From: Ulva prolifera
Lineage: Eukaryota > Chlorophyta > Ulvophyceae > Ulvales > Ulvaceae
Direction: 5' to 3'
Length of the DNA: 64,000 bases
Assembly (NCBI GenBank): GCA_023078555.1
Contig: CM041196.1
Location: 4,847,658-4,911,657, forward strand
Every line of letters begins with the position of its first letter. Position 1 is the stretch's first letter. The notes beneath the pieces are model-generated. The model saw only the letters and a program-made list of their open reading frames with translations. It ran no database searches and was not told where the DNA came from. The position numbers and the translations under genes were made by a program. Shown here in pieces: positions 1-64,000 of the stretch.

Positions 1-540
1 CCGCCAGTGCGCGCTGGACAGGCCGCCCGCCTGCACAGCAGCTGCACAGCGTCGGGATAGCCACGATCGCTATTGTTGACCATGCCGGGCATGTGGTATG
101 GATGGGGCATCCGCCAGGCTTTGTGGAAAGTACAGTCGCCACGTGGTGTGAGTGTTTGGCAGACGGTACGGGTGGGACGCTGCCCGAATAATTCGTACAG
201 AGTATTCGCCATGAGCCTAGACTCGCGCACATGATGACGTGATGAAGCTCAGCGAGGCGAGGGGCGTTCTGCAGACTTTTCCATCGCTGTCCTGTTCCCG
301 ATGGCTGCCCCGATGGCTGCCGGCGTTCAATCACAGAACACAAACCGCGCTGAAATCTGGACACATGATGACCAGGCCGCAGCCCAGCGACCAGGGTATC
401 CCAAAAGCGGCTCATGCGTCCGTGTTTCAGTTCAGTCTCCAGGCGGTACACACCCCATGTAAGGAGCAGACATTGCTCCTTACGTGGGGAAACCAAAACA
501 CTTGTCTCAAATTGTGGGTTTGCTTTTAACAGCAACACAC

Positions 541-3384
<2,844 letters not shown>

Positions 3385-4179
3385 CTGCAGGGAAATTGAT
3401 AAGTTTGTGCATGAGGCAGTGCGCAACACGAAATGGAGAAGCGACTTCTGACATTATACATAGGCAGGAGGGACTGCGGGACGACAATAGACTGGACTCG
3501 GTGGTCGCAGGCATCAGTGCGACAGGCACATGTGCGACTGCCCTTAAAACGCCATGAGTCAAGCTAGGCACCCATATACTGACGTTAAATTTTCGCTGTT
3601 AATGCCGTTGTGGTCAGGGCCGCACCTCTTCGGGAGACTTGGCATGAGCGTCGGTGATGACAGCCATGGTCGACGCGGTTCAGCTAGCAGCCACTGCTGA
3701 TCGGGTAAGCCTTGCACGTGGTTGGCGAAAATTTGAATAACATGATCTAGTTTTGCTTGCTTAGTATTTTCGGCCGAGTGGGATCGGCGGGCTGTGCATT
3801 TGCAACATCGCAGCACTGCCTGGACAACATTCCAGACCCACAATTGCACATCTGGCGATGCAATAACGCACGTATTCGTACAAATGAGTTCTGAATATGC
3901 TTTCCATCATGTGTCCCATCTTTGAGCAACTAGTACGACTGCCACAACAGATGCTCCCATCATCCTGCGGATGTGTGTCGAGCGGGGCAACTTGAACGTC
4001 GGATTTGTTTCAAGCCGCGCGTTGTAAGAACCCAGAAGGTGTCACCAATCCAAATGAGTAGCTGCAGCTCTGGTGGTCTCCAAGTATAATTGAGCTGATG
4101 CCGAGTAGCCGATGTGTGCGTCAGTGTCGAGAGGAGCTGCGTCGGACCTGCTGTTGCGTTGCAGTAGACCATCTTTCAG
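3385..4179. other. no gene recognised
   Basis: Spacer between the divergently placed SERCA-type gene (-) and ICMT (+). The missing first SERCA exon and the promoters of both genes should lie here, but I see no convincing exon or core promoter motif. Confidence 0.5.
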
Positions 4180-4194
4180 GCGACGCCAATAGCA

Positions 4195-5225
4195 ATGCTT
4201 TGGCTGTTCGCGTGCGTGCTGTTATTCTTTCATGCCAGTGAGGTGACCTTGGTGGTAGCTTTCAATCGGCCAGAGCTAGAGTGGTCATGTACGCCTCTCT
4301 TCATCACGCATTGCATCGCACCGATCCGAAATATGGCTGCCACAGTGTTACATAGACATGAAATTGGATCGCATACACCTTTCGCCAAGTCATGCTGTGC
4401 TATGATTGCAGCTCTGTTGATCACGAAACCTTACAGCATTGCTCTGTCGGTGGGAGTGATGGAGCACATTGTTCGTGGATGGCTTCTAAATACAAAACCA
4501 TACTGGTGGCCAGTATCATTGTTGGGGATGGCAATGATTGTGATTGGAGAGGTGGTGAGGAAGACAGCCATGGTGCGGTACTTCAGTGGAGTTTTGCCTC
4601 TGCAAGGACAGCTTGCAGTTTAGATCTGGTACCCGTTAGTGGATGTAGCTCACATGCAGCCGAATAGCTGTTGCATCGTGGAGTGACACCAGTTTGCAGA
4701 AAGCCTGCACTTCCGGTGTGTTTAGACAACACTAAGATATGTTTGACCGTCATTGGCAGCTTCAGACCACCTGCTGACCAGTTCGCCTCTGGTGCAGATC
4801 CAGGCGGGTCCAGCCTTCACGCATAGGATCAAGTCATACAAAAGACCACAGCATGTGATGGTGTCATCAGGACTGTATGCGAGCTTACGGCATCCAGGCT
4901 ACTTCGGGTGGTTCCTCTGGAGCATTGGCACTCAGGTCCTTTTATGCAACCCAATGTCCACCATCGGATTCACCGTGGCGGTACGCTTCTTGTCACCTAT
5001 TCCGGATCAAAGCCACAGGCCACCTGCGCAATTTGCCCGGTGTGAGTGTTGCCACTTGGCCAACCTTTTTTCTGTGTGGTGTAGGTCAGCCGTTTCTTCC
5101 GGAATCGGATCCCTGCAGAAGAGAGAACACTGCTGCGACTGTTTGGCACAGAGTATGAAGAGTATGCATCCAGGACCCCGATCCGGATTCCGTTTGTTTC
5201 TGGGCTGATCCCTGTGCAAGGCTAG
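4195..5225 (+). CDS. ICMT: protein-S-isoprenylcysteine O-methyltransferase
   Basis: Integral ER-membrane enzyme that methylates the C-terminal prenylcysteine of CaaX proteins using S-adenosylmethionine (family knowledge). Exons 4195-4288, 4412-4572, 4798-4980 and 5085-5225 join in phase to 192 residues, close to the plant enzyme length (about 200). Visible family motifs are FFHASE near the start, SSLLITK formed across the first splice, GEVVRKTAM, the AGPAFTH segment, the SAM-binding stretch LRHPGYFGWFLWSIGTQ and LLCNP, and the C-terminal RFFRNRIPAEE and EEYASRTP. The first intron (4289-4411) is 123 nt and contains no stop, so it reads through as false coding. The start ATG at 4195 is used because the frame has no better one, but TTTCAG at 4174-4179 could be an acceptor, so a short upstream exon is possible. 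Donors are GTACGC, GTGCGG and GTACGC. Confidence 0.88.
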
Positions 5226-7165
5226 CACCAACAGCTGGTATCGATGCCTTGCTAAGACGCCAGAACCACTGAGCCCAGCTGTTATCAAGAGTAGACAGGG
5301 CCTTTTGTACTGAGATCGCAATGGGAGTTTTGTGAGATCCACTGGGACACATATTCTGTTGGTATGCTCCTTTTCTTCTGACATCCACCATGAAGGACAC
5401 GTCACCCGAGAGACACAATTGATTGATCCCAGTGTTTATGCAGGCTGATTGTGAAGCAGATCTCAGCTATGATGCACAGCCTGATGAAAGCTGATGCGTT
5501 GCTGCCACATGATTCATGCTCAGGCCAGGACATGTACGTACCTGCGGCAGGTGACTTGGTACACTTAGCCCGTCCAGGTCTGTCCAGATGGAATCAACTT
5601 CGAGTTTTAATACCGCATGCTTGGAAGGCTGTGACGCTGATTGCACACAGAGCATGCTCCTGAATGCTCCAGAGCTGGCTTACCCATCCGAGCACATTCA
5701 ATCAACACACCAAGCCATAAAGTTGGCGACGCATGTTTACTGATCACTCTCTTTGCATATGCTGGAGTCACCTGAATGCTGCGCTGTGTAGAGTGTGCTG
5801 AGCAATATTGGAGTCAGCGGCCGCTGCTGGGACGGTGACAAGACCTGGGACCGCTGCAGGGCCCCGCTGCTGCAGGGCATGATATTTGTGCTGAAATGCT
5901 ACCGCCCGTAGTAGCAGCTCAGCAAGTCACTACGTAGTGCACTGTGGCAAGTCTATCTTTCAAAGCTTCAGCGAGGCAATGTATTGTACGAGCTGATGAG
6001 GTGCTCGCAGGCGAACCCTCGCCTGACCAATCACCCCCCGAATAGAACACAAAAATCGATTCCAAAGACTAGTATGTTTCTGGCCTGTTGTATAGGCCAC
6101 TACCCAAGAGCAACTCTCTTGCCCAAGCAATTGACTTCGACCTCAGAGCACTCACGCCACAGTTCGATCCATCACACGCCGTGAAGGCTGTCAGGAATCT
6201 CTCGCAAGACTGACTACGCACACCTATTCGCTCGACCAGGAGTGCAGTGCTGCATCTCGATGCCTGCAGCTGCTTTGGTGTTGTTGTTTATGGTATGCGT
6301 GGCGTTGTTGATTGGTGTTGTGCACAGTAAAGGGGGCTGTGGCCCGTTGTGCAGCAGGGGGCCTGTATGATGCGGCACTACCCAAATTTTGAGTGAATTG
6401 CGGCGTGATTGGACTGCATGTGGGATGCGGCTGTCATGCGTAGCTCTACTGAAGAGTGCAGGTGGCTTGCTGCTGCACAACAAGCGACTCCCGCGGGGCC
6501 CGATACCCTTCGACATAGCCAACGTGCGCCTCGCACTACGACCATTCTTTTCAATACGATACGATGCTGTTGCTATCGTGTGTGCTGATTGAGGGCACCT
6601 TGGCGCTGCCATGCATGCTTGATGCGGAGCCTTCGCTCGAAACTTTGGGCCAGCTTCATCGTACCCTGGCCCTTCACAAGGGCTCCACCACTCTGTTCTC
6701 GAGTGATCTCTAGACGTGCACATCAGCAGCTGTCTCGTGGCGCGCACAATTGTGCTGTATCAGGCAGTGCTGGCAATCGCCACCAAGGGTCTGGTCATCA
6801 TCTCTAGGACGACGTGCGTAGCACAAGAAGCACGTGCGCCACTGATGTCGCATATGTTTCAATTGCGGATTGAGGCAGTTTCTGATGCCATCTGAGCCTG
6901 CGAACCGGTAGTCTCAGCGTCACAAGCGCCACACAAGTCCTGGCCAAAGCAGCATTCTTCAACACATACAAAGGGTGCGGTCAGATCGAGACCACAACAG
7001 CAGATCCAAAACGCCATAGCTTCGCACCATCCATTGAGGGCCACATGCTAGGCATCCTGAGCCCTGGGTCAGCATGCTCCAGCATTCAGTTTTCCTTTTC
7101 TCAACCTCTGCGTCCTGCCACACGGTAGCTCAGCATCACTCCATCACGGTCGCGCCACCCCACAG
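5226..7165. other. no gene recognised
   Basis: About 1.9 kb between ICMT and the SprT-like gene. The first exon and start codon of the SprT-like gene are expected near the right end but were not identified. A stop-free + frame at about 6711-6894 with a hydrophobic run and a 61-codon Cys-rich frame on the - strand (6859-7044) are visible; neither has family support. Confidence 0.4.
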
Positions 7166-8751
7166 GAACCCAACAGTGAGATCGAAAGGCTCAAGGCCGC
7201 TTCAGCATCCTGGCAGGCCACCCTCGATGAGCGCCTCTCTGAGCGCCCGCCCCGTGCGCCCGACCCCCATCCAACTCCCCTCGCCAAGCCCCACCATGCG
7301 TTCACCAAGACGCCATCGCTTCCATTCCTGGAGGCGGAGGCCACCTGGCGGCACCTGCCGCCGCGGCAGCTGTGGGCGCAGTTCCAGGCGATCGCGTGGG
7401 GGCTGCATGGGGAGGTTGACCGGCAGGCGTTCGGGGGCGCGCTCGGCGGCCGCGGCGACCTCGTGTACATGCTCTACCAGGGCGCCGACTTTGCTGACGG
7501 CGACGCCGGGGGGCTGTGCACGGGGCTGTGCGAGGACGGCAGCGTGTTCCGGCCGTTCGCCGTCATCGGCATCTCGCAGGAGGTGCGCTGCATGCATGCA
7601 TGCCCCATTGAGGCGCAGTTGTCTCATCGACGGGTTGCGAGGGCGCAGCAGTGAAGCCTGGGTGCGGCCGTGTCAGCGGCAGAGACCGTGCATGAGGTCT
7701 GCGTCGCATGGCCTGCGCAGCGCGCTGTACGTGTGCCTGCTTGATACATGCTGTCGCCCGTGCATATGCATGGCTGCCACATAGCCACATTGGGACACAG
7801 ACAAGTCCAGACAACCGGACCCACGTGCGGCATGCCAGCCTCGCACCAATGACACAGGATGGGTGCTAGCCGCAGCGCATGCATGCTCTGCACATAGCAG
7901 CCGCGAGTGCCGTGGCAGCCGCCCCGCCCGCAGACAACAAACAAGAGTTTTTTTTGTTTAGAGTTGTTTAGAGTCGGCCGCAATGGCTAGGTCTATCGAG
8001 CTCGTGCTGAGTGGCTGACGGGGGCGGCATGCATGCAGCTGCACACGCAGTACCTGACGCTCAAGGAGTCGCTGCTGCACGAGGTCGCGCACTGGGCGGC
8101 GCACCGCATGCATGGGCCCTGGCAGGCGCTCGGCCCCTCGGAGGTGTCCACAAGCGGCCACGGCGACTACTGGCGCGAGGCCGTGACGGCCATCCAGGTG
8201 CGGCGTGGCTGATCTCACCTGTGCTTGTGGTGCGGCTGGTGGTGCCGCGGCGCGGCTGATGTCCGTATGTGAGGCTTGCTGCCAATGCAAGCCGACTTGG
8301 CAGTGGACTGACGAGGTATGAGTGTATCTCCGAAGTGGGCTCTGCTGGCCAGTTTCCGTGCCTCCAGAATTTCCGGGATTGTACTACTTCTGCCCCTCGC
8401 ATATCCAGAGCCGCCAACACACCGGATGGGGCCTCCGGAACACCAAAGCCGGCTCTGTGTCGGCTCACAGAGGCAACTCCACCAGCACTTGCACTGCCGC
8501 CATGTCCATGCAAGCGCACCCCACCACGCGCACGCATGCAGGCGGTGTTCGGTGACTTTGTCGGCTTCCGGTGTATGGACCACAGCCGGCTGCATGCATG
8601 CGGCGGCGGCGCGCACGTCGACGTCGGCGTCTTCTCGCACGCCTTCCTCTGCGCCGCCTGTGGCACTCGTGCGCGCTACGCCAGCGCCCGCCGCGATGCC
8701 GCCCGCCGCTGCTTCCGCTGTGGAACCCCCGCGCTGACATACATAGGCCAG

Positions 8752-8786
<35 letters not shown>

Positions 8787-10658
8787 TCGCCCTTCTCTGC
8801 ATGCATTTCTGGCATGCATACGTGCTGCTTGTCATGGCGACCTGCCTTCCGGATGGATCTCTGCATGTGTATGGCGTGTGGTCACGTACATTTCTGAGCA
8901 CAACACGCTATGCTGTGCCGCAACAACAGACATGTTGAGCTGTGGTGCAGTACGATGCGGACGGGAGTGCATACCGCTGGCAGCGCCACGCCGCGTGGCG
9001 GTCGCTGATGGCGGCCGGTGTTCAAACGGCTTACGCCGAAGCTTGCGTGGCGCAGCCGCACCTGCCTCCCCAGGCTGCGCTGTCTTTGGTGCGGACCCCC
9101 CGTCACCACCGTACATATTTTCTGAGGTAGAGATTTCACTGCATGATGCTGTGAATTTCGCCTACACAGACAGATCGACGGGTCTCAGCCTTGCCCGCAT
9201 CAGATGCCTGCACTAGTAGGGCAATTAATCTCTGATGTGGCCGCGGCGTTGACGCGGGTGTATGTTCGCGCTCCTCTATGTTAGGCCCGCCGTTGCCCCA
9301 CCGCCATCGGCCCCCCGACACGGCCACATCCACGTGCTGGAGCGCCCCACATCGCAAGCGCGTAATCTTGCCGCCTTTTCTGAGGCTGTCGGCACGTCAG
9401 GGTCCCCCCTGATCCTAAGCAGGGTGCTCCCCCACACACCACTGAGATCAATTTAAACACGCCAACAATGATCGTCACAACCGCAGACACCAGCTGCTGC
9501 AGGCGCTGGGCGAGCTAGAGCAGCAGTACGTCCAGCATCGGGCCCAGCACACACCCAAGGCCACGCCCACGGCCTCCACCCGCTCCGCTGCAGCAGAGGC
9601 TACTGTTCCCAGAGCACAGCAGCCCAAGGGTGGCTTGCGTGCCGCCGCGGCGCGCAACGCACAAGCCGGTACCGCATCAGCAGCGCCTCTGGAGGGCTGT
9701 GGCAGCTCTCCCGGAGCACACACAGCACGCATAGCACGCAGCAGCGCCTCCCCTCTCCCACAGGAGCCCGGCCTTCCGGGTGCTTCCCCGGGGGAGGGCA
9801 TACAAGTGGCGCTCACAGGCGCTTTTGAAGGTGTACCGGCGCCCAAGTCCCTGGCCGCTGCATCACAGGTGCCGGTGCACATGCATGAGGCTGACGGCCT
9901 GCCTGCGGCGACGGAGCGGCGGCCCATGACAGCGCGGCCACGGCGGCTATCCGGGCCGGGCCAGCCGCAGGGGCTGGCGCAAGGGAGGGCGCTGGCGGGG
10001 GTGTGGCGGGCGTACGTCGCTGCGGCATGGCCCGCTGCGCGCGCCGCGGCGGAGGAGCGCAACCGCCAGCGGAAGCGGCCCCTCGCGCCGCGGGCCCTCT
10101 GCCGGCAGGTGCGCCGCCCCAGCGTATGCTGTGCTGTGCGTGCTGCGCTGCATAGCATGCAAGCGCGCTGGCGGTGACACCGAAAACACCAAAACCCTTT
10201 GGATTCGCCGGGCTGTTCAGCCATGCGTGACCACCGCACACGGCTCCTGCTCAGTGGCAGTGCCCACATCTCCCGGACAATATGATGTGACGGGACCATG
10301 CATTAAGGCTGCGTGTTGGCGTACTGTGCTACTGCATACGCTTGCGGTAGCTTGGTCGAGCGCAACATGCCCAGCCGCTACGACACAGGTGCTTCGCGAG
10401 CGACCGTGTGCCTTTCTCGTCTAGCCCTCTCACCCCACTGCTGCCATCCTGCTGCTGCAGGTGATGCGTACAATTGCCAAGTGGTGGCAGGCAGACAAGC
10501 CGCAGTTCGAGGCCGGCGCGGTGCCGCAGGGGCTGCGGGGGTCTGACGCCGCGGCCGCACGTGCAATGCAGTGCATGTGGCGCCGCTTCGGCGGGCGGCC
10601 GTGGAGCCGCCTGCGCCACAACGACGACATCCGCCGCCTCGTGGCTCTGTGGCCATAG
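7166..10658 (+). CDS. SprT-like zinc metalloprotease domain protein, N-terminus missing
   Basis: SprT-like proteins (SPRTN/Wss1/GCNA group) act on DNA-bound proteins; the role here is inferred. Six exons fit in phase: 7166-7582, 8039-8197, 8542-8751, 8951-9088, 9503-10108, 10461-10658, giving 575 residues plus the stop. Counting from the first visible residue, the HExxH site is HEVAH at 153-157 and the third ligand is in GHGDYW near 180. Exon 3 holds a four-Cys zinc ribbon (CAACG and CFRCG) as in SprT proteins. Exon 5 (202 residues) is Ala/Pro/Gln-rich and probably disordered; the last exon encodes a basic Trp-rich tail ending at TAG 10656-10658. All introns are phase 0 and donors are GTGCGC, GTGCGG, GTGCCC, GTGCGG and GTGCGC; intron 3 begins with a 29-nt C-run. 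The 5' exon with ATG is not found. No ubiquitin- or PCNA-binding motif could be named. Confidence 0.8.
8755..8783. repeat. poly(C) tract, 29 nt, just after a splice donor
   Basis: C29 on the sense strand of the SprT-like gene, beginning three bases into intron 3 (donor GTG at 8752). Confidence 0.95.
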
Positions 10659-10674
10659 AAGATGGCCCCTCCAT

Positions 10675-10709
10675 GAGCTGAACGGTCGTGAAGGACGACC
10701 GTTCAGCTC
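10675..10709 (+). other. perfect 15-bp-stem hairpin in the 3' region of the SprT-like gene
   Basis: GAGCTGAACGGTCGT (10675-10689) is followed by a 5-nt spacer GAAGG and the exact reverse complement (10695-10709). It begins 16 nt after the stop codon at 10656-10658. It could be a 3'-UTR structure or a small inverted-repeat footprint; the sequence alone does not decide. Confidence 0.85.
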
Positions 10710-12959
10710 GACGGGCTAGACGGAGAGGGCGCCACGATGCGATAGCCATGACAGTGCATTTGCCGTGCATGCCTGCTTGGTGAAAGGCAAGTTTGACCCA
10801 GTGTCCCTCCTGATATGACTTTCGCAGATGAAGAATGTGTGCGGTGTAGGCGCAGCCTACTGGGCTGCTGTCCCGGTGCAGCTGCGTTGCTGGTCAGCTC
10901 CACCGCGGATGTGAGGTTCCCCATCTTGTGTAGTGCAGTGGAGATAGTAGTGGAGATAGTAGTGTGCAGGTGAATGCAGGTGCTAGGTGTACTAGGCTGG
11001 TGATTGATGAGTTGTGCCTGGTGCGAGTGGCAGGTCGAGTTGGCAGGAACGAGACGTGAGCGTATGCTGCATGATTGCTTAAGCAGGCCGCAGTATGCTG
11101 GTGTCATTGACAGGTGGACTGGGCAACTTGAGTATGTGAGTGCAAGGCAGTGGTAGAACTATAGTGCTGTTTCATCATTGGTAATGGTGTCTCATTTGTG
11201 AAGCTGGCAGGTGCAAGGACGAGAATCGATGCTTGGAATGCTGCGGATGTTGGCATTGGCAAAGGTCTCACGCACACAAGGGGAACAGGCTGTCGTGTCA
11301 CCACGAGGAAAACACCGCAAGCATTGCTTCTTGTCACATGGAAACAGCAGTGCCGATTGCTGAAGATTGTGCAGAATGCTCAGCTGTTGCATGCTAGTTT
11401 GATCGAGCCAGACTCGCCTCAGTGCACACGCATGTGAACCACTGCTTTCGCGGTCAGCTGGGTCCATGTTATCTCTTCACCTCAAGGTGACATTCATCGA
11501 GAGCTCCATTCACAAGACATAGTCGTGGCCGTCGTAGGAGTGCACTTCACACTGTACAACTTTGTATGCAAACACAAGCATGTCCTTCCATGCCATGTGG
11601 CATACTCACATTGCTGCAAAGACGTGCCATGGCAACGTGTTCATCTATCACGGCTCTGTACAACAGGCTCGGCAGCAGCGTCCCAAGACGCTCGCTCTCA
11701 CGCCATCAATTGCCACTGCCTGGCTCAGCAGCAGCAGCTGCGTCCCAAAACGCTGGCTCTCGCGCCATCGCCCGCCACTGCCTGCCCAGGCCGGAGAGTG
11801 CATATTTGCACTGTGAGCGGTACAGCGCCTACCCCAGTCTACCCAGTGCATAACTGCACACAGCAATCGCTGACCCGACTCCGCACACCACGCCACAGCC
11901 TGCCCGACCTCCACACGATGACCACGTGCGCCCCATGCAGCTCAGGAATCAACTGCGCGCCCCCCACCCAGCGGCCGGCTGCAGTGCGGGCCGCCGGAGA
12001 TGGCATGTGCTTGCCAGGCCACAGCACGGGCGCGGGGCCACGAGAACGTCAAAAACGTCCAGGCGAAGCCCCTGAGGCCACGCCCGAGAGCAAAGGGGCA
12101 ACCCTTTGCAGTCCTCCGAGGCGACACGACTCGCGAGACCCGAGCTTCGATGTCCGCTCGACCGCAGCGTCTGGGGCACAAACCATGATGTGCGCTGGAG
12201 GTTGCGATGTGCACGCACTCACATGTTACCCATCCGCCCGCCCCCCCTGCATGGCAGCGGCAGCACAGCGGCTTGCCCCCCCCACCAGCGCAAACACGCA
12301 TGGCCACGCGTGACCACGGCAGCCATGTAGGCGCGCACGCAGAGAGCGCATGCATGGGGGGTGCCGCGGCTGTCATGGCATGCCCTGGCACGGCGACGCA
12401 TGACCACGGCCACGCTGAGGCGCATGCATGGGGCGCAGCGACAGTCGTTGCGTATGCTGAGACAGAGCACCCCCAGCCCTTTGGGTGAAGCCGTGTCTGA
12501 CGGCCCTCTGGGCTTGAATCTGCATACGTAGAGCGGAATCTGCGCACCGCGCATGCGCAGAGAGCATGTCACCTCACCACCAGCCCCCCCTGAACATCTG
12601 CACGCGTTAACGCACACAGCCATTGTGCCGGGAGGCTGCTATACCCCCTGCTATCGCCCCTCTTTGCCACACCGGCCTCTGTGGGCAGCTCGCCCAACAA
12701 CCACGCGACTTTCTCTCGTTTTAAAGCTTCACATTCAATCACAAGCCGCCCCCCTCCCTTTCACCCCAGTCATATCACATTCAACGTAGTCACAATTCAA
12801 CGCCACTTTCAGTCACTGCGATTGTGTACCCTGTGGCATGCACGGCTCACCGTTAGGGCATCCTATACGCGCGCTGCTCACACGGACGGCGGCTGCCTCC
12901 AGAAACCCCAAAACTCGGCCCGACTCACGCTCAAACACACACGCAGCGCATGCGGCCGC
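10710..12959. other. no gene recognised; small tandem duplication
   Basis: No exon could be supported. Around 11683-11800 two imperfect copies of a roughly 62-bp unit sit in tandem (shared core GCGTCCCAA-ACGCT-GCTCTC-CGCCATC). Around 12300-12440 there are short imperfect repeats built on GCATGCATGGGG and CGTGACCACGGC. Confidence 0.5.
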
Positions 12960-13440
12960 CTAGACAGCGTCCTCCCCCGGCCGGAGGTGCCCGTTCCCGC
13001 GCGGAGAGCGTTTCTCCCACCGCGGCGGCCCCGGCCGCTCCGCGCGCGGCACGTACTCGACCCACGACCCCTCAAGCCGCCGCGGCGACTGCCCGTAGAT
13101 GCCCCCCCCGTTCACGCGGTCCCCCGCCCGCAGGCCCGCACTGTGGTGCGCCCCCCGGTCGCGGTGCTCCCGCCGCGGGGTGTGGCCGCTGCGCGTGTGG
13201 CTGCTGCGCGTGCCGCCGGACCCCCCCGGCCCCCGGCCTCGCGCGAGAGGTGCGGGTTGACCATGCGGATGACCGCCGGCGGCTGCCGCGCCTGCGCGGC
13301 GCGCAGCGTGAGCGTGAAGTCCATGTACGCCGGGGGCATACGGGTGCACCACACCCGCGGCAGTTGTTGCAGCAGCCCTCGGAGAACGTTGAGCCGAACG
13401 ACTCGATCGACTCGTACGTCGTAAGGCCCGCGCGATGAGC
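12960..13440 (-). CDS. GC-rich exon-like region, unknown protein
   Basis: Several - frames stay open across about 480 bp of very GC-rich sequence. One ends in GNGHLRPGEDAV and a stop at about 12960; another contains PPAYMDFTLTLRAAQ; a third contains TTYESIESF. The high GC with stops absent resembles the real exons elsewhere in the window, and a frame switch by splicing inside the region is possible. No family was recognised, and high GC alone suppresses stops, so this may be non-coding. One ambiguous base (n) lies at 13459 just upstream. Confidence 0.25.
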
Positions 13441-13635
13441 GAGATGTGGAAGCCGAGCANGTCTGTGACACCTCTGAAGAAGGCAAGAGCTTGACTGACC
13501 AGATGCCCAGCTGCGCCTGTGTCAGTGAAATCAGCCCGGGAGCCTTCCACTGGTAGACCTCTGGCATTCAGAGGCTGCAGCACAGTGTCTAGCTCCGCCT
13601 CGTCTCTCGAGCATGTAAACACTCGAGCTCCTACC

Positions 13636-15215
13636 AGGGGGGTCGGCACTCAGGCCTCATGCACGTCCAATGAACCGCGAGCAGCTCAGAACGCTTGAGA
13701 CATCGCTGGGAACGTCTATAGACTCACAATAACCTTCTGAATGCTGCTGTATCTTTTGTTAAACTCGCTGGGCGAAATGGACCTTTGGCCCGAAATCCGT
13801 GTGCATGGCTGGGCGAAAAGCCCCATTGTGCCCAGCGAGCGCGAGAACGCGCCCAGCGGGACCGGAAGCATGCCCAATGGCCTCAGAACACCCTTATATG
13901 CCTGTAATGCATCCTGATGCGTTATAAATGGTCTATGTGTTGCTGCGGGCGGTACTAGTACATGCTTTGCCATGTTTGCTTCCCTTGGACACCATCGACC
14001 GCGTCGTTAGGAGCTATTACGCACAGAATAATTACCGGAGATAGTTGACATGGCTTTCCGGGTCTGGCGAGACTGTTGCTTGCCCGATGTGGCTGGGGGG
14101 CAGCTTGGCTGCTGCAATTTGTACTCCACAGCGCTGGGCGTTGTCAACAGTTGATCACAACAGAGCCAAGCACAGGTTCTACAGCACATCAGATTGCCAT
14201 GTCCTGATAGCATGTGTGATGCTTGTCCTTCCATCCAGCGTATTTGTGATGACCTGGTTGCGTACATGTGTGACTCTGTACCACTGGAAATCAGTGTATC
14301 GCCTTCGTCAACAGATCAGGCATCAGGACCAGATCAGGACCATGGCAGAGTCTTAAGGACCATGGCAGACTATCTCTGGTAACACTGTGCGTGGATCTAC
14401 TGCATGATGGTGTGGATTCAGGCGAACAATGACGTGCCTACGCAAGCCTTCCATTCTGTAGAATGGTGTTTGCTTGCAGACCATGCTGATGATAGGCATG
14501 TAAATTTCAAATTTGTATTCTGATCGCTTTTGAAGAACATGTCTGGTCGGTGGTGCTGCTGTCCCTTCGATCTTAAGGTGCAAAGGTGCACTGCTATGCA
14601 GTGTAGCATGCCACACTGACTGACCCGAAGGTTCACTCAGTACCGTATGGGCAGGCACCAAAGCGTGGGTAGTCTCACAACAATGCCATCTTCAGATGAA
14701 GTTCACAACACTGGAGCTGCTGCGATGTTTTGAGTATCTCTGCAAGGAGCACGTCGCCCACCTGCTCTTTGATCACCACACAAGACAGCTGCATATGTGC
14801 CAATAGTCCGGTAAGCTAGTCGAAATCATGGTAATCGATGGGATGTTTCCCGGTAGTATGGACGCCCGCCATGACGCTGGTCGGACGCGAACACCGCACG
14901 GTGACACAAGTCGAGGTGGCCATATGAACATCAGGGCAACATATTATGGTGTTTTTCGAGTGCTCTCTGCCCACTGAGCACGATGGGCATACGCTGGGCA
15001 CCGTTTGAGGCCATCTGAGGCGTCGCTGGGCAAAACGGGCTTTTTGGTACAAAAATCCCGGTTTCGCTGGGCGTTTTCACCTGTTTCGCCCACACTACAT
15101 ACAATCAATTCAGAAGGTTATTGCGAGTCTATAGGACTTTTCCTTTTGTTCTGGAGCGCTCTGAGGTGCTCGCGGTTCAATTGGACGTGCATGAGGCCTG
15201 AGTGCCGACCCCCCT
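13636..15215. mobile_element. 1,580-bp DNA transposon / foldback element with long inverted repeats
   Basis: The left end AGGGGGGTCGGCACTCAGGC and right end GCCTGAGTGCCGACCCCCCT are exact reverse complements. Similarity continues inward, imperfectly, for about 230-270 bp on each side (shared pieces include the CTATAGACTC-CAATAACCTTCTGAAT segment and CGCTGGGCGAAA-like blocks). The element is flanked by the direct repeat CTCCTACC at 13628-13635 and 15216-15223, an 8-bp target-site duplication. That duplication length fits hAT-like transposition among others. The interior (about 13.95-14.95 kb) has no recognisable transposase, so this looks like a non-autonomous element. Confidence 0.85.
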
Positions 15216-15789
15216 CTCCTACCGCAGCAAATTCCTTGACAGTAGCTTTGCCAATACCTGCAGAGGTGCAACGCCATGAGTCACCTGATCAGCATGAATC
15301 TTCAAAGAGGCCTCTTACAGCGAGGTTCGTGGCTCTGCGTTCGAGAAATTGAACGGCCCGGTGCGCGGCATTTACCACTGCTCGACACGCCGGTTGCACC
15401 TTCAACGTAATGAAAGCCAACTAGGTCGAGACATGCGAATGATGCCACCTGATATTCCTCTTCAAGTCTTGAACGTTTAGGCAAGCACAGCGCGCGTGCC
15501 AAGTGATTGCCGACGAAAACGTGATCAAGCCCGACTCTGCTGTTCCCGTAGACACTGTGCACTGACATGCTTAGCTATGGCAGCGATGCTATCGTCATCA
15601 TGAACACAACTTTCGAGCCTCCAGTGACCAGAACACATTTTGTATCCAGTCCGAACCGTTCAAATGTGCGGTCAGTCATCGTACCGCGCTTCAGTTCAGA
15701 TGAGACTCATTCCACACATGCTGCTCTGTGACTCTTCAGCAGTGCGGTGCTCGACCTTGCCTTGGAAGCCTTGACATTATTAATGACAG

Positions 15790-16075
15790 AAGGTACACAT
15801 GGAGGCGGGGTTTGGTCTCGAATGCGCTGCTTCCGCTTCTGACGTTCCTCTCTCCGCGCCACATGCAGGCGCTCGCTCAATGCTTTCGGACACTGAAACA
15901 AACATCAAAACGTCTATGCCACATGTACATGCTCGACGGCTGTGTATCAGCGTCATTCTTTCGGTGATGTAGGGGATCCTCTCTTCCAGGCAGCTGCTTT
16001 GAGCCAGGAGTGACTCCATGTTCAGAAGCCAGCTCTGCTGTCATGCTTGGCGTAGCATCGTACACACATGTGATA
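15790..16075. repeat. dispersed repeat, copy 1 (partner at 34.4-34.6 kb)
   Basis: This stretch and 34375-34640 share the same order of blocks: TCTCGA(A/G)TGCG, CCGCGCCAC(A/G)TG, GCTCAA-CTTTC-GAC-CTGAAAC, TTTGAGCCAGG and TGTCATGCTTGGCG-AGCA. The two copies are diverged and have small indels. No coding assignment. Confidence 0.6.
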
Positions 16076-16195
16076 CAAAGACAAAGCAAGCGAGGCACGT
16101 ACCACCGCAGGCAACAAGCAGGGGAATCTCATACCCACACTACCGGCAACACGCAGCACAGACCAACACACCCATGCAACCGAACACATCAGCAC
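16066..16195 (-). repeat. short dispersed repeat, about 120 bp, copy 1
   Basis: The reverse complement shares TTCCCCTG-TTGTTGC, GCGGTG-TAC-TGCC and GCTTGCTTTGTC with 45685-45805 (+) and 46833-46925 (-). Three copies in both orientations suggest a small mobile or dispersed repeat family. Confidence 0.5.
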
Positions 16196-16623
16196 TCACC
16201 GAGGCCACTGCATACATGTGTGGGATGCATCTCCCGTTGCTCGCCGTTGGTTTCCGGTGTGAGTACTTTGCTGGCCGCCGCGCCGCCTGTTCCGCGTGAT
16301 CCAGCGCCCGGGCACGTCCCCAGGGTGCCGTGGCTTGGGCGTGCATTGGCCTAGGCAGGCGGCTGGATGTAGGCGCTGCCGTGGTGCCCTACCGCTCGGG
16401 GCTGACCTGATCGGACGCGGGGATTGAGGTGGGGACGGCTGCGGAAGGAGGGGCGGGTTGGGGTCTGGGGGCTTGGGTCGGCAACGGCAACGGCAATCAC
16501 CGGTCAGATCTTGTGCCGGGAGCCCTGCTGTGGAGACCATCGGGAAGCAGCGCGGCGAGGCAGTGTCCAACATGTGTATGGCGGGCAGTGTTCAACATGT
16601 GTATCGCCGCTCAGCCCAGATAG

Positions 16624-17536
16624 CGTACGTCGGCCGCCTCACACACCAGAAGGGCGTGGACGTGCTGCTCAAGGCGCTGCACAGCTGCGTCGGGCCGGAG
16701 GAGCTCGCGCGGGAGACCCTCGTGCGCAACCTCGGGCCGCAGGTGTTGTGGTGCAGGGTTTGCACGCTGTGCTGTGCTCTGCATCTCTGCATGTGACCCC
16801 TGAGCTGCGATTCCTGCCGCGGGCGCTGCCGCGGCGCGCGGCGGCCGTCGTGCGCTTCGACGAGCGCCTCGCGCAACGCCTCGTGGCCGCCGCCGACATC
16901 CTGGTTGTGCCGTCGCGCTTCGAGCCGTGCGGCCTCGTCGCACTGGCCGCGCTGCGCTACGGCGCGGTGCCGGTCGTCACGTCGACCGGGGGCCTCCGGG
17001 ACATTGTCGCCGGGCGCTTCCTTCTGTCCGGCACTAGCCGTGGCCAGGTACGGCCGCTGTGCTGCGCCATACTGTGTGCTGGTCGTGGGTCAATCGTGAC
17101 TTGATCCGCATGCGATTGGTGTTGCAAGGAGATAAATGGCAAGGCGGGCAGCTCCGGGAAAGCAGCAGTCCGCATGTGATTGGTGTACCTTGAGAATGGT
17201 GGCAAACTCATGCATGCGATAATGCCTCAGCGCGGCTGCTCAACTTGTGTCGATGTGAGGGTTGGGTCTGTCCAGGGGCCCCTGGGTGCGCCGCTGCCGG
17301 TGCCGGTGGACAAGCCCGCTGCGCGTGCCTTTGGCTACGAGGCCGGCCGCATCAGCATCGGCGGCGGCGACGCGAGCGAGGCGGCCGCGAGCGTGATGCG
17401 CCTGCGCCGCGCCCTCGACCGCGCGATCGCCGAGGTCGGCACCGCGCGGTTCCGCCGCATGCAGCAGGCGGGCATGCGCGCCGACGTCGGCCCGATGTCA
17501 AGAATTCCAAAATGGCTCGGCGAGCATGGCAGATAG
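16624..17536 (+). CDS. starch synthase-type GT5 glycosyltransferase, C-terminal part
   Basis: GT5 enzymes extend alpha-1,4-glucan from ADP-glucose, in plastids of green algae (family knowledge). Three exon-like blocks are in phase: 16624-16742 ([19 protein letters not shown]), 16805-17047 ([10 protein letters not shown], then PSRFEPCGL and TSTGGL, the hallmark C-lobe motifs) and 17276-17536 ([14 protein letters not shown] to TAG). The intron at 16743-16804 would be only 62 nt, short for this window, so that border is less sure. The N-lobe with KxGGLGDV was not found anywhere upstream on this strand, and the last exon lacks the usual C-terminal FSW-type motif. The locus is therefore a fragment, a pseudogene, or a gene with exons I cannot see. 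Confidence 0.7.
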
Positions 17537-19140
17537 ATCGCATGTTTCGAATTCCCGCCAGACAGCTCTCCAACGCCACAATCAACAATCCACACGGAAT
17601 CAACAGCCACCCAGGCGCCACATGCTGTGGGCCAGGCGCCGCATGCTGTGTGCATGCATTGATGTCCTTCTTTTGTGCACGCATGCTGCGCACGTCACTT
17701 CCCAAACCTTGTTGTCGGCGGCTGTTGGTGGTGTTGCTATGCCCTGGGTGAACGTGCGTCTGGCTCTGCAGCTGGCAGTGCTGCAGCATGCTTGGGACGT
17801 TTCAATATCTTGGTGTAGCACACGAATGGAACCGCGGAGCATGCAGCAGACTTCCACCTGCAAACAAATGTCCTGAGCTCCAGCCATTGCATGGCACAAC
17901 GCCAGCGCAGCCTGCCGCGATCGCTCAACAGTGCACAGCTTCCTGTCAGCGCGATGCATGCACTGTGGCGCTACTTCACACCGCGTCAGTTGGTAACTTA
18001 CGCGGCGTAACCCGTCTTAAGGGCGCAAGCGTACTTGGCTGTTGCCGTCGGCTTCGACGCCGTCCCTGCTGCATCATAAATGTGGCTGTGCCGTGTTCAC
18101 CAGCTACATGTGCATAAACTTCTTATTCGCTCCTTCACGCAGCGGCGCTCTAGAGCGCTCGACTGACATCGTCGAGGAAAGTGGCACGCAGATGGCTGTG
18201 GCTCTGGGCCGATGGGATGATCTCTCGCACTGAGTGAGCTTTGTGCCTTCAAAAGTGACCCAGGTACGATTTCTGAACTTGCCTGGCGACCGCGGGACTC
18301 GCTCCCGGTATATGTGGTATGCATATGCTGTCGCTGTGTCTGCAGCTGTGCACGCGGCAGCCCTGCATAAAGCGTGACAGCTCTAAAACAGACCCATAGC
18401 AATGGCTCCTCTTGTTCTTAGGTTGTATGCTGAGCTGCTAAACTCCTGTCGGAGGTTTCACGCGCGCAAAGCCTCGTTGCTGATACGCCCCCAGTCCCGT
18501 CATCGTGCAGCACTATTAAGTTGCGTAGACATCGAGCCCTGATGTGTATGGGTCCGCGGTATTTGGTCCAGCGTTCCTTGGACTCTGGCTTGTCAAGAAC
18601 GATGTGCAGCCTGTGCCATACTGGAAAGTTTGCAAAGCTGGGCAGAAACAGACTATCGAACGCTGTTCTGTCGATTGCTATGCGGAGCCAAAGCAGATCC
18701 AAACGGCCAGCGTCGGGTGTAGCGCGGGACAGGCACACTTCTCACGGGGCCCCGCTTATGACACTTCTCACTTTTGCCCTTGTAACACTTCTCACGGGAA
18801 CACTCATCTTAGCTGCCTTTCTTGTATATTTATGTATACCTTCATTCGCGCACGGGCTTCTGCTACATTTCCCTGGCTTTCCAGAGACCGATCGCGAATC
18901 CAGGTCGACAGATTCGGTTCAAACGAAAACTTGATTCACAGGACATAGACAGCGCCTTGACGGGATCATCAGCAAGTTCAGCTGCCTTGTGAGGGAAGCT
19001 TTCACGTCGTGCACGAGCGTGTCGAGCCAACTACGCATGGCACACGCTCCACTCGTGACCACCTCTGCTTCTCCTACACTGCTTTCCACATGCCAAATAT
19101 AGTTTTGAATCCGCATCGACCCTATTTTTAGCCTTGTCTG
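17537..19140. other. no gene; diverged repeat at 17.93-18.33 kb
   Basis: About 17930-18330 resembles 22848-23260 (shared GCGATGCATGCA-TGTG, CTCACACCGCGT-like and GAGCTTTGTGCC-TGACC blocks). A frame at 18.75-18.93 kb encodes a hydrophobic stretch inside a CACTTCTCAC tandem-like region and is not considered a gene. Confidence 0.4.
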
Positions 19141-19516
19141 CCGACATCACAACCAATCATGTCCGCATCATACACCTGCGATCTGCACCTTGCAATGTTG
19201 CTGTTCAGCAGTGAGAACCCCTAGCAGTGAGTCAGCACCCCCGCTGAGCTGGGTTGGGTCGCCCCCGATCTCCCGATGTCGGGATTTTGCAAATCGGGCC
19301 CGATAAATCGGGATTTATTTCGACAAATCCGGATAAGAAAATCGATTTTTGGGGGATGTGGCCAGCTTGGTGCATATGAGTGGTATGAAGCAGTAGGATA
19401 CCACAGGAAACATACAAACCGGACCACGATGCTTCAATACAATGCAGCAATTACAATATTGCATTCATGATGTATTGCTCATGCAGATGTAGTTGATTTG
19501 TGACTGGCTGTTCGGG

Positions 19517-19996
19517 TCAGTCCATCCATCTGAGTATATTGATCAATATACTCAGATGGATGGACACTCCACAATGCAGTCCACAGGAAACCGAGCCAGT
19601 TGATTGCTTCCTGATATCCATGTATGTTTGGTCCAGAATTTTGGTGCTGATTGTCTTGCGAGTTGGTACACGGAATCCAGGTCCAGCTCTGATCACACTG
19701 GCAATGGCATCTTGAAATTCTGGATTGTCAATTAAATTAAAAGAAACTCCAGAGGAAAACAACCATCTACCAACTGCTGCCCTTGCTTGATCATGTGAAG
19801 CCTTGTGGAAGGCTGATGACACAGTCGCTTGCTGCAGCTGCAGCTCTGATCCAACACATCCGCTTTGAAAGCTTGCCCTGATATCTAGCGGTAATTTTGG
19901 ACAGGAATTTCCTTTCTTCGGTTGCACGCCAGCCAAGTGAGCCTTGCACTCGTCCGCGCCAGCTCGTTGACGAGACCACGAGCAATACTTACACAC
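19517..19996 (-). pseudogene. hAT transposase N-terminal fragment
   Basis: The frame begins near CKYC, a BED-type zinc-finger-like start, and continues with CKAHLAG, then ARAAVGRWLFSSG, FNLIDNPEFQ and IRAGPGFRVPTR, a segment typical of hAT transposases just after the BED finger. It stops soon after, inside a 46-bp palindrome, so the RNase H-like catalytic core and dimerisation region are absent. No ATG starts the frame. It lies wholly inside the 1,081-bp element. Confidence 0.75.
19520..19565. repeat. perfect 46-bp palindrome inside the hAT element
   Basis: All 23 base pairs match about a centre between 19542 and 19543 (core TTGATCAA; outer ends GTCCATCC and GGATGGAC), with no spacer. It sits at the truncated end of the transposase frame. 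Confidence 0.97.
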
Positions 19997-20689
19997 GACG
20001 CTATACTTCGAGATGTCTGCGCTGACACGCTCTACAGGATCAAAATGCGCCTTCCAATCTTGCGAATGCTGCGGCGCTTAGCGCCCGTGCTTGTGTACCG
20101 GTTCATTGTAAGCTTAGGTAGCGAAAGAATTGTCCACAGAACGAATTTGGCTACACGGAAACTTGCCACAATCCGCAAACATGATTATCTATCATATCAC
20201 ACCTTCAAAACTGTCATCGGAGTTCATTTTAGCTCGCAGCCAACCAGATCGGGGGATTAATCGGGATTTTTCAAATCGGGCCCGATAAATCGGGAAATTT
20301 TCCCCATCGGGCCCGATGACCCAACCCAGCCGCTGAGTGTGTCCCCTTCAGTCACAACGGAGCCCCAGGATGTGGATGTGTCGCGATTGCTACAGCATCT
20401 GCATGTCATTCAGGGTGCTAGGGCGCCTGCCTGTTCGATTCATGCATGTTCGCTGCTGTCCGGTCCATGCATGTTCGCTCTGGCCCGGTCGACGTGTGCC
20501 TGTCACGTCCGCGCTGCAGTATTCCTCTTGCAGTGCCGACGGCGCTGTCGATGTATCGGTGATGCAGCGCGCCACCCCGAGACGTTCAAGAATGCATCAC
20601 GACAGAGGGCACGTCCCTACACTGCCACACAGTGTCACTCGAGAGTGTGATGCTGCAGGACTGCGGCTGCTTGGCTAGGCCATCTCAGA

Positions 20690-21715
20690 GCCCACCGGGG
20701 CCTGCCTCTGTTCCTTGACTGTGCCGACCCTTTCCGAACCGCCCCTCCCGTTTTCGCGCCACACCGAGACAACAGCGCTTCAACCCGTGCTTCGGCCACG
20801 TTTTTGGTCAGTTGGAAGACGCCAATTTCCACTGGCAGGTGTGTAATGCTACATGCACATGTGTTCGCAAAACGACATAGTGTGTGGTATGTACCCGTAA
20901 ACATGCCACTTGATGACTGTGAATGCCGCAGGAATGAGATTGCAGTTGTGGCGCCAGCCAATGCAGCTGTGCCATGGCGCCAGGGGCTCGCTGCAGCGTG
21001 CAATCCATCTTGCAATTGGGATCTAGAACTGCATCCGTCATGTTGCATTGAGATGCCAAATGTGGCGGAAAACCGCATTGCCAGATTCGATTCTTCTGTG
21101 CAACGGCGGCCGGGGTGCCCCTGACCGCCGCAGCGTGTGCAGGCCCTCTCAAGCCCAACTCGCACTTGGTCCTGCATCTGCAGCTACTGCCTCCAGAGCC
21201 CGCCAGTGCCAGCCTCTGTCCCTTGACTGCGGTGAGCTAATCTGAACCCCCCCCTCATGCCACACTGAGACAACAGCGCTTTGGGACGTGTTTCGGCCAC
21301 AACTTTGGTCAACCGGAAGACGTCGATTGTCAGGTGTGCATGCATCTGCACGTGTGTCTGCAAAGCGGCATAGTGTATTTGCTAACATGCTACGCCATGA
21401 CTTTGAATTGCGCAGGAATGAGTCGTTGCAGTGCTGCTGCCATCCATTGGAGACGTGCCGCCAGCCATTGGAGATATGCCACGGTGTCAGGGGCTCGCTA
21501 CAGCGTGCAATCCATCTTGCAATTGGGATATGCATCCGCCATGATATTGTGAGATGCGAGATGTGGTGGCGAAGCACGGTGCCACAAGTGTTGGTTTTGC
21601 AGACACTGTGACGCAGGTCTGTGCCACAGCGCCGGGGGTGCCGCTGACTGCCGCAGCCTGTGCAGGCCCTCTCAAACCCCAATTGCACGTAAGTAATCGG
21701 TCTTGCATCTGCCGC
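20690..21715. repeat. internal tandem duplication within repeat copy A
   Basis: 20690-21180 and 21190-21715 are diverged copies of the same roughly 500-bp segment; both run from CCTCTGT-CCTTGACTG through GAGACAACAGCGCTT and GGCCAC-TTTGGTCA to GCAGGCCCTCTCAA. Copy C at 27.9-28.35 kb has only one. Confidence 0.7.
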
Positions 21716-22033
21716 TACTAGCGTAGTACCGCCTCAAGAGGCGCCCCACGCCAAGCTCTCCCGCCCCCACCCACACCCGCATTCCCTAGAGCGAGCCACA
21801 CCCCAACTGCACACTGAGCTGGGCTCCCCCCCCCCCCGGCACCGCTGCGCGAGTTCTGGATACTGCCGCGCTCGACCAAGGCCCCAGCGTGAGGTGTGTT
21901 CTCCACGCATGCGTGCACGGTGGACTGCCGCAGCGGGACTAGGCTCAGCTGCAGGGTGGCATCACACCACGGGAACGTGCAGCCATCTGGTCCTCATGCA
22001 TGGCTCTGCACATGGCAGGGCAGGCTATGTGTA

Positions 22034-22294
22034 AAAGTAAAGTAAATATAAATTTACTGAGCTGTATCCTATTGGACATTGACAACTCCGAGTTAACGGG
22101 ACCACATATGCCGAAGGGGTAAACCACCTGGAAACCCCCCTCAGACGACCATACGCAACTCACAGGGCCTCCTCCTGTGCTTAGCAAGGTGGTCACGTAC
22201 GGCCGTTTCGTCTCGCCAAAGCGCACGCAGAATCGAACCCACGACCTCCTGAAACGCAGGGGGTAGCTTTTAATCCGTCCTCAACCCATTGGAC
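22034..22294 (-). mobile_element. tRNA-derived SINE, 261 bp
   Basis: Read on the - strand it opens with an A-box-like CAGTCCAATGGG (22294-22283) and has a B-box-like GGTTCGATTCT (22239-22229), the spacing of a tRNA-type RNA polymerase III promoter. An unrelated body of about 195 nt follows, ending in an A/T-rich tail (TTTACTTTACTTTT). The flanks carry TGTGTA on both sides (22028-22033 and 22295-22300), and the paralogous sequence near 28685-28695 lacks the insert. It cannot be a functional tRNA: no acceptor stem is visible and the body is too long. Confidence 0.75.
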
Positions 22295-22525
22295 TGTGTA
22301 TATTGTGGCAGCACTAACTGCAGCGATGGCAGCACTAACTTACGACTAGCTACGAGAACCCTGCCTCGCATGCATTCGCGTTGAGTTCGTGCTGCAGTTT
22401 GCAAAATGCGTGACACAATCGCATCATGGCGCGACCTGCGGTGGATCCACGGTATAGTACAGGATAGTGAAGTCGTAGAGTGTCGCGCAGTACAATGGGA
22501 TCTGTAACTTGACATCAGCTAGTAG

Positions 22526-22840
22526 GTGGCTGACAGATCCATGTTGCAGCTATTGCACTATAGTATACGCCACGGAATCTCAGAGCTGTCTCAACAAACC
22601 CAGCAGGTGTGCACTGACATCATGATTGACAATGGCACACGGTGGAACACCATGCATGCATCAATGCAGCTCATACGGAAGCACATTCCGGAATTCCGCA
22701 GGCTTTGTAGACACCTGCCAACCAAGCTGATGAGGCCAGGCTACTTCAAGTTCGGCGCGCCACGTCACACCTGCCTTGAAGTCCTCTTGAGACATTGCAT
22801 TGCAGAGATACAACACAGCATGCAGGAATCCCCCAGCTGA
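22526..22840 (+). pseudogene. hAT transposase-like fragment
   Basis: A short frame contains DNGTRWNTMHASMQLIRKH, which resembles the region of hAT transposases with a conserved TRWNS-type motif. There is no convincing start and nothing upstream or downstream completes the protein. Probably an old transposon remnant, distinct from the 19.2-20.3 kb element. Confidence 0.45.
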
Positions 22841-22847
22841 GCACAGA

Positions 22848-23260
22848 TTCTTGTCGGTGCGATGCATGCATTGTGCCGCCAACTCACACCGCGTGGTGCG
22901 CAAATCGCGCGCAATCAGCGTTGCAATCGGCTCTTGCCCGACGTTGCCGGCGTCCACAGTCTCATCCCTGTGGCACCATAGCAGGGTACACCGTGTTTCC
23001 TGAGCTCAGTATCAGCTGAGCTCCACAAGTTTGTTCCCCGTGTTCGCTTCTGTATATGCGCACTCTCACTCACTGTCGGCTGGAGCATCATCGTCGCGTC
23101 GACAACATTGGCATGCACATGGCCAGGACTCCACACCGCGGGGTGCTGTCACACGCCGAGCGAGCTTTGTGCCGTTGCACGTGACCAAGGTGAGCTTGCA
23201 AACGTGTCCGACGGTCGTGGGTCTCGATCGATCTCGGATGATGTCGCTCTGTCTGTAGTA
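22848..23260. repeat. diverged repeat, partner of 17.93-18.33 kb
   Basis: Shares the ordered blocks GCGATGCATGCA-TGTG and GAGCTTTGTGCC-TGACC-AGGT with 17930-18330. Lies just after the transposase fragment at 22.5-22.84 kb and may belong to the same old element. The remaining sequence to 24.25 kb shows no gene. Confidence 0.45.
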
Positions 23261-24249
23261 GGCTCGGTACAGCAGGTCTGCCGGGAGCATGGGAGTCATA
23301 CGAGTGACGTGCCAGAGTGACTGCTTTCATCTTTCGGATATCTGATGTATATTTTGTCGAAAGCTCTTTCACGCGCGCATGCACCGCGCTCAACCCGCGG
23401 TGAGGTAACCCGCAGGGCGTGCCCTCACTCTCATTCCACAGTTTGCCCGCTCATCGAGTCCTTGCGCATACCGACCTGCGGTGATTGACTCATTGACCCT
23501 TGAACTCTGGTAGGTATCAGACGGTGTCCCGCTTCCAGCAGCTTTTGCCAAAAGCTGGCACAGTAGCAGGAACAGAAACACGCATCAAAATCTCTGTCGA
23601 TCCCCCTGTGCCACAGCACAAGTCCAAGGCCAGCACCACACGCAGCACGAGCGCGCTCTTGGAAAATACCATATGCTGTACATGTATGTATATGTAAGCT
23701 GGCTGTCTCTCGTAATACACTGGCTTTCCAAGCGACAGGTGCAGCACAGCAGCATTCAGAGCAGCGGTTTCTCTGGGCTTTTGGCACCTATCTCAAAATG
23801 AGCGATCGTAGCAAACATCGAACTGATTTGCGTTCTTGCTAAGCGATTTCGACAGGGTTCCAGAATGATTTCACGTCTTGGGACGCGACGCAGCAGCGCG
23901 GCTTTCTTGTGGCGTCCCATCTGTGCTGCTGTCCGCAGGATTTTGACAGCAATGCTCCTCAGTCCAGTGGCTATGCACTGTTTGTCAGCAAAGACAAGCG
24001 GTTAATGCACATATGCGATAAGGGGTGCTGCAAATTCTGGTTTCAAGAGCACTTTAAGCGATGACTTTCATCGTATTGTTTATTGTATCCGCAACGTTTG
24101 TTAAAACAACGCTGAATGTCAGTGTAGTTGTTGTTTTCCAGGACATTGACTCAATCCACGAAGATTTAAAAATCTCCGATAGCGATATCAGCAAAGATTT
24201 GTTACGAGATTGTGAAGTTGACCAGACATGGTACCTGCCCCATGCATAT

Positions 24250-25760
24250 GCGTGACCACCTCTTCTGCACTGCTTTCCACATGACAAAGCAGGTCTAAAA
24301 TCGAGACTCTCAATCCGCCTTCAGCTCACTCCTGACCTATCCTGCCAATGTCAGAAGCGGTGGTGCCTGCATCACACTACCGCATCATGCAACCTGTACC
24401 TTGCGATATTGTTCGGCTTGTGCAGCTGCCTGGTCACTGTCCAAGTGATATTTGCGCGGGCGCTCACTGCGTGTCGCTCAGGCTGCTTGGGCGGCTGCCT
24501 GCCCCAGTGTTTGCTGCCCAAGTCATGTTGGCACTGCCCCTCCCGGCACGTTCCTATGCATCACTTTGGCAGCAAAGGTCTTGTTGGATCTTTGGCCAAG
24601 TCTGCATATGCACATGCATGTACCAAAAACACCCACAGGCATTGGCATAGAACGCTATCATCTGTGAGATATGCAACGCCGACAGTTCTGACTTTTAACA
24701 CTATACCGGTGCGGCTGCAAGGGGAGATTTGCAAGGGGACGATAGTTTTTGGGCTTCTCACTACATTGCAACACAATGTCAGTTGCATTTGGGTTGCATC
24801 AGGCTGTGCAGCTGGTGACTGCAGCTGCCCGTGCAGGCCCTCGTGCCAGACTGAGGCAGCCACACCCGCAGTCTACTTTGCAGCCACATTTGGTCTTCCT
24901 GAAGACGCCCGCTGGCAGGTGTGTGTACATTCGCCACATGCGCATGCATCTGAAGTGCAAAGTCTCCAAGGCAAAGTCTTGGCAACTCGGCCACGGCATC
25001 AAAGGCTCAGTGGATCCATCTAAGAATCGGCATCCGCTAGCGCTATGATGTATGCTGATGCCAAATGTGGTGGTGATGGTGACAGGCCGTGCCACATTCG
25101 TCCATCTGGTGCCATGGCGGCGGGCGTGCCCCTGACAGTTGCTGTCCTGCAGGTCCCCTCAAGCCCCACTTAACGTTGATCCTCCATCTATAGCCACTGT
25201 CTCACAGGCATTCCACCCACTCCCGCCCCCACCGACGCCCCCTTACCCAGAGGGAGCCACATCCAAGTGCACACGAAGCCGGGCAGTCCATTCAGGCGCC
25301 CCTGCGTGAGTTGCGGCCACTGCCGCGCTCGGCTCGGGCACCAGCGGCAGGTGTGTTCTGCGTGCATGCAGGCGTTTGCCATGGACTGCCCCAGCATCCA
25401 TAGGGCCAGGGCCACATCAAGCCACGGCACCACCAAGCCATCTGGGCGCATGGCCTTGTGCATGGCAGGGTAGAACATTTCCGTGTTTTGTCCATGTGCT
25501 CCGAGCGCGATGAATCGTCGACACCCTGTGTCTCGCACCCTGTGTCTCATGCCCTGTGTCTCAGGCGTGCGCGTTGAAGCTGCACTGACATGATGCGGCA
25601 CTGCGCCCACCGGAATCCACGACACTGCGCAACTCAACAAGGATGTTGTACTGCATTATATATGTATCGTCATGGCGAGTCGCGCAGTGCCATGGGATCT
25701 GCACTTCAGCTAGTAGCCAGCTGACAGATCCATGAAAATTAGGTTAGTGGGCATGCTACG
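24250..25760. repeat. repeat unit, copy B (most diverged)
   Basis: Matches copy A and copy C in order but with many indels: GTGACCACCTC-TGC-CTGCTTTCCACATG at its left edge resembles 19050-19090, and GTCGCGCAGTGCCATGGGATCTG with the following AGCTAGTAG-GCTGACAGATCCATG resembles 22470-22545. No shared open frame. Confidence 0.6.
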
Positions 25761-27441
25761 TAATTTCCCACGCATCCGGTAGGTGTGCTTGTGGCGACGG
25801 CAGCACCAACATGCACGTGCGAGCAGGTTTGCTCACAATGTGGCACGCCATGATGCGTACAACGCTGCCAATTGCGCTGACGAAGCTTGCCGGCATAGTT
25901 ATTGACAGAGTGCTGACTGCTGAACCTGTTTGCAGGACGTCCGGAGCCTGGCCTCTGTCCGTCAGGCAGCCGACCCCACGCTCACTGCCCCCCCCCCCCC
26001 TATCACCCCCCCCCCCCCCCCCCCCTACAGGCCAGCTGAACAAGCTTGGACGAGCTCAGACCCCTCACAGCCTTCCCTCATCCCCTCCCTGATCCCCCTT
26101 CCGAGTCGTCACTGCCCCTACAGCCACACCGAAACGTATTTTAGACACCAGGGCTTGGGCGTCAACCATCGCGGTGGTTCATCTTGGATCCCCAACGTGA
26201 GGTGTGATCTACGTGCATGCACATCATCGATTCAGTCATCGTCGTGCGTGTAGATGGCTTTTGAACACGATTTAGCTGGGCGCTTGTGGCATGATTGCAT
26301 CTCATGATCACATGACCACATCCGCCGCAGGCTCTGCTCCCTGCTGCCTTCAGACCCCGGTTTGCAACTGCGCAGGCCGGGGATCGTGCCTCAGGGAGTG
26401 TGGCTAACTATAACCACACACCGACAGTCATGACTATGCGATTGTGCCAAGCTAATTTACTGTAGCATGGTACAGTGTCAACGTGACTGTACATTAATCT
26501 GTCTCTCACCCGCCCAGAATCTGCGCAACGCCAGAGCCCTGCAGAGGCGATTTGCAAGATGCACACATCACACGTCAGTTCCCATGTATGCCATTTTACC
26601 CATTTACCCAAGGCAGGCCGGCAAACATGCTGGGCGACTGCAAGCCGATGGCATGCATGCACATGTATGGCCATGCAGGTAATTTTTCCCGGCCCTCAGG
26701 TTTAGATCCTTCGCTTGTGTGACTGTCACGGCCAGCTGCCACGTAAGCACCGGTAGCGCGCCGTGCGTGCAATTGTGCACAGCTGTGATACCTCGGCATG
26801 CAGCGAGCTTTGAACACTTTTTGAACTGTGACAACAGCTATTACTTGCTTGCGTAAAGCTACATGGGGAAAGCTGAAATGAGCGAAATGTCTGTTTCCGG
26901 GGCGTTTTCAACTGCGCACTGGCTTTGGTCACCAGCCTGGTGTCGCCGACGACTCCAGCTCTGAGCACATTGACCGTCTCTGCGTTCGCAGCCGAACACT
27001 CTATCATCATACAATGCTAGAGCTTTGTAAAGAATGCGTGATTGAGACTGCGTGAGCGTTGCAGCGTCGGCGCACTCTGGAGCATTGTTAACGCAGTGAC
27101 ATCCTCACAACACTACCGAAGCTCGCTACAGCACGGCAGTAAAATCACACCTAGTGGCTCACTTTGAAGTAAGTAGCGTCACATTATGCGTGACCGTATG
27201 TGCCCTGGCATCGGGAGATGACTGACAGCACTCGCAACGCATTGCATTTACACATACAGCATGCTCCCGCAAATTGATAATGACGTTGACATCTGCTTGA
27301 TACATTTGGCAGGGCTGTGGCAACGGTCAGGCTTGCTATAGACCGACATGCCTTGGAATTACCTCCATCCCTAAGGCTACACAACCGCTGCTATCCCAAC
27401 TTCTTCACGCTACTATACAGATAGAGATTGTATCTACATTG
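25761..27441. other. no gene recognised
   Basis: Contains two C-runs near 25990-26025 that create false proline-rich frames. No exon, RNA gene or transposon end was supported. Confidence 0.5.
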
Positions 27442-29180
27442 TGACATCACAACCGACCATGTCCGCATCATACAGCTGCGATCTGCACCTTGCAATGTTG
27501 CTGCTCATCAGTGAGTTGAGAACCCCTAGCAGTGAGTCAGCACCTCCGCTGAGTATACCCTTTAGTCACAGCGGAGCCCCAGGATGTGGATGTGTCGCGA
27601 TTGCTACAGCATCTGCATGTCACTCAGGGTGCTAGGGCGCCTGCCTGTTTGCTGTCCGATTCATGCCTGTTCACTCTGGCCCGATCGACGTGTGCCTGCC
27701 ACGAGCCCGCTGCAGTGTTCCTCCGAGTCTTGCAGTGCCGGTGGCGCTGTCGATGTATCGGTGATGTGGCAAACCACGGCGAGACGTGCAAGAATACCTC
27801 ACAACAGAGGGCATGTCCCTAGACTGCCACACAGTGTCACTCGAGAGTGTGATGCTGCAGGACTGCGGCTGCTTGATTAGGCCATCTCAGAGCCCACCGG
27901 GGCCTGTCTCCGTTCCTTGACTGTGCCGACCCTTTCCGAACCGCCCCTCCCGTTTTCGCGCCACACCGAGACAACAGCGCTTCAATCCGTTCTGCGGCCA
28001 CGTTTTTGGTCAATTGGAAGACACCAATTTCCAGGTGTGCAATGCTACATCCCATGTGCCCGCAAAATGGCATAGTGTGTTGTTTGTACTTGTAAATAGG
28101 CCACTGGATGACTTTGAATGGCGCAGGAATGAGATTGCAGTTGTGGCGCCAGCCAATGCAGCTGTGCCATGGCGCCAGGGGCTTGCTGCAGCGTGCAATC
28201 CATCTAGCAATTGGGATGTGCATCCGCCATGATGCATTGAGATGCCAAATGTGGCGGAAAACCGCATTGCTAGATTCGATCCTTCTGTGCAACGGCGGCC
28301 GGGGTGCCCCTGACCGCCGCAGCGTGTGCAGGCCCTCTGAAACCCCAATTGCACTTAAGTACTTGGTCCTGCATCTGCCGCTACCGCCTCCTGAGTGGCG
28401 CCCCACCCAAACCTCTCCCGCCCCCAACCCCACCCCCCACCCACACGCGCCTTCCCTAGCGGGAGCCACGCCCCAAGTGCGCACCGAGCCGGGCTGCCGC
28501 CTCTGGCACCGCCGCGCGGGTTGTGGATACTGCCGCGCTTGACCGAGGCCCCAGCGTGAGGTGTGTTCTCCATGCATGCGTACACCGTGTACTGCCGCTG
28601 CGGGCGTACGCTCAGGGTGGCATCACGCCACGGGACCGTGCAGCCATCTGCCCCTCTCACATGGCTCTGCACATACCAGGGCAGGCTGTGTGTACATTCT
28701 GACCACGTGCGCCGACCGCGATGGCAGCACTGATTGTACAATGGCAGCACCAACTTACGACTAGCTACGAGTACCCTGCCTCGTATGCATGCGCGTCGAG
28801 TTGATCCTGCAGTTTGCAAAATGCGTGATGCAATCACATCATGCAGTGCAACGGGATCTGTAACTTGCGGCCCGGGGTGACGTCACGCCACGCGTCCGTG
28901 CAGCCATCTGGTCCTCATGCATGGTTCTGCGCATGGCAGGGCAGGCTGCGTGTATATTCTGACCACGCGCGCCGAGCACTAACGTTGGGTATCCTGCCTT
29001 GCATGCATGTGTGCTGCGCCGATGCTGCAATACTATGGTGCAAAATACGTAACGCAATCCACATCATGGCACGACCTGCGATGGATCCACGGTGTACGGT
29101 GCAGTGAAGTCATAGCGAGTCGCGCAGTGCCATGAGGTCTACCATTTACCTAGTACTACTAGCTAGTAGCTGGCGGACAC
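27442..29180. repeat. repeat unit, copy C, with an extra partial right end
   Basis: Near-collinear with copy A but lacking the hAT and SINE insertions and the 500-bp internal duplication, so it supplies the pre-insertion structure. The right part is itself repeated: about 28600-28860 and 28865-29180 both contain the GCAGCCATCTG-TC-CATGG and GGCAGGGCAGGCTG blocks. Confidence 0.75.
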
Positions 29181-29736
29181 ATCATTGACGTAGCTAGTGC
29201 ATTCGAGTGGGTACGCCACAGAATGTCCAACCGGCCTCATCAAACCCAGCAGGTGTACAATGGTTGCGGCAACGGCAGCACACAGTTGAGTTGCTGCTGT
29301 AAAGCTGCCACTCAACCGTGTGCAGCCTTGCAGCAGCAACTCAGCTCATATGCATGCACCCTCTGCAGGCTCTGTGCCCTACTGCCTTTGGAACCCTGTT
29401 CCCGTTTGCCCTGGCGTGGGAGTAATGGTGCATGAGTGGGGAGATCCGCAACGCGGCCTCCGCGGCTCATCACCTTCACTAGCTGCCTATAGGCTTCCTC
29501 TTTTCAGTACATGTGCAATACTTCAGTTTTAAGGTGACAGTACAGTCATTTGTAACCTCGCCGGCCCAGATTCTTCTCATCGCCAGCATTGCCAGCATCG
29601 CCGATGGTGTTTCGCAGCACACTCCGCACGCCGAATTGTATTGACGCCAATTTGTCCAATGTCCCAAACATGAGTCAGGCTGCTGAGCGAACTGCTTGAC
29701 TGCCAGGTCGTGCGGTGCATACACACACGTGTGGCC
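29181..29736. other. no gene recognised
   Basis: Spacer between the repeat block and the NB-ARC gene. A 5' exon or the promoter of that gene may lie here; no clear motif was seen. Confidence 0.4.
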
Positions 29737-30654
29737 ATGCATCCAAGGATGCACCTCGATCTGAAAGCCGATGCCCTGCAGGTGATGTTTTATGGGAAGG
29801 AAGCACGCAAGAAAGCAGGCGAGAATGCAGGCAAGGCTGCGGGAAAGGCAGCTGGCACCGCCGTGAAGACAGTCCTTCCCCCGATCGTCAGCGATGTCGC
29901 CGGCTGGGCTGTTGAGGAGTCAATTCAGTGGCTGGTAGAACGTGGAATAGCCATCGGCGGCCACCCAAAGCAGTGCCGGAAGCTGCTCGATCAGCTGAGC
30001 AAAGCGGAGCTCCTGAATGCTGCACATGCCTTCGACCAGCTGACGGATCTGCCTGAATTTGCGTGCCACCGGCCAAAGTATCAGGCCCTGTGTGACACTC
30101 TGCAGGAGGCCGAGGTGCTGCTGCTGCACGTGCAATCCAGGTCGCAGAGGTTGTGGCAGCGAGTGTTCTACAGCAGCAGGCCCAAAGAGTTACGCTCTTC
30201 GCTACAGGAAGTCTGCAATCTGGACACAGCCTTGAAGCTGTACCCAACGCTGAAGAGCAGGGCAGCGTCTGTGCCCACAGCGCCCCGCATCACCTTCGGC
30301 AGGTTACCGTCTATGCAGCCCTACAGAGGCCCATCGAGCGAGCTGCCGCAGTACAGTGAGCCTGCCCTGCCGCCGCATGTCTTCCAGCACTGCGACGACC
30401 TCGTGCCCCTTATTGACGAGCAGCTCAAGGACAACCGCAACATCGGCATCGTCGGGGCTCCTGGCATCGGCAAGACGACCATCGCCCGCGCAGTGTTTGC
30501 GCGCGCCAGGTCGCGCTTTGATGATGCTGTGTGGCTGACGGTCGGGAAAGATGCAAACGACAGAGAAATGCTGCGCCTTCTCGAGGCGGCATTTGTCAAG
30601 CTGTATCCCGGCTGTTGGCAACGCTGTCTCTGTATTGACGCGACGGAAAGCTGA
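29737..30654 (+). CDS. RPW8/HeLo-like helical domain plus NB-ARC NTPase, truncated NLR-like protein
   Basis: The frame from ATG 29737 to TGA encodes 305 residues. Residues about 20-160 form an Ala/Lys-rich helix (GKEARKKAGENAGKAAGKAA) followed by amphipathic helices with a Trp-Gln-Arg segment (RLWQRVFYSSRPKELRSSL), the pattern I associate with RPW8/MLKL-type four-helix bundles of plant helper NLRs. Residues 240-248 are a Walker A motif, GAPGIGKTT, in NB-ARC context: preceded by a linker with DDLVPLIDEQL and NIGIV, followed by ARARSRFDDAVWLTVG, an RNBS-A-like strand. The frame stops about 45 residues after the P-loop; kinase-2 (LLVLDD), RNBS-B, GLPL and MHD were not found downstream on this strand. 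So it is a short product, an interrupted gene, or a gene with later exons I missed. The first 15 codons may be intron, since CTGCAG precedes GTGATG at about 29780. The NB-ARC call is firm; the RPW8-like call is tentative. Confidence 0.72.
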   Translation: MHPRMHLDLKADALQVMFYGKEARKKAGENAGKAAGKAAGTAVKTVLPPIVSDVAGWAVEESIQWLVERGIAIGGHPKQCRKLLDQLSKAELLNAAHAFDQLTDLPEFACHRPKYQALCDTLQEAEVLLLHVQSRSQRLWQRVFYSSRPKELRSSLQEVCNLDTALKLYPTLKSRAASVPTAPRITFGRLPSMQPYRGPSSELPQYSEPALPPHVFQHCDDLVPLIDEQLKDNRNIGIVGAPGIGKTTIARAVFARARSRFDDAVWLTVGKDANDREMLRLLEAAFVKLYPGCWQRCLCIDATES

Positions 30655-32063
30655 TTGCGTTGACCAGCATCGGCTGCATGACCGTCCTGGCCTGGCTTCA
30701 CCAAGCACATGGCTTCAACTTTTAGGTCATTCTCAGGAAACGTGAGTGCAAGATCGAAATCATTCCAATGTTCTTTCCTTTATCAGTGGCTGGAGATCAC
30801 CCCATGTTGACGCACCTGACGTCCCACAGGTGACCAGGACGCACTTGCCTTCCATCCCGAACAGCTTGGACGTGTAGCTGGCTGCACTTGCCATTGTCAA
30901 AGTACATATGACGATGTAGAAGAGGAAAAGTTGAAGAAAGCTCCACTTCGTATATCGCTGACGATCTACATGAGAAGAGCTGTAGATGTGCCTGAGAAAG
31001 CGTCGCTATATATCGCGATCGCAAACGACAGGTGTGCAAAGTCAAACGGGGCTATTGCACGTACGCAACACCATCGTCAAAACAGAAAAATGTTCCATTA
31101 TACAAGTTGCCAGTGCTCTTCAGGTAGTTCTGCCGAGCTCAGGATCGCGGACTATGCAGAACTGTGTTGCGCGCATGAACATGTGTCGGGGTACCAGTAG
31201 CCATGGCAGGGAATACAAAGAGTGATATGCACAACCTCCTTTCGGGCTTGCAAGTCTGTGTAAGTGACTAACAGAACGTGACGCAAGTGATTGACGATGT
31301 TGCGCTGGCTGCTGCGAGCTCTCTATTCAGTCGGTTTTCAGGCGAAATCAGCAGAGGTGCTGTGAACGAGCATGCAATATGCGTGTCACACTGACGAGGT
31401 GGATGCAGATCATGGCCCATGTGCCGCAACATTGACTTGGAAGTGACTTGGCTACGCTTTGGGATGCTTGTGTAGCCTCGTGTGGAAGCTGCAGTTTGCA
31501 GGGGTACAGCGGCTGTGCCTGCCAGTGGTGCCCCACTGCCAGAGCTTGAACGCCACAGCATGCTGTTGGGGACCGTGGCAAGGTCATACGGATCTATTGT
31601 TGAATTCCTTGTCACGATCAATCTGTAATTCTGTGATCACATGTGGCTTTGTATCGCAAGTTCATGCATTCTGCCCATAGTCACATACGTCAGGCATGAA
31701 CAGAACTGCAATCAAATCGTGCTGACGCAGCACATGACTGGTTGCATCGGGTAGCTGTTGGCATTCCCAGGATGCAGCACTCCCTTGAGTGGAGCAAAAA
31801 ACATATTTCCCGGTGGATTTGAAAAATCCTGCAGGCCACCCTGAAAGCCCGTCCTTTTGCAGCCCCAACAACGAGCACCCACGCCATCTCTGTGCACACC
31901 ACATGCACACAGGCCCATGGAGTGGTTTTGTTACAAATATGTCAACGGGTACGTACCGCGGTGCGAACAGAAACGTCTTTTTTTTTACAAATCTGTGAGT
32001 GGGCCCATGCAGTGGCCGGTCTGAAACGCAGTAATTTTCAAGTGCACGTCACCACGACTTGCG
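30655..32063. other. no gene recognised
   Basis: Searched for the missing NB-ARC motifs (kinase-2, GLPL) and for leucine-rich repeats on the + strand; none seen. A stop-free stretch directly after the NB-ARC stop, in another frame, is short and unsupported. Confidence 0.45.
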
Positions 32064-33029
32064 CTAGCATGGCTGGTAGTCTGCAGCCACGTGGAAGCCG
32101 TTGGCGGACATGCCGCCGTCGATGGGCAGCACATGCCCGGTGATGAAGGACGCTGCAGCCGAGGCGAGGAACACCATCACACCTGCACACACACACACCT
32201 CCTCAAGCACCGGCCGGCACACATCACACACCCACGTGTGTGTATCGGTGGCAAATTGGATGCAGACAGCTGATGCGGGCAGCGACTTGATGGTGGCTCA
32301 CGGCGGCAGCAGGTGGGGTTGGTGGTTCACTCGACTGCGAAGCTGCACCGGCATCCCCGACTACAATGGTGGACTGCATCTCCCAGGATCGATGTTGAGC
32401 GTAACATCCGTGGCGTATTTTCAATTCAGGCCGCGGCCCGACATGGGGCCGCTGTTGAACCCCCCGGGCTGCAGCCTGGTGGCAACGGTAGCAGCCTAGA
32501 CACAGCGCAGTGACCTCGCATGACAGCAACGTGAGGGGAACTGCCGAAGCAGGTGCTGGCACACGAGCCGTCTCGCAGGGGCACCTGAGAGTGACAAGGG
32601 GCGCGCCCGACGTCTCCTCCGGCTCCGCGATGCGGCCGAGCGGCGTGCGCGCCAGCACACCCTGCCGGAAGCCGTCGTCCTGCAGCGCCTGCCGCACGAG
32701 CGGCGTCGCGGCGAACCACGGCGCGACCGCGTTGACGCGGATCCCGTCCCGCGCCCACTCGCACGCGAGGCTCCGCGTCAGCTGATTCAGCGCCGCTGCA
32801 TACACCCCGCTGGGCTGGCACAGGCTGCCGCAGGGCACGGTTCCCTGGTGTCTCCGTGCATGCCAGATTCTATGCAAGCTGCCGTGAGTAGCGTGTCTTG
32901 CGGTAGCCGATTCCGCTGTTTGCGCGCTTGCCCCATGCCGCCCCTGTGTCATCACGTGTTTGTCCAGGCAATGCATGTAGATCCTGGGAGGTACACATCG
33001 ATGCAAAGACAGATGTGGACTCTGCGTTC

Positions 33030-33077
<48 letters not shown>

Positions 33078-33323
33078 TTGGCTTACCTTTCGTCATCCCG
33101 TAGACGCATCCGCTCCACAGCGCCAGCGGGCCGCCAGCCACGGAGGAGTTAAACATGATGGATGGTGCGCTGGATCTGGCGAGGTGCGGCCGGCAGAATT
33201 GACAGAGACGCAGTGTAGAGCGCACGTTCGTTGCCATCATCATGTCAAAGTCCTCTGCAGTTGCGTCCTCAGCCTGCCGGCGGCGATTCGTGCCGACGTT
33301 GTTGACCAGAACATCCAGCTGCC
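32064..33323 (-). CDS. short-chain dehydrogenase/reductase, tropinone reductase-like, N-terminus missing
   Basis: NAD(P)H-dependent SDR; substrate unknown. Three exons fit: 33323-33087, 32795-32607 and 32064-32182. Exon a has GQLDVLVNNVGTN and NSSVAGG (active-site Ser); the catalytic YxxxK is YGMTK with its Lys at the splice, continuing as ALNQLTRSLACEWARDGIRV in exon b; exon c ends with SFITGHVLPIDGGMSANGF and TAG. This is close to plant tropinone-reductase-like SDRs. The junction b-c keeps frame only with a GC donor (GCGCGC), a one-base variant of the local GTGCGC donor. Intron a-b has donor GTAAGC and a 45-nt C-run. The N-terminal Rossmann exon (TGxxxGIG) was not found, and a damaged second copy lies at 35.8-36.3 kb, so this copy may itself be incomplete. 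Confidence 0.82.
33032..33076. repeat. poly(G) tract, 45 nt
   Basis: Longest homopolymer in the window; C45 in the SDR transcript, starting about 10 nt after the donor at 33086. The assembled length is unlikely to be exact. Confidence 0.9.
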
Positions 33324-33555
33324 CTGAAACCATGGACATCGTTGGGTTCAGCTGCAGCTGAGGTTGAGGATGTGAAGGACGTGTATAGGAGGGGGTGCAG
33401 GCCTATTGCCACCTGCGCATTGTTCGATGCTGCATGCCATTGGATGTACCCTTCCACTCCGTAATGAAAAGCAGATGACGTCCCTACACTCCAGAAGACA
33501 TCAAGGCCATGGCATGCCACCAGCATGAGGTCAGGCCTGAGGTGTTCGGTGACAG

Positions 33556-34032
33556 TCACTCACGCTGTACCGGCTTGGTGGCCTGGACTCGGAGCCAGTT
33601 GCAGACTGTTTGGAACTGTTTGGAACTGGCCACATCAGCAGTGGGCCCGCTGCGGCCGGTAAGAGTGGGCAAGAGGTGGCTGCGTATGTAACAACATACA
33701 TCATCGGGACGGCAGAAGCGCCACCCAACGTCCACACTGGAAAACATGCCCCCGAGATACGAGCTGAAAGAAGCGTGTATGCGCTGGTAATTCGAAATAG
33801 TCCGGGGATGACGGGAAAGCTCCATCTCCTCAGCGACAAGAGCCACGCGCTCCGCACACAGCAGCCGTTCCCTCTCCATGCGAGAGACAGGCGCAACCGG
33901 TGTCGGTGAAGGGCCAGCGCCATACCGAAGAAATGTAAGGTGCTCAAGTGCATCAGCCTGCGCATATACAAGACAACTCAGCGGTGACAAAGCTCGGTGG
34001 GGAATGCTGCGTGCAGCGGTAAGGTTGCACAA
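33556..34032 (-). pseudogene. tyrosine recombinase-like core-binding domain fragment
   Basis: A single open frame contains SRHPRTISNYQRIHASFSSYL, then CRPDDVCCYIRSHLLP and SSKQFQTVCNWLRVQA. This pattern (SxRTixnYqr with a following helical region) resembles the N-terminal SAM-like domain of tyrosine recombinases in Crypton or DIRS-type elements. The catalytic R-H-R-Y half is absent and there is no ATG start. The right end abuts sequence duplicated at 36.3-36.54 kb. Could instead be an exon of an unrelated gene. Confidence 0.35.
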
Positions 34033-34374
34033 GGGAGCTCCCTAGGGAGGGGCCTGGAAGAACGTTCCAGCGCGGATCCCAAAGCATTCTCACCAGCGAC
34101 TACCATCAGCACTGTGTCGCAGTGTAGAATGATTCTTTTCTCCATTTGGCCTGACAACCAAGTGGAGCACTAGCAACCGAGATAAAGAGACAATGCAGCA
34201 GGCATATTGCACTGCGAATGCTACACCAATGCGCCAGCATCACACGAACGAATATGCAGACACGTACAGATGAATCATCCATCTGTTGTTTTGGCTGCTG
34301 CATAGACTTTCGATTTAATAGACGAGAATCGCAACAGTCTGGTTGTTGACAAACGACACAGTTGCAGTGGCTTG

Positions 34375-34640
34375 TCTCGAGTGCGTTGCTGCCGCTGCTG
34401 TTCTGCTTTGCCCCGCGCCACGTGAACGCACCGGCTCAACACTTTCAGACGCTGAAACAGACACCAAACAATCTATGGCATATGCAGATGCTCAATAGCT
34501 GTTAAATATATGCATCTAATATCTGATGTGGGGGCGTTTCTCTTGCAGAAACATGCCTGCTTTGAGCCAGGTGTGGTACAACTCTTCAGGAGGCAGCTCT
34601 TCTGTCATGCTTGGCGCAGCACTGTACATACATGTGTGGC
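34375..34640. repeat. dispersed repeat, copy 2 (partner at 15.8-16.1 kb)
   Basis: See the partner at 15790-16075 for the shared blocks. The surrounding 34.03-35.12 kb has no recognised gene; a C26 tract lies at 34963-34988. Confidence 0.6.
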
Positions 34641-35126
34641 AGCAAAGCAACTGCAATGGCCTACACCAGGCACATGGGAATGCACGTGATGTTACCATTC
34701 TACTGCATTGATCATGCATCCATAAGGACTACTACTCCAATTTGGGATCCAGCCCCACGCCGTTACGACACACACACCAGGCATGTGGATACCTGCAGCC
34801 ACAGTGAAGCGCCTCCAGCATTGGATGCTCAGGGCTCAGGAGGGTTGCAAACCCGACAGGTACCCACCGGCACACTGGCCATGTCCGTTTTGGCTGGCCT
34901 GGATATGGCTGCCCATGTATACACTCTGTGTAGGACTGCTGCACTCCGGTGTCATCTATCCACCCCCCCCCCCCCCCCCCCCCCCCCCGCCCAGCCATAC
35001 ACCTGTTCGGCAGGTGCGCCTGTATACATATACACTGGTCTATAGTCTGCGACAGACAACCCAGCGAACAGGCTGCACCGCCGCCGCCGCGGTCAGCGGC
35101 CGCAACGCGCATTTGTCCACAACACC

Positions 35127-35775
35127 CTACGTCGAGCGCAGCTTCTGCATCTCTTGCCCATCCCCCGCATCCTCGTCGTAGCGGGTGCCGTCCCCCGCGA
35201 CGCCCATGTAGCGCCGGCTGCGCCAGCAGAAGGTGCACGCCCATGTCAGCGCGCGGCCCCACGATGCGAGGCCGCCCCGCGACACAAACTTGAGGCCCTC
35301 ATCGAGCAGCACCACCGGCGTGGAGAGCAGCAGCACGGCCCGCCACTCCGGCCACGACAGCGCCGTGACACCAAACACGAGCTGCAGCCCGGGGATGTGC
35401 CTGCACGGCACCACCAGCGAGTTGTTATAGAGTCCATGAACGAGCCTAGTGGGGGGGGCCTGTCAAAAGGACGAAGACTGAACCCCGTATGCTTCAGACG
35501 GCCATGCAAATGCACGATCCCATCAACGGAGGCACCGCACCTCACTGCACCCTCATTCAATCAAACATTAACACATGCATGAGCATCCAGGAGCGCACAA
35601 GATGGCCATGTGGAGCGCCATCGACACCGCGATCGCGGCGACGAGCCACCAGTTGCGCCACGGCGGCACGACCAGCAGCGAGCCGTTCTCCGAGATCGCG
35701 CCAGCGCGCACATGCGGAGGTCGTTGCACACCGAGAACTCATGCTGCCGCGCCATGCGCCGCGTGCCGAGCGACC
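35127..35775 (-). pseudogene. collapsed SERCA-type ATPase pseudogene (M7-M10 end plus scraps of catalytic exons)
   Basis: On the - strand, about 35699-35599 encodes [17 protein letters not shown] and a hydrophobic helix, matching SERCA around M7-M8; a GTGCGC donor joins in phase to 35400-35127, which encodes PEWRAVLLLSTPVVLLDEGLKF (M9-M10) and a cytosolic tail ending at TAG. Upstream of this (35700-35775), short pieces identical or nearly so to SERCA exon 3 (GTRRMARQH) and exon 4 (EFSV, LRMCALA) are packed directly together and out of frame with the C-terminal part. The order of pieces follows the gene, so this looks like a SERCA copy shrunk by internal deletions. Its 5' side runs directly into an SDR copy. 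Confidence 0.75.
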
Positions 35776-36281
35776 GCGTTGACGCGGATCCCGCACCCAA
35801 CGCAAGGCTCCGAGTCAGCTGGTTCAGCGCCGCTGCATGCATCCCGCTGGGCTGGCAGAGGCTGTTGAACAGTGCGCTTCCCTGGTGCCTCGGTGCACAT
35901 CAGATTCTACGCAACCCGCCGTGAGTATCATTTCTTGTGGTTGACGATTCCGTTGTTTCTGCGCTTGCCCCATGAGACGCCCCGTGTGGTTTCTCCGCCG
36001 ATGCATGTAGGCCTGGGAGGTTAACATCGTTGAAAGCGTGGATGTGGACTATGCGCGAAGGGCATACCTTTCGTCATGCCGTAGACGCACCCGCTCCACA
36101 GGGCCAGCGGGCCGCCGGCCACGGAGGAGTTGAAGATGATCGATGGTGAGCTGGAGCTGGCAGAGGTGCGGCGCGGAGCGCACTTTGGTTGCCATCATCA
36201 CGTCAAAGTCCTTTGCGCTCGCATCCTCAGCCTGGCGGCGGCGGTTCGTGCCGACATTGTTGACGAGAACATCCAGCTGCC
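35776..36281 (-). pseudogene. second, broken copy of the SDR gene
   Basis: Collinear with 32.7-33.32 kb, including intron sequence (for example GATGCATGTAG-CCTGGGAGGT) and continuing into flanking DNA to about 36.54 kb. The exon at 36281-36068 encodes GQLDVLVNNVGTN but carries a deletion of about 22 bp that shifts the frame before the NSSVAGG motif. The acceptor before it reads GG where the intact copy has AG. The YxxxK-downstream exon is cut off at about 35775 where SERCA fragments begin. Shared introns show it arose by genomic duplication, not by retroposition. Confidence 0.8.
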
Positions 36282-36729
36282 CCGGAATCATGGATATTGT
36301 TGAGCCCGTTTGCAACTGAGGTGAAGTAAACGTAAATGACTGGTGCAGGAGCTCCCAGGAGATACGGGATCAATGCCAGCTGCGTGAGTGTTGGAATTTC
36401 AAGCGAAGTTCGATTGGTTGTGCCCACACCTTCCATGTACGGACAGCTGATGACGTCCCGGCATATCATAGAACGTCAAGGACACGGCATGCCACTAGCG
36501 TGAGTTCAGGCCTTGCGCATGCGACGACAAACACTCATGATCTACTAGCTCAGCGACACACACATTGCCTGCCATGTCGAAGCTGCATTTGGCAAGCGTC
36601 GTGAGCAGGTGACTGTGCCAGCTGGCCAGCAGCAGGCTTGCTGATGAGAGTGGTATGGCATTCGGTGCCAGCAGATGTTACTTCTGGTGCTCAGAAGTGG
36701 TCTGTGTTACAAGGATGAAGGTGGCAGGG

Positions 36730-36829
36730 NNNNNNNNNNNNNNNNNNNNNNNNNNNNNNNNNNNNNNNNNNNNNNNNNNNNNNNNNNNNNNNNNNNNNNN
36801 NNNNNNNNNNNNNNNNNNNNNNNNNNNNN
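36730..36829. other. assembly gap, 100 N
   Basis: Exactly 100 N, the usual placeholder for a gap of unknown size. It cuts the STIMATE-like gene. Confidence 1.
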
Positions 36830-37353
36830 GACGACCAGACGCTCTCGCAGCTGCTGCTGCTGACCTGCTTCTGCAGGCGCTGCTTGGCCAGGCGGATGCA
36901 CGCGGTGTGCATCGAGAGGACCAGCACGACGCCCAGCGTCGTGTCCACGGAGAAGGTGACGAAGTACCAGGAGCACTGTGTGGTGGCCTGGCCCGTGGCC
37001 TGGAGCTGTGCAATCATCGCGATGAGCATGCCCAGGACGTGGGCCATGCCAGAGGATACTAGCTGCTTGCTCACGTCCATGGCCCATATCAGGAGAGGCC
37101 GTGGGGGAACCTCTTTGTTCCTGCATGTGCGGGACCAACGTTGTGGCGACAAGGCACCGCAAGGCCCTGCAGCGCAACTTCTGTGCGAGGTTAGCTCCAG
37201 AGTACACCATCTGTGACCCAATGAATTCCTCCAGGCTAGTGCAGCGCACCGTTTGTAAAGTAGGCCCAGTAGTACTATGGTGACGAGGAGGACCTGTGCT
37301 GCGATAGCGGCAGGGCCAATCAGGAGCTCGCATTGCAATTCACTGGACTGCAT
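36830..37353 (-). CDS. STIMATE/TMEM110-family membrane protein, partial
   Basis: In animals STIMATE is an ER protein that promotes STIM1 activation at ER-plasma membrane junctions; the algal role is unknown. Exon 1 runs from ATG 37353 to 37250 (QCELLIGPAA and a long hydrophobic helix ending LLYKR); donor GTGCGC joins in phase to exon 2 at 37120, which encodes PRPLLIWAMDVSKQ, two further hydrophobic helices and FVTFSVDTTLGVVLVL. The family signature is the W-x2-D-x-SKQ motif and the later D-TLG/D-TVG motif, both present. Exon 2 reaches the N gap near 36830, so the C-terminus and any ER-retention signal are unseen. The longer frame that starts upstream at 37374 begins with GTG, so ATG 37353 is preferred. 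Confidence 0.75.
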
Positions 37354-37880
37354 AGAACAGCGATTTTCCCCCACACCCCCGCTATCAGGGGTGGGCTTCT
37401 ACCACTGGAGCAAGCAAATGTGAGCCCGAGCAGGATTGTCTAATTAAGCCGTCGGAATGTTTGCACGGCAGCACATTCCGCGCTCTGTGCGTGTTTCCGC
37501 CAAAGACGATGCACACGCTACCTCGCAGGCTAGACTACCCACATCTCGGGCATATTTTCACGCAGACACGTCCTACATGTGTGCTGTAGTAGTCTTGAAA
37601 CCTTGTTTACTGTATCAACCCGACCTGGAGGCATCACATACAACCATTGCGTGCAGGTCTGCCCACTCGACTAATTGAAGGCAAACTGGCCAGGCGCCTG
37701 CGACAAGTGTGTCGAACCAAATAGCTCCACACTGCATTGCGCTTGGAATCTTTGACCCATTTGTACGCACAACGACGCGAGAAACGCGTTGGATAGCGTG
37801 GCCATGCCTGAGATACCGGGGTGATGTCACAGCCGAAAGTACTGCTTTACAAGCGCAAACACCGCTCAACCATCGAGAAT
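37354..37880. other. no gene recognised
   Basis: Spacer between the 5' end of the STIMATE-like gene and the 3' end of the next - strand gene; promoter of the former is expected here. Confidence 0.4.
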
Positions 37881-40800
37881 CTATGAAACGCGAAGAAGAG
37901 TCTCCAGCTCATCTTGCGCTTCAGCTTGTAGCTCCCACTCTTGTTGCATCTCCTCAACCTCTACAAGGTCGCGAATCTGCGATTCAATATCATCAATCTC
38001 TGACTGTGGCACCTGCAACAACAAGTTGATTAGCATCCATACGTACACCTTTAAGCTGCCGATATTCCAAGTCTTCACGGAATCGAACCATACACACCAG
38101 TGCACGAATGTACGTCATGTCAACGGCAACTTTCTGCGACAAGAAGCTTGCACTGCTGTAATTGTACCATGCAGAAGATCTTCACAGCAGGGCGCAAGCA
38201 GTTCGGCGGCGATGTGCGAGGACGCACGGAGGTGTTCATCTCCACCTCGATCTCTATCATGCTTGCGATGCGGCTGTAGCCCTCCAGCAGCACCAGCTGC
38301 TGCTGGATCTGCCCCTCGAGCAGCCCTCGGGCACTGATGACCCGGCTCAGGCGTGCATCGTACGAGCCCCCCACACTCTGCATCTTCACCTGCACCAAAA
38401 CAACGCCCAGCTCAGCAGTTGATCCTGTGTTTGCAGTGCGTTACCTGCGCGCCTGCAGCCGAGCAAGACAGCTCTCAAGAAACAAGAACAGGACCGCAAC
38501 CAGCCCATACATCGTAGAACGCCTAGACATACAGCCTTGGTGGCAGCAAAGAATGACGGTGTATCCGTGTGACGCTGCTACGAACTCGAAATAATGTTAC
38601 TTGCTTGAGTGGTGTTGTGATAGTATCTCGCGGCAGGCGCTTGGGCGTGTTGTTATAGGCTGCGCGGAAGTGGCTGGGGCGACTGGAGAGATGACTTGCT
38701 ATGTTTGGGGGCATTGCCCCTGTGGTGGGGTCACGAAGTGCTGCAGATAGAGTGCGATACATGCAGTGCTACCTGCCACTCCATCTTCGTCCTTGCAACA
38801 CATATAGGCACGCTGCCTCTGGCACAATCCCTCCGTCCGAATTCATCTGACGCAGGACACGATCTGACGCAAGACGCCCTAACCACACAGATCCAGCCCA
38901 ACACCTGTGATGCACAAGCACAGCTGCTCTGCCACAGGAAGCACATCAGCCAACAGCTCCATCTCTCAATCAGACACAGACCATCGTTCCTTGTGTTGCA
39001 GGAACGCGATCGATGCCCAGACAGCAGCTGCCACCACCGCCCACGAAGTGCTCACTGTTCAGCAGGCCACAACACTGTGTCTGACTGGTACTGGCGGGCG
39101 CCATACTGCACAGCGTACAGGGGATGGGGGGGGGGCACCTGCAGCTGCCAGAGGCGAGCAAGGGAGCGGATGCCGTCCTTCGTGGCCATGCTGAGCGAGC
39201 GCGCCTTGCTCGTGAGCGTCGCGTACTGCCCCAGTAGCCCCTGCTGAATCTCCTCCACCGCCACCTGCACCCCACACGATGCTGCTTGCCGTGCCACGCA
39301 TGAGCCACGGCTGCGGCGTGCTTGTAGACACGTTCCCACGCTTCTGTGGATCGACAATGTGCTGCCAGTGCATCGGCACGTAATAACTGCACAAGTCAGA
39401 GCCCATACGGGTGCACTGAGCGCTGCGACATGGCCACTGTATGACCCAGCCCCAGGCGACAGCAAGGCAGCCACGGCATTGAGCGAAAGCCGCACTGAGT
39501 TCTCCGGAAGCTTCTTCAGGCGCGGTATCAAGAACTGGTTCCCCCCCACGAAAGACGCCCCCGCCGCCGCCGCGCCGCCGGCGATCAGCGTCGGCAGGTT
39601 GGCGTCCAGGAAGCCGCTGCCAAAGTCCGCAGCCACAAAGAGGCCCGCGGCGTAGGGCAGCCACTTGGGCAGCGCAGCCGCGGCCTTGCTCGTCGGGCGC
39701 ACGAGGACGGTGCGCGTGCCGAGGTCGTGGTTCACAACCTCGAGGGGCTCCCCCGGCTTTGTGGACGGCGGCCGCGACGTCAGCAGGCCCTGCTTGCGGA
39801 GGGCTTGTGAGGCCTCTGGGCAAGCGACGACCGACACCCGCTCCCCTTCCTGCACCCGCCAGGTCTCTCTGCAAGATCTTGCAAAATTTGGGTTTCTTGG
39901 CATCTACTAGCCTCTGTCCCTGTCTGTATGCGGGAGCACGTGCACCTAGCTCTCCTGTCGCACAGGCAGACGGAGAAGAGCCTAGAGCAGCCAGGTGGGG
40001 GTGGCACCTCAACGTGCGGGTGGCGTAGGTGGCCATGCCCACGCAGACGATGCACTGCTAAATGCCTCGGCAGTGGAACACATGCCCGTGGGGGGGAGGG
40101 GGGGCACCTGTGCTGGCACGTCGGCGGAAGTCGTGCCAAAGCGGAACGTGCGGGCGTTGCCGTCGGGCGCGCGGACGACCATCTCATGCACGGCCTGGCA
40201 CGCCCCCTTCCCGAAGCCGAAGAAGCGCCGCAGCAGGCCCTCCGCCGCGTTCTGTGCCTCGCTCTTCGGCACGCCGAGCACTGTCCCAGAAAACACCTCA
40301 AACTCATACCGCGACTCTGCACACGCGACGACCTTGCTGCCCTCCTGCGGCTGTACCACCTGCACAGGCGAGCACATCCTGAGCGGTGCCGTGTGCCCTG
40401 CCGCCCCGCTGCGCATCAGCACCGATTGTGCCCCTGTGAGTTGCAACAAGTTACGGACGGGTTGGGAGGTGGGCAGCCTTTTGGTGCAGTTCCCCTGTGG
40501 CCACCACAGCCCCGGCCATCTGGAGGACTGCACCGACATGGCAGGACATCAAGGCGGCCTCATCGAGGCAAGCGCGCCATCGGATACATCATGACTGACA
40601 TGTAGGGATTGCACGTCATATCAATGCCGCCCAGCTGCACGAGGGCTGCCAGGACGGCCGCCGACCTGCCGAATGCCCGCACACGGCACCCTGTGCGGGC
40701 TGTCATCTCACAGCAGGCAGCTTCCAGCCAGAGGCATGGAATAAATTCAGGCTGTCGCAGCAGGCTCCATGCCTTGTGTCACCCTGACCGGCCGCACAAC

Positions 40801-42428
40801 ACCGCTTCCGCATAGCCACATCGCGATGTTCGTGGCGCCATGCAACCGCAGCACTGCTTTGCGCATACTCCCGCCTGCATGTGCCTGCAAGCCCGGTGCA
40901 TGTAGGCCGCCGGTGCATGAGGGGGGGGGGGGGGGGGGGGGGCGGCGCACTGTGAGCGGCTTGTCAGGGGCGAGCGGGCTGCAGACGACGACCCCGAAGG
41001 GCACTTCGTCTGCCGACGGCAGGCCGCGGGACCGGATGCGTGCGACGACATCCAGCGCGTCCGCCACCCGCAGCTCCCGCGCCAGCATCAGCACTATCGC
41101 CTGGGTCGACACGATGGTGGCGGGGGGGAATGCCCAGCTGGCGCCGTCCGTGGACGACCGTGCTGGGTCGAGGGCACCGGGCACCGTCGTCGTGGAGCGG
41201 CCCATGGTGTTGTAGATGTCCTGCAGCTCAGGCTGTGTGTGATGCTAGCTGGCGTATGACAGAGGCAGTGGCGGGGTCTGTGTGGGCATTGTGGCCGGCC
41301 ACACTGTGATGAGGTGCCTCAGCATCCTGGTCGTTCTGATGCGCACACTAGCAAGGGGAGCTGTGTATGATACATGTGAGAGCTATGTTTATGTGCGGAA
41401 TTCCATTAAATTGACACAGATGATGAGCTTGTGGAGTGGCCAGTCACCGTGGCTTGGGTTGCCATGGATGTACATGGCCAACACACGCGACAGAATCGAT
41501 TTATACCGGTGTGCCCGCAGTCAGGCACTGTAGGTGATATGGACGTCTGGGATGCTTGAAGTTGTGCACTTGCAATGGCCATTTGCGAAACTGTTGGGGT
41601 TTGGACCGATTGCACAAGTGTGTTATATCATCGACTCGAGGATAGGGCGATAAGCAATAACAATGCAGTGGATAGGGCGGACGATCGAGGCTGCGCTGAT
41701 GCTGATGTGAGTGAGGGGCATGTCCTAGCTCAAAGCATACATTTGGCTGCAATGATTCAGATCTGTCAGCTCTTCAGCAAGAGTTGGCATCAAAGAGCAC
41801 CCACAACAGACTCGCAGCCCAGGCGATTTCGGAAATCATAAGAACAATCACATCAATCATTTGTTAATTGTGGAATGCGGGTTTGCTGAATGACTACAAT
41901 CAAATGTCAGGCGACAGGATATTTTGGAGAGGTTGGCAGCGCTGCTACCGTTGCCGACTGATCATGCAGCGGAGGACAGAGAAACTGTCGCCAGAGGGTA
42001 GAGGATCTCTATGGGACAGCTCGATAGGATCCATATGGAGATGATGTGTGGATGTGGTGCGTGCCAACTGATACCGCAAACACTTTGGCAAAGGGAAGCA
42101 CCTTCGCTAGTTCGAAATTGCCACGATCAATTGCTCCCCCCATCACAGCAATGCAGTCTTCCTCTCTCAAAGCAGCTAGTTGACCCCCCTCCTCAGCGAG
42201 CTCGAGGAATTTGGCCATGCAATCTGCGGCTGTTTCGCAGCCTGTCAGTTGTCTCATGGTCCCCGCGGACTGCAGCATAGGATGCTGTGCGCCTTCAGCG
42301 GCATCATTAACTACTGGAGGAGTTACCGAACTATGAGGTCCAGGCGCCGAGTCTACTGACGGCTGCGCAGGAATGGGTCCGGAAACAAAAGGTCCACGCA
42401 CCGAGGTTGGTGCAGCGGGCGTCGAAGC
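37881..42428 (-). CDS. conserved plant-type protein with PPR-like N-region and coiled-coil C-region, function unknown
   Basis: Seven exons all join in phase 0: 42428-42102, 41220-40951, 40359-40108, 39849-39496, 39264-39139, 38389-38228 and 38012-37881 (TAG), 540 residues plus stop. The first splice rebuilds a PPR-like helix pair (GNFELAK joined to DIYNTM), followed by VSTQAIVLMLARELRVADAL. The middle contains ACAESRYEFEVFSG and a VVRAPDGNARTFRFG segment; then two hydrophobic stretches (LPYAAGLFVAADFGSGF and an Ala/Gly-rich one). The end is a coiled coil with YSRIASMIEIEVEMN and EWELQAEAQDELETLL. From memory this layout matches a conserved land-plant protein, probably plastid-located, without assigned function. 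The N-terminus is missing; a frame starting at ATG 42978 (Arg/Ser-rich, transit-peptide-like) could be the first exon but its phase does not join directly. Confidence 0.75.
40921..40942. repeat. poly(G) tract, 22 nt, just after a splice donor
   Basis: C22 in the transcript of the 37.9-42.4 kb gene, beginning eight nt after the donor at 40950. Shorter sense-strand C-rich runs follow two other donors of the same gene (40107 and 39138). Confidence 0.9.
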
Positions 42429-44870
42429 CTGCATACACAACCCCTTCTCTCGACACATGCCTTTCCAGCCTGCTGTATATCGGGATTCACGCTATCTAGC
42501 TTGCATTATCTCCGCGCAACATGTAGAGGCACGCGTGCAACAGGCACTGCGCTGCAGGAAACTGCCTTGAATTACACAACAGGTCAATTCCATGAGCCGC
42601 ATCTAATGTAATCCATGTGTGAGACGGGGGTTTTGCATCAGCGCTTCAGGCAACTGCGGCACAGCTCTGCCTGTCTCGCAGGTCCACCATACGCCCAGAT
42701 ACACCTTGATGTGAGCGCTCGGACAAGGACTTGCATGATCACCCACTCACGCACCCTGTGTAGGCCACAATAATGTCCGAAATCAATTTGCGTACCTCTC
42801 CGGAGGCTGGATCTGCTGCAGCGCATAGTGTGCTACCTCTGCTCTTGCAGCACAGAAGCTGTGGCTGGCATGCGCTGGAACGGCACCCATCCCATGCGGA
42901 TAGCCTAGATATATGATGAGGAAGGTCTAATCGTTGCCGAGGGCCCGAAGACCTCATGCCGGCTGAATCGCGCCTCACAGATCGGTCCTGGCGAGAATTA
43001 TATGCAATATACAGCCAGACAAGCCCGGGTCAACGTGATGACCAGTGTCGTACACCTGCCCCAACCACTCACGTCGACTGATAGACCTCACAGTGGGCTC
43101 TGTGAGACGTTGTCCCCTCGATTTCGTACTGTAGAGCCCATTTAACGAGAAGCGCATCAGCCTCGAGCTGTCGCGGCAATGACTACTGATGCCAATGAGG
43201 AGGCGAAACAGTCGACCCGCCCAGAGGGCTCTATTCCAACGAGGTATTCGATAAAAGGGCGTCTCAAAGCCTGCTTGGAGTCAATGATAGTCTATGAAAC
43301 GACAAGGTCAGGGAATTCTGCGACAAGTCTCTTAGTTTTTGTGAACAGTCCCAATTGCAGCGGCTACCAGATCTTCGGTACGGCTCCGACAATGGCGAGA
43401 TTTACCACCGCTTGTGCAAAACGACTGTGATTAGCCCTGTAACGCTCGATGGTGTGTGTTTCGGCGTTTGAAAGGCCTCGAGGAATAGGACCACTTGGCT
43501 CGGCTTGTTCCGGAATCGCTTGGCTCTCGGTGGCCTGGCGCATATCGCAGTCGCTGCTGAGCAATCATTGGCCAATGTAAGGAATTCAGGCATCGAAATT
43601 AGGTAGCTAGGACTGTCTCGAATGCGCGCACCGGTTGCGACGGGCTTGCATGATCCTGACAGGCTGACGAGGACGCGCGCGCACGTGTCCACGTCTGACA
43701 GCAGCTTGACTCTGCCGATGCACGTGTGGCAACGCTCCGGCAGAATCTCCTCGCAACATCCTCGCAGTGAACGTTCTGTACATGTATTGATGTGGTTGCT
43801 GCCGATGGCGCCGTGGTAGTCGAGAGCGCCTGCCATTGCCGCCGCAAAGTGTCAACCCTCGTTGAAATGCTCATGGCGCAGGCCACCGGTGCGAAGCGTT
43901 TGATGGAACGAATGATCTTGCTGCCTTGCGTGGCGTCCATGAGCGAGCAGCGTGCTTGCGAGAGCAATGGGCCCCTTTTTAAGAGTCAGCGTGACAGTCC
44001 CGAAGGCGCTTGTGTCGGGGCCTGCAGTATCTCAATAGACTGACACAAACTTGTGCGCGGGCTCTCCGCGCGATGTCAGGGCAGCGCTTTGCAAAAGGCA
44101 TCTGATGTGACGATTGTGTTGGAGCATACAAAACCTACGGAGGCACTTTTCAGCTGCATGATCTAGATATTTCCTGCCGGCGAGATCTACTTCACGCACT
44201 GACGCTGTTCATCGCTGACCGTGGGGGGAAATATTTATGGTTCCGTGAGTCTGTCGGTCATGCATTGCATCGCCTGCAGCGCTCGTCTTGTCGCGCTGGT
44301 TTCTCCCCCGGCCGGTGCTCTCACCGCTGCAGCGCGTCTCCGGCTGTGTCTAGACACGCTCTTTTGCTCAACCGCTGTGGTTGTCAAGCAATTCATGTCC
44401 AGCATCTCTTGCTGAAAGGCACAGTGTATTGCCTCCTCAGGTGGCATGAAGCTCATATGCCTTGCTTGGTCAACCGATGTCAAGCTGGTTTCGGTCTGTC
44501 TTGCCAGCAACGGTCTGGCAGCTGCTAGTGGCTGTGGTTGTGCATATGCAGGTCGTGAGAGCATCCATGCAGTGCTTTCAAGAGCCCATGTCCACTCTCA
44601 TGCGCATGCTGTCGTGTGTACGTGCGTGTAATCACATTCATAATAGAGCCTTGTACATAGCGGCACTGACAACATGTGAGGAGTTGATGAAACACGGGTG
44701 CTTGGCGCCCTCCTGTCCTGCTGTGGCCACATGTGGGCAGCCCAAGCAGCTGTTTGTCTAGAACGAGGTGATTATTGAATCACCTTGGGGTGTCGGCATG
44801 ACAAGCAATGTATGTAATGTATGCAGTGGTGCGGTGCAGGAACGTTGTGTCCCCAACCTCCACTGCAAGC
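42429..44870. other. no gene recognised; unassigned open frames
   Basis: Overlapping - strand frames at 43402-43967 stay open for about 120-145 codons (for example LMDATQGSKIIRSIKRFAP and RGCCEEILPERCHTC) but match no family I know. The region from 44.0 to 44.87 kb shows nothing clear; a small 8-bp-stem inverted repeat lies at 44764-44785. Confidence 0.35.
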
Positions 44871-46131
44871 ATGACCGGATTCCTGAAGTCAGTGTTTGGC
44901 CAGACTCTTGGCATGACTGGCAAGGCCCCAAGCTTCAATGACTTCAGCCTGCACGTTGTGGATGATGGTGCGCCCTCCTGAACACCTTGCCTGTGAAATG
45001 TAACAATTTACATATAGAGTGCCTCTCAGCATCTTTCACCTGCACTGTTGCCCCAGCAATGTTCATGGGCAGCCCTCGAGTGCAGCCCCTGCGACAGCCA
45101 CCCATCATGTTCTCCAGCGTATGAATTTGCTCATAATTCAGACAAGGCACACGGCTGCTCCTGCCTGACGAGCCGCTGCGGTGTTGCAGCTGAGAACGAG
45201 CTCGATGGCCCACACGAAGCAGGCCCACTGACGCCAGCGGCGGAGCCGGTGAACGCCAAGCGCACCAACGTCTGGCAGGACACCTTCAGCCCCCAGATGA
45301 ACAGCAACCTGAAGCGCCTGCCAAAGAGCTACTACGACTCCCCGCAGCAGGGCCACAGCGAGACGGTCTGGGACCACATCATCAAGGCTGACAACATCCG
45401 CCAAGTCGCCTTCCACCACTTTGACAAGAACCGTGCGCCTCCGCCGTGAGCCTGTGGACGCGTCATGCATCTCTCTCGCCCGTCACGCCCTGCGGCGGCG
45501 GACCTGTCGCTCACCTCGATCAGTGCTGATATGGCTGCTTCCTTGGAAGCTACATATGACATCCAAGGACTTGCGCAACGCATGGGATGCATGCGCTGCC
45601 AAATACACAGTCGCACCCACGCCATCCTGCGTTCACACCACATCCACACAACAACATGTGGCTGTGTGGCTGTGTCCGGCGCGGGTGCTGCCGTTGCGTG
45701 GGTGTTTTGGTGTGCGCTTCGTGTGGCTTGCTGCGTGGTGTGCGGTTCCCCTGGTTCTTGCTTGCGGTGCTACCTGCCTCGCTTGCTTTGTCCTTGTAAC
45801 ACACCACATCCACACAACACCATGAACTGCTTCCAACTTCTGGGTCTACGATTTGCTTTGCAGCCCAAACACCCCCGTCTCCCAACATAAGCAGTTCACT
45901 GCTGTGACCCTGCATGCATGCGTCGATGTGCCTGTCGACGCCGATCCATAGGTGTCGGTGCACTGACGCCTTGTGGTCGAGTGTGCAGAAGATGGGCTGA
46001 TCGATGCGGAGGACCTGCGCGCGAGCCTCGGGGGCAACGCGGATGTGGAGGACCTCATCCGCAAGGCCGACAAGAACCACGACGGCAAGATCGACCAGGC
46101 CGAGTTCTGCGAGATGCTCAAAAACATGTGA
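44871..46131 (+). CDS. small two-EF-hand calcium-binding protein, 160 aa
   Basis: Three exons fit in phase: 44871-44967, 45190-45432 and 45989-46131. ATG 44871 opens a short exon (MTGFLKSVFGQTLG) ending at a GTGCGC donor. The C-terminal half has an EF-hand pair: loop 1 at residues 111-122, DKNQDGLIDAED, rebuilt across the second splice (C plus AA gives Gln114), with Asp instead of the usual Glu at position 12; loop 2 at 141-152, DKNHDGKIDQAE, fully canonical. The preceding helix is VAFHHFDKN, resembling the third EF-hand of calmodulin-like and CDPK proteins, but no kinase domain exists upstream. Residues 1-95 have no recognised domain. It is probably a cytosolic Ca2+ sensor; partner unknown. 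Confidence 0.75.
45635..45820 (+). repeat. short dispersed repeat copy 2, flanked by 20-bp direct repeats
   Basis: In intron 2 of the EF-hand gene. CACACCACATCCACACAACA occurs at about 45635-45654 and again at about 45800-45820, bracketing a copy of the roughly 120-bp repeat also seen at 16066-16195 and 46833-46925. The direct repeats may be a target-site duplication or part of the repeat. Confidence 0.55.
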
Positions 46132-49100
46132 ATCGCGCACTGCCCCGACCCGCCGCCTGCAGACCAAACAACCAAGGGTCAAGTTTGATGCCACCCGACG
46201 CGTGCGCACTGGAGGCCGCCTGAAGTAGAGAAGATGTCACGTGTACAGTTCAAGAACAGTTGGGACGTGGACGGCCGATTGCGAGATCCTGAGTAGAGCC
46301 TGCCACTTTGGTCATCAGCACTCGCTGGATGTGAGGCTGTGTTGGGCGGTGGTGGTGGCGGGGGTGGAAGCGTGTGCTGTACATCAAGGCTGCAGTGAGC
46401 ATATCCTGTGGGGTGTGGACGCGGTTTGGGAGAGAGATGCTGGAAGGCAGGCCAGGTCATCACCAGAGTGGGCATGGTTTGCACGCATGGTCGAGGTGCA
46501 GGCGGCATGCGCTGGGCATGCAGGGAGAGGGGGCGGACGGGATGTAAGGTTTGAGTTTACGAGGGCGGTTTGCGTGCTGCGTGCTGTGTGCTGGGCTGGT
46601 GTGTTTTCCGCTGTTTGGCCGGGGTAGCCAGTGCGAGGTTGAGTTTTTTTCTGTAAAGGTACGCCTGATGTGGCATGTGGTTATGCGTGCTGAGCATCAT
46701 GCATGCCGTGTGTTGTAAAGCAGCGGTGCATGGCTGTCGGCGATGCTGTAGCAGGCCCGCTTGCAACCCGTCTTTGCAGTCGTGTGAGCGCCAATGTTTG
46801 CCAGGGCGGTGTCGCAGCATGAGCAACTGTGGTGTGTTACACGAGCAGAGCAAGCATGGCAGGTAGCACCGCGAGCAACAACCAGGGGAACCGCACACCC
46901 ACGCAACCAGCAACACGCACTTGATCCACTACGTTCAGCACTCAGTGCACAACTCGAGTTGATCCCGTATGTCCCGTGTATCGGTCCGCAGCTACGGTCT
47001 GACATGTCAGCCTCTACAGTGGAATATTTAGCTTCAGCAATCCCGCAGTCACCAGCTCACACACTGTTTGTGGGTTAGGGGTTACCAACATGGGTTAGGG
47101 GTTAACAACAGTCACCAGCTCACACACTGTTGTCTTGGTCACACGACAATCTGGGACTGACTTTGGTGTCAAGGTGCTGCAGTTTGGTGTATGGTTGTCC
47201 GGCGGTTGCGCTGGCAGTTTCTGTTGGATTGATCCGCATGTGCAAGCAACAATTGTATGGCATGGCGCCAGGACCTGCACATCATCTGCTGCATCTTCCG
47301 TATCCTTGACCCTGCCACCGTGCTTGGGAACGAACAAAACATGCGGGATTGCCATATTGGGCCCTCACCGACATCTGGGACCTTCTCCAACGCACACAGA
47401 GATAAGCAAAGTAAAGTAAACTTAAATATGGAGATATCTCCGTGTCTCCATGTTGCTGGTACGCTTGCCTCGGGGCTGGAAGTGTTGCAGGTGGCATACC
47501 AATTCTCCGCAGTCCACACTGCAAGATGCTTATCTGGCAGCTTCGCTGGCAGCACGTGGCCAGATGGTATGTTCCTGGCTTCAGCTTGTACTGCCTGGGA
47601 TGTGTCCATATAGACCATGTCCATATAGAGTGTTATTTGTGATCAAGGCACGTGGACACATGCCATTCGCTGGCAGCACACCAAAGCAGCATCCGAAGCA
47701 AGAGCATTCAACACCCCAGAATCAACACAAACATGCCAAACCAAACCATGTGCATTGTCCCACACATCTGAGATTCCAAGTGGGTTACAATGGAATGTGT
47801 TGCATGTTCACGCTGTGCACGCTGTGACCTGCCGAGCACTCCCTCAGTCGCCGTTGCTCGCCTCGCAATGGCATGACGCAACAATCCCGTGTCATTCTCA
47901 GCCTGCCCCTGGCAGCTCCGCGGCTGTCCCATGGCTGCAGCTGGGCGCTGTGAGATGAACTGTGGCTGGTGCATATGGATGAGTATCTTGTATCCACAGT
48001 GCTTGCTCACAAAGCTGGATAAGGACATACTTGTGTCTCTCCTTGCACAGATGCTGGTGTACAAACCCTGGTGCACAGATCCTGTTGTACATGCTGTGAC
48101 ATGTACGCATGCATTTTGCAGCCTGCTCGGGCGGTGCCATTGCCCAGCCACGTGAGAACATTGCCATTGCCCAGCCACATCAGAACAGCTCACGCACCCA
48201 GCAGGTCATATATCCCCTGCTCTGCGCGATGTTGAGCCAATCTGACACAGTCCCGTGCACCGCCGCTTTTAGTATCACATGACATATAAAACGAGCTACA
48301 AGGTCCCAGGCCATTGTATGGCAGAGCACCAACTCAAGGCAGCGAACACATAGCAACAATTGGCGTCAACTCAGTACCACATGACATGTGATGTCGTGCC
48401 TGTCGCAGCCAAGACCATTCATTCGCAGTCATGCCTGGCATCAGTTGTCCAACGATGCCATGTTCATGTGCTTTCTTTTTGCACTGCTCCACGGGGCCCG
48501 CAGCTTGTGCTGTCGCACCTGGTCCTCTGCTGTCGGTGTAGTATTGGAGTCTGGTCACCATTAAATATTGCATTCTCTGCCTCGTTGTGCATGGCCTGAG
48601 AAAGACCCAAGCCCTCAGTGTACTCTATTGCTGAGTGAGATTTGTGTGCCGGACCTGTGGCATGAATGTTGCTGACAATGGCGCCCAGTCAAACGTACAC
48701 ACAGGTGAAATTACCAAGTGATGAGACAACTCACCTGGCCTGAGCATGAGTATGCGAATCTTCATGCCCATTCAAAGAGACACCGAACTTCGTGAAAGAT
48801 GTCGCTAATGGCTGCCCACACTGGCGCTCATACTCGCTCGTGTCGTCAGGACTCGTCACCGCTGCATGGCATGTGGCTGCAATAGCTCATGTCACACGAG
48901 TGTGTGCGATCAATGTCGTGCCAAACGTGATCGGAATGTAGCTTTCGGTCTGCATCAGGTCAGTGGTGACGATGCTGCATGATGCCATTTGAACCACACA
49001 TCGCATGCAGAGCTTGCCCTTCCACCTTACCCGCTGACAGTATACACGATTGTGAGTGGAGACATTTGATTGGCAGCGTGCACTTTCATGCCGTTCTGTC

Positions 49101-49916
49101 CTTTTAAATACCATCAGTCAGACTTTGTTACCTATGTAACAGCAGATCTGATTCAGAATCTCGTGTTGCTAGCGAACATCGCACAACAGTGATGTTTGCC
49201 GTCCAGTGGGCCTGTATGTGGGACTCCTGTCTGCCAATCGTATGTAAGCTCGATTGTGCTTGTGACGAGCTGTGCACAGACTCTGCATGCAGTAAATACC
49301 CAACAGCAAACATGCCAGTAGTGTAAAGTTACAACAGCGGCCATTTGCCTGGAATGCTGTTTACGGCGTATGCCAGGAGTTATTACGAAAGCAATCAAGG
49401 TATGGCACTGCAGGCTCAAAGCCACTGCAGAACCCCACAGCCACGAGCCGGGCCGGCTGCACGGGATGAATGAATACGTTTGTACGGTACGCGTGCCACC
49501 GTCCCCATGCAAGCCACACTCCAGCCACCCTACCCACGCACGAACGCTGTGCCTCCTGCTAGGACGACGTCCAAGAGGAGCACTGCGACGACTGTTCAAT
49601 TGTGGCACCATGCTGCGCGCTGTGCTCTGCTGGATCATGCCAGCGCCTTCCATTTATCCGCTCCACGTGGTGTGCCGGCTCTCCACGCACACGTGCACAC
49701 CGCAACATTATGTGTCATGGACCCCGGCTGTGCAGGAGGGCTTCCCACCCTCACGCGCGCCACGCGGGCAGAGCTACACTCGCCGCGCAGCTGCCGCACG
49801 GGTACCAAAATGTGTGTTTCCGGCGTTAGGCCATGCATGCCACATGCATAATGCATGCATGATGTGCATAGCACGCAGTCCCCAGGGGAGCACGGGATCC
49901 GCTGTGTCGCCCACGC
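46132..49916. other. no gene recognised; repeat copy and tandem duplications
   Basis: 46833-46925 (-) is the third copy of the short dispersed repeat. At 47046-47068 and 47109-47131 the 23-mer CAGTCACCAGCTCACACACTGTT is duplicated, separated by two GGGTTAGGGGTTA units that resemble telomeric repeat but are only two in number. 47395-47440 shares an AAGTAAAGTAAA tract with the SINE tail. No exon supported. Confidence 0.5.
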
Positions 49917-52900
49917 CTACTCTGGGGAGAGGTTGGTGACCAGCGGCCGCTCGACTGGCGGCGGCGGTGGCGGGATGCGGTCGTCCGGGTTCTCCTTTGG
50001 CTTGTACAGCCCCTCGAACTCCGGCTTGACGCGGCCGACGTCCTCCAGCGGCCCGAGCCGGAAGTCGTTCGGCCGGCCCTGACGGCACACGCGGCTCTTC
50101 ATGAAGGCCGTGCCCTTCACGTTCATGCACTCGGAGTACCCGACGGGCTGCGTGTGCACGCCCGCGAACAGCATCGGCAGCGCGAAGTTGTTCTCGAGCG
50201 AGACGACGGTCGTGTTGCGGCCACGGACGTCCTTCGGGAAGTCCTCAAAGATGGGGTTCCACAGGAGGCCGCCGTCGATGGAGTTGAAGTCAGGGTTGTC
50301 TTCAAGGGCGACACGCACGGAGCACTCGCCGTTGGGCGGGCACGACGCGCCGCGGTGCCATGTGCGCGTGAAGGTGCGGTCGTCGTACCCGATCATGAAC
50401 GGCTTGTGCCGCACGATGCCGGTGACCTGGCCGCCCAGGAGGTACCGCGCCTGCTCCGCCGCAAAGCACTGGAAACCTGCATGCGGATACGAGCCGTGAG
50501 CCGTGCTTGTGGCCAAACAGAACCCCCTGTCAGGTGCAGGGCCACCTCAAGCATTCACAGCGAACACGGCGAGGCTCGGGAGGTGGGCATGGCGATAACG
50601 CCATCTGCTTTGTCGGCATGCATGAGCACCACGCATGTGCAGAGCCGCAGCAGCAGAGGCACACTCTTGATGAGGCCGTAGTCCTCCCTCACTAAGTTCG
50701 AGTCTTTGTTCTTGTGGATGTACACGGCGGCCATGGCGGCGGCGCCGGCGGTGGAGCCGAGGTGGGGGGTGTCGAAGAAGTAGGCGCGGCCGTTGCGCGT
50801 GTACTTCACCAGCTCGTCATTGCAGATCCAGTCCCAGATGAAGGACTGCGCGGCGAGGTGGTAGGACACGTCGTCCGTGATGCAGGACGCGTGCGTAACG
50901 GCGAGGTTATTCATGTAATCCCACGACACCCCCGGCAGATCAAGCTCGCCGTACCTGCACACGTTGGGCAGAGATTCCAGCAGCTGTCCGGGTCCCCGCA
51001 CACGCCTTCCAGGCGCATACTGCAACACAACATGCACATGCATGGTCAGGGGGAAGCAGCAGGCGGGGAGGGCGCACGCAAGAGACATGGTCGTGGACAT
51101 CGCCTCGCCGTAGTAGCTTTGGTTGAAGTTGCGGATGCTGTTGATGGACGCCCGGTACAGCCATGTCGACGCCCAGAAGAGGTCGTCGCCGAACGCTGAG
51201 GAGGGGTAGTGGTCCTCGATGCCGAAGCTGGCGTCGGTGCCGTTGAAGCCCTCGGTGTAGAGGCCCGGCGAGAACATCGCGCTCTGGAACAGCCGGTGCG
51301 CCTTGTCCACCTGCGCACATGCACCCCATGCATCACACCCCACAGAAACCTGTCTGCGGCTTCAGAGTCCCGCAGACGCCCTGCTTGCAAAACAGAGGCG
51401 TTCAAGGCAGGGTGGCATGCTGTGTGCTACGGCATGTTGCAGACGCCGTGACCCCCGGCTGCGGACACAATGCACGTTGCGGCGGGTGAGGCTGGCGCGT
51501 GGGGCGAGGCGGGCGAACCATGTTCTTTGCGACGGTGCGGTCAATGACGTCGTACTGCTGCAGCGCGATGGCGCCGGCGGTGATGGCCGCGACGACCTGG
51601 CCTGCGAGGTCGGAGGGGGACTCGTCCAGCAGCATGAAGCCGACGTCGTACTGCATGCCTGCAAAGCGCGTCACGTCCTCCGGCCGCCGCCACTCCTGCC
51701 GCTCCTCTTGCACATTGCCCACCTGCACACGTCGGCCCGCGTCACACCACAGATGACCCCATCGCGCCCGCCCGTCATGGCGCCGCATCGCACAGAATCC
51801 AACAGGGGGCTGGTGGAGTTGGTGGAGCTGATGCGGGCTGATGCGGGCTGATGCGGGCAAGCATGCATGCACAGACTTGGCAGAACGCAGCTGCATCGGC
51901 ACACACATCAGCAGCTCTGACCACTGATTGACTCGAGAAGAGCCATCCTGGGTCGATAACAATGCATGCACGTCAACGCTGGCACAAATGCAGAGGACCA
52001 TGTCAGACTGTGAGGCGCCCGCATTAGGCAGAGCACAGGAGGGCACACAGCAGACACGCACCACATATATGATCTGGTCATTGCTGGACGACATCAGCTT
52101 CGTCGGGTCGATCGGGTCGCGCAGCGGCGTGACGACGTAGATCTCCTGCATGTAGAGAGCACCCTGCAGCAGGATCGAGCTGATGTCGTTCTGTAGCTCC
52201 ACCGATTGGCTCCAGAACTTGGGGTATTCGAGCATGCTCCATGCCAGCATCGACGTCGTCACCGCGACATTCCAAGTCAGCTTCACCGCCCCGATCTCGC
52301 CTTCGTTGTAGAAGCCACCGGACAGGTCGACCTGCTTGTAGAAAAAGTCGGTCTTGTCCGTCACGACGCCCTTGGTGACGTTTGTGAACGTCATGTTGAC
52401 CGCGCTGTACTGCAGACCAGAGTCGGAGCGCCAGGTGATAGGGTACCCTGCGCCGAGCTTGCCGGAACGCTCGGCATTGAGGAAGCGCAACGAGAGGCGT
52501 GCAGCCCGGCCAAAGTCCACTTCGCGCGGGTACAGCAGCCAGAGGAATGCAAACGCGGCGGCCGCAGCGAGGCCGGAGAGCACCATAAACAGCGTGCAGA
52601 GGCGCGTGAGGAGCATGCCCTGGCCGAAGTTCCAGTACGCGAGCAGCAGCGCCGGGGGCGCGAAGTTGATGACGACGAGGCAGAGCGAGAGGACCGTCGG
52701 GAGGTTGATGACCTCACGGAGGTGGATGCAGCCGCCGATGAAGGCGATGAGGGAGAGCACGACAAAGATGAGGGGCCAGCGGAGGGCCTTGATGTTGCGC
52801 GCGGGCGCGAGGTCAGACCAGCTGCGGCTTCGGAAGGAGGTCCCGGGGCCGATCGCGGCCTTGAGCGGGATGAGGAAGGAGGCCTTGAAGTCATACCACC

Positions 52901-55900
52901 AGCAGATGGAGACGGCGATGCGGGAGAACCAGAGCGCGCGCATCTGCTTGAGGCTGTCGCAGTAGAGCAGCATGACGATGCGGACGAGGTAGTGCGCCAT
53001 CATCGTCACGACGACGTGCACCGTGAAGTTCACGGGGAAGTAGCCGAAGATGAGGTGCACGATCGGGACGAGCGTGAAGATGAGTGTCCACAGGCCTACA
53101 CTCACGCAAACCCTCTCTCCCATTAATGCAACTGTTCAGCAGCCTCGGAACGCTGCACGCGTGCAACGCAGGGTGGAGGAGGATATCAGCAGACGCACAG
53201 GCATGCATGCATATGTTCCAGTTCTGGGTGTCGGGCGGTTCCGTCAAACCAGCTGCGCTGCTCAAGGAGATTGGTGCAGAGCTCTGTGATGCTGCTGAAC
53301 CGCCTGGCCACACGATGAGCTATGCGGGCACGTTAAGGGACGTGGATTGGACGGGTGATAGCAGCAAAACGTGACGGCTCGGATTGAGGCAGGGGCCGCA
53401 CCAGACGCGAAGGCCTGGAAGCAGCGGCTGGCGTACATCAGGCGGTAGAAGAGGCCGAGGTCGCGCTGCAGCAGCGGGCACTGGTGCGACCAAAACGTTT
53501 GGAAGTAGCCGCGGGAGTGGCGGTAATGCGCATCAACGGCATCGCAGATCTCCTCCGGCGCCTCGCCGATCGCAGAATACTCTGGAACGTAGCGGCTCTT
53601 CCAGCCGTAACTCCTCTACACACCATGGCACAACCCAACTTGGAACACCGCTGGAAACCCTGCGCGCATCCCTGCTGCCGGAATGCCTTTGCAGATGCGC
53701 TGTGTGAAGCGGCAGCCGCAGCAAACCATGTTGGCCTGCCATGCATAGACTTGCCAGGATGGGGCTGCTAGCCCGGACCGTGCAACAGCTGCCACGTAGG
53801 GTGTGGCTGGCAGGGACGCACCAGCAGCATGCCCATCTCCCAGTTCTCTGCAAGCGTGTGTGTGGGTAGCCACCCGACCTCTTGCAACGCGCGCGCCCTC
53901 AGCAGCATGTTGGTGTGCATCATCGCCGTGAAGCCGTAGGCGTCCATGCCGAGCTGCATGCGCTCGCAGTACGCGACCTTCTGGGCATCGAAGATGTCGC
54001 AGTCGCCGTCGACGTTGTAGCAGATGCGTGGGCAGATGGCCGCCGCGATGTCGTCGCCGCTGTCGACGTAGCGCAGGAGGTTGACGAAGAAGGAGGAGGA
54101 GCACGTCTGGTCAGCGGTGACGACGCACACGAGCTCACTCGCGCTGATGTTCTTGCGCCCGTCTGGGTCGGCGTCGGGGTAGATCAACGACAGCGCGAAG
54201 TTCATGATCTCGGAGCACCAGTTTGTGACCTGCACAGGACGGCTGCCGTTGCGCACGGCAGATGGATTTCGGAGATGGTGGCGGCCGGGAATTCATGGGA
54301 TCAAAACTCCTGTGTTCCACGACAGAACTTACATATCTTCCAGTGAAGCCCCGACACACAGCAGGTGGAGGTGCGGGTGCGGCATGCAGCAACACACCCC
54401 TGATACACCCCAAGCACAGGTGAGCGTACGCACCTTGGTGTCAGACGAGCGCACAGGCGGCGTGATGTAGATCACGTCCGTGCCGTGCTTCACACCCATG
54501 AAGAAGTCACGCTTTGTGTTGTCCCGCTCCTGATCCAGCAGGTACAGCTTCAGCTCGCAGCCGTCTGGGATGTACGCGTTCCGGACGCTCGCGATCGTGC
54601 GCCGCACAAGGGACAGGCTCTCGCCCTTGCACAGGATGAAGACGCGCACGACGTACAGCCGCCGCATCTTGTCGCTGTCGAAGCTCTTCACCTTCATGTC
54701 GTCGTTGTTCGTCTTTGCGGCAAGCCAGATGCCGTAAAAGACGAGGGAGAGGATGGAGAGCATCTCGGCCGAGAGGACGATCGCACCGTACCACAGCTCG
54801 CTGCCGAGGCCGTCAAGCGAATAGATGATGCGGGCGACGATGTACGCGCCGCTGGTGACGAGGTAGAGGAGGAAGATGAGGAGGCCGATAAGGTCGACGC
54901 GGGTCAGCCGGATCCACGTTGTGAAGGACTCCATCTCCTGCGCGACGTCCGCCTTCGAGATCGGCCTGCACACACGTGCGCCTTTGTGGGGCTGTGACTA
55001 GTAGAGCCGGAAAATAGGGGTTTCGTTGGATGATGCAGCTCCGTGCGGCCAGCGATGCCGGGATGCGGAACGGGTGCAAGGGCAGGGGCCGGGGGGGACA
55101 CGAGGGGGTGGCACCCAACACAAGCATGCTTGGCCTCCGACTTGCGGCAACAGTGACACGATCACCCGCCGTCGCGAGTGATGTGGCACAGGTGCTGCGG
55201 ATACATGAGGGGGTATCATGAGGGTGATTCAGCACTGTGTACAGCCCAGGAACATGGGGCCAGGTCTGAATCCTGGAGAAGGTTCATCAACACTGCACAT
55301 CACCATGTGGCCCTTCCAGGAATACACATATCACATGATGCCTCAGATGTTGCACAGGGCATTGCTTGATGTGAAACCCGCACCAGCCCACTGGCAGCTG
55401 TGGATGGCCCCTGCAGGCTACCAGCTGCTGCCCCGTGTGGCCATGTGTGTGCGGCCATAGTACAGCAGCAGAGCTCAGGTACGGTAGCATGCAGGTTCAG
55501 TACGCAGGGGGTGCCAGTGGTGAGATGGGTGAACGCACAGGCATCGTTGGACATAGACGCCTCGAGGAGTCATCACATCTTTGCTGTCATCGTCATCAGA
55601 ATCATCTTCGTTCTCGTCACCGTGGCTCACAGATGTTGCAGAGTCGATGTCCTTATAAACAGCCCCACCCGCCCGCCCGCCACTGACACTTGTAGCAGCA
55701 TCCTCAATGTTGTCGTACCCTTCTACGTTGTCCTCATACTCCATCATCTCCTTCAGCTGGACACAGGCCTCCTTGATGTCGACAATCTGCCGCTCGAACT
55801 GCATCCTGCGGCCAGGACCAGTGCCAGCACTAGTCGTCAGTGCCTCACTCAGGCCTGCAGTGTGGCTGATTGGCACAGTGACGCCGAGCTGGCCCATCTC

Positions 55901-56053
55901 GTGTCGGACCATGTCGTGCTTCTTGGCGACCTCGTCGATCAGGTTAGTCATGCCGTCCGCAGCATCTTCATCAGCTACGTCTGTGGAGCGCAGGACCTTC
56001 TCAGCGTGCTGAGCAGCACGCATCGTCAGATCCAGGTGCTCCCGGAGCCGTTG
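49917..56053 (-). CDS. membrane GT2 glycosyltransferase fused to a GH9 cellulase domain
   Basis: Nine exons join in phase: 56053-55539, 54965-54434, 54229-53822, 53615-53402, 53095-52062, 51722-51519, 51310-51099, 50954-50665 and 50476-49917 (TAG); at least 1,322 residues, first exon unseen. Order: acidic/coiled cytosolic region; two membrane helices (LIGLLIFLLYLV and a second); a GT2 core (YLLDQERD, VTADQTC, TLAENWEMG, then YFQTFWSHQ where QxxRW is expected); five more helices; then a GH9 domain with ITWRSDSGL, GGFYNEGE, LLSW-like MLAWSMLEY, W-RRPEDV, HRGAS and a C-terminal KDVRGRN region. Helix count places the GT2 core in the cytosol and GH9 outside. Exon 53095-52062 alone encodes both the last GT2-side helices and the start of GH9, so the fusion is not an annotation artefact. 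Usual catalytic residues look replaced in both domains (see findings). Family calls are firm; activity is uncertain. Confidence 0.88.
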
Positions 56054-58403
56054 CTGCATGCACACCCGACGTCGATTTCTATTCGCAGGTACACTGACCA
56101 CATACGGTTCAAGGAGCAGCCAAAGCGGACATGGCTCACAGCTAGTGCAAGCATCAGATGTTTCAGGCTCTATTTCAGGCTCAAGGCAACCGCTCGTGGG
56201 TGGGGGATGGAAAGATGTCAGCGCGACGTGAGTTTGAAGAGCACGTCTTGGAGCAGAAAATTTCAACTGCCGTCAACAAATATACAACAATTTCGGCTTG
56301 TGGGACGACACGGGTCGGCTCGCCGCGATATGGGCGACTCTGTGCGTCGCGTCGCATCGGCGACTGCTGGCGCACACGATTGTAGGCGTTGCAACAAAGG
56401 CCATTATGAGAAACCGTGTCAAGGAAAAACTGCCAGCATTGATGCATCGAACGGATGCAAGTTGGGCAGCAGTAGCTGGGGAGGTTGACGCATCAGCTCA
56501 GGTTTTTAATGATCGCCGGAGGATGCGATGAGACACTGCCAACATTGCTACAGAACAGTTTGGACGGACCATGGCACTGTTGCATTACAGTATAGCTACC
56601 GAGCTAGGCCTATTGAAACGTGGCTGCATCGGTGCCATCTGTGCGAGGTAACCGCAACGCTGGGTAAGATGCTGTCATGCTGGAAAACACGGACATCACC
56701 GCAGTAATGCCGTGAGTGAATAGAACCGGGCTTGTAATTTTATAAACTTGGCCAGTTTTGCAGCGGTATTGCCGCAGAGACGTACAAGAAAGTTTCGTGT
56801 ACAGCTACCCCCGCAGAACATCCAGAACAGCGCTGCAAGCCTGTTCAAACATGTAAAACACACAAGATGAGCTGTCGGGTGCTTACCGATGCAATGGGAT
56901 CCATCGTCCCCATTGTTGCCCGCTACAGGGCCTCCCAACGGACCAGCAACTGAGTCGATCGCCAACGACGCACACCCTCGAAGCTCTCCTAAGCTCTACA
57001 CAAATTTATGAAAGACTTCACAAGCTAGACTATGCCAAGCTGAGGAGGGCCTTGCTCTAGTGCCTATCTGATGATCATGAAGATCATGAGGAGAGCATCA
57101 GACACAGAGCCTGCGCGAGGACGGTGTAGCAAGAGTGATGAACTGAACTGTGTCGACGTTGATCACTGCTCGAAAACTCCGCAATTGCCCGTGGCGAGCG
57201 TGCTTGATTAACGCGGCGGGCACGCCTTGACACGCTTCATCCCGTGCCATCGATGTGCATAATCGGGACAAACGTACGTTCACTGACCTTGCGCTGGCAC
57301 CGCAGGATACATAGCCTTTGAATATCAATGCGCATGTCCACTGGCCATAGCATAATCAGTCGCTGATGTGTAGCGCTTGCTAGTTTTCATGGCAGGCTCT
57401 CGTTCTGGCGACTGCAGACATCGCAACCTCCAGCGCATCAGCCTGCGTCACTGCATTGACGTTGCGGTCCAGCTGTGTGGTTGCCCGGATTTGGCCACGA
57501 ACATTCTATTGCTGCCTGCTCCAGATCATATGTCTGGCCGCGCTGCCAACACCAAGGATGCAATTCCGTGCCGTATATGAGACAGCCATTGAAGATGATG
57601 TTGAGTCTGGTATATAGAAACATATGCACGCCCCCCCTGGCCGAGCCGTCATATGTCTGAAGCGCATAGATTCTGTTACGTGCAAATGAACGTGTGCTAA
57701 ATGGGGTGGCCGGAACTCGTTTGCGTCACTGTTGCAACATGTTGTGCTAGCTAAGTATTACGCAAACAATCAGAGAAACACCAGTAAAAGAACAAAAAAC
57801 AAAAAAAATCCCCCAAAACAGGAGAAAATCATATATTCAGAGCATATGCTGAAGCTCGCTGCAAGTTGACAGCGCGAAGGCAACATGCACTCACAGTGGC
57901 GGATGCACTCAGCCCAGATCTTCAGATAAGTGACGTTACCTCGGTCCCAGCAGAAACTCGTCCTTTTACGCTGTATGCCAGACATATGCACCTGAAGCCC
58001 CTTATCTCGTCCATTTACACAACAGGTCTCTACCTAGACAAATCATATTGTTATGCAGGTGATGCCATCAAGGACATTGCACGACGTCCCGTCACCCCAC
58101 TGTCACACAGTCAAACCAGTGGGTAAAAATGTACAAAAAAAAAGGTGAGGATCGTGTGCGCTCTCGACCTCAACCGGCACTGGGTCTGGTATGTCACAAT
58201 GGTCAGGGCACCATGCAGAGCACACAGCGCATCCTCGACAATTCCAGTATATTCACAAGCCAAAAACGCATGTGCTGGTCCCGCGCGCAGATGCTGACCC
58301 CTTGCCAAGCATCTGCCACTCGCAGCGCACACACTATCACCACAACTCCACCCAGTAACCCCTCTCGTCCAGCAAACCGGTAAGCATGTCATTCATTCCT
58401 GCC
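56054..58403. other. no gene recognised
   Basis: Expected to hold the missing first exon and promoter of the GT2-GH9 gene; none identified. The stretch is AT-richer than the exons, with an A-rich run at 57785-57815. Confidence 0.45.
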
Positions 58404-60560
58404 TCAATTTGGCGTACGCGCGGACAGCGGCACGTCAAGCGCCGCGCATACTCCCAGTTGCAGCGGCGGCACTGGCGCTGCGCCACGCTGCGTTTCCCCC
58501 CCACCTCGTGCAGACGTTGGCGTGCTTAGGCCCCCCCCGCTGCCCAGGCCCCCTGCCGCCGGCAAGCGCGCAGGCCCCCACACGGCCGCGGCCCCGCTCG
58601 CACCCCGCATCCGCGGCGATCGCGGGAGCGGAGCCGACCGGTTCAAAATGTCAAAATCGCTGTTGTACGCCTCATTACGGCGCGGGTAGATCATCGTGGG
58701 CCGCCTCGCTGCTTCCGGCGGCGTCAGCGCCTCCGCCAGCTCGTCTGGCTCCTGGCCCTCATCAACACTCTCCATGTGCAGCCCGGCAGGATGATCATAC
58801 CGGGCGATTCGGAGTGCGACAACTTCGGCAGATTCAACGAGAGCCTCATGGGCAAGGGCCCCCACCCACACAAACAATTTGTCTGCATAACAGATACTTT
58901 GATGTGGGGCTGGTGCTGATTGATAGGTCTGAGGCCTGTGTGCACTTCCGGTCGAGATATAGCAGCCGGACATAAAACTAGCAACAGGCAGCCACATGAT
59001 AGCAAAAACCACAAGAACGGGCTCTCTATTGTGTTACAGTTGCGATGTGGGGGTATGTGCAGCTCATATCCCCAGTCAGTGACTGGGGCAAGCAGCAGAG
59101 CCAGCTGAGTGGATGCAAGCGCTGCATGCTGCACGTGGGCGCACCGGGAACTTCAATGATGAAGACGCCACGCGAATCCAACGCACTCCAAGTGTGCTCA
59201 GCTGCAGCTTTTGGCACTATGAACAGAGGCGCCGCCTGAGATTGCGGCGAAAGACATGAAACAAAGCATCTTTTCACACCAAACTTGCGCCGCTTTTGCC
59301 ACTGTAGGAGCTCTAACCTACAAGATGATGTCGTTGGTGTTGTCAATTAAGAATCAATACAGCACTTGTCAGGCCAGTCAGGCCACGCAAACACTGCATA
59401 ACTCCAGGGCAGAGCGAGATAGTGGCCTGGACAGCCCATATGCAACTCAATCCCGAATGTCTATGCACAGGCTACAAATCGACCACAGCACCGGCGGTTG
59501 AACACTTGTGTGCTAGTGCACCATGTTACATACATCAGTGCACACTGCATCACATGGTTGGCAGGGCTGTCATCTAGCAATTAGAGCTGTAGCGCACTGG
59601 AACCCCATGTTTGGACTGACTACCGTCCTGATCTTCTTGACATAGTCAAATACCTTGTCGTAGTCTTTGTTAAGCTTCCAGATGCAATAGCCGATGACAA
59701 TGGTTGCACTTCGTGAGACTCCTTGAGAGCAGTGCACTAGAACTCTACGACCGTTGGATCTGGCTTCTTCGATAAAATCAAAGCAGTCGTGCAAAACGCA
59801 CATTATGTTCTCGGTTGGCACATCTGCGTATGTGGGTCGTGGTTATTAAACATAGCATGAAGCTGCCCGTCAAGACATTCTGTACACTGCCAATGATTAA
59901 ATTCCCATCGCCAAGCAAGGACAGATATTCATCATTGGCAATGATGCTCTACTACGACACTATTCACCGTGTCTAGTATTATCGCGGCATTCGTCGATGG
60001 GCGGGCGAGACAATCCACAACGCAGATGCCCGCAATGGGATCATCGACGCGAAACAAACGAGTCCACACAAGCATACCATGTGACCTGGGGAACCTTTGA
60101 CCAGGTTAGAGGAAAGCGCACCGTCGAGGTACAATGTCTTGTACTCGCATTCTTCCGGATGGTAAGACGGGTAGAGTGCCCCCACACAATTGATCACATG
60201 GGTTATGCCATTCGCTTTCAGTACAGTCAGATTTCGCGCCGGGTACTCGCCGCTTATGTACAGGCCGTCCAGGACTTTGGAACACTTCTTTGAATATAGC
60301 GACATCTTGTGCCGCCGAGCGCCCTCCTCCGTCGGAGGGCCATCTTCTCTAGACAGCATGCGAAGGTTGAGTTTTTCCACGGCCTGTTTTGGCGCTTCAT
60401 CGGGCGCGGGCGCTTCCTTGCGCACCAACTTGCCGACGTCGCTGGTGGGCTCTGGCGCGTCCAGAGTCAAAGACATCTCCCGAGTCACATTAAACAGCTC
60501 TGGAACAGCGGAAAGGTATCGAGTTCGGAACAGAGGATATGCGCAGGGAATGTCGCCCAT
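58404..60560 (-). CDS. MKP1: MAP kinase phosphatase MKP1-like: dual-specificity phosphatase plus gelsolin-like domain
   Basis: Dephosphorylates MAP kinases on Thr and Tyr; plant MKP1 restrains stress and immune signalling (family knowledge). Complete gene of four exons in phase: 60560-60122, 59823-59598, 59317-59145 and 58882-58404 (TGA), 438 residues from ATG 60560. The DSP domain has CSKVLDGLYISGEYPARN, GITHVINCVG, the general-acid Asp in YLDD rebuilt at splice 1, and the signature HCSQGVSRS with catalytic Cys178. SPNMGFQ joins LELLQWQKR, as in plant MKP1. The gelsolin-like part begins LDSRGVFIIEVP and continues, across splice 3, DKLFVWVG, then ALRIARYDHP and DEGQEP. Donors are all GTGCGC. 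The tail is Ala/Gly/Pro-rich; the long Ser-rich C-terminus of land-plant MKP1 is lacking, so the protein is much shorter. Confidence 0.9.
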
Positions 60561-61236
60561 TGTGGCCGTCGTTCTCAAGTATAGAGCAACATGAAAACAG
60601 TAATACAATGTGAGTGACAGAATCAAAACCACATAACAATAACAGTATTAAACAGCTGGTCGTGTGTCGAATGGGTATTTGGTCGGTGCACCTCCTTGAA
60701 CCTAGCCGATTGGAATTGACCCTGCACGCCAGGTTTCGACAGGACACACAGGTCCAACCCGAATTCGACGGTGCCCTTGTAGACCAGCGAACGTGTGCAG
60801 GTCGGCCTGCGCCATCACAGCCGTTACTTGAAGCTGGACAATGCTACAAATATAGCGCTGGGTCTTTAATTTGCTATCACAGGTATTGCTGGCCCAAGCA
60901 GCACCGCTGGACAGTTGTCCAACACCTGTGCAGTTGGACTGCAATGCATGCGCTCGTAGCAACTCGCTTGTCTGCCTAACAAGCAGTACCTCTCCGCCGC
61001 TGCATCGGAAACACACAAGAAAAACAGCGTTGCCGCATGATGACATAGCACGCCCGCGTCTAGAGCAGGGTCTGACTCTTGAACATTCTGTCACTGCGTC
61101 GCACCGCCGTACCTGCGGCAAGTGGTGTTCCACCTTGTCGCGCACTGCCACTGTCAGGCTGGGTAGACAATAAACTATTCGCAACCCTGTGATATGACCC
61201 AGCTGTGTTGATTGCTCCTGGTGGCTGTGCTTTGAG
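60561..61236. other. probable shared promoter region
   Basis: Divergent spacer of 676 bp between the MKP1-like start (-) and the sulfotransferase-like start (+). No TATA or other core motif could be assigned with confidence. Confidence 0.4.
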
Positions 61237-64000
61237 ATGGCGTTACTGCATGTTGTGGTCGCCTTGGCCGGGTTGTGCGCCCCAGCATTGGCGAATCAGG
61301 AGTCACTGAAAGCGCCCCCAGGGATGCGGTCACCTGGGCAAATGAAGATGGTGTATGGTGTGTTCCTCGCAGAGTTCACTGAATTAGGGCCAGGTAGTGT
61401 CACCTCGATGTAATTGGAGGACGATCATGCCGTGAGCAGTGCGGGTCAATGTAAGTATACACAAAACTTAATGGGTGTTTGCTAACCTGGCTGCTTTTAC
61501 TGTCCGGTATCTCCTTGCAGCACGATGCCATCTGCTGTGGTTTCGCTCAGTGCAGCCCACTGCCTACCTGTACAACGACAGTCTCAATGCTTTGACTTGT
61601 CAGCATGACTATATTCTCCACCGTTGTAAATGGAAGAAGCGCGCGGGGATCCCGCAGGGACACTGAGCTGGGATAATACTCACGCGCGGCCGGGCACATT
61701 CACCGGGATTTTAAGCGATGACAGCGCGCTCAGCCTTACCGCTATCACATCAGCAGTATAATGTCACTGTGCAGGCCAAATGGATTTGCTTGGCTGCGAG
61801 TATAACCCACCGACAAAGTTTGATCCACCGCAACTCTTGAAGCTGCTGTACGGCGACAAGTTTGATGTTCAAGATACGTCAGGATCAGGAAGTGTCGTTG
61901 TGTTGGGCGCACATAATTCAGGGACGTCTATGGTGACGCGATTGATCATGCTCCTTGGAGCGTTTGGTGGGAACTATGAGACTATCAGCATCCACCTCCA
62001 CAACAAGCTGAAGTATTACGAGCCATTTGTCGTGTCCCTGTTCCATGACGCGTTTCTGGGCAAGTTCGTGGACACCAGGTTCCGGCCCTACCATGGGCAG
62101 GACCTCAACTTCACATCCATGACTGTTGAAGACCGGGACAAGCTTGATGTACGCTTGAACCACCGAGCTGCACACGTCATCATTCATGCATCCCTCATCT
62201 GGCACATTTCCTGTTTCATCTCGTGTGAGATATTTCAAGTTGTAGCATCCCTCTGCACTCGCAGTGTTCCGACAGCCAGAAGCAGCTGGCGCTCTGATTG
62301 CTGCCTGTTCCACTGCAGTGCTTCGCAAGAAAGTATGTCCGAGACATGGAGAGGCATCCTCCTTGGGTAATGAAGGATCCCCGCATGGCTCTGACGATGC
62401 CACTGTGGCGACCCCACATCAAGGACCTCGTGTGTGTCTTTGTGCACAAGGATCCTATAAAAAACTCCATCTCCCTGGCTGCCAATGGCAAGAAGTCAAG
62501 CCACACCCGTGCGCTGCTTCAGTCTGCTGCACTCTGCTCCGCCGAGACCCAGCGCCAGTGTCCACTGCTCCCCTCATGCTCCCTGCCTTCTCGTCTTGCA
62601 TCCGGCTGATGTCGCAACAGGTCTCCGACCGCACAAGCGCCCTCGAGACGCGCCTGCACATCGCCCTGCAGCTCCATGCTTGCATTCCCGTGGTCGAGGC
62701 ACACACACAAGCGCCCTCGAGACGCGCCTGCATACCGCCCTGCAGCTCCATGCTTGCATTCCAGTGGTCAAGGCACACACACAAGCGCCCTCGAGACGCG
62801 CCTGCATACCGCCCTGCAGCTCCATGCTTGCATTCCAGTGGTCAAGGCACACACACAAGCGCCCTCGAGACGCGCCTGCATACCGCCCTGCAGCTCCATG
62901 CTTGCATTCCAGTGGTCAAGGCACACACACGAGCGCCCTCGAGACGCGCCTGCATACCGCCCTGCAGCTCCATGCTTGCATTCCAGTGGTCAAGGCACAC
63001 ACACGAGCGCCCTCGAGACGCGCCTGCATACCGCCCTGCAGCTCCATGCTTGCATTCCAGTGGTCAAGGCACACACACGAGCGCCCTCGAGACGCGCCTG
63101 CATACCGCCCTGCAGCTCCATGCTTGCATTCCAGTGGTCAAGGCACACACATGAGCGCCCTCGACAGTCCCATGGTGACGCTGCGCAGAGTGTTGTAGCG
63201 AGAGGCGGTGCCCAGACTGCATCAGCGTCCGGGGGAGGCACTTCCACCAGCAACGCACACCAGCGTTGCCAAGGCGTGCATGGTGCATTGCAGTAAGCAT
63301 CGTTCTCGTCACCGTGGCTCATAGATGTTGCAGAGTCGATGTCCTGGTAAACAGCAGCCGCTGCACCTACGCTCTCCTGCTGCCACATCACATATGCGTG
63401 CATGCATGCCCCTCACCGCGAGCTAGAAGCTCCGCACTCCATGGAGCGCGCCACTGCGGGTCCCTTGCATTCCACAGGTGCCTCGGCATAGACACTGGCC
63501 GTGCCGAATACATACGTGCCCGTACCGCACCCCCATGAATGTTCCGCGCGACGGCGACCAGTCATAATGTCAGACTGCGCACGCTGGTAACACACGGGCC
63601 CAGTGAACTGACGATCTACACAGATAGTCCCTCGGTGGGGGGGGCAGCCTCGCTCGCTGTCAATGTACACGTGTCGCATACTCCCGCGCGACATCCCGGG
63701 CGCTGTGGCTACAGGGGACACGAACATGATGACGCCGCAGCGATGGCTGAGCCTGTGGGAGACGACGATGCTGTACGGCCTCGAGGGCTGCCGCGGCGTT
63801 CCGACCGTCTTCTTCTCGTCGTCCAACATCATCCCGGACATAAAGGGCGCGCTCGCGACGCTCAAGGGCCTGCTCGAGGCCGCCGGCGTGCGCGGCCTCA
63901 AGATGCCGAGCGACGGCGAGATCAAGGACCGCATCCAGCGCTACATCTTTACAGGGGAGCGCGAGTACAAGATCAACGCCGGCGCGCAGGCCCGCCTCAA
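61237..64000 (+). CDS. secretory-pathway sulfotransferase-like protein, 3' end beyond window
   Basis: Sulfotransferases move sulfate from PAPS to sugars or proteins in the Golgi; acceptor here unknown. Exon 1 (61237-61393) starts at ATG with a classic signal peptide, LLHVVVALAGLCAPALA, cleavage likely before NQE. Then 61775-62148 with the PAPS 5'-phosphosulfate loop in VVVLGAHNSGTSMVTRL, 62322-62508 with WVMKDPRMALTMPLW and VFVHKDPIKNSISLA (3'-phosphate-binding region), and 63715 to the window edge with QRWLSLWETTMLYG and GLLEAAGVRGLKMP, typical of the C-terminal half. All four exons agree in phase. Donors are GTAGTG, GTACGC and GTGCGC. The third intron (62509-63714) contains a 74-bp minisatellite and a duplicated scrap of the GT2-GH9 gene. 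The stop codon is not in view. Confidence 0.8.
62637..63165. repeat. 74-bp minisatellite, seven near-identical units
   Basis: Unit starts (GCGCCCTCGAGACGCG) recur at 62637, 62711, 62785, 62859, 62933, 63007 and 63081, with a partial unit at 63155. Units differ by only a few bases. Since 74 is not a multiple of three, the array is open in all three + frames and several - frames, which creates long false proteins. It lies inside intron 3 of the sulfotransferase-like gene. Confidence 0.95.
63300..63356. repeat. 57-bp duplicate of the GT2-GH9 acidic exon
   Basis: Matches 55608-55664 with only about three substitutions (shared TCGTTCTCGTCACCGTGGCT and AGATGTTGCAGAGTCGATGT). In the source the segment encodes DIDSATSVSHGDEN on the - strand. 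Here it sits in an intron on the opposite gene strand. Confidence 0.85.

Follow-up and report, generated by a model that had tools for sequence, protein, structure and literature searches.

The question raised by this locus, which lies in a 64-kb window of Ulva prolifera DNA (the window being the whole stretch analysed), is whether a polysaccharide-synthase-like glycosyltransferase of family GT2 and a cellulase-family GH9 domain truly reside in one membrane protein and, if they do, whether such a protein both makes and cuts glucan.

One gene for two domains

The fusion is real. The gene occupies the minus strand from 56059 to 49917 and comprises nine exons and eight introns, all of them GT-AG, encoding 1,331 aa with the frame kept and no internal stop. 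Its start codon lies at 56059, the sole in-frame ATG downstream of the upstream stop, so that the gene end of 56053 given by an earlier, sequence-only reading is corrected. Exon 1 (55539-56059) specifies an acidic and presumably cytosolic N-terminal region; exon 2 (54434-54965) holds hydrophobic helices at aa 199-217 and 235-253 and the beginning of the GT2 core, which runs through exon 3 (53822-54229) and ends in exon 4 (53402-53615). The C-terminal hydrophobic helices, the join between the two domains (near aa 750) and the start of GH9 are all found within the 1,034 bp of exon 5 (52062-53095), and GH9 continues through exons 6 (51519-51722), 7 (51078-51310) and 8 (50665-50954) into exon 9 (49917-50476), where it is followed by a proline-rich tail and the stop. 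When the outside protein P0001 was aligned to the DNA with splicing allowed and no introns supplied, the identical eight introns emerged.

Pfam places GH9 (PF00759) at aa 754-1195 (E 8e-46; 157.7 bits against a curated cut-off of 27.7) and two GT2 profiles, PF13632 (aa 447-583, E 4.6e-11) and PF13641 (aa 282-509, E 2e-6), above their curated cut-offs; the same scan gave no match to GH6 (PF01341) up to E 1. The resulting layout, two N-terminal helices, several C-terminal ones and then GH9 in one chain, is that of the family described below. The sequence-only reading had put both domains in a single polypeptide, located their join in exon 53095-52062, had all eight splices keep phase and proposed a profile search of the spliced protein for both families; the gene model, the P0001 alignment and the Pfam matches bear this out, and GH9 is, as it proposed, predicted to lie outside the membrane. 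An erroneous merger of neighbouring genes can be ruled out, because the join sits inside one open exon and is common to the relatives. Nor is the fusion a chance juxtaposition, since four database proteins (P0001-P0004) are 37-55% identical to aa 180-1300 and cover 99-100% of this region, nearly end to end.

Scans of the 64-kb window for Rfam families and for tRNAs were empty. Elsewhere in the window we note an open frame with an NB-ARC match (29674-30651, plus strand), which scores 31.8 bits where the cut-off is 23.5, a frame matching the N-terminus of P-type cation ATPases (2491-3453, minus strand) and one matching short-chain dehydrogenases in two stretches (32227-33402, minus strand).

A family of GT2-GH9 fusions

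Searches for the same architecture find 24 database proteins that carry GT2 and GH9: P0001-P0004, a further 19 with precomputed domains of both families that were recovered with a profile of those four (P0006-P0024), and P0040, recovered with the C4 model described below, a protein of 1,699 aa whose single GH9 holds a long insert and whose motifs appear dead by eye. The source names of these relatives include Trebouxia sp. C0006, Auxenochlorella protothecoides, Symbiochloris irregularis (two) and EukProt transcripts. P0016 and P0017 hold both domains under EukProt Trinity transcript names, and hence the fusion is one transcript in those species.

The Ulva genome (88.9 Mb, 44 contigs searched) holds at least five GT2-GH9 genes, namely the window gene, C1b (C1:3.03 Mb), C8, C3 and C4, a count that is a lower bound because 40 of 71 candidates were scored. 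The plastocyanin encoded in this genome, joined from two exons, agrees at 98 of 98 residues with PDB 7PCY, the protein of Enteromorpha (now Ulva) prolifera, with 1IUZ as the following match; by this one marker the source is likely to be Ulva prolifera or a close relative. The C1b counterparts of window-gene exons 6, 7 and 8 have the same lengths (204, 233 and 290 bases) in a model that was built with the window protein as guide. The ends of the gene models are uncertain at the 5' side of C1b, C3 and C4 and at the 3' side of C4. Two further features of the genome may be recorded here. On G000:C5:9568015-9644324 the GH9 profile matches eight times, in seven cases through its C-terminal ~67 positions, at spacings that in places reach about 10 kb or more; this is perhaps a tandem array. 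Two loci with GT2 and no GH9, L010 (G000:C1:5407552-5408301) and L011 (G000:C9:1596164-1596913), lie on different contigs yet agree in score, frame length and size, and may represent a recent duplicate or mobile copy.

C3 and C4 appear, from their predicted frames, to encode GT2-GH9-GH9. In both C4 (L020+L021, G000:C4:872033-884406, plus strand) and C3 (L019+L018, G000:C3, minus strand), the frame continues beyond the first GH9 into an acidic stretch with PLTR, a GT-AG intron and a second GH9, and the joined C4 model of 1,600 aa contains two GH9 stretches by Pfam. In C4 the second GH9 is complete in its three catalytic residues (YDAGD, SEVALDYNA), whereas that of C3 reads D, G and R at these sites, two being lost. 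No second GT2-GH9-GH9 protein was present among the 21 matches of a protein search with the C4 model. A Ciona savignyi protein of 913 aa named cellulase (P0041) covers 64% of this query in its alignment and perhaps holds two GH9 domains.

On a tree of the GT2 domain, from which the truncated sequences P0015 and P0022 had been excluded beforehand, 26 fusions and two GT2-only proteins (P0025, P0026) form a clade of 28 members with support 0.973. This group adjoins P0031 (GT2 with GH5) and then P0027-P0030 (GT2 with GH6), with supports of 0.973, 0.961 and 0.962 on a sampling made up of search matches only. The one GT2-GH5 protein and the four GT2-GH6 proteins thus have another hydrolase in place of GH9, and the GH5 of P0031 shows NEP and GEW by eye, resembling an intact active site. 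We also considered a viral and a prokaryotic origin of the architecture and rejected both: no relative was found in viral_contigs with P0004 or A2 as query, nor in genome_contigs with A2 as query, in scans of two to six short peptide patterns each, which can miss relatives. A fold search of BFVD listed GT2-like proteins, such as M1HTG7 and a GT2 protein of Yasminevirus, and GH9 names were absent among the 50 matches listed. A structure prediction for P0003 with four sequences reached a pLDDT of 41, and no reading is built on it.

The sequence-only reading knew of no such fusion described from green algae. The pairing has, however, already been described, since the Coccomyxa genome paper reports that four of the nine GH9 proteins of Coccomyxa subellipsoidea carry a tunicate-like cellulose-synthase-like domain, and at that time names only Coccomyxa, Chlorella variabilis and Emiliania huxleyi as algae with such domains (PMC3446292). 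The likeness is in the pairing. The passage concerned speaks of cellulose synthase and cellulase domains, leaves their order unstated and does not mention lost catalytic residues (PMC3446292); the window protein differs further in being without its GT2 motifs too. The tunicate CesA-GH6 proteins likewise join a cellulose-synthase-type GT2 to a cellulase-family domain, one in which, as reported, the catalytic Asp is lost; they differ in carrying GH6, which has another fold, and are probably a separate fusion (PMC7464555). In land plants, KORRIGAN1/GH9A1 resembles the fusion as a membrane-bound GH9 working in the cellulose synthase complex, but it and CESA are separate proteins and its glucanase activity is reported as needed; its exact role in the complex is called unknown in a review (PMC8774047). 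The KORRIGAN-type GH9A architecture, with one N-terminal membrane anchor and no GT2, is not that of the window protein. Bacterial BcsA (PDB 5EJ1, 4P00) is the closest solved GT2 by sequence, with its GT2 motifs intact and a PilZ domain where the window protein has GH9. The GT2-GH9 family may belong near CslP, a candidate placement; the CslP group is defined in a Zygnema preprint, where its neighbours are the CesA proteins of tunicates, amoebae, oomycetes and red algae (PMC9915684). For Ulva itself, a review states that wall-polymer biosynthesis is still without thorough analysis and that the CESA homologues do not cluster with those of plants (PMC8307928).

Catalytic residues in the two halves

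The window protein is probably no pairing of a functional synthase with a functional cellulase: its GT2 core reads DQE, TAD, AEN and AHYRH at its motifs, and a Val occupies the position of the GH9 acid.

We consider the GH9 half first. In an alignment of 28 fusions and seven other GH9s, the catalytic acid Glu is gone in all 26 fusions that cover the site (P0015 and P0022 do not reach it), and its place is taken by Val in 11 of them, by Arg in 7, by Ala in 6 and by Ser and Ile in one each. Of the two aspartates of DAGD, one of the 26 (P0024) keeps the first, and the second has gone from all. When a profile built from 19 of the database fusions was compared with PDB, it aligned termite 1KS8 in the same way, setting Asp-Ala-Gly-Asp opposite n-d-g-(ev)-G and Asn-Glu-Val opposite t-v-v. 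In the window protein the acid site is Val1236 (50207-50205, exon 9) in the family alignment and the profile alignment to 1KS8 alike, and the DAGD site (52307-52296, exon 5) reads NEGE. The loss of the base is less certain than the loss of the acid: both of these alignments set a Gly at the base, a single-sequence alignment sets Glu825 there, and by the latter one GH9 carboxylate may survive. The fold has fared better than the active site: several Gly, Trp and Gln columns are kept in 26 of 26 fusions, the Arg of HHR in 20 of 26 (HR is kept in the window protein, 50357-50352), and the 71 columns conserved in at least six of the seven reference GH9s, which include the itself degenerate second GH9 of C3 (L018), are kept in a median of 16 of 26. 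Judged by its residues, the GH9 half is dead across the whole fusion family. Such losses are not confined to fusions: of the stand-alone Ulva GH9s, L017 and L023 have all three catalytic residues, and L024 has E, N and E, reading EAGN with the Glu acid kept.

The GT2 half tells a different story, because 23 of 28 fusions retain each of the motifs DDG, DxD, TED and QxxRW. Per motif the counts are 24, 25, 25 and 24 of 28 respectively, the DDG of P0021 being missing owing to a gap and the QxxRW of P0015 close to an apparently shifted end. All four are lost in the window protein, its paralogue C1b and P0001. The window protein reads DQE for DDG (aa 318-320; 54535-54527, exon 2), as judged from the family alignment alone, TAD for DxD (54118-54110, exon 3), AEN for TED (53851-53843, exon 3) and AHYRH for QxxRW (53531-53517, exon 4), and is thus without the motifs of a working GT2; against bacterial 5EJ1 the changes are FDAD to VTAD, TED to AEN and QRGRW to AHYRH. 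Single residues persist, namely the first Asp of DDG and the Arg of QxxRW in the window protein and the Asp of TED in P0001. The FxxTxK-type loop, which we take to be the gating loop of BcsA, is also lost in the window protein (FRSRSW, 52835-52818, exon 5) and in P0001; a loose pattern for this loop is present in 26 of 28 fusions and scores C1b as present, although by eye C1b is without FxxTxKG. By these readings the window protein has lost the motifs with which a GT2 binds its donor sugar and metal, provides the catalytic base and binds the acceptor. It is probably a double pseudoenzyme, a view for which the sequence gives good support.

What seems to be new is the chemistry of the fusions, that is, the lost GH9 acid and the dead GT2 clade. 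In the open-licence PMC literature, as far as it was covered, lost GH9 residues in these fusions, a dead-GT2 copy and a GT2-GH9-GH9 protein are all unmentioned.

A candidate role and its rivals

We suggest, with a probability of about 55%, that the window gene encodes an integral membrane, non-catalytic, glucan-binding partner of the active paralogues C8, C3 and C4. Its lost motifs imply that the protein would make no glucan and cut none. It would reside in the plasma membrane or in secretory membranes with the GT2 shell cytosolic and the GH9 shell outside; its GT2 and membrane part would assemble with the C8, C3 and C4 proteins, and its pseudo-GH9 would hold or guide the glucan chain that they extrude. 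C8, C3 and C4 would be the working synthases, each with a membrane-near GH9 shell binding the emerging chain, which the further intact GH9 of C4 may trim. The window protein and C1b would then be partners that gave up both reactions and retained the shells.

Constraint has shifted between the two halves. The window protein and C1b share 46% of residues across the GT2 core but 69% across GH9, the reverse of what is seen for C8 and P0002 (77 against 57%), C3 and C4 (78 against 54%) and P0003 and P0004 (82 against 74%). On a fixed tree of 26 fusions their distance is 1.80 substitutions per site in GT2 and 0.42 in GH9, opposite to the four other pairs compared, in all of which GT2 changes less than GH9. 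The clade of the window protein, C1b and P0001 takes 24.1% of tree length in GT2 (21.3-28.6) and 7.1% in GH9 (6.4-7.9), on one fixed topology and with ranges from 40 bootstrap replicates per set. Without C1b the shares are 14.4% (12.0-17.7) and 5.9% (5.2-6.3); the GT2 share stays raised, and hence the shift is not due to C1b alone.

GT2 constraint relaxed and GH9 constraint kept is also what one would expect if the fused GH9 served as a secreted wall protein, with a membrane part that did no more than anchor and target it. We regard this as unlikely, as a whole GT2 shell with seven helices would make a costly anchor, and the membrane part has kept 49-55% identity with P0001 and C1b. A slightly poorer prospect is that the window gene is an incipient pseudogene, its GT2 dead by relaxed selection and the rest to follow, for which the strongly diverged GT2 core of C1b, the longest branch, would speak. 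The nine exons, however, are free of stops and frameshifts, the GH9 halves of the pair remain similar though the acid is lost, and the dead GT2 state, common to P0001 as well, predates on the tree the duplication that gave rise to the window gene and C1b.

It is less probable again that the GH9 is active through a shifted site, in which Glu825 would act as the base and Glu1240, in SLENN, would act as the acid. Acidic residues do lie near both sites (NEGE and SLENN), and the single-sequence alignment would supply the base; but the two other alignments set Glu1240 at the Asp of DYN and the Val at the acid, P0023 and P0024, which are without the two-residue insertion, have Gly at the base, and C3 and C4 have Gly at the Glu of SLENN. 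The least probable of all is a GT2 core active on another donor through unusual chemistry, given that four independent motifs and the gating-type loop were lost together and core evolution is accelerated, even if the fold still scores above the Pfam cut-offs and the core is 60% identical to that of P0001.

For the glucan-binding partner that we prefer, the known cases of hydrolases working with synthases would, by analogy, favour coupling and speak against a purely passive GH9. The tunicate fused GH6 also lost its catalytic Asp, as reported, and dead cellulase domains on cellulose synthases may therefore have arisen on more than one occasion (PMC7464555). More tentatively, and with rather less conviction than we attach to the partner role itself, we would propose that green algae made the partnership of CESA and KORRIGAN covalent and then divided labour within one gene family, between active synthases with a chain-binding pseudo-cellulase (C8, C3 and C4, the last with an added intact GH9 cutter) and dead copies (the window gene and C1b) that serve as structural or regulatory pseudo-CESA. 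A fused GH9 without its acid would offer a route to separating chain binding from chain cutting, and the double-dead clade would represent a pseudo-synthase and a candidate subunit.
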